44,283 nucleotides of DNA from a virus, in the IMG/VR virus record IMGVR_UViG_3300026533_000007, positions 1 through 44,283 of that record. The stretch is one strand, 5' to 3'. Every line of letters begins with the position of its first letter. Position 1 is the stretch's first letter. The notes beneath the pieces were generated by a model, which worked only from the letters and a program-made list of their open reading frames with translations, did not search any database and was not told the origin of the DNA. The translations under genes were made by a program, and so were the position numbers. Below are positions 1 through 44,283 of the stretch, piece after piece.

Positions 1-278
1 TACCACTACCATTAGTTGCTTTTTTAAAGCCTGACACAATAGATGAGTACTACACTATACCTGAGTACTTAGCTACAATGAACCAAACAGTAGAGAGATA
101 CTCTAATGATGGAGTATACTTCTTAAAGGGATTTGGTTTCAACATAGATGGTTTAGATGAACTTAGACTACTACTACCTGATTGGGGATTAACAGAGAAT
201 GTAAACTTCTTTATATACTCTCATCCAGAAGCATTAGAAGAGTTAGCTAAACCTGAGTGGAACACAGAGGAGCCCTAA
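1..278 (+). CDS. C-terminal part of a tail-fibre/LamG-like protein (5' end off the window)
   Basis: The frame beginning at base 3 is open from the left edge to the TAA at 276-278, giving about 92 residues. An internal ATG lies at 78 but has no Shine-Dalgarno in front of it, so the true start is probably upstream. The end of the protein (FFIYSHPEALEELAKPEW) resembles the end of LamG-type phage fibre proteins, where a short phrase about a NxxPE turn follows the last strand. If the window edges are joined, base 44283 plus bases 1-2 make one codon and the frame runs straight on from the gene at 43191, giving one protein of about 456 residues. Gene position before the terminase fits a fibre or receptor-binding protein. 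The family assignment is an inference. Confidence 0.6.
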   Translation, partial: PLPLVAFLKPDTIDEYYTIPEYLATMNQTVERYSNDGVYFLKGFGFNIDGLDELRLLLPDWGLTENVNFFIYSHPEALEELAKPEWNTEEP

Positions 279-329
279 GAGGCTCTACAAGCTCTTATAG
301 AGTCTATCCATACTAATAGGTGGGTAGGT

Positions 330-375
330 TCTGATAAGACCTTTAAGGGTGCTTAAAATGATGCTGAGAGGCATA
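330..375 (+). promoter_or_regulatory. Repeated intergenic element, copy 1 (upstream of terL)
   Basis: GATAAG, then CCTTTAAGGG, CTTAAAA and CTGAG, just before the terminase gene. The same order of words is found at 4610-4653 and, in part, at 34849-34871. The CCTTTAAGGG part can form a short hairpin. It may be an RNA-processing site or a second class of promoter; the function is not shown by the sequence. Confidence 0.4.
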
Positions 376-392
376 GAAGGAGGAGAGAAGAA

Positions 393-2075
393 ATGAGTAA
401 AGGATTAAGTGAAGAAGATAAAGCATTAAGCTTATTAATGAATAGTTTCCCAGCATATTTAGATTATGTATATAGTAATATTGGTCTACCTAATAGTACA
501 CCACTACAACAAAGACTGGCTGAGATAGTAGGAGCTAATCCTAATAGAATAATATTAGAAGCAGCTAGAGGGACAGGCAAGAGTTGGATAGGGGCTATAT
601 ACACTACTTGGAGACTCTTAAGGAACTCAGATGAGAAGATAATAGTAGTATCAGCAAGTGGACCTAAAGCTATAGAGATTGCTACCTTCATTAGAAGACT
701 CTTTGAAGAAGTACCACTACTTAGACACTTAAGACCTAGTAAGCAGGATAGAGATAGTGTATTAAGCTTTGATGTAGCAGGATGTAAGGTAGCTATTGCT
801 CCTTCTGTATCTGCACAAGGTATAGGCAGTCAGTTAACAGGTAAGAGAGCTAGTCTTGTATTAGCAGATGATATAGAGGTACCAGCTAATAGTGCTACTG
901 AGATGATGAGGGAGAAGTTAATTAATCAAGCTAAGGAGTTTGAGGATTTACTAATACCAGAATTAAAGAGTAATATAGTATGTCTAGGTACACCACAGAG
1001 TATGGAGAGTGTATACAATAAGATGCCATACACTACAGTAGTACTACCAGCACAAGTACCAGAAGATGAGTCAGTATATGAAGGCAAGTTAGACCCTTGG
1101 GTTATGTTACAAGGTAAAGCAGGTGAGGCTACAGATAAGATAAGATTTCCTAAAGAAGTATTAGTAGAGAGACAAGCATTTAAGGGTATGGCTTCTTATA
1201 AGCTTCAATATATGTTAGATACAACATTAAGTGATGCTGAGAGATTTCCTCTTAAGCAGTCTGATATGATAGTACACCCAGTAGACTCAGAAGAGGCTCC
1301 TATGACTATAGCTTATACAGGTAGTAAAGAATATAGTATTGATATACCTAACTTAGGCTTTACAGGTGATAGACACCATAGACCACTTAGAATATCTAGT
1401 GATACAATGAAGTATGATAAGAAGATTATGGCTATTGACCCATCAGGTTCAGGTATGGATGAAACTACATACTGTGTTATAGGCATACTAAGTGGTAATG
1501 CTTATGTTATAGATTGGGGAGGTACTAAGAAAGGCTTTAGTGATGAGGCTCTAATGATACTATCTCTTAAGGCTAAGGAACATAAGGTTAATGAAATAGT
1601 ACCTGAGAAGAACTATGGTGGTGGTATGTTTACAGAGCTATTTAGGAAGATGTTAACTAAGGTATATCCTTGTACTATAATAGATGACTTTATGGTTAAG
1701 GGGCAGAAGGAGAAGAGGATTATAGATAATATAGCCCCTATCTTGACTAACCATCAACTTATCTTTAATGAGGATAGAGTTAGGAGTGAGATAGAGTGGG
1801 TACAGAAGAACCCAGCAGATAACTTACAATATAGTCTTATGTATCAGTTAACTCATATGACTTATGATAAAGGGTGTATACCACATGATGATAGAATAGA
1901 TTGTCTGGCTATAGGTTGTCAGTATATAAGTGATATGGTAGTAGTAAATGCTGAGAGTAGACTAGATGCTATCAAGGAGCAGGAGATGATGGACTGGCTT
2001 AATGATAAGATATACTCTACAGCTAGATTAGGTGGTACTAGTAGACTTGGAGGTAGTAGTAGGTTCCTAAGGTAA
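393..2075 (+). CDS. Terminase large subunit (T7 gp19-like)
   Basis: The 560-residue protein is close to the 586 residues of T7 gp19. It is the ATP-driven motor and nuclease that packages the DNA concatemer into the prohead. The Walker A loop AARGTGKS is at about residues 57-64, the Walker B segment LVLADDIE at about 155-162, and the RNase H-like nuclease centre shows AIDPSGSG near 347 and DDRIDCLAI near 499. The start ATG follows GAAGGAGGAGAG, a strong ribosome binding site. It lies after a fibre gene and before a long non-coding region, as T7 gene 19 does at the right end of the T7 map. The partner small subunit is probably the gene at 41560, so the two subunits are separated by fibre and lysis genes. 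Confidence 0.95.
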   Translation: MSKGLSEEDKALSLLMNSFPAYLDYVYSNIGLPNSTPLQQRLAEIVGANPNRIILEAARGTGKSWIGAIYTTWRLLRNSDEKIIVVSASGPKAIEIATFIRRLFEEVPLLRHLRPSKQDRDSVLSFDVAGCKVAIAPSVSAQGIGSQLTGKRASLVLADDIEVPANSATEMMREKLINQAKEFEDLLIPELKSNIVCLGTPQSMESVYNKMPYTTVVLPAQVPEDESVYEGKLDPWVMLQGKAGEATDKIRFPKEVLVERQAFKGMASYKLQYMLDTTLSDAERFPLKQSDMIVHPVDSEEAPMTIAYTGSKEYSIDIPNLGFTGDRHHRPLRISSDTMKYDKKIMAIDPSGSGMDETTYCVIGILSGNAYVIDWGGTKKGFSDEALMILSLKAKEHKVNEIVPEKNYGGGMFTELFRKMLTKVYPCTIIDDFMVKGQKEKRIIDNIAPILTNHQLIFNEDRVRSEIEWVQKNPADNLQYSLMYQLTHMTYDKGCIPHDDRIDCLAIGCQYISDMVVVNAESRLDAIKEQEMMDWLNDKIYSTARLGGTSRLGGSSRFLR

Positions 2076-2117
2076 GGGACTGTGTAGGAAGGTCCAAGCC
2101 TACTTAGGACAAGCCTG

Positions 2118-2140
2118 TGTAGGAAGTCTACAAAAAATAC
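2118..2140 (+). promoter_or_regulatory. Putative phage RNA polymerase promoter, copy 1
   Basis: This is one of four exact 23-bp copies (2118, 4947, 12232, 23638), all on the + strand and all outside or at the very end of genes. It has arms TGTAG and CTACA around GAAGT, then an A-run and ATAC. Downstream bases are purine-rich (AGAAAGAG). Size, placement and the AT-rich part before a purine start fit a single-subunit polymerase promoter. This copy lies just after terL. Confidence 0.65.
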
Positions 2141-2233
2141 AGAAAGAGTAAAGAACTTCTGGAATATTCCTCTGAGAGCCAGGGGTTTTAAGGGGAATAG
2201 AGGTATAGAAGGAGTACTCTTAGAGGGGCTTGA

Positions 2234-2335
2234 ATGGAGAAGTATTACAAATATCTCAGTGGTGTCTTTTATGGGCTCCCTACTAGCTACTCCCCCCATA
2301 GGGGCTACTTCAAAGGTTATCTACCTGTTATCTAA
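2234..2335 (+). CDS. Possible 33-residue ORF after terL
   Basis: An ATG at 2234 opens a short frame ending in TAA at 2333-2335, coding an aromatic-rich peptide that begins MEKYYKYLSGVFYG. AGAGGGG lies upstream at a short distance, a weak ribosome binding site. T7 has a very small gene (19.5) in the same place, but no similarity can be claimed. It may be chance. Confidence 0.2.
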   Translation: MEKYYKYLSGVFYGLPTSYSPHRGYFKGYLPVI

Positions 2336-2430
2336 CTGTTACTACCTATACTATTACTATTACTACCTATACCTATACTACCTATACTGTTACTACCTAT
2401 ACTACCTATACCTATACTACCTATACCTTA
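2335..2430. repeat. Low-complexity tandem repeat of CTATACTAC-type units
   Basis: Words of the type ACTACCTATACCTATACTACC are repeated for about 95 bases, with units CTATAC, TACTAC and TTACTAC mixed. A reading frame crossing it would code almost only Tyr and Leu, which argues against a gene. Its place between terminase and early promoters recalls the short tandem arrays near the ends of T7 DNA. Confidence 0.75.
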
Positions 2431-2450
2431 GTAAGTTACTATAGTATATA

Positions 2451-2502
2451 TTGTTATTACCTTTTGTTATTACCTTTTGTTATTACCTTTTGTTATTACC
2501 TT
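2451..2502. repeat. Four exact tandem copies of a 13-bp unit
   Basis: The unit TTGTTATTACCTT occurs four times in perfect tandem. Together with the preceding CTATAC-type array it makes a repeat zone of about 170 bases. T7-like genomes often carry short tandem arrays next to their terminal repeats; that role here is inferred. Confidence 0.9.
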
Positions 2503-2815
2503 ATGCTAGGACTATTACCCCCTTGTTTCTATTTACTATCTGTTTACTTTATTTGGTATACACACTAAACTACTACCAACTCATTTTAAGAGGGTACTAC
2601 TACAGATACACCCTAAACTTAAGCCATTAAGCCCTTATTTCTTACTTTCTATTATTTGTATACCTCTTATATTAATTCTAAGGGGGCTACAAGAGCATAA
2701 CTACACTATACACACTCTAACATACTCTAAAACACCTATATAACCTTAAAGCTCTTATATACTTAGTTGCTGGTTTGTGTATCTACTGGAAATATACTTG
2801 TTTACCTTTTGTTTA

Positions 2816-2889
2816 CTTACTTACTATATAATATACTTACTTAAGCATCTTAGATGTGAGAGTTAGGACTAGGATAGGTAACAAAGAGA
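2816..2889 (+). repeat. 74-bp direct repeat, copy 1, with a TATAAT box
   Basis: These 74 bases recur at 3038-3111 with a single difference (A for G at the eleventh base). The unit contains TATAATATAC (TATAAT at 2827-2832), followed by a leader with a CATC/GATG hairpin and GGATAGGTAACAAAGAGA. There is no good -35 box at normal distance. Duplicated promoter-plus-leader units fit a tandem early host promoter. Confidence 0.85.
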
Positions 2890-3037
2890 GATAAGGATAA
2901 ATAATGTTTGACATTAGAAACATAGTGAGTTATATAATAGTTATTTGTTTAGCTTATATATACTACTCATTAAGCTTATAACATATAGGTTAATCACTGG
3001 ATTGACTTATTATGTTATATTTTAAGAGGGCTTTAAG

Positions 3038-3111
3038 CTTACTTACTGTATAATATACTTACTTAAGCATCTTAGATGTGAGAGTTAGGACTAGGATAGG
3101 TAACAAAGAGA
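3038..3111 (+). repeat. 74-bp direct repeat, copy 2, with a TATAAT box
   Basis: This is the second copy of the unit at 2816-2889, 222 bases downstream. TATAAT is at 3049-3054. The sequences outside the 74 bases differ, so the borders of the duplication are sharp. Confidence 0.85.
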
Positions 3112-3162
3112 AACTTAAAGGCACTTAGGGGTTAATCCTTAAGCATACTTTAAGCTTTATTA

Positions 3163-3171
3163 TGTTATAAT
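3163..3171 (+). promoter_or_regulatory. Extended -10 host-type promoter (TGTTATAAT)
   Basis: TG, one base, then a perfect TATAAT at 3166-3171. The -35 region about 17 bases upstream is poor, which is tolerated in extended -10 promoters. With the two TATAAT boxes at 2827 and 3049 it gives three candidate early promoters in about 350 bases, similar to the T7 A1-A3 cluster. Confidence 0.5.
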
Positions 3172-3378
3172 CTACAAGACCAAACGATTAAGTCTATAAA
3201 CTGTAGCTACTCATAAGAGTAATAAGTAACACAACAACAATAGTTTATTACTACACTTAGTAGTTATATATCTAAGATAAGCAAAGTATATAAGTCTTAT
3301 AAGCAATATATAATGAAGAGGGTTAGTAGATAATAGTAAGCTATATAGTGTCTTATTATGTTAGAGTAATATTAACAG

Positions 3379-3438
3379 CTTTGATAGAGAGTTATTTACT
3401 ATACTTTTAGTACTGATAACTCTACTCTATCTATAAAG
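3379..3438 (+). ncRNA. Long hairpin in the early leader
   Basis: GATAGAGAGTTAT (3383-3395) pairs with ATAACTCT plus CTATC (3416-3431) over 13 base pairs with a 3-nt bulge; CTTT/AAAG can extend the base and TACT/AGTA lies in the loop. There is no T-tract, so it is not a normal terminator. T7 early RNA is cut by RNase III at such hairpins; an equal role here is inferred. Confidence 0.5.
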
Positions 3439-3552
3439 TGACCTTGACATTGATGTACTGAGAGGGTGAAAACCTCCATGAAGTAACTAGGTTTAATATT
3501 GTATAAGTAGGATATATGTGTGTATATCGTGACAACTTATAAGGGAGCCAGC

Positions 3553-3615
3553 ATGAGCCATAGCTGGATAGGTGGACTATTACCTGATGAATTAAAAGTA
3601 GGCTACTATATGTAG
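3553..3615 (+). CDS. Possible 20-residue leader peptide
   Basis: ATG at 3553 follows AAGGGAGCCAGC and codes MSHSWIGGLLPDELKVGYYM before a TAG. The start codon itself lies in the loop of a CCAGC/GCTGG hairpin. It could be a real micro-gene or a leader, or chance; no family is recognised. Confidence 0.25.
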   Translation: MSHSWIGGLLPDELKVGYYM

Positions 3616-3666
3616 CATTATGCCTATAAAGTAGGTATATAATACATATATAAGGAGAATATTATT

Positions 3667-3864
3667 ATGACATATAATGATATGATGAGAGAGTATAAAG
3701 TTAAAGGTGGTAAGGTAACAGTGTGCCCTACTAAGTATAACAATGATAGTGTTAATGTGAATAGTAATACCAGTAAAGGCAGAGTAATTCACTATAGGAA
3801 TAGACAGAAACTAATTATGGCTGGAGTGTGTGAAGAAAATACTAATATGAAGTATTATAAGTAA
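3667..3864 (+). CDS. Small early protein, unknown
   Basis: The 65-residue basic protein (MTYNDMMREYKVKGGKVTVCPTKYNN...) starts at an ATG preceded by ATAAGGAGAATATTATT, a good ribosome binding site. It is the first convincing gene downstream of the early promoter region and so probably one of the first proteins made. There is one Cys pair-free, lysine-rich sequence with no membrane segment. T7 genes in this place take over host functions (gp0.3, gp0.4 and others), but no similarity is seen. An antisense frame over the same bases lacks a ribosome binding site and was not accepted. Confidence 0.65.
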   Translation: MTYNDMMREYKVKGGKVTVCPTKYNNDSVNVNSNTSKGRVIHYRNRQKLIMAGVCEENTNMKYYK

Positions 3865-3968
3865 ATGGTTTCAGTCTATACTATAAAAAAGTAAGTGCTT
3901 AGTATCCTATTAGTAGGGTACTTTAGTGCCTATTAGGTACAATATTTTATAAATCAGGAGGTAACATA

Positions 3969-4550
3969 ATGTTATCAATTAAATTCAAGTCACAAGTGGC
4001 TTCAGTACAGGCAAGTAGTATAAGTTTAGACACCACAAGTAAGCAATTATTCACATTAGCACATAATGAGTTTATTAAGGTGTCAAGTGAGAATATTAAG
4101 GCTCTAAGAAAGGATATGAATGCATATCTAAAGGATACAATCAAATCAGACAGTATCAGAGCTGGTGTAAGTAGAGTTCTTAATGTATCTCAGAAGTATA
4201 GTGAGTTAAAAGTAATAACATACCTAAATGACCTTACTTATGAGAATATTAAGGGGGCTATTACATTATTATCTTATATAGATAGAGAATATGAGGATAA
4301 AAGTATACTAAAGAGTGTTAAAAGTAAGCTTAGTAAGGTAAAAAACAAGGACTTTGCATATAATAACAACTTTAGAACTAAACTGATAGAGTTAAAACAA
4401 GAGTATAAAGTAGCAATAACAGAAGAGGGAACAGTAGTTAAATTATCTTATGATAAAATAGCTACCTCTGTTAATAGTATGTCCCAGGAAGAGCTTAATA
4501 AACTACTGGGTTTAGTCTCTAGTAAAATAATCTCAGAGGAGGTAGCCTAA
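3969..4550 (+). CDS. Early protein of 193 residues, unknown
   Basis: The start ATG follows CAGGAGGTAACATA, an almost ideal Shine-Dalgarno. The protein is Lys/Ser-rich, mostly predicted helical, with regular spacing of Ile/Leu (for example LRKDMNAYLKDTIKSD and MSQEELNKLLGLVSSKI), and no Cys, membrane segment or known motif. A hairpin TACCC-TATAT-GGGTA follows the stop at 4559-4573. Its place in the early block suggests a host take-over or phage-specific role; nothing firmer can be said. Confidence 0.8.
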   Translation: MLSIKFKSQVASVQASSISLDTTSKQLFTLAHNEFIKVSSENIKALRKDMNAYLKDTIKSDSIRAGVSRVLNVSQKYSELKVITYLNDLTYENIKGAITLLSYIDREYEDKSILKSVKSKLSKVKNKDFAYNNNFRTKLIELKQEYKVAITEEGTVVKLSYDKIATSVNSMSQEELNKLLGLVSSKIISEEVA

Positions 4551-4596
4551 CCTATAGTTACCCTATATGGGTATAAAGTAGTAAGTAGTATTAATG

Positions 4597-4653
4597 TGTA
4601 GGTAACTACAGATAAGCCCTTTAAGGGCACTTAAAAGGACTCTGAGGAGGGTA
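4597..4653 (+). promoter_or_regulatory. Repeated intergenic element, copy 2
   Basis: TGTAGGTAACTACAGATAAG leads into the hairpin GCCC-TTTAA-GGGC, then CTTAAAAGGACTCTGAGGAGG, whose end serves as the ribosome binding site of the gene at 4656. The first part looks like a diverged form of the 23-bp putative promoter (TGTAGG...CTACA). Copies of the second part lie upstream of terL (330-375) and at 34849-34871. Confidence 0.4.
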
Positions 4654-4655
4654 TA

Positions 4656-4817
4656 ATGAGAACAACAGATAAAGAACTAACAAAAGAAGAGATTTATAAG
4701 TTAAAGAGTGAGATTGATAAGTTAGAAGATAGCTTAGAGGATGATACATCACTACCAACTTGGAGTATAGTATTAATAGTTGTAGGCTGTTATGCATTAG
4801 TAAGAGTATTAGCTTAA
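4656..4817 (+). CDS. Small membrane protein, 53 residues
   Basis: The ATG follows CTGAGGAGGGTATA. Residues 1-31 are charged and helical (KEEIYKLKSEIDKLEDSLEDD, a likely short coiled coil); residues 35-53 (WSIVLIVVGCYALVRVLA) form one membrane segment at the C terminus. This is a tail-anchored arrangement with the charged part in the cytoplasm. Unknown role; it lies in a group of tiny early membrane proteins (see 5186). Confidence 0.65.
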   Translation: MRTTDKELTKEEIYKLKSEIDKLEDSLEDDTSLPTWSIVLIVVGCYALVRVLA

Positions 4818-4946
4818 TGTTTAAATATATTGATAAGAGTATAGTATATATAAGTAATAAGTATACAACAATAATATATTGGTTACACTATAAAGGCTAT
4901 ATGTAGGTAGTAAATAAGAGGATAAAAGTGTTACAATAAGTAACAA

Positions 4947-4969
4947 TGTAGGAAGTCTACAAAAAATAC
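4947..4969 (+). promoter_or_regulatory. Putative phage RNA polymerase promoter, copy 2
   Basis: This is an exact copy of the 23-bp element described at 2118. It lies in the 213-base gap between 4817 and 5031, so it would drive the operon with the amidoligase genes and the polymerase gene. The bases after the element (CCCTAG) differ most from the other copies. Confidence 0.65.
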
Positions 4970-5030
4970 CCCTAGAAAAACACTTAGGGAGTTAACAACA
5001 ACAACAACTACCTGAGGAGGTAATAATAAT

Positions 5031-5186
5031 ATGAGTAAGCAAAGACATAATCAAAAGATAGATGCAGAGTTTGTAGGAATGAAAGGTTGGGAGAGACAGT
5101 ATCTTAAGAAGAGTATAAGTTATGGTCACTTAGATGCCCCTAAAGGTACTAAGAAACAACATAATAGATATAAAGAGAGTAAGTAA
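5031..5186 (+). CDS. Small basic protein, 51 residues
   Basis: The ATG follows CCTGAGGAGGTAATAATA, a strong ribosome binding site. The protein is rich in Lys, Arg and His (MSKQRHNQKIDAEFVGMKGW...) with no Cys and no membrane segment, and ends in a Lys-rich tail. The stop codon overlaps the start of the next gene (TAATG), which suggests translational coupling. No family is recognised; a nucleic-acid contact is possible from charge only. Confidence 0.6.
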   Translation: MSKQRHNQKIDAEFVGMKGWERQYLKKSISYGHLDAPKGTKKQHNRYKESK

Positions 5187-5281
5187 TGTATACACCATTA
5201 GGTAATGAGTATATAATATTAGCTGTAGTAGCTTTATTAGGTAGTATACTCTTATTAGAATTATATGGTAAGGAGTATTAA
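5186..5281 (+). CDS. Tiny membrane protein, 31 residues
   Basis: The start overlaps the stop of the upstream gene and the stop touches the next start. Residues 9-25 (YIILAVVALLGSILLLEL) form a single membrane helix with short tails. Too short for automatic gene calls but tightly packed between two coupled genes, which supports it. The upstream gene's last codons and AGAGTAAG give a moderate ribosome binding site. Unknown role. Confidence 0.5.
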   Translation: MYTPLGNEYIILAVVALLGSILLLELYGKEY

Positions 5282-5533
5282 ATGGTTTCAATAAAGAGAG
5301 CAAAAATAGGAGATAGAGTTAGACTTCTATGTGATATAGATGAAATAGGTATAAAGGGGCAAGTGGTAAAGATAGTAGAGTTTGCAACTGAATATCCAAG
5401 CAATGATGGAGGAGATTGTCCTTTATTCCTTGAGACTGTTAAGGGACATCATTCAAGTAGATATGCACCCTTTAGAAGAAGATATGAATTAATAAACAAC
5501 ACACTTACTGTAGGAGGTAAATTAATATGCTAG
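5282..5533 (+). CDS. Small SH3-like beta protein ending in VGGKLIC
   Basis: The 83-residue protein starts with RAKIGDRVRLLCD, a pattern typical of small SH3/KOW-type beta barrels, then a KGQVVKIVEF strand. AAGGAG precedes the ATG by 8 bases. The last residues VGGKLIC are coded by GTAGGAGGTAAATTAATATGC, so they contain the ribosome binding site of the amidoligase gene that starts 6 bases before this stop. The gene at 9543 has the same plan (KIGDKVRL at the start, VGGKLLE at the end), so these two are probably relatives. Function unknown. Confidence 0.75.
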   Translation: MVSIKRAKIGDRVRLLCDIDEIGIKGQVVKIVEFATEYPSNDGGDCPLFLETVKGHHSSRYAPFRRRYELINNTLTVGGKLIC

Positions 5534-6942
5534 ATTATAAAATAAAGTTAAAGACAGAGAGACAGATAGCTAAGTTATGCTATGAGACAGAAGATGGTAA
5601 ATTAGGAGAAGATGGTATAGCCTATAACTCTGCCCTTATAGCTGAGCATAACTTTAGAGAGAGTATAGTAGTAGGTGTATTACCTTATGGTGAGGCAGGA
5701 GATGAGCAGTATGGTTTCCTTCTTCAGAATTTTGCAGGTGCTAAGCTAGTTGTACACCTTGATTGGATTGGTAAGGTAGAAGGTATCCCTATAGATATGC
5801 AACATAAGTTTAGTGATGTAGAAGTACAAGTAAACTATAAGTATATGATTAACACTACTACTGGTGAGCTTGTTAATATTGATGAGCTCCATAAGTGTAA
5901 TACTTGTGGTGGTATTACTACTCTTAAGCTTGATGAAGACACAATAATGTGTAAGACTTGTCAAGAGGAACTCACAACTAACAATGGCTACTCATATAGA
6001 CCTAAGTATAACTTCTTAGGTACACAGATACCTGCTGATAAGGATACACCAGTATGGTATGGCTTAGAAGTTGAGGTATCAACTGATAGAGGAGAGTTAG
6101 CTAAGTTTATGTACAAGCATAAGAAGAGTGTATTCCTTAAGTCTGATAGTTCTATCTGTGGGAGGGGATACCAGACTGAAATAGTTAGCCACCCTCATAG
6201 TTTCAGTGAACTTATGAAGAAAGGTAGTTGGTTAGAGGGTATGAGTAATGTTCCTGCTGAGGAGAGAAAGGAGAATGGGTGTCATATACATATTAGTCGT
6301 AGTGCCTTTAAAGATGATAAACACTATAGCCTATTCTACTTCCTTATGCATAAGATGGAGGATGTATCTACTATAGTAGGAGGAAGAGCTCTAACTGACT
6401 ACTGCCAGCTACTTCCTAGTGGTAAGATACATAGTAAGAAGAATGGAAGTACATCAGGTAGAGGAAGAAGTCTATATCTTAATGAACAAAACTCTGATAC
6501 TATTGAAGCCCGTTTCTTTAAGGGGACTAACAAGACAGCTAACCTTAAGGCATATGTACAGTACTTAGAGTCTATTATTAAGTATACAGGATACCATAGT
6601 AAAGCAGTAAGTACTAATGGCTGGTTTGCATATATGACTAAAAAACCTAAGAAGTATGAAGAGCTTATAACAGTGCTTGCTGGTGTTTCTGTTGAGAGAA
6701 GCTCAGTTACTTTCAGAGAGCCTATACGGACTACAGTAACACTTAGAGCACTTAATATATTAAGACTAAAGGATGTAGTAGCTATTACTACTAAAGAGGG
6801 AAGAATATATGATAAAGTAGAGGTAAAGTATGCCCATTTTAGTGACAGAGGTATAAAAATTAAATATATAGATGAAGAAGAGTACTCAGGAACAACTTTT
6901 GTAAAGTTTAATACTATTAAAAGCATAGTGGTGGAGTCTTAG
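5527..6942 (+). CDS. Amidoligase (glutamine-synthetase-like COOH-NH2 ligase) with a zinc-ribbon insert
   Basis: The 471-residue protein has the marks of the putative amidoligase family: YGLEVEVS at 178-185, KSDSSI at 205-210, TEIVSHP at 217-223, GCHIHIS at 251-257 and TIEARFFKGT at 325-334. In this family the acidic and His residues bind metal and ATP to join a carboxyl group to an amine. In front is an N-terminal region of about 120 residues, and two CxxC pairs (Cys 124/127 and 142/145) form a zinc ribbon. The last 70 residues look beta-rich. The gene starts inside the end of the upstream gene with AGGAGGTAAATTAAT before ATG. The neighbours are an ATP-grasp ligase and a glutamine amidotransferase/GGCT protein. 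The chemistry is inferred from family; the substrate is unknown. Confidence 0.8.
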   Translation: MLDYKIKLKTERQIAKLCYETEDGKLGEDGIAYNSALIAEHNFRESIVVGVLPYGEAGDEQYGFLLQNFAGAKLVVHLDWIGKVEGIPIDMQHKFSDVEVQVNYKYMINTTTGELVNIDELHKCNTCGGITTLKLDEDTIMCKTCQEELTTNNGYSYRPKYNFLGTQIPADKDTPVWYGLEVEVSTDRGELAKFMYKHKKSVFLKSDSSICGRGYQTEIVSHPHSFSELMKKGSWLEGMSNVPAEERKENGCHIHISRSAFKDDKHYSLFYFLMHKMEDVSTIVGGRALTDYCQLLPSGKIHSKKNGSTSGRGRSLYLNEQNSDTIEARFFKGTNKTANLKAYVQYLESIIKYTGYHSKAVSTNGWFAYMTKKPKKYEELITVLAGVSVERSSVTFREPIRTTVTLRALNILRLKDVVAITTKEGRIYDKVEVKYAHFSDRGIKIKYIDEEEYSGTTFVKFNTIKSIVVES

Positions 6943-6984
6943 ATGTCTACTAAAGAATATCCAATAGGAGGTAAATTATTATGA
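6943..6984 (+). CDS. 13-residue micro-ORF MSTKEYPIGGKLL
   Basis: It starts directly after the amidoligase stop and ends in ATGA overlap with the next gene. Its last codons (GGA GGT AAA TTA TTA) are the ribosome binding site of the ATP-grasp gene and give the same GGKLL ending as the neighbouring small proteins. It may be the leftover of a small gene, or a reinitiation device. No separate ribosome binding site is clear (GGTGGAGTCT). Confidence 0.4.
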   Translation: MSTKEYPIGGKLL

Positions 6985-7709
6985 GTAGAGTAAGATTAAA
7001 TAGATATGGTATATCCAATTCAGGTAAGGCATTAGCTAAGTACCTAGGAATTAAGATGTTGTCAATCACTGGTTCTAGATTTAGAGGTAAAAATTCAGAT
7101 GTAGTTATCAATTGGGGTAATGGTAAAGGTAATATAGGAAATGCTAGACAAATAAACAAGCTACAGAATGTACAGTTGGCTGGTAATAAACTAAGAACCT
7201 TAGAAGCCCTACAAGCTCATAGAGTACCTCATCCATACTTTTCCACCTACAAAGAGAGTTTTGCCCCTGTAGATACCTTAGTATGCCGTACAACACTATA
7301 TGGACACAGTGGACAAGGTATAGAAGTAGGATTAAGAGATGAAGTATGTGAAGCACCACTATATGTAGAATATATTGATAAGGTAGCTGAGTATAGAGCT
7401 ATAGTAGTAGGAGGTAAGGTAGTAGACTTCAAGAAGAAGAAGAGGAGAAATGGCTATGAAAGAGAATATGGAGAGCATATTTGGAACCATAGTAGTGGCT
7501 ATATATTTGCTAGGAATGATATTGTTGTCCCTCTTGGGTGTGGTCAGCTTGGGGTTGATGCTGTTAATGCTTTGGGTCTTGACTTTGGTGCTGTAGATAT
7601 TATAGAAGATAGAGAAGGTAATCTATATGTATTAGAAGTCAATACTGCATTTGGTATAGAGGGCACTACATTAGAACTAGTAGGAGATGCTATAGGAGAT
7701 TTATTATGA
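6981..7709 (+). CDS. ATP-grasp ligase (RimK-like)
   Basis: The 242-residue protein shows the ATP-grasp signature: a flexible loop RTTLYGHSGQGIEV at 103-116, EYRAIVVGGKVVDFKKKKR at 137-155, DFGAVDIIED at 201-210, and YVLEVNTAFGIEG at 216-228 with the Glu-x-Asn metal ligands. Such enzymes activate a carboxyl group as acyl phosphate and join it to an amine or thiol. The ATG follows AGGAGGTAAATTATT and overlaps the micro-ORF at 6943; its stop overlaps the next start. Together with the amidoligase at 5527 and the amidotransferase at 8560 it forms a probable peptide or amide ligase pathway. Substrate unknown. Confidence 0.85.
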   Translation: MSRVRLNRYGISNSGKALAKYLGIKMLSITGSRFRGKNSDVVINWGNGKGNIGNARQINKLQNVQLAGNKLRTLEALQAHRVPHPYFSTYKESFAPVDTLVCRTTLYGHSGQGIEVGLRDEVCEAPLYVEYIDKVAEYRAIVVGGKVVDFKKKKRRNGYEREYGEHIWNHSSGYIFARNDIVVPLGCGQLGVDAVNALGLDFGAVDIIEDREGNLYVLEVNTAFGIEGTTLELVGDAIGDLL

Positions 7710-7927
7710 GAAGAAGAGTAAAGAGTAGAATAGCAATAGATAAGTTATTGATAGAGGGTTATACAGGTGATTGTTACTTCCCTGGTGGTATGTATATCTA
7801 TTGTGGAAAGACTATTGAAGTAGAACCCCAGAAAGGAATAAAGGATAGAGTATATGGACTTGGTTTTGCTTGGATGAATGTGTGGTTAGTATCTGCTGAT
7901 AGTATAACAGGGGGTGAGCTATTATGA
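7706..7927 (+). CDS. Small protein of the amidoligase operon, 73 residues
   Basis: The ATGA start overlaps the stop of the ATP-grasp gene. The protein is basic at the N terminus (MRRRVKSRIAIDK) and beta-rich after it (GMYIYCGKTIEVEP, WMNVWLVSADSI). It ends TGGELL, coded by ACAGGGGGTGAGCTATTA, which is the ribosome binding site for the next gene. It resembles its neighbours in size and end, so it may be a diverged relative of them. Role unknown. Confidence 0.65.
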   Translation: MRRRVKSRIAIDKLLIEGYTGDCYFPGGMYIYCGKTIEVEPQKGIKDRVYGLGFAWMNVWLVSADSITGGELL

Positions 7928-8142
7928 CTTTAAGCTCTAAATATTTAGTAAAGTTTAATGAGGCAGGTGTCAGTAGATATTCATCATATACAAATACAGG
8001 TCTTAGACATAAGATAGAAGTTAGAGATGGTGAAAATGTTATATTATCCTCTAATGGTCTTAGTTACTGGTCTGACTTTGATGACAAATATATGGTACTG
8101 ATAAACAAAGACAACCTAATAGGAGGTAAACTGATATGGTAG
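7924..8142 (+). CDS. Small protein of the amidoligase operon, 72 residues
   Basis: The start overlaps the upstream stop by ATGA. The sequence is beta-rich with many Ser, Tyr and Asp (YLVKFNEAGVSRYSSYTN, KIEVRDGENVILSSNG) and ends LIGGKLIW, the last codons carrying AGGAGGTAAACTG for the next gene. The alternation of short strands and loops suggests a small beta fold as in 5282 and 9543. Role unknown. Confidence 0.65.
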   Translation: MTLSSKYLVKFNEAGVSRYSSYTNTGLRHKIEVRDGENVILSSNGLSYWSDFDDKYMVLINKDNLIGGKLIW

Positions 8143-8324
8143 TAATGGCTAAAAGAAAAGCCTGTGTTGAACACCCAATACACTTTACTTTAGGTAAGAG
8201 ATATAGACTTGATAGTAACAATGAGTATACTACAAATAATGGGCTACTATTAACCTTTAATGGGAAACTTGACAGTCTTATGTTTATGTGTAATGAGAAT
8301 ACAATAGGAGGTAAATTATTATGA
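8136..8324 (+). CDS. Small protein of the amidoligase operon, 62 residues
   Basis: The first ATG is at 8136 and a second in-frame ATG is at 8145; the ribosome binding site AGGAGGTAAACTGAT fits the first one. The middle part HFTLGKRYRLDSNNEY resembles the KIGDRVRL start of 5282 and 9543. It ends TIGGKLL, again coding the ribosome binding site for the next gene. Probably another member of the small-protein series. Role unknown. Confidence 0.6.
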   Translation: MVVMAKRKACVEHPIHFTLGKRYRLDSNNEYTTNNGLLLTFNGKLDSLMFMCNENTIGGKLL

Positions 8325-8548
8325 GTATTACAATGGAAGAGTTCAGACAGGATATGTTAGAAGAAGACTATAGAGATGAGCAGATAGAGATAGCTATGAG
8401 GAATGATGATGACTTCTTTTATGATGCTATTATGGACAAGTTTGAAGATACATTTAGAGAGTTAGAGATTGATGTGGATAATTATTGTATTCATTATGGT
8501 AGAGAACATAGTACGGATGAATGGTTCCAGTTACTATTAGAAAAATAG
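8321..8548 (+). CDS. Very acidic small protein, 75 residues
   Basis: The protein contains about 24 Asp/Glu against about 7 Lys/Arg, giving a net charge near -17, and is predicted helical (EEFRQDMLEEDYRDEQIEIAMRNDDDFFYD). The ATG follows AGGAGGTAAATTATT. Small acidic phage proteins may mimic DNA and block host enzymes, as T7 Ocr does, but no sequence similarity supports that here. Unlike its neighbours it does not end in GGKLL, and 11 bases separate it from the next gene. It could also be an acceptor or carrier for the ligase system; nothing in the sequence decides this. Confidence 0.7.
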   Translation: MSITMEEFRQDMLEEDYRDEQIEIAMRNDDDFFYDAIMDKFEDTFRELEIDVDNYCIHYGREHSTDEWFQLLLEK

Positions 8549-8559
8549 GAGAATAAGAT

Positions 8560-9543
8560 ATGTGTCACATGATAGTAAAACCAGCAGGTAAAAAGTTTAA
8601 TATGGAGTATTTTAAAGCAGCTCAGAAGCATAATGAGGATGGATATTCCTTGACTTGGTATGAAGGAGATAGGGTACAGGTGTTTAAGACATTTGACTTC
8701 TCTAAGTTTATGGGTCTTGCCTCAACTATGAAAGACCACACTTGTATCTCTCACATGAGGTATGCCACTACAGGGGATAAGACATTTAGTAATATACACC
8801 CCTTTGATACCCCAACAGGTGTTATGGCACATAATGGTACAATAGCTAGTTTGGGTTCTACTGTAAAATCTGATAGTCAAGAGATGGCTGAGCTGCTTAG
8901 TGAGTGTGATTATAATTCAGTAGAGGATGTAAAACCTTTAATAGAGAACATAATAGGAAGTACACTTAATAAGTTAGTGTTTATGGAAGATAATGGAAGA
9001 GTTACTATAATTAATGAGCAGTTAGGTATGGTTGAAGATGGTATCTGGTACTCAGGGGACTATCACAAGAAGAATGAGGGATGGTGTAGAGGAGAATGCA
9101 TCCAGAAAAAGGAACCAAAGATGGAGATATTAGAGATGAAGAAGAGCTCCCATTCTGAGAAGACTGAGTTAGTATTTGTATATGGTACACTTAAGAGAGG
9201 CTATGGTAATAATAGACTACTAGAAGATGCTACATACTTAGGCACAGCTAAGACACAAGAGACTTGGGCTATGATAGGTAAAAATGCATCCTTCCCTTAT
9301 CTATTAGAAGAGTCAGAGAAAGGGTTTCATATATCAGGTGAGGTGTATGCAGTAGATGATGGAGAGATTAGTAGGCTAGATAACCTTGAGGGTTTCCCAT
9401 ACCACTACATTAAACAACAGATATTAGTAAACTATACTGATGACCTATCACCTGAATGGGTAACAGTATACACTAAGACACACTTTGATAAAGAGTATAT
9501 AGGTAAACACCAACTAATTGCAGAATGGATAGGAGCAGCATAA
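8560..9543 (+). CDS. Class II glutamine amidotransferase fused to a GGCT/AIG2-like domain
   Basis: The N-terminal half (about 1-180) is an Ntn-type glutaminase: Cys2 directly after the initiator Met, ISHMRYAT at 63-70, NIHPFDTP at 78-85 and AHNGTI at 90-95, which are the usual substrate-binding and oxyanion positions. The C-terminal half (about 205-327) begins VFVYGTLKRG at 206-214 and contains GEVYAVDDG and the conserved acidic residue in LDNLEGFP, marks of gamma-glutamylcyclotransferase-like (AIG2/BtrG-like) proteins. Such a fusion could release ammonia from glutamine and remove or process a gamma-glutamyl group. This fits a pathway with the amidoligase and ATP-grasp genes upstream. The ribosome binding site is AGGAGAATAAGAT. 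Domain calls are firm; pathway is inferred. Confidence 0.85.
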   Translation: MCHMIVKPAGKKFNMEYFKAAQKHNEDGYSLTWYEGDRVQVFKTFDFSKFMGLASTMKDHTCISHMRYATTGDKTFSNIHPFDTPTGVMAHNGTIASLGSTVKSDSQEMAELLSECDYNSVEDVKPLIENIIGSTLNKLVFMEDNGRVTIINEQLGMVEDGIWYSGDYHKKNEGWCRGECIQKKEPKMEILEMKKSSHSEKTELVFVYGTLKRGYGNNRLLEDATYLGTAKTQETWAMIGKNASFPYLLEESEKGFHISGEVYAVDDGEISRLDNLEGFPYHYIKQQILVNYTDDLSPEWVTVYTKTHFDKEYIGKHQLIAEWIGAA

Positions 9544-9779
9544 TGAAAAAACTTAAATTCAAGATAGGGGATAAGGTAAGACTTAATCCCTCTAAGGTAA
9601 CACAAGCTGACTTAGATGAATATTCTAGTGATGGTGAGTTTGATAAAATATATATTATAGATATAAGAGAAAAACATTCTATACTACAGTATCATTTTAT
9701 TGAGAATAATTGGCATAATGGAGAATGGCTGGTTTCAGTCTATATTAAAAATATTGTAGGAGGAAAGCTACTTGAATGA
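9543..9779 (+). CDS. Small SH3-like beta protein ending in VGGKLLE
   Basis: The ATG at 9543 overlaps the previous stop (TAATG) and has TAGGAG seven bases upstream; an in-frame ATG at 9525 is inside the previous gene and less likely. The protein begins MKKLKFKIGDKVRLNPSK, like the gene at 5282, and ends IVGGKLLE. The codons for VGGKL contain AGGAGGAAAG, which is the ribosome binding site of the RNA polymerase gene, so expression of the two is probably coupled. Role unknown. Confidence 0.75.
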   Translation: MKKLKFKIGDKVRLNPSKVTQADLDEYSSDGEFDKIYIIDIREKHSILQYHFIENNWHNGEWLVSVYIKNIVGGKLLE

Positions 9780-12231
9780 CTTATATGAGAGACAGAGGGA
9801 GTTAGAGGAAGAGGCTGTAAATGTATTAGAAAGAAAAGAGTTTAAGAGTTTATCTGATGCTATATCTCAAGGAAGGTTTGATGAAACAAAGTATGGTACA
9901 GCCTTACTTAAAGTGTCCTTTCCTCTAGTAAGAGATAAGATTAGGGAGTACTTAGATACAGAGTTCAAAGGACATACAGGTAAGACACAGAGATATATTA
10001 AATATCTATGTAATGATGATGCAGCTGTTACAGCCTATATTATGTTACAGATGATGGTGAAGAAAATATCACAGCACAGTAATATGATTAAGGTGACAAC
10101 CCTATCTAATATGATAGTAAGGCAGTTAAAAGATATGCAAACCTTTAGAATTGCTGAAGAGAATAACCCTAAGCTTATAGCATACCTAGGTAGTGAGTAT
10201 AGGAGAGCATCTGCTCGGAGAAAGCAAGACTTAATAACTAAACACTTAAAGGAGTTTGCTGTAGAAGGAAATAAGAAGATGGTAGCTGAGGATGTAAAAG
10301 CAGGTGCTACACTTATTGACTTAGTGTTAAAGAGTGGTGGTGGTATAATAACAAAAGAAAGGAAATGGAGAAAAGGTATAGATAGATATGCTACCTTCTA
10401 CTTATCCTTTACTGATGTAGCTTTAGAGTTTCTATCAGATAAATACTATATATCCCCTACCTTAGCCCTTCTGGCACCTATGGTAGTACAACCAACAGAT
10501 TGGACAGCCTTTAAGAAAGGAGGTTATCTAAGTATATCACATCCTTTTATGAAGTTAAAGTTCAGAAAGGAAAGAGAGATAGTCAGTAAGAAAGATTTTA
10601 CTAAGTCTATGAATATTATAAATAAACTACAAAAGACAGGGTGGAGGAATAACAGTAAGGTCATTGAAGTAGTACAGTATATGTATGAGAAGAATATGGT
10701 AGACCCTAGAAGTCCACCAACCTTACCTAGAATATTTGGAGATATACCAACAAGTATACCTACTAAAGTAGAGGACTTGATTGCTGGTTTCGGAAATTAC
10801 CCTGAAAATCCAACAGACAGAGAGAAAAAAGAGTGGGCAGTATGGAATAGGAAGAGAGAAAAGATTAAGATAGGCTTAGATGGGGAGCAAGGTAGAAGAT
10901 TACAGTACCTAATGACAATGGGTGTTGTAAATAAGATGAGGGAGTTTGATAAATTCTACTATGTATATCAATTAGATTACAGGGGTAGGGTGTATCCAGT
11001 GACAGACTTCTATAATCCCCAATCAAAAGGCTATGTTAAGGCTATGCTAGAGTTTGCTGAGGGACACCTGCTAGATGACACAGGTATCTATTGGCTTAAA
11101 ATACATAGTGCTAACACCTATGGGCTAGACAAAGAGTTGTTTCCAGACAGAATTAGATGGGCTACAGACAACAGACAAGCTATGTTAGAAGCCGCTGAAG
11201 ACCCTTTAGGGACAATAGGATACTGGACTAAGGCAGACAGCCCTTATGAGTTCCTAGCTGCTTGTATGGCTCTACAAGACCATGTACAAGGAAGGAAGGT
11301 TCACTTACCTATTCAATTAGATGCAGTGAATTCTGGAGTACAGATGTATAGTGGACTATTAAGAGACAAGGAAGGTGCAAGGAGTACTTGTGTAATAGGA
11401 GATACTAGGTCAGACTTATATGCTGAGGTAGCTGCTGGAGTAGAGGAGAAGCTCTCAGACGGCAAGTACCCACCTATACTGTCCTTCATTGACAAAGAGG
11501 GAGTAGATAGGTCAGTCAGTACTAAGCAAGAGGCAGAGAGTATGATAGGGAACTTCACAAGGAGTATGACTAAGTCTAATGTAATGACAGTACCATATAG
11601 TGTCTCAATGAGAGGTATGAAGATGCAGAATTGGGAAGTAATGGATGATATGAAGCTATCAGGTAAAGCCTTCTGGAAAGGTGATGAATGGGTAGTTAAT
11701 TATCTATGGACTTCTCTAACACATGAGAGTATCTTTGAGATAGTGAAAGGAGCAAGGGCAGGGCAAGAGTACCTGAAAGAGGTAGTAAGACCATTAGAGG
11801 TATCTGCTATGTGGTATACACCTATATATGGTTTACCTGTTATGCAGCCAGCACCTAAGGTAAAAGAAATGAGAGTGAAAACAATACTAGGGACATTGTC
11901 TTTCAACACTATAGTTGATGGTATAAAGAGACAGAAGCAATTAGCAGCTATAGCAGCAAACTTTATCCATAGTATAGATGCAACTATATTGATGTATGTT
12001 GTTGATACAATAGGGGCAGACATTGGTACTATACACGACTGCTTCTTAGTACACCCTAACAAGGGAGAGGAGGTGAGAAACTGTTATAAGAAAGGCTTTG
12101 TAGAGGTTATGCAATCAGACCCATTGAAGATGTTTGCTGAGGAATTAGACCCTGAGAATAAAGTATCTATACCATATGTAGGTGACCTAGATTTAAAGGA
12201 GGTATATGATAGTGAGTATATTATTAGTTAA
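9772..12231 (+). CDS. Single-subunit DNA-directed RNA polymerase (T7 gp1-like)
   Basis: The 819-residue enzyme is a little shorter than T7 RNA polymerase (883). Diagnostic segments are QLDYRGRVYPV near 400, QLDAVNSGVQMYSGLLRD near 515 with the first catalytic Asp, KSNVMTVPYS near 605 with the fingers Lys-Arg region, NFIHSIDATIL near 730 and TIHDCFLV near 755 with the second catalytic Asp. The start is TTG at 9772, eight bases after AGGAGGAAAGC and overlapping the upstream stop; no ATG lies in frame near it. It is the last gene of the early operon, as in T7, and would read the 23-bp elements. The T7 GSCSG segment is AVNSG here, a small change next to the catalytic Asp. Confidence 0.96.
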   Translation: MNDLYERQRELEEEAVNVLERKEFKSLSDAISQGRFDETKYGTALLKVSFPLVRDKIREYLDTEFKGHTGKTQRYIKYLCNDDAAVTAYIMLQMMVKKISQHSNMIKVTTLSNMIVRQLKDMQTFRIAEENNPKLIAYLGSEYRRASARRKQDLITKHLKEFAVEGNKKMVAEDVKAGATLIDLVLKSGGGIITKERKWRKGIDRYATFYLSFTDVALEFLSDKYYISPTLALLAPMVVQPTDWTAFKKGGYLSISHPFMKLKFRKEREIVSKKDFTKSMNIINKLQKTGWRNNSKVIEVVQYMYEKNMVDPRSPPTLPRIFGDIPTSIPTKVEDLIAGFGNYPENPTDREKKEWAVWNRKREKIKIGLDGEQGRRLQYLMTMGVVNKMREFDKFYYVYQLDYRGRVYPVTDFYNPQSKGYVKAMLEFAEGHLLDDTGIYWLKIHSANTYGLDKELFPDRIRWATDNRQAMLEAAEDPLGTIGYWTKADSPYEFLAACMALQDHVQGRKVHLPIQLDAVNSGVQMYSGLLRDKEGARSTCVIGDTRSDLYAEVAAGVEEKLSDGKYPPILSFIDKEGVDRSVSTKQEAESMIGNFTRSMTKSNVMTVPYSVSMRGMKMQNWEVMDDMKLSGKAFWKGDEWVVNYLWTSLTHESIFEIVKGARAGQEYLKEVVRPLEVSAMWYTPIYGLPVMQPAPKVKEMRVKTILGTLSFNTIVDGIKRQKQLAAIAANFIHSIDATILMYVVDTIGADIGTIHDCFLVHPNKGEEVRNCYKKGFVEVMQSDPLKMFAEELDPENKVSIPYVGDLDLKEVYDSEYIIS

Positions 12232-12254
12232 TGTAGGAAGTCTACAAAAAATAC
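12232..12254 (+). promoter_or_regulatory. Putative phage RNA polymerase promoter, copy 3
   Basis: The exact 23-bp element (see 2118) begins at the last bases of the polymerase stop codon region and ends 30 bases before the next start. It is followed by CGAGAAAG. It would start the DNA-metabolism operon. Confidence 0.7.
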
Positions 12255-12284
12255 CGAGAAAGAAAACTATAAGGAGAGTACTAC

Positions 12285-12509
12285 ATGGCAGTAGAAGAAG
12301 AACAGTTCTATGAAGAGGTAAAGTATCAGAGAGATGATGTACTACTATTAGTAGAAAGTATAGAAGATAGTATGGTTATTACACAAGCTAACTTAGAACT
12401 AGAAGATATATATAATTTAACAGTATATTTACTAGGAGAGACAGCAAGTATTACAGGACAGGCATATAACAGTGTGCTAGAAGATTTTAAAGAAAAAGAA
12501 GGAGAGTAA
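12285..12509 (+). CDS. Small acidic protein after the RNA polymerase, 74 residues
   Basis: The ATG is preceded by ATAAGGAGAGTACTAC. The protein is acidic and helical (MAVEEEQFYEEVKYQRDDV, LELEDIYNLTVYLLGETASITGQAYNSVLEDF) with no Cys or membrane segment. It is the first gene after promoter copy 3 and lies 5 bases before the ssDNA-binding gene. T7 has several small genes between gp1 and gp2.5, including the host RNA polymerase inhibitor gp2, but no similarity is visible. Confidence 0.7.
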   Translation: MAVEEEQFYEEVKYQRDDVLLLVESIEDSMVITQANLELEDIYNLTVYLLGETASITGQAYNSVLEDFKEKEGE

Positions 12510-12514
12510 AGATT

Positions 12515-13108
12515 ATGGCAACAATTAATAAAGGAAGAGTTAAGTTTGAAGAGAATACATCAGAAGCGAGTTTTGGATATGTTAAAGGAGAGGCAAAATG
12601 GGCAAAGGTATTAGAAGTAGATGATTATGGTAACTATTCAATTAGTATGTATGGTGATGAAGTGGTTGAGCTTAAGGAAGAACTCCAAGCAATGCAAGAA
12701 AGTGCTGCGAAAGAGATTGAGACACTAGGTAAGAAGTATGAATTAGCAGACCTATTCAAGACAGACAATGATGGTAATGAATTCTTAGGGTTTAAGCTAC
12801 CAGAGACAGACTATGAGGGTAAACCTAATACTATTGATATTTATGATGGTAGTGGTACTAAGGTAGAAGATTGGGATAAGTTAGTAGGTAATGGTAGTAC
12901 TATTAAACTTAAGTATAGAATTGCTCCTTACTATATGGGTAGTACTAAGAAAGTAGGTATCTCATTCAAGTTCTATGCTATTCAGGTTATTAACTTAGTA
13001 GAGTTTAAGAAACAAGATAGTGGCTTTGGTGATGAGACAGATGGTACTGACTCCTTTGATACACCTACTACATCTAAGGCTAAGGTAGAAGAGAGTGAGG
13101 ACTTTTAG
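12515..13108 (+). CDS. Single-stranded DNA-binding protein (T7 gp2.5-like)
   Basis: The 197-residue protein has a beta-rich body (FLGFKLPETDY, STIKLKYRIAPYYMGSTKKVGISFKFYAIQVINL) and an acidic tail KVEESEDF that ends in Phe. A C-terminal Phe after an acidic tail is the hallmark of gp2.5, which uses it to contact the polymerase and helicase. Gene place between RNA polymerase and primase-helicase agrees with T7. Expected role: coat single strands, help annealing and organise the replisome. The start ATG has AAGGAGAGTAAAGATT before it. Confidence 0.85.
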   Translation: MATINKGRVKFEENTSEASFGYVKGEAKWAKVLEVDDYGNYSISMYGDEVVELKEELQAMQESAAKEIETLGKKYELADLFKTDNDGNEFLGFKLPETDYEGKPNTIDIYDGSGTKVEDWDKLVGNGSTIKLKYRIAPYYMGSTKKVGISFKFYAIQVINLVEFKKQDSGFGDETDGTDSFDTPTTSKAKVEESEDF

Positions 13109-13164
13109 TAATACTTAGTTACTGGATTGGAGATTTAGACTAAAAATTATAGGGGAGATTAAGA

Positions 13165-13572
13165 ATGAGAGAAAAAGAATGTAAAAACTGTAATATATCT
13201 TATACTACAGGCAACTTTCATAAGAATAAAAGAAAACCTGATGGCTTATCTACTATGTGTAAAAAATGTAGGAGTGAGACAAGGAAAAAATATAATAATC
13301 CTGTAACTAATAGAAAGTATAACCTTCTAAAGAAATATAGGATGACTGAGGAGGATTATGATGTATTGTTAGAGAGTCAGGGAGGTGTATGTGCTATCTG
13401 TCATACAACAGAGCCAAAAGGCAAACATGATACTTGGCATATAGACCATTGTCATACTACAGGAGATGTTAGAGGGCTTCTATGTCATAAATGTAATATA
13501 ATGTTAGGACATGCATTAGATAGTGTGCTTACACTAAGAAATGCTGCACTGTATTTGGAGGAGACACGATGA
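13165..13572 (+). CDS. HNH / endonuclease VII-like nuclease (probable homing endonuclease) 1
   Basis: The 135-residue protein has an N-terminal zinc finger (CKNCNISY...CKKC) and a C-terminal endonuclease VII-type core, CAICH near 77, then WHIDHCHTTGDVRGLLCHKCNIMLG. The paired CxxC motifs bind structural zinc and HxTGxxRGLLC is the active-site signature. It stands alone between the ssDNA-binding gene and the resolvase gene; no intron signatures were found beside it. Four related genes occur in this genome (17320, 27892, 29307, and the shorter 17748). It probably spreads as a free-standing homing gene, but a Holliday-junction role like phage T4 endonuclease VII cannot be excluded. Confidence 0.85.
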   Translation: MREKECKNCNISYTTGNFHKNKRKPDGLSTMCKKCRSETRKKYNNPVTNRKYNLLKKYRMTEEDYDVLLESQGGVCAICHTTEPKGKHDTWHIDHCHTTGDVRGLLCHKCNIMLGHALDSVLTLRNAALYLEETR

Positions 13573-13979
13573 GGGAGTTCAAAGTAAGGATGCCCATATA
13601 TGTCTCCATAGGTATCAAAAAGAAGAGAAAAATATACTTAAACCTTAACTTATTCAGAAATGAGCACCATCATATTAATAATAATGTTAAGAAAGAGTAT
13701 GCAAGGATAGCCCACAGCTTATTACCTACTCTTAAGAGACCAATGAAGCAGATAGAGTTAGAATACACCCTATATCTGCCTAATAAGCTTAAGAGAGACA
13801 TAAGTAATGTACTATCCATATGTGATAAGTCATTCTGTGATGCTATTGTACAACATAACCTAATAGAAGATGATAATTATGAGTATCTTAAGAAAGTTAC
13901 CTATATGTATGGTGGATATGATGAAGATAAGAAGGGATATGTAGATATCCTAATAAAGGAAGTACCAGATGGGACATAA
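13569..13979 (+). CDS. RusA-like Holliday-junction resolvase
   Basis: The 136-residue protein shows the RusA pattern KRDISNVLSICDKSFCDAIVQHNLIEDDNYE near residues 77-107, with the acidic residues that bind metal. Its start overlaps the previous stop (ACGATGAG) and it overlaps the primase by 11 bases. In T7 this place holds gp3, an unrelated resolvase, so here RusA probably replaces it to clear branched replication DNA before packaging. The overlap argues for coupled translation with the primase-helicase. No frame problem seen. Confidence 0.75.
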   Translation: MREFKVRMPIYVSIGIKKKRKIYLNLNLFRNEHHHINNNVKKEYARIAHSLLPTLKRPMKQIELEYTLYLPNKLKRDISNVLSICDKSFCDAIVQHNLIEDDNYEYLKKVTYMYGGYDEDKKGYVDILIKEVPDGT

Positions 13980-15591
13980 TTGTACCAAATGTGGCAGTAC
14001 AGATGCTGCTACTTCATATGAGGATACAGGATTAACACACTGTTTCTCTTGTGAAGCAACATATAAAACAGAGGGAGATACAGCTCCAATGGGTAATAAG
14101 TTTAAAGATGAGACACTAAAAGGTGTAGAAGAGATAACAAAAACAATAAGAGGGATAAGTCCTGACATATTCAAACAATTTAGTTACTATAAAGATAAAA
14201 GTGGAGCACATGTAGCTAATATGTATAATAAAGAGGGTCAAGTAGTGGCTCAAAAGTTTAGATATAAGGATAAAACCTTCAGCTGGAGTGGCAAGCCTAA
14301 GGAAGTCCTGCCATTTGGTATGCATCTTTGGAGGTCAGGAGGTAAGGCTATCTATATTACAGAGGGTGAGCTAGATGCTATGAGTATTGCTGAAGGTTTA
14401 GGAGGTAAATATCCTGTAATATCAGTAAGTAATGGTGCAGCTAGTGCTAAGAAAGACCTAGTAAAGCATATAGAGTTTTTAAATTCATATGAAAAGGTAG
14501 TATTATGCTTTGATAATGATGATGCAGGACTAAAGGCAACACAAGAAGTGAGCAGTATCTTCCCACCAGGTAAGGTACATACAATAAATCTAGCCCCCTA
14601 CAAGGACTTTAATGAGGTACTTAAGGATAAAGGTAAGGCTGGTGTATTAAAGTACTACTATGAGACTAAGAAGTACACTCCAAGTGGTATAGTTAATGCT
14701 AATGAGGGAGGCTTTGATGCTCTTATGGCTGATAGTAGCAGTGATGAGGTGTATGATACACAATATACAGGACTATCCATAGCTAAAGGAGCAATGACTA
14801 CCTTTGTATCAGGCTCAGGGATGGGTAAGAGTACAATAGTAAGAGAGATAGGACACAAGTTACTTGTAGAGGATGGACTAACTGTAGGGCATGTAGCTCT
14901 AGAAGAGAACAACTCAGTGAGTAAGAGAGCATACTTAGGTATAGAACTCAATGAGAGTATAGTAGGTAAGGCTAAATGGTCAGAGTTTAAAGGAGAACCC
15001 AAGAATGTTACAAAAATTAAAGAAGCATATGAGAAAGTCATTGGTACTGATAGGCTTTATCTCTATAACCACTTTGGCTCTTTGGATAGTGATTCCCTTC
15101 TTAATAAGCTCAGATACTTGGCAGTTGGAGCAGGTTGTGACATCATTATTCTTGACCATATATCTATTGTTGTTTCTGGCTTGGAGGATATGGGAGACAA
15201 TGAGAGAAGAGTAATAGATGTGCTTATGACTAAGCTAAGAAGTTTAGTTGAAGAGACTGGAGTGGGGATGATACTTGTAAGCCACCTTAAGAGACCAGGT
15301 GGAGATAGAGGCCACGAGGATGGAATACAGGTAAGCCTCTCCCACCTTAGAGGGTCAGGAAGTATAGCCCAACTCAGTGATAAGGTAATAGGTCTTGAAG
15401 GAAACCAACAGGACCCTGAACACTCTAATGAGAGAATAATAAGGTGCCTGAAAGATAGAGAAGAGGGAGAGAAAGTTGGTATACTTGGTCATGCTAAGTA
15501 CTACCCAGATATAGGAAGACTAATGGCAGAGGAAGAGCCAACAGAAGAAGGAGGATTTATAGATGAGCAAGAACTCCCAGCAGACTTCTAG
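13969..15591 (+). CDS. Primase-helicase (T7 gp4-like)
   Basis: The 540-residue protein opens with a zinc finger (CTKCGSTD...HCFSC), continues with a Toprim fold (ITEGELDAMSI near 129 and LCFDNDDAG near 180), and ends in a RecA-type hexameric helicase: GSGMGKST near 282-289, ILDHISIVV near 390, SHLKRPGG and LRGSGSIAQLSDKVIGLEGNQQ after it, all close to T7 gp4. It unwinds DNA and lays RNA primers for the polymerase. The start lies inside the RusA gene. Its end overlaps the DNA polymerase by 29 bases, so translation of the two is coupled. Length is near the 566 residues of T7. Confidence 0.96.
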   Translation: MGHNCTKCGSTDAATSYEDTGLTHCFSCEATYKTEGDTAPMGNKFKDETLKGVEEITKTIRGISPDIFKQFSYYKDKSGAHVANMYNKEGQVVAQKFRYKDKTFSWSGKPKEVLPFGMHLWRSGGKAIYITEGELDAMSIAEGLGGKYPVISVSNGAASAKKDLVKHIEFLNSYEKVVLCFDNDDAGLKATQEVSSIFPPGKVHTINLAPYKDFNEVLKDKGKAGVLKYYYETKKYTPSGIVNANEGGFDALMADSSSDEVYDTQYTGLSIAKGAMTTFVSGSGMGKSTIVREIGHKLLVEDGLTVGHVALEENNSVSKRAYLGIELNESIVGKAKWSEFKGEPKNVTKIKEAYEKVIGTDRLYLYNHFGSLDSDSLLNKLRYLAVGAGCDIIILDHISIVVSGLEDMGDNERRVIDVLMTKLRSLVEETGVGMILVSHLKRPGGDRGHEDGIQVSLSHLRGSGSIAQLSDKVIGLEGNQQDPEHSNERIIRCLKDREEGEKVGILGHAKYYPDIGRLMAEEEPTEEGGFIDEQELPADF

Positions 15592-17305
15592 GACATTAGT
15601 ATTTGATATAGAAACAGATGGATTGTTACTAGATGTAACTTGTATGTGGGTAGGAGTTACCTACTGTATAGAAACTAAAGAGGAGAAAGTATACTATGAT
15701 GTTAGAGAACTTAGTTCAGCTCTTAATAGTGCTAGTCTCATTGTGGGGCACAACATTATTGGGTATGATATACCTGTACTGGATAAACTGGGAGGAGAAA
15801 GAATACTAACACCAGTAATAGACACATTAATACTAGCTAAGTTAGCATACTATGACAAGGACAAGAGTTGGTCTAATTCACTTGATGCCTATGGAGAAAG
15901 GTTAGGAGAACCTAAAGGAAACTATAATGATTGGAGTAAGTACACAAAAGAGATGGAAACATACTGTATACAAGATGTTAAAGTCACAAGTAAACTCTAT
16001 ACACACCTTAAGAGAAAGACAGCTTGGTTACCTAAGGAAGCATTGGAGCTTGAACAAGAGGTACAAAGGGTAGTAACTAAACAATACATAAGGGGGTGGA
16101 AGTTTGATGAAGATAGAGCAAGACAGCTACACATTGAGTTGGTTGAAGAGAAAGAAGTTGCTGAGTCATCTTTGTGGGGGACCTTTAAGCCTAGGTTACT
16201 GCCTGAGGGTAAAGTTAAGATACCTAAGAGACCATTTAGGAGGATGGGTGTATCAACAGTCGGACCTCATCAGCCTATTAAGCTTAGGACTTTTAATCCT
16301 GGTAGTGGTAATCATGTGGTACACTGGGTTGAGAGGGTACTAGGTAAACAGAGATGGATACTCACAGATAAAGGAAATCCTAAGACAGATAGTGATACAT
16401 TACAGGATATGTTTGGAGAGGAAGAGTTCTTACAGCCTCTACTACACTACTTAGAAGTTAACAAACTACTAGGTCAATTAGCTGAGGGACCAAAGGCTTG
16501 GCTAAAGCACACAAGAGGAGGTAGAATACATGGAAGTGCAGACATACTTGGAGCAGTTACAGGAAGATTTACACATAGCAGCCCGAACCTTGCACAAGTG
16601 CCCTCAGTCAGAGCCTACAAGGGGGCAGAAGCAAGAGCACTTTTTACAGTTGAGAGAGGCTATAAATTGGTTGGAGCAGATGCCTCTGGGCTTGAACTTA
16701 GAACTCTATCCCACTACCTAAGTAGGTATGATGGTGGAAAATATGGAGAGCAAGTACTTGAAGGAGATATACATACAGCTAATCAACAAGCAGCAGGTCT
16801 CCCAACAAGAGATAATGCTAAGACTTTCATCTATGCATTCCTATATGGAGCAGGTGATGGAAAGATTGGAAGCATCACAGGAGGTGGAGCTAAAGATGGA
16901 GCCAAGCTTAAGGAAAGGTTTCTTAAGAAGACCACAGGGCTATCAGGATTGGTTGCAGCAGTCAAACAAGCAGCTAAGAAGAAATGGATTAGAGGTATAT
17001 CAGGAAGAAGGTTACACATAAGAAGCCCACACTCAGCACTTAATGTATTACTACAGTCAGCAGGTGCATACTATATGAAGTATTGGGTAGTAGCAGTAGA
17101 CAAGATGATACAAGATGAAGAGTATGATGCACACATAGTAGGTAACATACATGATGAGATACAAGTAGAAGTTAGAGAAGACCAAGCCGAAAAGTTCAGT
17201 AAAAAACTTGAAGCACTATTCATAACAGTTGGAAAAGATATAGGTATGAGAATCAAGATGGAAGGAGAAGCTAAGATAGGAGATAATTGGTTTTCAACTC
17301 ATTAA
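15563..17305 (+). CDS. Family A DNA polymerase with 3'-5' exonuclease (T7 gp5-like, short)
   Basis: The exonuclease has FDIETDG at 14-20, GHNIIGYD at 62-69 and YCIQDVKVTSKLY at 134-146. The polymerase shows GADASGLELR at 371-380, RDNAKTFIYAFLYGAG at 416-431 and NIHDEIQVEV near 530. It has 580 residues instead of 704 in T7. The region between GTFKPRL (about 206) and TFNPGSGNH (about 243), which holds the thioredoxin-binding loop of T7 gp5, is only about 35 residues and lacks that loop; another palm loop before RSPHSALN is also short. The start ATG at 15563 overlaps the primase. Processivity may therefore depend on another partner. Confidence 0.96.
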   Translation: MSKNSQQTSRTLVFDIETDGLLLDVTCMWVGVTYCIETKEEKVYYDVRELSSALNSASLIVGHNIIGYDIPVLDKLGGERILTPVIDTLILAKLAYYDKDKSWSNSLDAYGERLGEPKGNYNDWSKYTKEMETYCIQDVKVTSKLYTHLKRKTAWLPKEALELEQEVQRVVTKQYIRGWKFDEDRARQLHIELVEEKEVAESSLWGTFKPRLLPEGKVKIPKRPFRRMGVSTVGPHQPIKLRTFNPGSGNHVVHWVERVLGKQRWILTDKGNPKTDSDTLQDMFGEEEFLQPLLHYLEVNKLLGQLAEGPKAWLKHTRGGRIHGSADILGAVTGRFTHSSPNLAQVPSVRAYKGAEARALFTVERGYKLVGADASGLELRTLSHYLSRYDGGKYGEQVLEGDIHTANQQAAGLPTRDNAKTFIYAFLYGAGDGKIGSITGGGAKDGAKLKERFLKKTTGLSGLVAAVKQAAKKKWIRGISGRRLHIRSPHSALNVLLQSAGAYYMKYWVVAVDKMIQDEEYDAHIVGNIHDEIQVEVREDQAEKFSKKLEALFITVGKDIGMRIKMEGEAKIGDNWFSTH

Positions 17306-17319
17306 TAAGGAGAAGTAAC

Positions 17320-17751
17320 ATGAAAGAATGTTCGGTATGTAAAGTAAGTAAACCCTTAGGTGAGTATTATAATAGTATGTCCTCTAAGGATGGTAAAGGT
17401 TATAGGTGTAAGGTATGTGACTCATCAGCTAGAAAGAAGTACTATGAAGAGAATGAGAAATCCTTAGAGAAGAGAACAGAGAGAGGAAGAAGAAGTAAGT
17501 ACAAGAAATATGGAATAACTTCTGAAGAGTATCAAGTTATGTTGGATAAGCAAGGTGGATGTTGTGCAGTATGTGGGGGAGAGGAAACTAGAAGTGCATC
17601 ACATGAGATGTCTGTAGACCATGACCATATAACAGGTAAGGTTAGAGGACTATTATGTAATAACTGTAATAGAGGGATAGGATTACTAGGAGACACAGAA
17701 GAAGCACTACATAAAGCTTGGACATACTTAAGACCAGGAGGAATTGTATGA
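17320..17751 (+). CDS. HNH / endonuclease VII-like nuclease 2
   Basis: ATG at 17320 follows AATAAGGAGAAGTAAC, which makes it a better start than the TTG-type start 33 bases upstream inside the polymerase gene. The 143-residue protein has an N-terminal zinc finger (CSVCKVSKPLGEYY...CKVC) and the core CAVCGG plus SVDHDHITGKVRGLLCNNCNRGIGLLG. It sits directly downstream of the DNA polymerase, a frequent target of homing genes. Its last codons carry AGGAGGAATT, the ribosome binding site of the next HNH gene. No intron signatures are seen nearby. Confidence 0.85.
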   Translation: MKECSVCKVSKPLGEYYNSMSSKDGKGYRCKVCDSSARKKYYEENEKSLEKRTERGRRSKYKKYGITSEEYQVMLDKQGGCCAVCGGEETRSASHEMSVDHDHITGKVRGLLCNNCNRGIGLLGDTEEALHKAWTYLRPGGIV

Positions 17752-18023
17752 CACACATTAGCAGAAGTAAAGCTAAGAGGATAGAGAACTGGCAGAAGAC
17801 CTTTGACTTTTATGGAGGAAGGAAGTGTATGATATGTGGGCTAGTAAGTGACCAGCCTGTGTATGAACTACATCACCATGACCAAGAAGGTAAGGAGACT
17901 AATGTATCTAGTGTTATGCATCATAGTTGGAGTAAGGTAGAGAGTGAGTTACATAAGTGTATACTTGTATGTAGTAACTGTCACAGAACATGCCACCACC
18001 TAGAAAGAGAGAGGAGAAAGTAG
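17748..18023 (+). CDS. HNH nuclease-like protein, 91 residues
   Basis: ATG at 17748 overlaps the previous stop (ATGA) and has CCAGGAGGAATTGT in front; the longer frame from 17718 is less likely. The protein has KCMICG and later CILVCSNCHRTCHH, with the HNH-like phrase YELHHHDQEG between them. It is a short HNH of a different type from the endonuclease VII-like genes. It may be a second free-standing homing nuclease that entered together with its neighbour. Activity not certain since the fold is small. Confidence 0.7.
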   Translation: MTHISRSKAKRIENWQKTFDFYGGRKCMICGLVSDQPVYELHHHDQEGKETNVSSVMHHSWSKVESELHKCILVCSNCHRTCHHLERERRK

Positions 18024-18024
18024 G

Positions 18025-18162
18025 ATGGAAGAGACAAGTCCAAAGATATTGTATAAGGCAATAGAAATGTTTAAAGAGAAGTATGGTATAATGACACCAT
18101 TAAATACAGAGGGTATAGAACAGATACTAAAAGAACTAAAAGAAACTAAGGAGAGTAAGTAG
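18025..18162 (+). CDS. Small protein, 45 residues, unknown
   Basis: ATG at 18025 lies 2 bases after the HNH stop and has GAGAGGAGAAAGTAGG upstream. The protein MEETSPKILYKAIEMFKEKYG... is a charged helix pair with no Cys or membrane segment and ends in KETKESK. It ends one base before the NTP pyrophosphohydrolase gene. Good spacing and no overlap with other genes support it; function unknown. Confidence 0.6.
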   Translation: MEETSPKILYKAIEMFKEKYGIMTPLNTEGIEQILKELKETKESK

Positions 18163-18163
18163 A

Positions 18164-18541
18164 ATGGTAGCATATAAATTAATGAGAGAAGTTACATGGT
18201 GTGAGGAAGTACAGGATTGGAATGAGACTAGAGATAACTTAAACTATAGTAGAAGCTTAGAGTATGCTATGCTTGATGAAGAGGTAGGTGAGTTCTTAGA
18301 AGCAGGACTAGCAGATGATAAGGTAGCTATGGCAGATGCATTAGCAGACATACTAGTAGTAGCAACAGGCTCATTGTATAAGCTATGTGGTGGTGACAAG
18401 TATAAGTTTGATGACATTATGTTAGCAGTAACAGCAGCAAACAATACCAAGTCAGAGAAGAAGGATGCTAAGGGTAAGATACAGAAACCTGTAGACTTCA
18501 TTGGACCAGAGAAAATGATAGAAGATATCTTATGCAAGTAA
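18164..18541 (+). CDS. MazG-like nucleotide pyrophosphohydrolase
   Basis: The 125-residue all-helical protein shows the acidic metal-binding pattern of the MazG/dUTPase-like NTP-PPase group: YAMLDEEVGEFLEAGLADD near 38-56 and MADALADILVVATGSLYKL near 57-75, then AANNTKSEKKDAKGKIQKP. These enzymes cleave NTPs or dNTPs to NMP and pyrophosphate. It stands before thyX and the reductase genes, so it may supply dUMP or remove unusual nucleotides for dTMP synthesis. It overlaps thyX by 10 bases. Substrate not shown by sequence. Confidence 0.8.
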   Translation: MVAYKLMREVTWCEEVQDWNETRDNLNYSRSLEYAMLDEEVGEFLEAGLADDKVAMADALADILVVATGSLYKLCGGDKYKFDDIMLAVTAANNTKSEKKDAKGKIQKPVDFIGPEKMIEDILCK

Positions 18542-19089
18542 CCTTAATAAATACACCTACCCTAACCTTTACAGACTGGGCTATAGGTGAGTGCTATGAT
18601 AAAGGATGCTATGATGACCTAGAGAAGAGAGACAACAGGATTAAAAAGGTAGCTCTTAAGCATAAGCATAGTAGTGTATTAGAATTTACATCCTTCATCT
18701 TTGAGATAGAGGCTAGTACTAAGGTACTACTAGAGATGACTAGACATAGACATGCTCACTATGCTTGTAAGTCTAGTAGGTATACACTAAACAAGGGACA
18801 GATAGTAATAGAGTCTACAGGTAATGAGTATGTAGATAGAATACTATACTCATACTCTAAACAGATAGAGGTATTAGTAGAACAAGGATACTCTAATGAG
18901 ATTACTAGTCTTATGCTACCTCAAGCCTATCAGTACAAGTGGGTAGTAGAGTTTAATGCTAGGAGTCTTATTAACTTTCTAGAACTAAGAAGAGCTAAGA
19001 GTGCTCACTTCCATATAAGAGAAGTAGCAGAAGAGATGTACAAACAAGTACCAGAATATATGAAATACCTATTTGAAGGAGAGAAATAA
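18532..19089 (+). CDS. thyX: Flavin-dependent thymidylate synthase ThyX, divergent
   Basis: The 185-residue protein has the ThyX signature region RHRHAHYACKSSRYTL near residues 65-80, where the classic motif is RHRxxSxNxxSxRY; the first Ser and the Asn are replaced by His and Ala. The C-terminal half has the substrate part MLPQAYQYKWVVEFNARSLINFLELRRAKSAHFHIREVAEEM. ThyX makes dTMP from dUMP with FAD, NADPH and methylene-folate. It is shorter than most (about 220-250). Gene order with the pyrophosphohydrolase and reductase supports a dTTP supply role. The two motif changes may affect activity. Confidence 0.85.
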   Translation: MQVTLINTPTLTFTDWAIGECYDKGCYDDLEKRDNRIKKVALKHKHSSVLEFTSFIFEIEASTKVLLEMTRHRHAHYACKSSRYTLNKGQIVIESTGNEYVDRILYSYSKQIEVLVEQGYSNEITSLMLPQAYQYKWVVEFNARSLINFLELRRAKSAHFHIREVAEEMYKQVPEYMKYLFEGEK

Positions 19090-19090
19090 T

Positions 19091-19387
19091 ATGGGATATA
19101 AACAACTAGAGTTTGAAGAACTAACATATGCAGAGGCTAAGCAAGGAGAGATTAGATATGCCCCCTATGAGGGAGAAGGTTCACCAGCAGAGGCAGCAGC
19201 TAAACAAGTAGGAGGCACACACTATCAAGGCAACATAGAGCCTTGGGATTATATTGTATCCAATAAGTTAGGTTACTTAGAAGGTAATATTATTAAGTAT
19301 GTATCTAGGTACAAGAAGAAGAACGGTAGAGAGGACTTACTAAAAGCACAGCACTACCTAGAAAGATTGTTAGAGGAGGTTAAATAA
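19091..19387 (+). CDS. DUF3310-type protein
   Basis: ATG at 19091 is chosen because AAGGAG lies 10 bases upstream; a TTG 18 bases earlier is inside thyX. The 98-residue protein carries the DUF3310 pattern QVGGTHYQGNIEPWDYIVSNKLGYLEGNIIKYVSRYKKKNGREDLLKAQHYLERL split over residues about 38-94. This family is common in podophages in nucleotide-metabolism regions, but its role is not known. The N-terminal 35 residues are acidic and variable. Helical HxYLE ending is typical. Confidence 0.85.
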   Translation: MGYKQLEFEELTYAEAKQGEIRYAPYEGEGSPAEAAAKQVGGTHYQGNIEPWDYIVSNKLGYLEGNIIKYVSRYKKKNGREDLLKAQHYLERLLEEVK

Positions 19388-19567
19388 ATGAATAAACCTA
19401 GTAACATAGAAAGAGGTGTAAAGATTGGAGCACAAGTAGTAGGATATGCCCTAATAGTATATTATAGTGAGTGGCAAGTAGCCTTAGGTGTAGCTCTTAT
19501 TAGTATAGCTACATTATTAGCAAGTAAGTTATCAGTATATAATGAAGTAAATAAGGAGAGTAAATAA
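19388..19567 (+). CDS. Small membrane protein, 59 residues
   Basis: ATG at 19388 overlaps the stop of the previous gene by its first base region and follows AGAGGAGGTTAAATAA, a strong ribosome binding site. It has two hydrophobic stretches, IGAQVVGYALIVYY (residues 13-26) and WQVALGVALISIATLLASKL (29-48), so probably two membrane helices in a hairpin. The size makes it easy to miss. It sits between DUF3310 and the nuclease gene. Function unknown; a holin-like or envelope role would be speculation. Confidence 0.65.
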   Translation: MNKPSNIERGVKIGAQVVGYALIVYYSEWQVALGVALISIATLLASKLSVYNEVNKESK

Positions 19568-19568
19568 T

Positions 19569-20300
19569 ATGGGCACAAGAATACAACAAGGATGGTTAAA
19601 GTCCATGTATAGACCTAAAGATTGTGAGTATAGTGTGACTGATTTATGTATGAGTTCAGCACAACTATGGGCTAAGTCTAAGACAGTCTATGATGAAGAC
19701 AAACAAGAGAAGACAGTAGGATTTAAGTCCTTCTTAGGTAGTGCACTACATAAAGTAATAGAGGACCAAGATGAAGATGGTACAGTCAAAGAGTTTAGCT
19801 GGGTAAGAACATTACCTGATGGTACTAGGATTGGAGGTACAGCAGATGAGCTTAGATGGAGATACTCTGTAAACAAATGGAGACTAGGAGATGTCAAGCT
19901 TAAAGGTGACTACCCTACTAAGAAGTTCTTAGGCATAGGAACTAAGGCTAACCCTAACCCAGTACCAGAGCAAGAGAAAGAACAACTACAGATGAGTATC
20001 TACAGGTGGTTATTTGAGGGACTATTTGATATAGAAGACAAAGGAGTTATCTATCTATTCACACCAGGTCATGCTTCTTATGCAGCTTACCCTGAGTACA
20101 ATGAGGTATGGCTAGACCTAACACCTATTAATATTATAGATACATACATTAAAGGTAAGCTATCTATTACACAACTAGATGTACAGCCTGATAAGGATTG
20201 TCCTGATTGGTTATGTAACTACTGTAACTTTCAAGAGGCTTGTACACATTATGTAGTACCACCTGAGAAGTGTACTAAAGGGTTTGGAAATGAGAAGTAA
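19569..20300 (+). CDS. Cas4/RecB-like PD-(D/E)XK exonuclease
   Basis: The 243-residue protein shows the RecB-family nuclease pattern: GSALHKVIED near 57-66, GGTADELRW near 90-98, RLGDVKLK near 104-111 (the Asp-x-Lys pair), and EQLQMSIYRWLF near 138-149 (QxxxY motif). Its end has CPDWLCNYCNFQEAC near 218-232, and an early Cys lies at 27, which together could hold an iron-sulfur cluster as in Cas4 and AddB. In T7 this place is taken by the unrelated exonuclease gp6, so this is probably its functional substitute for host DNA breakdown and primer removal. The ATG follows AAGGAGAGTAAATAAT. Confidence 0.75.
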   Translation: MGTRIQQGWLKSMYRPKDCEYSVTDLCMSSAQLWAKSKTVYDEDKQEKTVGFKSFLGSALHKVIEDQDEDGTVKEFSWVRTLPDGTRIGGTADELRWRYSVNKWRLGDVKLKGDYPTKKFLGIGTKANPNPVPEQEKEQLQMSIYRWLFEGLFDIEDKGVIYLFTPGHASYAAYPEYNEVWLDLTPINIIDTYIKGKLSITQLDVQPDKDCPDWLCNYCNFQEACTHYVVPPEKCTKGFGNEK

Positions 20301-20805
20301 GGATATATTATATTCAGCAGGAAAGAATGATGAGTGCTTCACTCCTTGGTATGGTGTAGAACCTATACTAGAATATATACCAGAAGGAGCAATAGTTTGG
20401 TGTCCTTTTGATAAAGAAGATAGTGAATTTGTTAAACAGATAAGACAAACAAATACTGTAGTGTATAGCCACATAGAAGAAGGAAAAGATTTCTTTAAGT
20501 ATGAACCAGAAGAGTGGGATATTATTATAAGTAACCCACCCTTTACTAATAAAAGAAAGTTCTTTGAGAGAGCTATAAGTTTTGATAAACCTTTTGCTTT
20601 AATAATGACTAACACTTGGCTAAATGATGCAGCACCTAAACAACTATTTAAGGATAAGCAGTTACAGTTACTTATGTTTACAAAGAGAATGAAGTTTATA
20701 ACACAACAGAAAGATAATAATAAGATTACTTTTAGTAGTAGTTACTACTGTTATAATTTTTTACCTAAAGATATAATAATGAAGGAGTTTAGAGATGAGA
20801 AGTAG
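20290..20805 (+). CDS. Adenine methyltransferase-like protein (NPPF motif)
   Basis: ATG at 20290 lies inside the end of the nuclease gene; a TTG two codons earlier is possible. The 171-residue protein has IVWCPFDKEDSEF near 37-49 in the cofactor region and IIISNPPFTNKRKFF near 78-92; NPPF is the catalytic motif of N6-adenine methyltransferases. The protein is small and lacks a clear glycine-rich SAM loop (FxGxG), so it may be a divergent enzyme or inactive. It might methylate DNA to escape host restriction; the scarcity of GATC in the genome is noted as possible context. It overlaps nrdA by 11 bases. Confidence 0.65.
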   Translation: MRSKDILYSAGKNDECFTPWYGVEPILEYIPEGAIVWCPFDKEDSEFVKQIRQTNTVVYSHIEEGKDFFKYEPEEWDIIISNPPFTNKRKFFERAISFDKPFALIMTNTWLNDAAPKQLFKDKQLQLLMFTKRMKFITQQKDNNKITFSSSYYCYNFLPKDIIMKEFRDEK

Positions 20806-22519
20806 AGTGATAGGATGGGAGGGATTACCTCTCTACTCACAGGAGATGTACAAAGAAAGATATTTTACTAAAGGAGAAGATTATGATGCTTGGTTGGAAA
20901 GAATTGTTGGAGCATATTCAGATGATGCAGAACATAAGGAAAGAGTTAAGCAATATGTCAGGAGCTATTGGTTCCAGCCCAGTACACCTATCAGCAGTAA
21001 CGGAGGCTTACCTAGTAAAGGACTTCCAATATCTTGCTACACAAATGAGGTCACTGATAGCAAAGCAGGTATATTTGACACTTGGGAGGAGAACAACTGG
21101 CTTGGCTCATATGGTGGTGGCATTGGTACAACATGGAGTAACATTAGAGGTATTGGAGAATCTATCAAAGGAGGTGGTAAGTCATCAGGCATTATCCCTT
21201 TCATCAAAGTCTCAGATAGTACAACACTTGCTGTTAGTCAAGGGGGACTTAGAAGAGCTTCACAAGCTGTCTATCTAGATGTATCCCACCCAGAGATACT
21301 AGAGTTCATAGACATTAGAAGACCAACAGGAGACTCAGAGAGAAGAAGTACTAACATACATCATGGTATTACTATTACTAATGAGTTTATGAATGCTGTA
21401 TTCTATAGATACCATTGGGACTTAATATCTCCTAAGACAGGTAACCCTACACATACAGTAGATGCCTTTGACCTTTGGAAGAAGATACTAATCAGTAGAG
21501 TAGAGACAGGAGAGCCTTACTTGTTCTTCAAGGACACAGCTAACTCACTAGCTCCTATAGAATATAAGATGCATGAGAGAGAGATTAAGACTAGTAACTT
21601 GTGTAGTGAGATTATGCTACATACAGATAAGGTTACATCAGGTGTATGTTGTCTAACTTCAGTTAACTTAGAGTACTATTATGAGTGGATGAATGAAGAA
21701 CTATTCCTAGAAGACATACATAGGTATACAGATAATGTATTACAATCCTTCATTGATTTAACAAAAGATAAGGAAGGGTTCCAGAGAGCCCGTAGAGGTG
21801 CCATAGAGGAAAGAAGTATTGGAATAGGTACTATGGGCTGGCATTCATTCTTACAGGCTCAGGGGCTTCCTATGCAGTCTCTTAGTACTACCTATCTAAC
21901 ACAGAAAGTCTTCAGCCACATAGCAGAAGGACTCAAGATTTCTAACAAAAAATTAGGAGCAGAGAAAGGAACAGCTAGAATAAGTAGTACCAATAGGAAT
22001 GTTAATGTTACATCTATAGCCCCTACTGCTAGTATTAGTACACTATGTAACTTAACATCACCAGGTATTGACCCTAGAGTTAGTAATATATATACAGCTA
22101 AGTCTAATATAGGTAGTTATACTATTAAGAATAAATACTTAGAAGAACTACTACAAGAGAAAGGGTTTAATGTAGATTCAGTATGGAAAGCTATAAATAA
22201 GAATGGAGGAAGCATACAACACTTACCTTTCCTAACAGATGAAGAGAAGGAAGTATACAAGACAGCCTTTGAGATTAATCCACATGCTATAGTAAATAAT
22301 GTATCTATTATGCAGAAGTATATTACACAAGGTATTAGTACTAACCTATTCTTACCAGCAGATATAGATGTTAAGATATTATATGATGTACATATGGAAG
22401 CTTGGAAGAAAGGACTTAAGTCACTCTATTATGTTCGGTCTAAAGCACTGAACCGAGCAAGTATGGGAGACCAGAAGAGAATAGAATTAGAAACAGACAC
22501 ATGTTTAAGCTGTGCATAA
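20795..22519 (+). CDS. nrdA: Ribonucleotide reductase large subunit, class I
   Basis: The 574-residue protein has the conserved cysteines of class I alpha subunits: LPISCYTNE near 75-83, SNLCSEIM near 266-273 with the thiyl radical Cys flanked by Asn and Glu, GVCCLTS near 283-289, and a C-terminal CLSCA redox pair. No N-terminal ATP-cone is present, so the allosteric activity site is missing. It reduces NDPs to dNDPs with NrdB coded downstream. Such short phage NrdA are common in marine podo- and myoviruses. It is separated from nrdB by a small coiled-coil gene. Confidence 0.95.
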   Translation: MRSRVIGWEGLPLYSQEMYKERYFTKGEDYDAWLERIVGAYSDDAEHKERVKQYVRSYWFQPSTPISSNGGLPSKGLPISCYTNEVTDSKAGIFDTWEENNWLGSYGGGIGTTWSNIRGIGESIKGGGKSSGIIPFIKVSDSTTLAVSQGGLRRASQAVYLDVSHPEILEFIDIRRPTGDSERRSTNIHHGITITNEFMNAVFYRYHWDLISPKTGNPTHTVDAFDLWKKILISRVETGEPYLFFKDTANSLAPIEYKMHEREIKTSNLCSEIMLHTDKVTSGVCCLTSVNLEYYYEWMNEELFLEDIHRYTDNVLQSFIDLTKDKEGFQRARRGAIEERSIGIGTMGWHSFLQAQGLPMQSLSTTYLTQKVFSHIAEGLKISNKKLGAEKGTARISSTNRNVNVTSIAPTASISTLCNLTSPGIDPRVSNIYTAKSNIGSYTIKNKYLEELLQEKGFNVDSVWKAINKNGGSIQHLPFLTDEEKEVYKTAFEINPHAIVNNVSIMQKYITQGISTNLFLPADIDVKILYDVHMEAWKKGLKSLYYVRSKALNRASMGDQKRIELETDTCLSCA

Positions 22520-22531
22520 GGAGAGAAGAGA

Positions 22532-22687
22532 ATGGATTATGGATTTACAATAGAAGAGGATAAGGCTTGGGGAGAGATAGCTACTAAAGTCAGAGCTGAG
22601 CAGGAAAAGAGAAAAGTAAAGAGACTAGAAGAAGAAGTAAAGAAACTAAAAAAGGAACTTAAGCATGTCACTTATAAAAGCAAGTAG
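22532..22687 (+). CDS. Small coiled-coil protein between nrdA and nrdB, 51 residues
   Basis: ATG at 22532 follows AAGGAGAGAAGAGA. The protein is highly charged (RAEQEKRKVKRLEEEVKKLKKELK in pieces from 21 to 44), a strong coiled-coil candidate. Its 3' end overlaps the start of nrdB by 23 bases; the nrdB ribosome binding site lies inside it. Possible roles are a partner of the reductase or none; no family recognised. Confidence 0.6.
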   Translation: MDYGFTIEEDKAWGEIATKVRAEQEKRKVKRLEEEVKKLKKELKHVTYKSK

Positions 22688-23642
22688 AACATTTAAACCA
22701 ATGAAGTATCCACAAGCCTTTGAGCACTGGGAAACACATGATAAGATGGTATGGCACTATGATGAAGTTCCTTTAGCAGATGATGTAGCTGACTTTGCTA
22801 GGGCTGATGATAAGGAGAGAGAGTTTATTACACAAGTAATGAGACTCTTTACTCAGAATGATGTAGAGGTAGGACATGGATATGATGTACTACTAAGAAT
22901 CTTTAAACCTACTGAAGTAAGTATGATGCTTAGAGGCAATGCAGATAGAGAAAGTACACATATAGCAGCCTATTCCTTATTCACAGAGACATTAGGTTTT
23001 CCTGATGAATTCTATAGTGAGTACTTAGAGGATGAACAGATGGCTGATAAGATTAACTTTGTTGTAGAGTCACAAGTTAAGAAACTAGAGGACTATGAAG
23101 AGTTCTCAGAGAAACAATACATACAAGACATAATGTATATGTTAGCTGTATATGCTACACTCACAGAAGGTGTTAGTCTCTTTGCTCAATTTGCTATGTT
23201 ACTTAAGTACCAGACTATTAATAAGTACAAAGGATTAGGTACAATAGTAGAGTGGTCTATTAAGGATGAAGAGCAGCATGTTGTATCTAATAGTTGGCTA
23301 TTCAGAACCTTTGTAGAAGAGAACCAAGAACACTTTGATGATGTAATAAAGAAGAGAATATACAATGCAACTAGAGAGTTAGTACAGAAGGAGTGTGATT
23401 TAGTAGTAGAATTATCACCGCCTCATATGGATGTATCATTAGTACAGGAGTATATTATGTATATAGCAGACCAAAGACTTAAGCTAATAGGCTTTAAATC
23501 TAACTGGGGTATTAAAGAGAATCCTTTACCATTTATGGAAGAACTTAATGGTACAGTATTAGCTAGTATGTTTGAAGGAAAAGTAACAGAATATTCTAAA
23601 GGCAGTCTGACAGGTAGTTGGGAAGAAGTTAGAGCTCTGTAG
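22665..23642 (+). CDS. nrdB: Ribonucleotide reductase small subunit, tyrosyl-radical type
   Basis: The 325-residue protein shows E96, H99 and Y103 in RESTHIAAY, matching the Glu, His and radical Tyr of class I beta subunits, and E168 (TEGVSLF), E202 and H205 (DEEQHVV) for the second iron. So it should make the radical used by NrdA. The last residues WEEVRAL are followed at once by putative promoter copy 4, which overlaps the final codons. The ATG has AAGGAACTTAAGC before it. Confidence 0.95.
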   Translation: MSLIKASRTFKPMKYPQAFEHWETHDKMVWHYDEVPLADDVADFARADDKEREFITQVMRLFTQNDVEVGHGYDVLLRIFKPTEVSMMLRGNADRESTHIAAYSLFTETLGFPDEFYSEYLEDEQMADKINFVVESQVKKLEDYEEFSEKQYIQDIMYMLAVYATLTEGVSLFAQFAMLLKYQTINKYKGLGTIVEWSIKDEEQHVVSNSWLFRTFVEENQEHFDDVIKKRIYNATRELVQKECDLVVELSPPHMDVSLVQEYIMYIADQRLKLIGFKSNWGIKENPLPFMEELNGTVLASMFEGKVTEYSKGSLTGSWEEVRAL

Positions 23643-23660
23643 GAAGTCTACAAAAAATAC
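23638..23660 (+). promoter_or_regulatory. Putative phage RNA polymerase promoter, copy 4
   Basis: The exact 23-bp element overlaps the end of nrdB and is followed by AGAAAGGG. It lies 118 bases before the first gene of the head block, so it would start late transcription. Confidence 0.7.
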
Positions 23661-23777
23661 AGAAAGGGAAAACTATTAGAGAACCTAGAGATAGAGTCCA
23701 GTTATTACAGGCAGTGTAGTACTAATGGTAAAGCTATTTCCCTACCATATAAGTTAAAATAAAGGAGAGAGATAAGG

Positions 23778-24104
23778 GTGAGTAATACAGTTACTAATAT
23801 ATCACAAGGATTAAGAGCAGAGAACATAGGGGCTTACCTAAATGATGAGGATAAGGGTAAACTATTGGAGGATAAGCTTACAAGTATCTGCCACAATTTA
23901 GCAGAGATAGGAGCTTTAACAGACCATAAGGCAGACTTAGAGTTTCTATTGATGGTAGTAGGGAGTTACTTAATAGGTAATCAAGATGGTACACTAACAG
24001 ATGATGTTACACAACCACATACTATCTTCACAGAGAACCTACTACCTATGTTAGATAATATGGAAGAAGTAGAAGTAGAGGAGATAGAAGAAGATGGAGA
24101 CTGA
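23778..24104 (+). CDS. Unknown protein before the head genes, 108 residues, GTG start
   Basis: It starts with GTG after AAGGAGAGAGATAAG. The protein is acidic with a long Glu/Asp tail (VEVEEIEEDGD) and a helical middle (KLTSICHNLAEIGALTDHKADLEFLLMVVGSYLIG). It is the first gene after promoter copy 4. Position suggests a late or virion-assembly helper as T7 gp6.7/gp7 region genes, but no similarity is visible. The stop overlaps the next start by 11 bases. Confidence 0.75.
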   Translation: MSNTVTNISQGLRAENIGAYLNDEDKGKLLEDKLTSICHNLAEIGALTDHKADLEFLLMVVGSYLIGNQDGTLTDDVTQPHTIFTENLLPMLDNMEEVEVEEIEEDGD

Positions 24105-24252
24105 TGTATACTTTATACAATGGCTAGAAGAGATTGCTCCTAATAAGACACCTACTACAGAGTTGACACCCTTTGAGTATGGTGTATTAGCAGGGTATAG
24201 AATATTAGTAGAACAGATTAAAATTAAATTAGAAGTAAAGGAGGATAAGTAA
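24094..24252 (+). CDS. Small protein, 52 residues, unknown
   Basis: ATG at 24094 overlaps the preceding gene and is preceded by GAGGAGATAGAAG. The sequence METDVYFIQWLEEIAPNK... is an acidic N terminus plus a helix ending in Lys-rich residues. The stop is two bases before the next gene. Small size and tight overlap support coding; no function known. Confidence 0.55.
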   Translation: METDVYFIQWLEEIAPNKTPTTELTPFEYGVLAGYRILVEQIKIKLEVKEDK

Positions 24253-24253
24253 T

Positions 24254-24481
24254 ATGGGAGGTTCAAAAGGACAAGTAGCAGCAGAGAAGCCTAAGGCAAT
24301 ACATACTAAGACATCAGTAGGTAGTAAGCTAGACCCTGTAGCTACAACATTTGATGATACAACTAAGGACAGAAGAAAGTCTATAGATACTAAAACTAAA
24401 GGTGCTAGAGGTTTAAGAATTCCTTTAGAGTCTCCTAAGTCTTCCACTAAAGGCAAGACAGCAGATGGGGTACAACTGTAA
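24254..24481 (+). CDS. Small virion-associated protein, T7 gp7.3-like (1)
   Basis: The 75-residue protein is disordered and Lys/Ser/Thr-rich and ends in KGARGLRIPLESPKS...GVQL. The gene downstream (24481) ends in GTTGLRI...GVQI, so the two share a C-terminal GLRI...GVQ motif. T7 gp7.3, coded at the same place just before the portal, also has a basic disordered body and a short Gly/hydrophobic end. A tail-assembly or virion role is inferred from place and the shared tail. Strong ribosome binding site AAAGGAGGATAAGTAAT. Confidence 0.55.
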   Translation: MGGSKGQVAAEKPKAIHTKTSVGSKLDPVATTFDDTTKDRRKSIDTKTKGARGLRIPLESPKSSTKGKTADGVQL

Positions 24482-24849
24482 TGGGTAATGCTATTAAGTT
24501 TGACCCTATCAAGGACATCAAAGATAACATTAAGTTTGACCCTATCAAGGACTTACAGAAGATTAAGTTTGACCCTGTAAAGGATATAGATAAAGGACTA
24601 GTTAAGGCAGGTGATGCACTTACTGAAGCTGTAGTAGGTAAGACACCAGAAGTTGCTGCACCTATCTCAGTAGGCTCTGATAAATCTCTTATAGGAGGGT
24701 CAGCTCTTGGAGGAGGTGGAGGTACACTAGATGAGGAGAAGAAGAAGAAAAAGTTAAAGTCTAAGAAGAAAGGAACAACAGGATTAAGAATAGAAGGAGC
24801 CTCAACAGCTAGTACACAAACTCCTGCTAACCAAGGGGTACAAATATAG
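24481..24849 (+). CDS. Virion-associated protein, T7 gp7.3-like (2), with internal repeats
   Basis: The 122-residue protein starts with three near-copies of IKFDPIKD (residues about 5-35), continues with Gly-rich GGSALGGGGG, a run of Lys (EEKKKKKLKSKKKG), and ends in GLRIEGAS...GVQI. Its start overlaps the upstream stop (TAATG). The shared C-terminal motif with the gene at 24254 suggests duplication. Possible role in head-tail joining or scaffold of the tail as in T7 gp7.3; not proven. Confidence 0.6.
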   Translation: MGNAIKFDPIKDIKDNIKFDPIKDLQKIKFDPVKDIDKGLVKAGDALTEAVVGKTPEVAAPISVGSDKSLIGGSALGGGGGTLDEEKKKKKLKSKKKGTTGLRIEGASTASTQTPANQGVQI

Positions 24850-24861
24850 GAGTAATGTTAA

Positions 24862-26439
24862 ATGAAGAAACAGAATAAACAAAGGGTAGAGAAGGTACAT
24901 GAGGAATATGGAACAGCAGAGGCTTACTATAGTAGTAATGAGACAGTAAGAACTTCAATGGAAGGAGAGTGGAGAGATGCTTCACAACTTACACTACCAT
25001 ATATCTTTCCTGTAGACTTAAAAGACCAATCAAGTATCTTACCTACACCTTACAATAGTATAGGTCCTAATGCAGTAAATACATTAGCATCTAAACTCCT
25101 CTTAGCATTACTACCTCCTACTGGTGTATTCTTTAGATTATTACCTAATCAAGAACTGACTAGTAAACTAGATGAGAAAGCCTTAAAAGAACTAGACTCA
25201 GACCTATCTAATCTAGAGCAGAGTGTAGTAGAGTATATTAATCAGAAAGCATTAAGAGTTCCTGTATATGAGGCAGTAAAATCTCTTATAGTAACAGGAA
25301 ACAGTATGTTGTATAAGGTACCAGGAGGCTCTCTTAAAGTATTTAGCCCTTATCAGTATGTAGTCAAGAGAGATTATGTAGGTAATGTATTAACTGCTGC
25401 TATTAAAGAGAAGATATCTATACAAGCACTACCAGAAGATATACAGAAACTTATAGAAGATAAGGAAGGTACTTCACATATACAACATGAAGCATCAGAA
25501 GTAGCAGAAACAGATACTAAACATATATATACTATGATAGTTAGAGAAGATATGGACAAGTATAAAGTATGGCAAGAGGTAGATAAGATAGTAATACCTA
25601 ACTCAGAGAAGACCTATACTAAAGCTACACTCCCTTACATTATACTTAGATGGACAGCAGTAAATAATGAAGACTATGGTAGAGGACTAGTATCTCAGTA
25701 CCTAGGAGACTTAAGAAGTCTAGAAGGACTTACTCAGACTATTGTAGAAGGAGCAGGAATATCAGCTATGCACTTATTTGGTTTAAGACCAGGTAGTACA
25801 TTAAAGGTAGAGGACCTAAATAATGCAGCTAATGGAGAGTTTGTACTAGGAGACCTAGAAAGAGAAGTATCTACACTCCAAGTAAATAAAGGGGCAGACT
25901 TACAAGTACCTCTAAATCTTATGGCACAACTAGAACAAAGATTAGCTAAGGCTTTCTTGATGCTAAGTGGACAAGTAAGAGACTCAGAAAGAACTACAGC
26001 TACAGAGGTTAGAGCTACAGCAGCAGAACTAGAGTCAACCTTAGGAGGTATCTTTAGTGTATTAGCTGCTGAGTTTCAAACACCATTAATAACACTTATA
26101 CTCCATGAACTTAATCCTAGAGTACTTAAGATAGCAGAGCCTAGTGTAACAACAGGTGTAGCAGCTATATCTAGAGAGAGAGATTTTCAGAACCTTAACA
26201 CTATGCTACAATCAATAGCTCAGTTGGGTCCAGAAGTAATAGCAGAATACCTAGATGTACCAGCATACCTTAAACAAGTAGCTACCTCACTAGGTATGGA
26301 TGGAGAAGCTATAGTAAAATCTAAGGAACAGAGAGAGGCAGAGCAGCAACAACAGATGCAACAGCAACAAGCTATGCAACAACAAGAGATGCAGCAACAG
26401 ATGCAGCTAGATAATAATAAAGCACAAGGAGGAAAGTAG
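24862..26439 (+). CDS. Portal (head-tail connector, T7 gp8-like)
   Basis: The 525-residue protein is close to T7 gp8 (536). Typical segments are NSIGPNAVNTLASKLLLALLPP near 64-85, SMLYKVPGG near 155-163, YGRGLVSQYLGDLRSLEGLTQTIVEGA near 273-299, and ERTTATEVRATAAELESTLGGIFSVLAAEF near 374-403. The C terminus is Gln-rich (about 495-520). It forms the 12-mer ring through which DNA enters and leaves and to which the tail attaches. It lies after gp7.3-like genes and before scaffold, as in T7. Confidence 0.95.
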   Translation: MKKQNKQRVEKVHEEYGTAEAYYSSNETVRTSMEGEWRDASQLTLPYIFPVDLKDQSSILPTPYNSIGPNAVNTLASKLLLALLPPTGVFFRLLPNQELTSKLDEKALKELDSDLSNLEQSVVEYINQKALRVPVYEAVKSLIVTGNSMLYKVPGGSLKVFSPYQYVVKRDYVGNVLTAAIKEKISIQALPEDIQKLIEDKEGTSHIQHEASEVAETDTKHIYTMIVREDMDKYKVWQEVDKIVIPNSEKTYTKATLPYIILRWTAVNNEDYGRGLVSQYLGDLRSLEGLTQTIVEGAGISAMHLFGLRPGSTLKVEDLNNAANGEFVLGDLEREVSTLQVNKGADLQVPLNLMAQLEQRLAKAFLMLSGQVRDSERTTATEVRATAAELESTLGGIFSVLAAEFQTPLITLILHELNPRVLKIAEPSVTTGVAAISRERDFQNLNTMLQSIAQLGPEVIAEYLDVPAYLKQVATSLGMDGEAIVKSKEQREAEQQQQMQQQQAMQQQEMQQQMQLDNNKAQGGK

Positions 26440-26544
26440 ATGAGTAAAGAGAGATATGAATATACAAGCTGGGAAGAGTATAACAAAGCCCAAGAGAAGC
26501 CTAAGGTAACACCTAAACCTAAACAAACTAAGAAGGAGAAGTAG
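26440..26544 (+). CDS. Small basic protein between portal and scaffold, 34 residues
   Basis: ATG at 26440 follows AGGAGGAAAGTAG, a strong ribosome binding site, and overlaps the portal stop. The sequence MSKERYEYTSWEEYNKAQEK ends in a Lys/Pro-rich tail. The last codons carry AAGGAGAAG, the ribosome binding site of the scaffold gene. Role unknown. Confidence 0.55.
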   Translation: MSKERYEYTSWEEYNKAQEKPKVTPKPKQTKKEK

Positions 26545-26546
26545 AG

Positions 26547-27323
26547 ATGGAAGGAGAGAGCACAGTAGAACAATCAGCTGTATTGACAGAAGGAGAGGTA
26601 GAACAAGTAACTTCAACAGATACACCAACAGAAGAAGTAGCAACATTACCTAGTGATGAAGTAGCTTTTGAAGTACCAGAAAAGTTTAAAGGAAAGTCAG
26701 TTGAAGATGTTATCAAGTCATATCAAGAACTTGAGAAATTCAAAGGAGGTGACCAACCATCTACAGAGGGGGAAGAGCCCTCAACAGAACCTAAAGCAGT
26801 AGAGCAAGAGCAGTATGACAAGTATGCTACATCTCTAGATGATAATGGTTCACTCTCAGATGCAGAGTATGCTGAACTAGCTGAGGCTGGTTATGATAAG
26901 GCTGCTGTAGATGCAGAGATTACTAGAAGAAATGAAGCTAAAGAGTTTCAAGAATACAAGAGCAATAAAGCATTAGATATTGTATTAGAGCCTCTTGGAG
27001 GAGGTAAAGATAAGTTTAAGCAAGTAGCTGAATGGGCTAATCAAGCCAAGACTGCTGAGGAAGTACAAGAGTTTAATACAACATTAGCTAGTGTACCTAA
27101 AGTAGCTCAACAGGCTATGCTTAAGACACTATATGCTGAGTATGATGCTGCTGGAGAGACACCATCAGGACCATTACACACTAATACTTCATCACCTACA
27201 CCTTCTAAAGGGTACTCTACACAACAAGAGTTCTTTAAAGATATAGGTTCTGAAGAGTACAAGACTAACCCAGCTTATAGAGCTAAGGTAGAGTCTAAGA
27301 TGAGTATTTCAGATATATTCTAG
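26547..27323 (+). CDS. Capsid scaffolding protein (T7 gp9-like)
   Basis: The 258-residue protein is very acidic and low in hydrophobics, with a central helix (AEYAELAEAGYDKAAVDAEITRRNEAKEF) and a basic-helical end (YRAKVESKMSISDIF), typical of podophage scaffolds that shape the prohead and then leave. It lies between portal and capsid genes. The ATG is preceded by AAGGAGAAGTAG. Length is somewhat below T7 gp9 (307). Confidence 0.85.
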   Translation: MEGESTVEQSAVLTEGEVEQVTSTDTPTEEVATLPSDEVAFEVPEKFKGKSVEDVIKSYQELEKFKGGDQPSTEGEEPSTEPKAVEQEQYDKYATSLDDNGSLSDAEYAELAEAGYDKAAVDAEITRRNEAKEFQEYKSNKALDIVLEPLGGGKDKFKQVAEWANQAKTAEEVQEFNTTLASVPKVAQQAMLKTLYAEYDAAGETPSGPLHTNTSSPTPSKGYSTQQEFFKDIGSEEYKTNPAYRAKVESKMSISDIF

Positions 27324-27340
27324 AGAGTCCCCATTATGGG

Positions 27341-27398
27341 GGTTCAATACAGCATACAGGAACTCTCTCCCTTGTGTGTTGTATTGAGCCTGAGAGAG
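27341..27398 (+). ncRNA. Pseudoknot-like RNA structure before the capsid gene
   Basis: GGTTCAATAC (27341-27350) pairs with GTATTGAGCC (27381-27390) with one G-U pair. The loop holds CTCTCTC (27363-27369), which can pair with GAGAGAG (27392-27398) just after the stem, giving an H-type pseudoknot, or with AGAGAGT (27322-27328) as an alternative. A smaller hairpin CCCC-ATTAT-GGGG lies in front. No T-run follows, so this is not a simple terminator. It sits in the 199-base gap between scaffold and capsid. Confidence 0.45.
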
Positions 27399-27451
27399 CT
27401 TACTAAGGTAAGAAGAAACAGATAACTCTAAACAAACAGTTTGAATTAGAG

Positions 27452-27477
27452 TGTAGTTTATACTACAATAACTATAT
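27452..27477 (+). promoter_or_regulatory. Possible degenerate phage promoter before the capsid gene
   Basis: TGTAG, six bases, CTACAATAACTATATAC resembles the 23-bp element (TGTAG...CTACA, then AT-rich). It lies 46 bases before the capsid start. Weak match, low confidence. Confidence 0.25.
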
Positions 27478-27522
27478 ACAATAGGTATATTATAAGACCC
27501 AGATGGGCAGGAGAAATAATAA

Positions 27523-27679
27523 ATGGCAGCTCAAGTAGCAACATTACCAAATAAAGATGTAGGAAGAAGTACAGCACTTAAACTATATACAGGAGAAGTA
27601 ATTAAAGCCTTCCGAGAAAAGAATATTGGATTAGGATTAATTAAGACTCGAAATATCTCAGGAGGTAAGACAGCACAAT
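27523..27679 (+). CDS. Major capsid protein, exon 1
   Basis: ATG at 27523 follows GCAGGAGAAATAATAA. Exon 1 codes 52 complete residues plus the first base of the 53rd codon: VATLPNKDVG... to ISGGKTAQ. In T7 gp10 the matching stretch reads SSGKSAQFPVLG, and joining to exon 2 gives GKTAQ-FIVTGQ, restoring the conserved phrase. Without splicing the frame hits TAA after LALAA, so the intron must be removed. The complete protein is 302 residues (T7 gp10A 345) and builds the icosahedral shell. Confidence 0.9.
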
Positions 27680-28482
27680 TAGCTTTAGCAGCATAACAAG
27701 CTACTACAATAAGTTGTGGGTAAACACTCTTAATTGCTGGAAACTCTTAACAAAATAAGATGAAGACAATCAGCAGCCGATAAGCCCAAGTGGGTGTGGT
27801 TCAACGACTATCCTTTAAGGAGTACATTCAAGTGAATGGAAATAGAGTGAATTATACTATAATATGACATACTAAATAGGAGTACATATAAATGAAATTA
27901 ATAAAAGATTTAGGTAAAAGAAAAGTAGGTAAGCATAATAGAAGATTTGGAGTATTCCATTGTGACTATTGTGATAGAGATGTAGAGAAGAGAATAGACT
28001 CAGGAAATGTTTATAAATCTTGTGGTTGTTTAGATAGAAGAAGTGTATGGAGCACATTTGAGACTTGGAAATGTACTAGATGTGAGATAGTAAAACCATT
28101 ATCAGAATACTATAAAAACAAAACAGGATATAGAAGAGAATGTAAACTCTGTGTAAGAGAGAAACAGCTTATAAACAAGTATGGAGTAGATTTAAAGTGG
28201 TATACAAAGAAGTTAAAAGAACAAGGTAATGTCTGTTATGGATGTAGGTTACCTAGTGATAAGACTTTAGTGGTAGACCATAACCATTCTACAGGAGAAG
28301 CAAGAGGACTATTATGTTCAAATTGTAACACAGCTCTAGGTCTTATAAAAGAAGACAAACAAATACTACACAACCTAACTACTTATATTGATAAGTATAA
28401 TTAAGATATAGTCTACTCTATATAGAAATATATAGCATTAGAAATAATGGGCATAGTTTAACAAGCTATGTTTAATACAAGG
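27680..28482 (+). ncRNA. Group I intron in the major capsid gene
   Basis: The 803-nt intron shows P (AATTGCTGGAAA from 27732), Q (AATCAGCAGCC from 27769), R (TTCAACGACTA 27800-27810) and S (AAGATATAGTC 28403-28413). P4 pairs TGCTG/CAGCA and P7 pairs GACTAT (27806-27811) with ATAGTC (28408-28413). P1 pairs exon bases CACAAT (27674-27679) with GTTGTG (27713-27718), ending in the required U-G. P10 pairs CAATAA (27707-27712) with TTATTG (28483-28488), the first bases of exon 2. The last intron base is G. These fix both splice sites. An HNH gene sits between R and S. Confidence 0.95.
27892..28404 (+). CDS. Intron-encoded HNH / endonuclease VII-like homing endonuclease
   Basis: The 170-residue protein is coded inside the intron between R and S, in the P8 loop region, and its stop overlaps S. 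ATG follows TAGGAGTACATATAA. It has an N-terminal zinc-ribbon part (FHCDYCDRDVEKR...SCGCLDRR), a second CxxC region (WKCTRCEIVKPLSEYY) and the nuclease core CYGC...VVDHNHSTGEARGLLCSNCNTALGL. Related freestanding genes lie at 13165, 17320 and 29307. It should cut intron-less capsid alleles to spread the intron. Confidence 0.9.
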   Translation: MKLIKDLGKRKVGKHNRRFGVFHCDYCDRDVEKRIDSGNVYKSCGCLDRRSVWSTFETWKCTRCEIVKPLSEYYKNKTGYRRECKLCVREKQLINKYGVDLKWYTKKLKEQGNVCYGCRLPSDKTLVVDHNHSTGEARGLLCSNCNTALGLIKEDKQILHNLTTYIDKYN

Positions 28483-29234
28483 TTATTGTAACTGGTCAAG
28501 CATCAGAAGCAGATATTCAAACACATGTAAGAGGTGAAGAGGTAATCTCTAAAGTACTTGCAAATGATGAAGTAACAATCACAGTTACTAATAGATATGT
28601 ACACTCTCACTTTCTAGATACACTAGATGAGAAGTTAGCTCAGTATGAAGTCCGTGGTGAATTAGCTTTTCAATCAGGTGAAGTACTAGCAACTAAGATT
28701 GATAAGGATGTATTTGCAATGGTAGGTAATGCTGTACCAGCAATGACACCACTACCAGGACAGAAAGCAGCAGGTACAACTGTAGCTACAGGATACTTAG
28801 CAGCAGCTACAGCACAAGATAAAGGTGATGTTCTTATTGCTTCACTCTATGTGGCTAAGTCAAATCTTAATGTTAAGAATGTAACAGAGACACCTTCTGT
28901 TATTGTATCCCCAGCTACATACTATAATGTTGTACAGTCTACAAGAGGTGTTAATGCCGATTGGACTAATAACAATGGTGGTATTGATGTTGGTATGATT
29001 AGACAGATTGCAGGTTTCTCTATGGGATGGACTAATCATTTAGATGTTACTACTAACACTAAACTACTAGCTTTAGTATTCACTAAGGATGTAGCAGGAG
29101 TAGTTAAAGCTATGGACATTCAGTCTGAGTCTAACTATGACCCTCGTAGATTAGGTTACCTACTTACTAGCTTCTATGCTCTAGGTATGGGCGCGTTGAA
29201 CCCAACGGGTATGGAGGTTATCAACTCTGACTAA
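28483..29234 (+). CDS. Major capsid protein, exon 2 (T7 gp10-like)
   Basis: Exon 2 begins with TT completing the Phe codon and runs FIVTGQASEADIQTH... to TAA. The body matches the T7-type capsid fold by order: EVTITVTNRYVHSHFLDTLDEKLAQYEVRGELAFQSGEVLA corresponds to the T7 ITIDGLLTADVLI...YTSQLGESLA region, and DPRRLGYLLTSFYALGMGALNPTGMEVI to the T7 RANFQADQIIAKYAMGHGGLRPEAAGAV end. Arg codons CGA and CGT and other CpG occur here, unlike most genes of the window. The protein has an ordinary end without an obvious slip for a longer form. A stem-loop follows at 29252. Confidence 0.93.
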
Positions 29235-29251
29235 GAGTAGACTAGTTTCTT

Positions 29252-29273
29252 AGACAGCCTTTAGGGGTTGTCT
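29252..29273 (+). terminator. Stem-loop after the capsid gene
   Basis: AGACAGCC pairs with GGTTGTCT (8 bp, one G-U pair) around TTTAGG. It lies 18 bases after the capsid stop, where T7 has its single late terminator. No T-run follows, so it may instead be a processing or stability structure. Confidence 0.4.
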
Positions 29274-29306
29274 ATAGAGACTATACAAGAATAAGGAGAA
29301 TAGAGA

Positions 29307-29735
29307 ATGAGTCAATGGCTTAGAAAATGTAAAGGGTGTGGGCTAGAGGCTTTGAATGAAGAGGAGTTAGATTTATTTGTTCAATCAAAAGATAGTAAGT
29401 ATGGTAGAGCAAATATTTGTAAACCTTGTAGACAGAAAAAGGTGAGAGGCAATCTTAGTGGTAGACCAGAATATAGAAAGAGTATGTGGCTGAAGAAGAA
29501 GTATAATATAACTTTAGAAGAGTATGATAATTCAATGTCCTCTTCACTTTGTTGTGAGATATGTGAAGGAACAGAAGAACTATGCTATGACCATGACCAC
29601 AGTAAAAAGCAAAACATAAAAGCCTTCAGAGGAGTATTATGTAGAAAATGCAATCTAGCTTTAGGGCTATTAGGGGATACAGCTGACAGTTTACTGAAGG
29701 CTTTTGAATACTTAAATAATAAGGAGAATAAATAA
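29307..29735 (+). CDS. HNH / endonuclease VII-like nuclease 4
   Basis: The 142-residue protein has N-terminal zinc pairs (CKGCGLEALNEEEL...CKPC) and the nuclease core CCEICEG...CYDHDHSKKQNIKAFRGVLCRKCNLALGLLG. The usual HxTGxxRG phrase is broken by a longer KKQNIKAF stretch. It sits between the capsid gene and the tail tubular gene, with no intron signatures, so it is freestanding. The start follows ATAAGGAGAATAGAG, and its own end carries AAGGAG for the next gene. Confidence 0.85.
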   Translation: MSQWLRKCKGCGLEALNEEELDLFVQSKDSKYGRANICKPCRQKKVRGNLSGRPEYRKSMWLKKKYNITLEEYDNSMSSSLCCEICEGTEELCYDHDHSKKQNIKAFRGVLCRKCNLALGLLGDTADSLLKAFEYLNNKENK

Positions 29736-29736
29736 T

Positions 29737-30393
29737 ATGGCTACTATTTTTGCTGATGGCACTGTCTTTACTAAGAGTAAACTAAATATGATAAATGTAT
29801 GTTTATTAGGGATTGGGGAAACACCCTTCATAGAGGGAACACTAGTAGATACATTACCAATAGGTACAGATGGAGAGACAGCTAAGAGAATTGTAGAAGG
29901 CACTATGGTAGAGGTACAGGCTAGGTCTTGGTACTTCAATCAGGACTATGACTTCCCACTAGTACCAGATAGCTTAGGATTTATTACTATGCCACCTAAT
30001 ACACTTAGAGTTGACTTTGGTAACTCAGAGTTCAAGCATAGATATACAATAAAGAATGGTAAGATATATGACTATAATAATAGAACATATGTTATAGATG
30101 AAACCTTAGTAGCAGATGTAACTTGGTTAGTAGATTATGGTGAGTTACCTCCTGAAGCTTATGAGTATATATCACTAAGAGCAACAAGAAAGTTTCAACA
30201 AAAGGTAATTGGAGCAGTAGAGACAGATAGTTTTACTGTAAGAGATGAGGAAGATGCTCTAATTAATCTACAAAGAAGACAACTACAATCTCAGGACTTC
30301 AATTTAGGAAACAGTAGAGTATCTACTAGAATACATAATGGTTACTTAATAGCAGGTCTATATGGTAATAAAGGAAGAAGGAGCTTTAATTAA
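29737..30393 (+). CDS. Tail tubular protein A (T7 gp11-like)
   Basis: The 218-residue protein (T7 gp11 has 196) shows the expected helical and loop order with LLGIGETPF near 16-24, then TMVEVQARSWYFNQDYDFPLVPD near 49-71 and YISLRATRKFQQKVIG near 140-155, as in podophage gatekeepers. It forms the ring between portal and nozzle. Its stop overlaps the next start (TAATG), as in T7. The gene start has AAGGAG inside the preceding HNH gene. Confidence 0.9.
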   Translation: MATIFADGTVFTKSKLNMINVCLLGIGETPFIEGTLVDTLPIGTDGETAKRIVEGTMVEVQARSWYFNQDYDFPLVPDSLGFITMPPNTLRVDFGNSEFKHRYTIKNGKIYDYNNRTYVIDETLVADVTWLVDYGELPPEAYEYISLRATRKFQQKVIGAVETDSFTVRDEEDALINLQRRQLQSQDFNLGNSRVSTRIHNGYLIAGLYGNKGRRSFN

Positions 30394-32672
30394 TGCCATC
30401 ACAACTAGTAAATTTTACACTTAGCAATTTAAGCTCTGGTGTTACACAACAATATCAAGAGGGAAGATTTGATAGTCAAGTTAATGATATGATTAATTGT
30501 ATCCCAAACTTGACTAGAGGAGTACTCAGAAGAAACCCTATTAACACTAGGGGAATATTACCAGGACTTCCTGCTAACCTCACTGATGCTTATGTGTATA
30601 CATATGATAGAGGTACAGGAGATGAGCAGTACATGGTTACTGTACCTGGTGATGGTAAGATATATGTACATAATGTCAATACAGGTATACTAAAATATAC
30701 ATCACCTACTAGTACTTATCTATCTCTAAGTATAGGACAAATAGCTAGAGAGACATTTAAAGCTATGACTATTGGTGATACTACTTTTATAGTTAATATA
30801 TCTAAGACACCTAAGTTTACTACAGCTACTACACCTACAACAGGTTTTAGTGATATGGCTTTCTATTGGATTAAGAAGACAGCCAGTGTAGTAACAGAAC
30901 AGAAGCAGACACAGACAGACCCTATCACTACAGGTAGCTACTTAAAAGGGTATACATATGACTTAAATGGTGAACAGCTAGTAGCTCATATAAATACACT
31001 ACCAGGAGTAACAGAAGTACAATTAAATACAGGACCAGATATAGCTACATACTTTGCAAGTAAAGCCTTAGCTGTAGTAGATAAATCATCTAGGTCTATA
31101 GCTTATAAGACAGGCTTCACAGGGTCAGATTGGACTTGGAGTGATAGCTTTGGAGATGAAGCTTCTCTGGGTGTATGGGAAACTATAGACTCAGCATCTA
31201 AACTTCCTGTAAACTTACCATCAGATTTAAATAACTTTGTTGTACAAGTAACTAGTGGTACTTCAGATGCCTTTGATGATTACTACCTACAATATGACTA
31301 CCCTAATAAGAGTTGGAAAGAAGTAACAAAACCTGGTGTACTCTTTGAGCTTGATGGCTCTTCTATGCCACATGCACTTTATAGATTAGCAAGTGGTAAC
31401 TTTACATTTAATACTTTTCAAGAAGTAGCAGCAGATGGATTATCTCTTACAGGTACATCAGCTTGGGGAGATAGAGTAGTAGGAGGCTCAGACTCTATAG
31501 AGGACCCTAGTTTCTTACTTAGTCCTATTATAGATATATTCTTCTTTAGAAATAGATTAGGGTTCCTTACTAAGGATAATATTATACTATCCCAGACAGG
31601 AGCTTATGGAGACTTCTTCTTACAGACTATACAAGATACATTAGATGATGACCCTATTGACTTAGCAGTAGCCTCTACAGATGTTACAGTACTTAGACAT
31701 GCAGTACCAACAGCAGGACAGCTAGTTCTATTCTCTGATGATACACAGTTTATACTTAGAGCAGATAATGGACCACTAACAGTCAATACAGCAGAGATAA
31801 CAGCACTATCTAATTATACATATGGTAAAGATGCAGATGCTAAAGCAGTAGGTAACAAGATATACTTCTCTTCTCAAGCAGGAGGGTTTAGTCAGATGTA
31901 TGCATATAATGTGACAGATGGAGGACAACAACTAACAGAAGCAGTAAATTTATCATTACACATACCTACATATATGAGTAATACTATTAATAAGATAGTA
32001 GGACATAGTGTATTAGGCTTTACTTTCTTAAAGGATAGTACTAACCCTAAAGAACTTACTGTACTGTCTAGTGTTAATAAACAAAATGATGAGTTACAGA
32101 GAGCATTTCATAAGTGGGAATTCTCTAAGAATATAGTAGATACTAGTATTATTAACAATGACCTATATCTCTTATTCTCAGATGGTGACTTATGTTATAT
32201 GTCTTTAGAGGTACCAGGAGATATAGATACTATAGTATATAATGATACACACTCAGATGGTATAGTAGATTACTTATCAGGTATAAAGTTCTCTGAGTTC
32301 TTTGTAAGAGATGGTAGTGGTAAAGGAACTACTAGAGGAAGATTACAGTTAAGAACATTACTATATACTATTAATGATGATAGTAAGTATCAGACAGAAC
32401 TTATTAGTACTACTAGGACAACCTCAACAGAAGGCTTCTATGGTCCTATATGGGATGACACTGATGTATGGGATGATACACTTAGATGGTTAGATGTAGA
32501 CCCTCTATACACTAGAGTATATATAGATGATAGTAAAGTTACAGTAATGAGTAATAGTAAAGAAGTTGAGATACTTTTTAGAAATAATAGTACACTAGCT
32601 ACTAAAGGCTTTGAGTTATCTACAGTTAATGCAGAGGCTTTCTTTAGTCAGAGAAGTACAAGAACAAAATAA
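30393..32672 (+). CDS. Tail tubular protein B, nozzle (T7 gp12-like)
   Basis: The 759-residue protein (T7 794) starts MPSQLVNFTLSNLSSGVTQQYQ, followed by a beta-propeller-rich body with SFLLSPIIDIFFFRNRLGFLTKDNIILSQTGAYGDFF near 370-406 and LVLFSDDTQFILRADNGPLTVNTAEI near 444-469, which are typical nozzle motifs. It builds the tip of the tail tube and holds the fibres. Overlapping start with gp11 suggests coupling. Confidence 0.95.
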   Translation: MPSQLVNFTLSNLSSGVTQQYQEGRFDSQVNDMINCIPNLTRGVLRRNPINTRGILPGLPANLTDAYVYTYDRGTGDEQYMVTVPGDGKIYVHNVNTGILKYTSPTSTYLSLSIGQIARETFKAMTIGDTTFIVNISKTPKFTTATTPTTGFSDMAFYWIKKTASVVTEQKQTQTDPITTGSYLKGYTYDLNGEQLVAHINTLPGVTEVQLNTGPDIATYFASKALAVVDKSSRSIAYKTGFTGSDWTWSDSFGDEASLGVWETIDSASKLPVNLPSDLNNFVVQVTSGTSDAFDDYYLQYDYPNKSWKEVTKPGVLFELDGSSMPHALYRLASGNFTFNTFQEVAADGLSLTGTSAWGDRVVGGSDSIEDPSFLLSPIIDIFFFRNRLGFLTKDNIILSQTGAYGDFFLQTIQDTLDDDPIDLAVASTDVTVLRHAVPTAGQLVLFSDDTQFILRADNGPLTVNTAEITALSNYTYGKDADAKAVGNKIYFSSQAGGFSQMYAYNVTDGGQQLTEAVNLSLHIPTYMSNTINKIVGHSVLGFTFLKDSTNPKELTVLSSVNKQNDELQRAFHKWEFSKNIVDTSIINNDLYLLFSDGDLCYMSLEVPGDIDTIVYNDTHSDGIVDYLSGIKFSEFFVRDGSGKGTTRGRLQLRTLLYTINDDSKYQTELISTTRTTSTEGFYGPIWDDTDVWDDTLRWLDVDPLYTRVYIDDSKVTVMSNSKEVEILFRNNSTLATKGFELSTVNAEAFFSQRSTRTK

Positions 32673-32685
32673 AGGAGATATTAAT

Positions 32686-34359
32686 TTGATATCTAAAAAA
32701 TTATACACAGGAGATGGAGCATCAGCTAGGTTCTTATCTGACTTCATAATCAGAAGCAGCCAGTTTGCTAGACCTTATGTATACATCTTTGATAATACTC
32801 TCAACCCAGATGGGACTGAGGATGTATTAGAGGATGGCACAACAGACCAAGCTAACCACCTATACCCTACTAACTTATGGAAGAGAGGAACAAATGTAGC
32901 TAATTCAGATGACTTAGTGTTTGTGGATAAGTGGCAGGTAGTAGATAATAGTATTCTATTCTTTACACCACCTCCAATGTCTACAAGTATATGGCTAGAG
33001 GTAGCAACTACAGCAGAAGAGTTTGGAGATACATTAGTAGCTCCTTCAGTTAAGAGAGCAGAGGATGCAGCAGCAGCTTCACTAGCTAGTGCTAATGACT
33101 CAGCAGCCTCAGCAGCTAATAGTAATACTTCAGCAACAGAGTCAGCTACAAGTGCAGCAGCAGCTTTAGTAAGTGAAGGTAATGCAGCTACTTCAGCTAC
33201 TAATGCAAATACAAGTGCTATACAGGCTAATACCTCAGCCACTAATGCATCTTCTTCAGAGATTAATGCTAGTACAAGTGCAGCAGCAGCTTTAGTATCA
33301 GAGAATAACTCAAGTACTTCAGCAACTAACTCAGCAGCTAGTGCAGCAGCAGCTTTAGTAAGTGAAGGTAATGCAGCTACTTCAGCAACAGAGTCAGCTA
33401 CAAGTGCAGCAGCAGCTTTAGTATCAGAGAACAATAGTGCTACTTCAGCAGCAGAGGCAGCACAGTCAGCTATAGATACTATAGATTACGGTAGAAAAAA
33501 CCTACTCATCAATGGTGGGTTTGATATATGGCAGAGAGGTGATAATTTTTTAAATGTCAAAACTACATACACTTCAGATAGATGGTATTTCAATACTGGA
33601 ACAATTGGTGATGCTAGCGTAACAAAAGCATTATCAAGTGGTCTTGATGGATATGGCTTATCATTTAATAAATTAGCATCAACACCATATTGTTTTGTTA
33701 CAAACAGTATAGAGAGTACACCATCATTAAAGCTTAAAACTGTTACAGTATCAGCAGAAGTTTATGCCACAAGTGGTGGAATTGATAAAGTTGAATTCGG
33801 TGTAATTGGAATAGACCAAAAAGATGTTAACCCATCTTCAGTTCCAACATTTATTTCAACAGAAACTTTTAACCTTGTTGCTGATACAAATAACATATTA
33901 ACTAAAACAATTGTTTTACCTGATTATGCAGATGACAATTATACTTTTGCAGTTAAATTCAATACCGGTGATTCTATAACGACACAAATAGGTACAATAT
34001 ACATTAGAAAAGTCCAACTAGAACAAGGCTCAGTAGCTACACCTTTTGAGGTACTACCTATAGGTGAGACTGATATGTTGTGTAAGAGATATTATCAGAT
34101 TGCTAATTTTAGATTTAGAGGATATGGATTTTCTGCGGGAAGATCTGAACAGTCTATTTTCATTAATGAAATGAGAGTAACCCCTTCTATTTCAGATATA
34201 GTAATAAACTCTAGAACCGGTTTTTGGGATACACTAAATGCTACTGTAGTAAGTCTTACTAATAATTTATTAGCAACTTCAACAGATGCCTCGAATACTA
34301 TTGTAGATTCAGATTCAATCTATGGCGGTATCGTTAAAGCAGATGCAGAAATATATTAA
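32686..34359 (+). CDS. Tail fibre with T7 gp17-type N-terminus and exchanged C-terminal domain, TTG start
   Basis: The start is TTG at 32686, with AAGGAG ten bases upstream; ATG-like codons farther upstream fall inside the nozzle gene. Residues 1 to about 125 are the anchor (KLYTGDGASARFLSDFIIR, VYIFDNTL, SIWLEVATTAEEFGDTL) that joins the fibre to the tail. Residues about 126-265 are Ala/Ser/Thr repeats (TSAAAALVSE four times), a likely trimeric coiled shaft. From NLLINGGFDIWQRGD (about 270) to the end (557) is a beta-rich receptor-binding part with CpG and a GATC otherwise rare in the genome. It likely fixes the host range. Confidence 0.92.
   Translation: MISKKLYTGDGASARFLSDFIIRSSQFARPYVYIFDNTLNPDGTEDVLEDGTTDQANHLYPTNLWKRGTNVANSDDLVFVDKWQVVDNSILFFTPPPMSTSIWLEVATTAEEFGDTLVAPSVKRAEDAAAASLASANDSAASAANSNTSATESATSAAAALVSEGNAATSATNANTSAIQANTSATNASSSEINASTSAAAALVSENNSSTSATNSAASAAAALVSEGNAATSATESATSAAAALVSENNSATSAAEAAQSAIDTIDYGRKNLLINGGFDIWQRGDNFLNVKTTYTSDRWYFNTGTIGDASVTKALSSGLDGYGLSFNKLASTPYCFVTNSIESTPSLKLKTVTVSAEVYATSGGIDKVEFGVIGIDQKDVNPSSVPTFISTETFNLVADTNNILTKTIVLPDYADDNYTFAVKFNTGDSITTQIGTIYIRKVQLEQGSVATPFEVLPIGETDMLCKRYYQIANFRFRGYGFSAGRSEQSIFINEMRVTPSISDIVINSRTGFWDTLNATVVSLTNNLLATSTDASNTIVDSDSIYGGIVKADAEIY
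33061..33475 (+). repeat. Imperfect tandem repeats in the fibre shaft
   Basis: AGTGCAGCAGCAGCTTTAGTA recurs four times (near 33151, 33277, 33340 and 33401) inside about 60-bp units that code TSAAAALVSE and nearby TSATESATS. Repeats in a fibre shaft can change copy number and so fibre length. Confidence 0.85.
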
Positions 34360-34369
34360 GGAAAACAAA

Positions 34370-34825
34370 ATGATAATAACTAAATTAAAATACACAGAAG
34401 ATACTCTTAATTGGGTATCTATAGAGTTTGAAGATGGAACTAAAGGACAGTCCAGTTTATTAGATGGTATTAGCAGACAGTATACAGATGATGTTCAAGC
34501 ATACTTAGATGCTGGTGGAATAGTAGAACCACAGTATACACAAGCTGAACTAGATAAGATGGAAGCTGATAGATTAGATGCTGAATGGAAAGATAGTAGA
34601 GCTAAAGCAGTAAGTGAGATAACTGTAACAGCTAGTGGAAAGGTATTTGATGGTAATGAGAAAGCCCAAGATAGAATGAGTAGGGCTATATTAGTAATGG
34701 ATAATGTAGAGACTACTACTTGGGTATTAGCAGATAATACTATAGATAATACTGTAACTAGAGCAGAGCTGTCAGAGGCTCTTAAGCTATCAGGAGCAGC
34801 ACAGACAGCCTTATGGGTTAAGTAG
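34370..34825 (+). CDS. DUF4376-like fibre-associated protein
   Basis: ATG at 34370 follows AAGGAAAACAAA; the upstream ATG 48 bases earlier is inside the fibre gene. The 151-residue protein begins as MIITKLKYTEDTLNWVSIEFEDG, passes through DVQAYLDAGGIVEPQYTQAELDKMEADRLDAEWKDSRAKAV and ends with WVLADNT and LSEALKLSGAAQTALWVK. This is the arrangement of DUF4376 proteins found beside tail fibres, where they are thought to help folding or cap the fibre. Family name from pattern recall, function inferred. Confidence 0.6.
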   Translation: MIITKLKYTEDTLNWVSIEFEDGTKGQSSLLDGISRQYTDDVQAYLDAGGIVEPQYTQAELDKMEADRLDAEWKDSRAKAVSEITVTASGKVFDGNEKAQDRMSRAILVMDNVETTTWVLADNTIDNTVTRAELSEALKLSGAAQTALWVK

Positions 34826-34848
34826 GTTAGTAAGTGTCTTGTAGGGGT

Positions 34849-34871
34849 CTTAAAAGGACTCTCACAGGGTA
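34849..34871 (+). promoter_or_regulatory. Repeated intergenic element, copy 3 (partial)
   Basis: CTTAAAAGGACTCTCACAGGGTA matches the second half of the element at 4630-4653. It lies in the 84-base gap before the internal virion genes. GTAGGGG upstream recalls the first half but is diverged. Confidence 0.35.
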
Positions 34872-34909
34872 CTAAGGTAATCTAATAGGATAAGAAGGAG
34901 AGAGAAGAG

Positions 34910-35293
34910 ATGATTAGAACTATAGAGGACAGATTAAAGGAACATTTACCAGATAGATATGCAGATACATTAGCTTGTTATGATATGTGGGAGCACCAAG
35001 ATTGGGAAGATATAGCAGAGGATGGAGAACTAGTAGGGTTTATTAGTTACTTCCTATTAGACTTTAAGTTTGATATGATAATTACAGCTGCTAAGGATAA
35101 TAGGTTCAGTAAGGCACAATGGAGAATACTTAGGGATACTATTAAGTATAGAACTAAACCTATAAGAATACAATCAGACCCTAACAACTTAGCCCTACAT
35201 AAGGGGGCAGCTAGACTAGGAGGTACATTTGTTGAGGATGAGATACACTTTCCTGAGCCAGGATATACATATATAAACAATAAAGAGGAGTAA
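34910..35293 (+). CDS. Internal virion protein A-like (T7 gp13 position), acetyltransferase-like fold
   Basis: The 127-residue protein has the same place (just before gp14) and size as T7 gp13 (138 residues). The second half KAQWRILRDTIKYRTKPIRIQSDPNNLALHKGAARLGGTFVEDEIHF follows the strand-helix-strand order seen in GNAT-like and gp13 proteins (neighbour residues N-x-xLHKGAARLGG). T7 gp13 helps virion assembly. Sequence identity looks low; role inferred from place. Ribosome binding site AAGGAGAGAGAAGAG. Confidence 0.6.
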   Translation: MIRTIEDRLKEHLPDRYADTLACYDMWEHQDWEDIAEDGELVGFISYFLLDFKFDMIITAAKDNRFSKAQWRILRDTIKYRTKPIRIQSDPNNLALHKGAARLGGTFVEDEIHFPEPGYTYINNKEE

Positions 35294-35298
35294 CAAGA

Positions 35299-35871
35299 AT
35301 GAGCCCATTACTATTAATAGCAGCAGCAGGTGGAGCAGTTGTAGGAGCAGGACTTAAGTTCCTAGAAATAGATGCAGAAGCTAAAAAGCAAGAAGCAGCT
35401 ATTAAGGCTAGAAGATTAGGAGCTAAGATGCAGTTTAGTGCTGTAGAGGATAGTACTAATATTATGAAAGCAACTACTAGAGAGCAGACAGTTAATGCTG
35501 TAGGTGAAACTCTTAGAGCAGGGTACAATAATAGTACTAAGACTAAGCAAGCAGTAGATAAAGCTGTAGGTACATCAATAGCTAAACAGGAAGGACTTAC
35601 TTCAGGTAGGTCACAAGGTAGAGCTATGGTTAGTCTGTATGTACAAGGAAGTAAAGCTGTACAAGAGTCAGATGCACAGACTAAGATGTCTATTAATAAA
35701 CTAGTAGACCAACAAGATAAAATAAGTAATGACTTAAATAATAAACTATTACAAGCTCATCAAGAGTTAGCGGCAGTATTATCAGATGAAGGTCCTAAGA
35801 TAGATGGTACAGTAGCTATTATAGGTGCTGGTATATCAGGAGCAACCTCATTTGCAGGTATGGCTAAGTAA
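35299..35871 (+). CDS. Internal virion protein B (T7 gp14-like)
   Basis: The 190-residue protein (T7 196) starts with LLLIAAAGGAVVGAGLKFLE (residues about 4-24), a hydrophobic helix, then long Ala/Gln/Lys helices with NNKLLQAHQELAAVLSDEGPK, and ends with a Gly-rich hydrophobic stretch IGAGISGATSFAGMAK. This is the plan of gp14, which is ejected first and makes a pore in the outer membrane. Followed by gp15- and gp16-like genes. Confidence 0.85.
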   Translation: MSPLLLIAAAGGAVVGAGLKFLEIDAEAKKQEAAIKARRLGAKMQFSAVEDSTNIMKATTREQTVNAVGETLRAGYNNSTKTKQAVDKAVGTSIAKQEGLTSGRSQGRAMVSLYVQGSKAVQESDAQTKMSINKLVDQQDKISNDLNNKLLQAHQELAAVLSDEGPKIDGTVAIIGAGISGATSFAGMAK

Positions 35872-35890
35872 ATAATAAGGAGAAGTTAAA

Positions 35891-38536
35891 ATGGCAGAAG
35901 CCCTATTTGGAACAAACATAACAGAAGTAGGTGTAAACTTACAAGGAGCTAAGACTCAAGCATTAAAGGCACAGAGCATAGCTAACAGTGATACAGGTCT
36001 AGAAGGGGTTTCTGAACTAGTAACAGGAGCAGTTAATACTTATACTACTACTAAGAAGACAATAGACTCTAATAAAGCTAGTATGGACTATATTAATATG
36101 GTCACATCTGAGCAGTACTTAGACTTAGATGATGTAGGAAAGGCTGAACAGCTAGAGAACATTTATGGGGGTCTTGCAGAGGAACCTTCTGCTTATGTAT
36201 CTACATTTAAGTCTCTATCTTCAGGAGAATTTGTTAGAGCAGATAAAGGAAGAAGAACTAAAGAGAATAATGCATTATATAACTCTGCATACTCATCCTC
36301 TTTAGCCTATGCAGAAGCACCTTCAGGACAGATTAAAGAAGGAGGAGAAGGGAGAGTCTCTGACTTGATAACTAATGAAGAAGCTGGTAAGACTAAAGCA
36401 GACTTTGTTAATGATTATACTAAAGCTAACCCTCAATTAGAGAAGGTAGTTGTATCTAGGTCTTTACTGGCGGGGGCTTATCAAGAGATTGAGGCAGCTA
36501 TAAGTATGGCAGATAGAACAGAAGAAGGATTAGCTACACTTAGACAAGATATAGCAGACATTAAGGCACCTTATGAGTCTCCTATGTTCCTTACTACTAG
36601 AGAAAAACAAGGACAAGAATATGTTAATGCTCTAGAGAGAGGTATGCAGACACAACTTAAAGGGTTTGAGGCTGAGATTAAGAACAACCACTATAGTAAA
36701 CTAGCAGCTAATGCTAAGGATGGTTATAGAGCTTTACCTAGTACTATGTATCCTTCTATTGATGCTACAGCTAGCAACCCTCTAGCAGCAGAGAAGCAGA
36801 AGCAAGAGGTAGATAAGAAGTATCAAGAAAGAACACAGGCTGATGTATATAATAGTACATACCCTGTAGGAGATAGACCAGGAGCATTACCATTAGATAA
36901 CCCCCTATTAAAGAAAGAGAGACAAGCAGCAGTAACTAAAGAACTATTCTCTAGATTTTTAGTGGGAGACTCTGAGAACTTTACTAGGATAGCAGATAAT
37001 GAAGGACAGCTTACTAGAGAAATAGGTCAGAGTATCTTAGTACAGTTTAATAAGTCTAGCACTAATGAAGAGATTAATAGTATACTAGATAGAGTTAAAG
37101 AGATTAATGAACAGCCTAGTGGGGCTAGAGTACTTAGACAAATGTTCACAGATGATGAGTATACTAGAGTACTAGGTGTATCTTATATGAGTCAAGCTAG
37201 ACCTGATTGGGATATGAAACAAGTAAAAGACTTTGTAGACCAAGCACAACAAGCTACTACTACAGTTAAACTCTCTCCTAGTGATAACTCTAAGATATTT
37301 GATTTAGCAGTTAAGCTGGGTACACAAGGGGATAAGTTCTTAAGTGTAGTACAAGGACTAACTAAAATTAATCCACAATTAGCTCTTGATGAGTATAAGA
37401 ATATAGCCAGAAACTTTAGTGACCAAATAGGAGAAGACTCCTCAGGTATTAAAGTAGATAAGAGTATGGCTAATAATCCAGCAGAGCACAGAGATATAAT
37501 AGACCCTGAGCAGGTAGACAAGGCTATTAATAGTGCTCTACCAACAGGTACTACTTCTAAAGTGTTTCTACCTAATAACATAGTAGTAGCTAAGAATGAT
37601 TGGTCAGGTACAATAGATGTTAGAGATGTATCTAATACTATACAAGAGTCTGAGAGTAATACAACTACTAGACTATTAGATGAACATGATGCTGAGGCTG
37701 AAGCTATTAAGACTGACCCTCTTGCAGGAGCAAGTAAAGCTATTAAATCTTTCACAAGAGTAATAATAGATAACATAGCATCAGTACCAGCAGGTGCAGT
37801 AGATGTAGCAGGTACACTAGTAGATAGGTTTCAAGACCATCTATTTAATAGTATGACTACAGGACAGAAAGAGTTCTTTAAAGGTTGGAAGCCTAATCAG
37901 ATTAAAGAAGCAGCATCTAGTGAGTTTGTATTATCTTTAGAGGCAGCTAAGATGGAGTTACCTACTGTTATTAATGAACCACCAGCTAATGATACTATGA
38001 GTACACAAGATAAGTTTATGGTAGAGCAGGGGCTTAAAGATAATCAACATAAGGTAGCTAAAATAGATGAAGCTATAGTAGTTGCAGCTAAGAAGTCTAA
38101 AGGAACTATAAATGTTAGAAATAATAATCTAGGAAATATTAAACTGTTAAAGGCTAATAATTGGAATGGACAGAGTAATACAGGAAGTGGGGAAGTATTT
38201 GCCTCTTTTGATACTCCTGAACATGGTATAAGAGCACTTAGAAAAGTAGTAAGTAAGAATATCTCTGCTACTAATAATTATGAAGAGTATGTTAATAGAT
38301 ATGCCTCTGAGCCTAAAGAGCAGGAACACTATAGATTAACAGGAGAGCTACTACCACACCTTAAAAACTATGCTAAAATAATAGCTAAGAGTCAGGGGGT
38401 AACCAACATAAAGAAAGGTTTTGCTGATGTAAATATGCTTAAGTGGATTAAGGCTACAGCACAAGCTGAGGGAGGAGTAAAGGCATTAGAGTACTTTACA
38501 GATGATATAATTAATAGAGGCATTAAAATGAAATAA
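35891..38536 (+). CDS. Internal virion protein C (T7 gp15-like) with C-terminal peptidoglycan hydrolase domain
   Basis: The 881-residue protein is longer than T7 gp15 (747). Residues 1 to about 730 are helical and variable, as in ejectosome core proteins. The extra end, about 738-881, contains NNNLGNIK, NWNGQSN, FASFDTPEHGIRALRK, YVNRYASEPKEQEHY and ends YFTDDIINRGIKMK, a pattern of phage murein-degrading domains (NxxGN...W.G...F..F.sp..GirA). In T7 the transglycosylase is in gp16, so the enzyme domain seems to have moved here. It would open the cell wall for DNA entry. The ribosome binding site is AAGGAGAAGTTAAA. Confidence 0.85.
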   Translation: MAEALFGTNITEVGVNLQGAKTQALKAQSIANSDTGLEGVSELVTGAVNTYTTTKKTIDSNKASMDYINMVTSEQYLDLDDVGKAEQLENIYGGLAEEPSAYVSTFKSLSSGEFVRADKGRRTKENNALYNSAYSSSLAYAEAPSGQIKEGGEGRVSDLITNEEAGKTKADFVNDYTKANPQLEKVVVSRSLLAGAYQEIEAAISMADRTEEGLATLRQDIADIKAPYESPMFLTTREKQGQEYVNALERGMQTQLKGFEAEIKNNHYSKLAANAKDGYRALPSTMYPSIDATASNPLAAEKQKQEVDKKYQERTQADVYNSTYPVGDRPGALPLDNPLLKKERQAAVTKELFSRFLVGDSENFTRIADNEGQLTREIGQSILVQFNKSSTNEEINSILDRVKEINEQPSGARVLRQMFTDDEYTRVLGVSYMSQARPDWDMKQVKDFVDQAQQATTTVKLSPSDNSKIFDLAVKLGTQGDKFLSVVQGLTKINPQLALDEYKNIARNFSDQIGEDSSGIKVDKSMANNPAEHRDIIDPEQVDKAINSALPTGTTSKVFLPNNIVVAKNDWSGTIDVRDVSNTIQESESNTTTRLLDEHDAEAEAIKTDPLAGASKAIKSFTRVIIDNIASVPAGAVDVAGTLVDRFQDHLFNSMTTGQKEFFKGWKPNQIKEAASSEFVLSLEAAKMELPTVINEPPANDTMSTQDKFMVEQGLKDNQHKVAKIDEAIVVAAKKSKGTINVRNNNLGNIKLLKANNWNGQSNTGSGEVFASFDTPEHGIRALRKVVSKNISATNNYEEYVNRYASEPKEQEHYRLTGELLPHLKNYAKIIAKSQGVTNIKKGFADVNMLKWIKATAQAEGGVKALEYFTDDIINRGIKMK

Positions 38537-38547
38537 GGAGAAATATA

Positions 38548-41500
38548 ATGGAAGAGGATACACAAATACAGACAGAGGAGAGAGTACAGAGAGAGAGTAC
38601 AGCACAAGATTATTGGAATACTCTTAATCCTGCTGCTCTTCCTTATAACAATCCAACACTAAAGTTTAATGCTGCTAGTGATAGTAAAGGTAGTTTAGAC
38701 TTTGGCTCAGAAGAGTTTCAATCTTACTATAAGGACTCAGATGGTGGGACTAAGAAGGCTATGCTTACTGCTAACAATAAAGATGATGCAATTAAGATAG
38801 CACAGAGAAGAGAGATATTTGTAGACTCTCAGAAGGCTATAGAACAGGATGGTGTACTTACACAACTAGGTATGGGACTATTACCTGCTATAGCTTCTCC
38901 TTCAAGTCTATTACCATTAGGTGTAGTATTTAAAGGAGCACAATTAGCTAATGCTACTAGTAAGTTAGGAAAGATAGCAGCCTTTGGTACAGCAGGTTCT
39001 ATTACAGGAGCAGCAGCTAATGTTGCAGATGAGGTACTCTTTGATGTACAAGGTATGCCTACTAACTACTTAGGTGCAGCAGCTATAGGAGCTATCTTTG
39101 GAGGCTTCTTAGGAGGACTCTCAGGAGCACTTGTAGGACCTACTAAACATACAGTAGCTAATGCACTAGACCCTAAGAATGATACTTATACTAGAGACTT
39201 TGAAAGAGACCCTATGTTACATATAGAGCTAGATGAGAATGGTATACCTAAATTACAGGATATAGCACCTATAGATAAGACTCTTATAGATAGAATACCT
39301 TTCATAGGAGAGAAACTTAGGAGTGATATACATACAGTATACCAATCAGAGAGTTCTTTACTAAGAGGTTTTATGGGGAGAATGGTAAGCCCTACTGTAT
39401 CTGCTAAGGATATGAATGGTAATGTTATACCTATAAATAAGACAGGTGTAGATGTTAAGAGACAAGCTAAAGGCTTACATAATAACCTTACCAGAAATAT
39501 GAGTAACTTTCATGCTGAGGCTAGAGCTAAAGGATATGAGGGAGACCTAGATACTTTTAATAAGGATATATGGAAAGTATATGTAGAAGCTATTAATAGA
39601 CAGAAGACAGAAGCAGCAGCATATGCTAATCAGAAGACAGCAGGTATGAATACTAAAGATATTACTAATTCTGAAAGAGATGCCTTATTAAAAGAGAATA
39701 GAAAGGCTATGAATGAATACTATGATACTGTAGAGGTAGAGTTTAAAGGTGATGCTACTTTAGTTAAAGGGGCTAATGAATATAGAGCTTACTTCAAAGA
39801 TATGTTAGATAGAAGTCAGCAGTCTGGTATTAAAGAACTACAAGACTTAAACCCTAATAGAATATATGCTCCTAGAACATACAACTACAGAGGCATCAAG
39901 GATGGCAGTATATCTCAAGAACAAGTGTCTTCTGAAGTATTTAATGGACTAGCTAATGATGTTAGAAATAAAGGTATGAGTACTAAAGAGCTTGAAGAAG
40001 CTACTAAAGGAATAGTACAACTACTTAATGAGTCTGCATTTAATCTAAATAACCTTACAACTTCTTATCTAGTAAAAGACTTACCATTTAGTACACACCT
40101 TAAGAGTAAGAAATTATATCTTAATGAGGTGTATATGCCTAATGTAGTTAAGTCAGAGTTTGATGAGGTAGTAGGTGCATACCACTATAAGATGTCAGGA
40201 AGACAGTCTGTACAGTATGCCTTTGGTACTGATGATTTATCTGATATAATGAAACTAGTAAGAGAAGAACATTTAAAAGAAGGCATAATAAGCAATCCTA
40301 AAGAGATAGCTGCCTTTGAAAGAACTGTTAGAGACTTACTAGGAGACTTAAGAATGAACCAACTAGCTGATACTCCTTCTTGGACATTTACTAGGAACTT
40401 AACTAGCTTTAATAGTGCTAGATTAGGTGGAGGATTTGGAGGTAATCAGTTTATAGAGTTAGCAGCTAGTGTAATGTTAAATGGTACACAAGCACTATTC
40501 TCAGGTAGAATGTTTAAATCTCTCAAGAACTCTAAGGAACTCCTATTTACAAAAGGTAAGACTGATGAGTTTGCTGACTACTTAATAGGTAGTGGGTTTA
40601 TGGAAGATGCTCTACATACTAGTAGAATTAATAGATACTCAGATACAGAAGCAGGCTTTAACTCTGGATGGTTAGAGAATAAACTAAATAGTGTTAATGA
40701 TAAACTAATGAAGTATAATGGGATGAGATACTTTATGGGAGTTATGGAAGACTACACAGGTGGTGCTATTGTTACTCAGCTTAAGGCAGGTAATGTAGAT
40801 ATTAAGAGACTAGCTAGATGGGGACTATCTAAAGAAGATGCTAAGAGCTTAGGTACTAAACTTAAGGAAGTTACATCTAATGAAGGTTGGGACTTATCTA
40901 AGTTATCTAGTAAGGAACAGGACAGCCTACAGTTAGCTATTTCTAGAGGGATAGAAGAAGTAGTTGTACAAGGAGATAGTATGCACTTACCATCTTGGCT
41001 TAAGACACCAGGAGAGTTTACTAAAGTATTTACACAGTTTATGAGGTTTCCTTTGATAGCTCAAGAGACACTACTTAGAAGAGGAATGGCAGAGGACCAA
41101 GCTAGAATGGGAGGAGCTATTATGTCTAGTGTAGCTACTTACTTAGGTATTAAGTACTTAAGAGAACAGGCTGCTATCAGCTTAGGATTAATACACCCTA
41201 TAGATGCTAAGTATGACTATGATAACTATAGACAAGAAGATTGGATTAGAGCAATAGGAGAGTCACTAAACTATACAGCTCCTTTAGGCTTTATGACTAG
41301 TGTATATAATTATGGTGCAATAGCTACAGGTAATAATGAGCTAGGAAGAGAGTGGTCAAGTAAGAATGGTATGTCATCTCTATTAGGACCATCAGGAGGA
41401 CTAGGAGAAGACCTAATTCAGATACTAAGGTCAGGTGTAGAAGGAGACTTCACAGATGAGAGAACACTAAGTAGATGGAAGTCCTTAGTGCCTTTCAATA

Positions 41501-41556
41501 ACTTACCTATAGTAAATGAAGTAGGTAAAGCAATGATAGAAGAATATGGAGAATGA
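38548..41556 (+). CDS. Internal virion protein D (T7 gp16-like) without lytic domain
   Basis: The 1002-residue protein (T7 gp16 1318) lies after the gp15-like gene. It has no slt-type lytic transglycosylase at the N terminus. Instead it begins MEEDTQIQTEERVQRESTAQDYW, then hydrophobic helices GLLPAIASPSSLLPLGVVF (about 111-129) and YLGAAAIGAIFGGFLGGLSG (about 175-194), which may cross the inner membrane on ejection. The long rest is helical and ends LVPFNNLPIVNEVGKAMIEEYGE. Family is clear by place and order; details of the ejection motor are inferred. Confidence 0.85.
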   Translation: MEEDTQIQTEERVQRESTAQDYWNTLNPAALPYNNPTLKFNAASDSKGSLDFGSEEFQSYYKDSDGGTKKAMLTANNKDDAIKIAQRREIFVDSQKAIEQDGVLTQLGMGLLPAIASPSSLLPLGVVFKGAQLANATSKLGKIAAFGTAGSITGAAANVADEVLFDVQGMPTNYLGAAAIGAIFGGFLGGLSGALVGPTKHTVANALDPKNDTYTRDFERDPMLHIELDENGIPKLQDIAPIDKTLIDRIPFIGEKLRSDIHTVYQSESSLLRGFMGRMVSPTVSAKDMNGNVIPINKTGVDVKRQAKGLHNNLTRNMSNFHAEARAKGYEGDLDTFNKDIWKVYVEAINRQKTEAAAYANQKTAGMNTKDITNSERDALLKENRKAMNEYYDTVEVEFKGDATLVKGANEYRAYFKDMLDRSQQSGIKELQDLNPNRIYAPRTYNYRGIKDGSISQEQVSSEVFNGLANDVRNKGMSTKELEEATKGIVQLLNESAFNLNNLTTSYLVKDLPFSTHLKSKKLYLNEVYMPNVVKSEFDEVVGAYHYKMSGRQSVQYAFGTDDLSDIMKLVREEHLKEGIISNPKEIAAFERTVRDLLGDLRMNQLADTPSWTFTRNLTSFNSARLGGGFGGNQFIELAASVMLNGTQALFSGRMFKSLKNSKELLFTKGKTDEFADYLIGSGFMEDALHTSRINRYSDTEAGFNSGWLENKLNSVNDKLMKYNGMRYFMGVMEDYTGGAIVTQLKAGNVDIKRLARWGLSKEDAKSLGTKLKEVTSNEGWDLSKLSSKEQDSLQLAISRGIEEVVVQGDSMHLPSWLKTPGEFTKVFTQFMRFPLIAQETLLRRGMAEDQARMGGAIMSSVATYLGIKYLREQAAISLGLIHPIDAKYDYDNYRQEDWIRAIGESLNYTAPLGFMTSVYNYGAIATGNNELGREWSSKNGMSSLLGPSGGLGEDLIQILRSGVEGDFTDERTLSRWKSLVPFNNLPIVNEVGKAMIEEYGE

Positions 41557-41559
41557 ATA

Positions 41560-41784
41560 ATGGCTAAGGCAAATATAAATAGGCTTAATGACCTACATAA
41601 GATGATAGCAGAGTATTATATAGAAGCAGCTACCTCAGGAGAAGAACTATCCTCTGGTACTCTTGCAGCTATAAATGCTTTCCTAAAAAATAATGATATT
41701 ACAGTAGATGTAATAGAAGATAGTCCTACACAGAACTTAACTAGTAAACTACAACTACTTATACTAGAAGAAAAGGAGGCATAA
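41560..41784 (+). CDS. Terminase small subunit-like (T7 gp18-like)
   Basis: The 74-residue protein reads INRLNDLHKMIAEYYIEAATSGEELSSGTLAAINAFLKNNDITVDVIEDS, the usual small-terminase layout of T7-like marine phages (LHxxIAxxYI...GExxSxGTLxAINxFLKxNxI). It recognises concatemer DNA and feeds it to the motor. It is coded after gp16 and away from terL (393), with fibre and lysis genes between. The ATG follows AGAATGAATA, a weak ribosome binding site. Motif from recall; fairly sure. Confidence 0.75.
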   Translation: MAKANINRLNDLHKMIAEYYIEAATSGEELSSGTLAAINAFLKNNDITVDVIEDSPTQNLTSKLQLLILEEKEA

Positions 41785-41787
41785 GAT

Positions 41788-42417
41788 ATGGCAATAAATT
41801 GGATTGATTTAATAAATGGAGAGGCACTACTTGATTGGAGGAATAAGGTTAATACCTTTAATAATAGTGTAGTAGCAGAGACAAACAACCTATCAGGGAG
41901 TATTAATAGTACTAATACACAAGTAGCTACTAACACAACAAATATAGGTAGTAATACTTCTAATATAGCCACTAATACTTCTGCTATATCCTTACATGAG
42001 GCAAGTATCAATATATTAGATACAAAAACAACAGACTTAGAAGCACTAACTACAGACTATCACTTCAGTAAAGTGGCAGGGGCTAGTACTACTACTAATA
42101 CATATAGCCCTCTTAACTCTTTATTAGTAACAGCAGCTCAAGGAACTGTATATGAAGTTAAATTCTCTATGACATTCAACTATAATACTACTACTAGAAG
42201 TGCTTACTTTAGGTTTACAGTGGATGGTGGTATCTCTTGGAATGAGGTAAGAAAGGAGGCTAAAGATGTTACAGATAATAATGCTGTATTCTATGCCTTC
42301 CCTATTACACATATTCCAGGAGATAATATAGACTTACAGGTAGAATATAGAACAGAGTCTAATGGTAATGTCCTTAAGGTATCCTTCATAGATGTAGTAG
42401 CAGAAAGAAAGTTATAG
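41788..42417 (+). CDS. Coiled-coil minor tail/fibre protein
   Basis: The 209-residue protein has repeats of NTxNIxxNTSNIATNTSAI (about 35-70), a trimeric coiled-coil pattern of phage fibres, followed by a beta-rich C-terminal half (AYFRFTVDGGISWNEVRKEA, NIDLQVEYRTESNGNVLKVSFIDVVAERKL). It may be a head or tail fibre. It lies between small terminase and two membrane genes. ATG follows AAAAGGAGGCATAAGAT. Confidence 0.7.
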   Translation: MAINWIDLINGEALLDWRNKVNTFNNSVVAETNNLSGSINSTNTQVATNTTNIGSNTSNIATNTSAISLHEASINILDTKTTDLEALTTDYHFSKVAGASTTTNTYSPLNSLLVTAAQGTVYEVKFSMTFNYNTTTRSAYFRFTVDGGISWNEVRKEAKDVTDNNAVFYAFPITHIPGDNIDLQVEYRTESNGNVLKVSFIDVVAERKL

Positions 42418-42421
42418 GATT

Positions 42422-42808
42422 ATGGAGGAGAGAAGAAGACCAGATGAAGAGATAATAATAATTAGTACTAAACTAGATATACTTATAGAGGACTTTCAGG
42501 AAGGGAAGAGTACAACTAATAAGTTATTAGCTTCCTTTCAGAAACATACAATAGAAGCAGACACTAAGATAGCAACTATTAATAACACTCTAACTTGGCA
42601 CTCTATAGTAGGAGCTTTTATTATAACAGCAGCTCTATCATTTGGTCCTTTTCTATACTTATATATTAAAGAGCTAGAAGGAGATATTATAGGCTTACAA
42701 AGCAATGGAGAGTACTACTATAATAATAGAGATATTACTATAGAAATGATAGAGGCTTATAAGAGAGGTGAACTCCTAAGAGCTAATAATAGGAGGAAGA
42801 ATAAATGA
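42422..42808 (+). CDS. Single-pass membrane protein, possible lysis accessory
   Basis: The 128-residue protein is charged in front (MEERRRPDEEIIIISTKLDILIEDFQ), has one membrane segment IVGAFIITAALSFGPFLYLYI at about 62-82, and ends in a basic tail. The layout with a cytoplasmic helix, one membrane helix and an outside helix may suit an inner-membrane spanin or a holin partner, but motifs of either are missing. It is coupled to the next gene through ATGA. Function inferred only from place. Confidence 0.55.
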   Translation: MEERRRPDEEIIIISTKLDILIEDFQEGKSTTNKLLASFQKHTIEADTKIATINNTLTWHSIVGAFIITAALSFGPFLYLYIKELEGDIIGLQSNGEYYYNNRDITIEMIEAYKRGELLRANNRRKNK

Positions 42809-43179
42809 TTTCAGTAGAATTAATAACAATGGGAGCTAGTGCTGTAGGAGGATTTGCTCTTAAGTATATGGCTACACAAGCAGAGAATAGACATAGACAG
42901 ATGATGGATATGATGGGCTCTAAGGAGCAGGCTAATAATGTAGATGATGGGCAAGGTAAGTATGTTAGGAGATTTATTGTATTAACAATGATGAGTTTAC
43001 TAGTATTTATTGTAGCAGCCCCTGCATTTGTACCTGGACTTAATACAGTCATAGTAGAACCTGGATGGTTTTATACATCTACTATAGAGATAAAAGGTAT
43101 AGTATATGATGATACTATTAAACAGATACTGCTGAGTATTATAGGGTTCTATTTTGGTTCATCAGCTGCAAGTAAGTAA
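42805..43179 (+). CDS. Probable holin with three membrane segments
   Basis: The 124-residue protein has hydrophobic parts LITMGASAVGGFALKYMA (about 6-23), FIVLTMMSLLVFIVAAPAFV (about 57-76) and IKQILLSIIGFYFGSSAAS (about 105-123), with a charged helix AENRHRQMMDMMGSKEQ between the first two. This is the layout of three-membrane-segment phage holins. It would time release of the host cell. No endolysin gene is seen beside it. The ATGA start overlaps the previous stop. Confidence 0.65.
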   Translation: MISVELITMGASAVGGFALKYMATQAENRHRQMMDMMGSKEQANNVDDGQGKYVRRFIVLTMMSLLVFIVAAPAFVPGLNTVIVEPGWFYTSTIEIKGIVYDDTIKQILLSIIGFYFGSSAASK

Positions 43180-43190
43180 GGAGATATAAT

Positions 43191-44283
43191 ATGATAACAC
43201 TACAGCAAGCAAAGAGATATCCTACTAAGGAGTGGGGATGGAGGGGGATAGTAGACCCCAGTATATTCTACAACCCTCTAATAAACTATAATTGGTCTAC
43301 TACTATAGATGGACTAGGTAATAGACAGTTAGTAGATGTAGGTACACAACCTAAGTATGATGCTGATATGTATTTTGGTAGAGGTTGTAGATTCAACGGT
43401 GTAGATATGAATATAACAGTAGATATTAATTCACAAGTTAATACTATATATTCTTTTATAGATAATACTCACACTTATGATGAGTCACTACAAACATTAA
43501 CTACCTATGTAATCAATAATGCGAATACAAACTCTACACATAATAACTATATATTCTATAATGGTTTATTTACTCAGTCACAGAAAGACTACTTAGAGAA
43601 GTATCCTGAGAAATTTCTTTACAGAGAAGATAATATACTAAAGTCTTATATACTTAATCAAAGTGAGATAGATAATGTAGTAGCTTATTTACCTATGTGT
43701 GAGACTGATGGATACATTAGGGATTTAGTAGGGTATAGTGAAAGCAATAACCTTATACAGTTTCCTATATCAAATTGGACAATATTTAATGATGGAGGAG
43801 CGTCTAATATAACTGAAGACGGTAGTGGAAATATAGTATTTGACTATGTAGCTTCCGACAGTGTATACCTGAATATACAACAAGATGTAGCAGTGACTAA
43901 CGTACTATTAAAAGTAAGAATAGTAGTTGATAGTATTGTAGGCTCTATTAAAATTCAAGATAGCGATACAGATGGAAGTTTCGGTAGAATATTTACAGCA
44001 GGTACTTATGAATTTATTTCTGTGAGTAACCAACCAAATATAATTATAGCTAGAAATGATGGTGCAATAGATACTAGAGCCGTAATTTCATTATTTGAAT
44101 TAGTTGAGCTATCAGCAACTTACCCTATACAAAACTATACAAATGCAGTTAGGGATGATGCTATACAACTTACTAAAGGACTACAAACAAGCTCTTGGAA
44201 AAGGGATAGTTTAGGTGTTCCTTATGGTGGTAGCTTTGATAGATTAGAATGTGATGGTGTAGGGTATAGTGATACAGGATTTG
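43191..44283 (+). CDS. LamG-like fibre protein with jelly-roll insert (3' end off the window)
   Basis: ATG at 43191 follows AAGGAGATATAAT. The frame is open to the right edge (364 residues). Residues 45-85 include DMYFGRGCRFNGVDMNITVDI and later PYGGSFDRLECDGVGYSDTGF, both like the FDGVDDYVDTG strand of LamG/concanavalin A-like folds. A middle part, about 180-305 (NLIQFPISNWTIFNDGGASN ... VISLFELVEL), looks like a carbohydrate-binding jelly-roll and carries several CpG, unlike its surroundings. The last base plus the first two bases of the window complete a codon and lead into the frame ending at 278. Probably a second receptor-binding protein. Confidence 0.75.
   Translation, partial: MITLQQAKRYPTKEWGWRGIVDPSIFYNPLINYNWSTTIDGLGNRQLVDVGTQPKYDADMYFGRGCRFNGVDMNITVDINSQVNTIYSFIDNTHTYDESLQTLTTYVINNANTNSTHNNYIFYNGLFTQSQKDYLEKYPEKFLYREDNILKSYILNQSEIDNVVAYLPMCETDGYIRDLVGYSESNNLIQFPISNWTIFNDGGASNITEDGSGNIVFDYVASDSVYLNIQQDVAVTNVLLKVRIVVDSIVGSIKIQDSDTDGSFGRIFTAGTYEFISVSNQPNIIIARNDGAIDTRAVISLFELVELSATYPIQNYTNAVRDDAIQLTKGLQTSSWKRDSLGVPYGGSFDRLECDGVGYSDTGF

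Follow-up and report, generated by a model that had tools for sequence, protein, structure and literature searches.

A condensed amidoligase, ATP-grasp and glutamine amidotransferase cassette beside a T7-like RNA polymerase gene in a marine-type phage

Gene content of the locus

The DNA analyzed here (the window, 44,283 nucleotides) comes from a marine-type virus of bacteria, in which three predicted enzymes and several small proteins are encoded just ahead of a T7-like RNA polymerase gene (Table 1). All ORFs named in a preliminary description of the locus are present at their coordinates on the plus strand, and the overlapping operon that it placed just 5' of the phage RNA polymerase agrees with both coordinates and strand: the ORFs are closely spaced and neighbors overlap by 4-19 nt, apart from a 38-nt gap 5' of 6981 and an 11-nt gap 5' of 8560. 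The interval 5282-9779 holds six small ORFs (5282, 7706, 7924, 8136, 8321, and 9525) rather than the "four or five" originally counted. Searches with Pfam and PHROG profiles gave no match for the 5282..5533 protein, and the acidic 75-aa protein, apart from its counterpart in the sister phage, was not found in the other fetched loci. The RNA polymerase shares 43.5% identity with that of Roseobacter phage CRP-143. RNR, ThyX, and a MazG-like protein are among the other gene products of the same phage.

Table 1. Features of the cassette and its surroundings
Feature	Coordinates	Strand	Remarks
Phage-promoter-like repeat TGTAGGAAGTCTACAAAAAATA	4947..4968	+	22 nt; directly 5' of cassette
Small basic protein	5031..5186	+	48% identity over 44 aa to sister L002 5150
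Small protein	5282..5533	+	Overlaps amidoligase start; 33% identity to sister L002 5361
Amidoligase_2-type GS-fold carboxylate-amine ligase, 471 aa	5527..6942	+	Profiles, conserved residues, model
RimK-type ATP-grasp amidoligase, 242 aa	6981..7709	+	phrog_2599, PF08443, RimK structures
Small protein	7706..7927	+	No clear one-to-one counterpart in sister phage
Small protein	7924..8142	+	No clear one-to-one counterpart in sister phage
Small protein	8136..8324	+	42% over 53 aa to sister L002 9006
Acidic 75-aa protein	8321..8548	+	Directly 5' of amidotransferase; 51% over 70 aa to sister L002 9203
Class II glutamine amidotransferase-GGACT fusion	8560..9543	+	Profiles, invariant residues, model
Small protein	9525..9779	+	41% over 74 aa to sister L002 10416
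T7-like single-subunit RNA polymerase	9772..12231	+	PF00940, 9.4e-69

The repeat upstream of the cassette occurs in four exact copies (4947, 2118, 12232, and 23638), where shuffled sequences predict 0. The sister phage L011 carries a diverged form at the three corresponding positions, downstream of terL (2661), upstream of the cassette (5087), and downstream of the RNA polymerase gene (13115). We infer that the repeat is a phage promoter; early expression of the cassette, as previously proposed, is plausible from its position only. A scan for sigma-70 promoters returned matches that were not in excess of shuffles, Rfam and tRNA scans across the window gave no matches, and a defence-system library produced only weak matches at the level of chance.

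Several of the small proteins end in a GG[KR]L tail, which coincides with a strong Shine-Dalgarno sequence and the start of the next gene. The same Shine-Dalgarno/start arrangement recurs as non-coding DNA 5' of 6981 (positions 6960-6983). This suggests that the "GGKL" tail is mostly Shine-Dalgarno sequence, and it is probably not evidence of a substrate. Because of this coincidence we set aside two roles for the small proteins, that of substrate, which had been suggested for 7706, 7924, 8136, and 8321, and that of Pup-like tag; a small doubt is left by the coding copies of the tail, which differ from each other mostly by synonymous changes. The 7706 and 7924 products, moreover, lack a clear one-to-one match in the sister phage, where the enzymes are kept.

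The three enzymes

By itself, the 5527 product matches the amidoligase profile PF12224 at E = 0.017, which is under the cut-off, and the assignment comes through its family: 13 of 14 members match PF12224 (best 2.8e-9). Nine residues (E181, E183, D207, E218, H253, H255, R287, E327, and R329) are invariant among these 14 members, and a broader set (n = 8) likewise keeps most of these positions constant; the active-site acids and the HxH and ExR motifs of Amidoligase_2 are all present. A CxxC...CxxC zinc ribbon (residues 124-145) precedes a GS-like core (approximately residues 177-385), which is modeled by AlphaFold2 with a pLDDT of about 75-95. The best Foldseek matches of this model are mostly GS-fold proteins (Dop, YbdK, glutamine synthetase, and γ-glutamyl-methylamide synthetase), all of them weak (E about 0.02-0.08; none <0.001). 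The matches to YbdK and γ-glutamyl-methylamide synthetase were counted toward the γ-glutamyl reading discussed below.

The 6981 product matches phrog_2599 (1.7e-59) and, over the cut-off, PF08443 (1.1e-4), and it aligns with RimK structures (5zct/4iwx; 1e-6) including the ExN metal motif. Its metal site (D206, E219, and N221) is invariant in six phage sequences, and the enzyme of the sister phage is 73% identical. Weak matches to MvdC/MvdD maturases and microviridin-type ligases were also seen; the RimK family model scores higher.

The 8560 product combines a class II glutamine amidotransferase domain (GAT-II; Ntn, Cys2; approximately residues 1-165; PF13230, 2.3e-8) with a γ-glutamyl(amine) cyclotransferase domain (GGACT; approximately residues 203-308; PF06094, 1.6e-17). 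In the structural model (pLDDT 84), Foldseek matches GGACT structures (3juc/3jud, 1e-9) and the GlmS glutaminase (1e-5), and the C-terminal domain is most similar in structure to γ-glutamylamine cyclotransferase. Across 26 sequences, C2, H65, R67, A69, T70, G72, N92-G93, and D105 of GAT-II, which include the Cys, Arg, Asn-Gly, and Asp of the glutamine site, are invariant, as are Y208-G-T-L-K212 and the catalytic E277 of GGACT. This protein is thus predicted to hold, in one polypeptide, two folds that cleave γ-glutamyl amides. Among NCBIfam models the GAT-II domain is best matched by EgtC, with PurF almost equal (8.7e-6 vs 9.1e-6); since the EgtC-like and PurF/GlmS-like scores are so close, this domain may supply ammonia rather than remove a γ-glutamyl group.

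The three assignments made from the letters alone (a GS-like amidoligase with a zinc ribbon, an ATP-grasp ligase, and a class II glutamine amidotransferase with a GGCT-like domain) are all borne out by these results. The refuting outcome named in the preliminary description, namely metal and ATP residues misplaced in the structure predictions, did not arise; the catalytic residues are intact, and they do not vary among relatives.

Relatives of the cassette

The sister phage L011 carries the amidoligase, the ATP-grasp ligase, and the fusion in identical order. More distant relatives were retrieved by alignment queries, as single-sequence queries were insufficient: in scans of viral contigs the fusion retrieved nothing and the amidoligase retrieved the sister alone, and a near-identity DNA search of the phage collection found no relative. 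All counts given here are drawn from the closest relatives retrieved rather than from randomly sampled phages. Among the non-redundant amidotransferase loci that include 1.5 kb or more of upstream sequence, 40 of 41 have an amidoligase. Among ORFs of at least 200 aa, amidoligase matches were confined to the vicinity of the amidotransferase (42/107 within 2.5 kb vs 0/190 farther away; Fisher p = 4e-22). IMG/VR loci anchored on the amidoligase contain the amidotransferase in 31/31 and 37/37 cases (two families, non-redundant), and loci anchored on the ATP-grasp ligase contain both other enzymes in 45/45 cases, so that the co-occurrence of the three genes in relatives is upheld. The start and stop of the amidoligase and amidotransferase genes overlap by ~4 nt in many loci, and in three (L014, L039, and L043) the large genes that flank the pair are on the other strand. 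These observations suggest that the pair is a self-contained unit that moves together. The ATP-grasp ligase occurs in only 2 of 26 records of the amidotransferase set, and many cassettes lack it or GGACT; the additional steps would therefore be optional. In these loci the constant core is the amidoligase plus GAT-II, with ATP-grasp and GGACT as add-ons. A scan of bacterial genomes, with hits in Solimonas, Methylomonas, and others, recovered GAT-II exclusively as a stand-alone gene; these genes were rejected as cassette relatives, as they belong to a different subfamily and have no amidoligase match nearby.

The cassette is of a kind already known, here in a rearranged version. It had been likened to amidoligase groups of phages, and relatives are indeed found in phiEco32, PA11, CW02, and Vibrio phage 275E43-1 (see also PMC5498523). 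The amidoligase or "peptidoglycan modification" cassette of RIO-1, phiEco32, PA11, CW02, and LUZ24-type phages (Iyer 2009; Hardies 2013; PMC5498523) likewise groups Amidoligase_2, ATP-grasp, and a class II amidotransferase, mostly with GGCT, with interspersed small ORFs and a location 5' of replication genes; all four domains lie here within 5527-9543. Unlike that type, the present cassette lacks the second GS-like ligase (PF14395), for which neither the window nor the sister phage gave a match, against 31 of the 39 remaining ATP-grasp records; its amidotransferase is fused to GGACT; and it adjoins a T7-like RNA polymerase gene, which among 40 ATP-grasp records is shared by the sister only. 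This condensed, fused arrangement is new. The same fusion, with invariant catalytic residues, is found in Phage C75C1 and in fused IMG/VR cassettes, but those use other amidoligases (families A6 and A7) and nearly always lack ATP-grasp. Also new is a divergent amidoligase family in related fused cassettes that Pfam does not recognize. The amidoligase and GAT-II genes of OM43 phages MEP401/MEP402 (PMC10580990) overlap as well, although neither ATP-grasp nor GGACT was seen in the MEP402 stretch examined.

Possible functions

We favor, with a probability of about 0.4, an accessory phage cassette whose enzymes would form and cleave γ-glutamyl-type amide (isopeptide) bonds. The GS-fold ligase would use ATP to activate a carboxylate for coupling with an amine, the same or a related product may receive an amino acid from the ATP-grasp ligase, and the fusion would strip the γ-glutamyl group, either by hydrolysis at Cys2 (EgtC-like) or by release of 5-oxoproline at the GGACT site. 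The γ-glutamyl group may thus act as a carrier or protecting group that is put on and taken off, as it does in the synthesis of ergothioneine (EgtA/EgtC) and butirosin (BtrG). In the former, a GS-like ligase forms a γ-glutamyl amide and a GAT-II-fold enzyme hydrolyzes the same amide; the ligase and GAT-II pairing here is similar, with a weak EgtC match, although no EgtB/EgtD/EgtE-like gene was seen among the proteins examined. Of the pathway for making or editing peptide-like bonds that was first proposed, the enzyme chemistry is supported by homology. The target may, with low confidence, lie in the host and be either a precursor of the cell envelope or a small amine metabolite, changed before and during takeover, possibly to exclude competing phages. 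Our literature search found no assay of cassette enzymes, no peptidoglycan test, and no known product.

A bolder and more doubtful proposal is that the amidoligase and GAT-II constitute a new two-protein γ-glutamyl put-on/take-off system, widespread in environmental phages with three or more diverged families of amidoligase (one of which Pfam fails to recognize), which would transiently modify a host molecule to aid infection or exclude competitors, and which in the T7-like lineage was joined to the RimK-type ligase of another cassette type. The cassette was first noted in 2009, and the present data reduce its core to two genes; together with the condensed version, this lowers the number of proteins required for a test of the function from seven to a few. 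Should the cassette turn out to modify the envelope, a protein, or a metabolite in a new way, the occurrence of this gene group in phages of many hosts would be explained.

It is unlikely, in our estimate, that the cassette instead performs glutamine-fueled wall amidation, in which ammonia from GAT-II would allow the GS-fold ligase to amidate or cross-link peptidoglycan stem peptides and block superinfection. Translational coupling of ligase and amidotransferase would suit a two-subunit amidotransferase, and class II amidotransferase enzymes (LtsA/AsnB1) amidate meso-DAP. Peptidoglycan modification is also the published guess for the cassette in RIO-1-like podoviruses and phiM6 (PMC5498523, PMC6256558, PMC10580990). 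However, we found no muropeptide data in the literature, and free ammonium is the usual substrate of GS-fold ligases. GGACT requires a free alpha-amine on the γ-glutamyl group, which the D-Glu of stem peptides does not have, leaving the fused GGACT unexplained by wall amidation. Quite unlikely is a post-translational role, in which amino acids would be attached to a protein of the host or the phage in a RimK-like or Pup-ligase-like manner and taken off again by the fusion: RimK is the closest relative of the ATP-grasp enzyme and Dop is one weak match of the amidoligase model, but the scarcity of ATP-grasp in the amidotransferase set argues against it, as does the absence of a substrate with a conserved tail once GG[KR]L is read as Shine-Dalgarno/start sequence.

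An auxiliary metabolic role in nitrogen, glutathione, or γ-glutamyl peptide salvage during infection would draw on folds known from glutathione and glutamine metabolism (GGACT and GAT-II), in a phage with genes for host resource use (RNR, ThyX, MazG-like). Yet salvage should not need two ATP-consuming ligases, and the constant part is the ligase and amidotransferase pair, which makes this role improbable. Some phage base modifications involve amide-forming enzymes; hypermodification of DNA or nucleotides with an amino acid or amide is nevertheless very improbable here, as no dUMP/dCMP hydroxymethylase, base kinase, or 7-deazaguanine enzyme is among the window proteins examined and thymidylate is made by an ordinary ThyX. 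Least probable of all is that the small proteins are precursors of graspetide-like ribosomal peptides: the similarity of the ATP-grasp ligase to MvdC/MvdD and microviridin-type enzymes speaks for it, but the RimK family model outscores these, and the set of small proteins differs between the two phages, with the Shine-Dalgarno-encoded tail as their only common core.

Enzyme identities and linkage

Family or profile matches, invariant catalytic residues and structure comparison bear out the enzyme assignments of the preliminary description, and all three open reading frames (ORFs) lie where it had placed them. The 5527 amidoligase alone falls under the Pfam cut-off (E = 0.017); 13 of the 14 members of its family match PF12224, and the active-site residues are invariant across the family. 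Its AlphaFold2 core is well predicted, and the nearest structural neighbors of the model are mostly GS-fold enzymes, with weak scores. The 6981 ATP-grasp protein is a relative of RimK and is 73% identical to that of the sister phage, L011 (IMGVR_UViG_3300026484_000025). In the 8560 protein, a class II glutamine amidotransferase (GAT-II) with Cys2 and a full glutamine site is fused to a γ-glutamylamine cyclotransferase (GGACT) domain with a YGTLK motif and catalytic glutamate; neither catalytic set varies among 26 fused relatives, and Foldseek recovers both folds.

The grouping of these enzymes exceeds chance. The expected co-occurrence in a relative is found in the sister, which carries all three in the same order ahead of the same polymerase. 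From 80 amidotransferase loci plus named phages we obtained 41 non-redundant loci with at least 1.5 kb upstream, 40 of which contain an amidoligase; among ORFs of at least 200 aa in amidotransferase-anchored loci, 42/107 within 2.5 kb of the amidotransferase match an amidoligase, versus 0/190 beyond. Conversely, when non-redundant loci are anchored on either of two amidoligase families, all contain the amidotransferase (31/31 and 37/37), and all 45 anchored on the ATP-grasp enzyme contain both the amidotransferase and an amidoligase (weakest amidotransferase E-value over all reverse-test loci, 5e-14), these counts describing the closest relatives retrieved rather than a frequency over all phages. 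Judged from sequence, the enzyme group is real, conserved and intact-looking; this kind of phage cassette is known, the form in the window is a new variant, and the question of its function is now well posed.

Features of the early region and putative control elements
Feature	Position	Remark
Amidoligase ORF	5527-6942	471 aa
ATP-grasp ORF	6981-7709	242 aa
Fused GAT-II-GGACT ORF	8560-9543	327 aa
T7-like RNA polymerase ORF	9772-12231
TGTAGGAAGTCTACAAAAAATA copies	2118-2139, 4947-4968, 12232-12253, 23638-23659	likely transcription-unit starts
Near-identical Shine-Dalgarno/start cassettes at junctions of small early genes	5506-5529, 6960-6983, 8115-8138, 8300-8323
Near-identical Shine-Dalgarno/start cassettes, sister	L011 5605, 7409, 7630, 8567, 8979

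Host phage and cassette architectures

The window, a viral record of 44,283 bases, also encodes a T7-type terminase, SSB, primase-helicase, DNA polymerase, HNH-type endonucleases, a MazG-like protein, ThyX and ribonucleotide reductase (part of these names being assigned by eye from translations), and its T7-type gene set therefore indicates a podophage of T7 type. Five repeats with 63-nt spacing occur at 33126-33470, inside ORF 32611-34359. Among named phages, Roseobacter phage CRP-143 has the closest RNA polymerase (43.5% identity). Since neither annotation nor profiles reveal an amidoligase, ATP-grasp enzyme or amidotransferase in the CRP-143 early region, the cassette is accessory.

Four architectures can be distinguished. 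In type I, of phiEco32 and Zobellviridae, Amidoligase_2, GAT-II and an ATP-grasp enzyme accompany a PF14395 ligase (a second GS-like ligase), and frequently there is a separate GGCT as well. The minimal type II (L049, L061 and others) has overlapping amidoligase and GAT-II genes, without ATP-grasp or fusion. Type III pairs an amidoligase with the fused GAT-II-GGACT, again without ATP-grasp; in three such loci (L014, L039, L043) the cassette is oriented opposite to its large neighbors. Type III includes phages with a T7-like polymerase in which a tyrosine-recombinase-like integrase, identified from its translation, adjoins the cassette (L046, L047, L055, L066, L068), suggesting that temperate phages also carry the fused form. 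Many type III loci encode a divergent amidoligase beside the fusion (alignment A6; L014 1973-3607, L047 1482-3116 and relatives), which Pfam does not recognize; profile comparison with the window amidoligase family (hhalign E = 2.5e-6, catalytic motifs in register) links it to Amidoligase_2. Type IV, the window and its sister, combines a zinc-ribbon amidoligase, ATP-grasp and fused GAT-II-GGACT in T7-polymerase phages. From this component make-up it looks like a hybrid of types I and III; PF14395 has no match in either phage, and among 40 ATP-grasp records a T7-like polymerase occurs in the sister only.

Possible chemistry

Homology assigns to the cassette two ATP-dependent amide-forming folds plus two folds that cleave γ-glutamyl amides. 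The GS-fold ligase would place a γ-glutamyl group, which the GAT-II domain may take off in the manner of EgtC (its best NCBIfam match, a weak one); the two cleaving folds would be fused through acting on one kind of bond. In the main rival to this place-and-remove scheme, GAT-II would instead feed ammonia to the ligase for amidation. A published proposal links the cassette to peptidoglycan modification (PMC5498523; PMC6256558; PMC10580990). An intact stem peptide is an unlikely substrate for the GGACT step. The reason is that the GGACT domain requires a free α-amine.

Expression and small genes

The 22-nt TGTAGGAAGTCTACAAAAAATA occurs in four exact copies in the window, where none is expected, and in the sister a diverged version occupies the three corresponding places; these look like candidate promoters for the phage's own T7-like RNA polymerase. 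Because one copy directly precedes the cassette, the early expression proposed in the preliminary description may be just one part of its expression. A sigma-70 scan gave nothing above shuffles. Left of the early genes lies a 74-nt direct repeat (2816-2889 and 3038-3111, 99% identical) containing TATAAT-like boxes, which may be a site of host-type early promoters. A repeat pair is found at a comparable location in the sister too (3136 and 3335), but it is a different one.

Six small ORFs lie in the cassette interval, and most gene junctions there overlap, making translational coupling likely. Five of the six proteins, and nine in the sister, end in GG[KR]L (one of them in GGEL). Where the tail is encoded, the DNA typically reads TAGGAGGTAAATTATTATG, which provides a strong Shine-Dalgarno sequence at a constant distance from the next start; the same sequence also occurs non-coding, ahead of the ATP-grasp gene. 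Differences among coding copies are mostly synonymous, so partial constraint at the protein level is possible. The Shine-Dalgarno/start cassettes could serve as recombination points in small-gene turnover. Genes 8321, 9525, 8136, 5282 and 5031 have sister counterparts; for 7706 and 7924 the sister offers no clear one-to-one counterpart. In the fetched loci, the small families tested match nothing beyond the two phages, except for the 12285 gene, which has a weak match in CRP-143.
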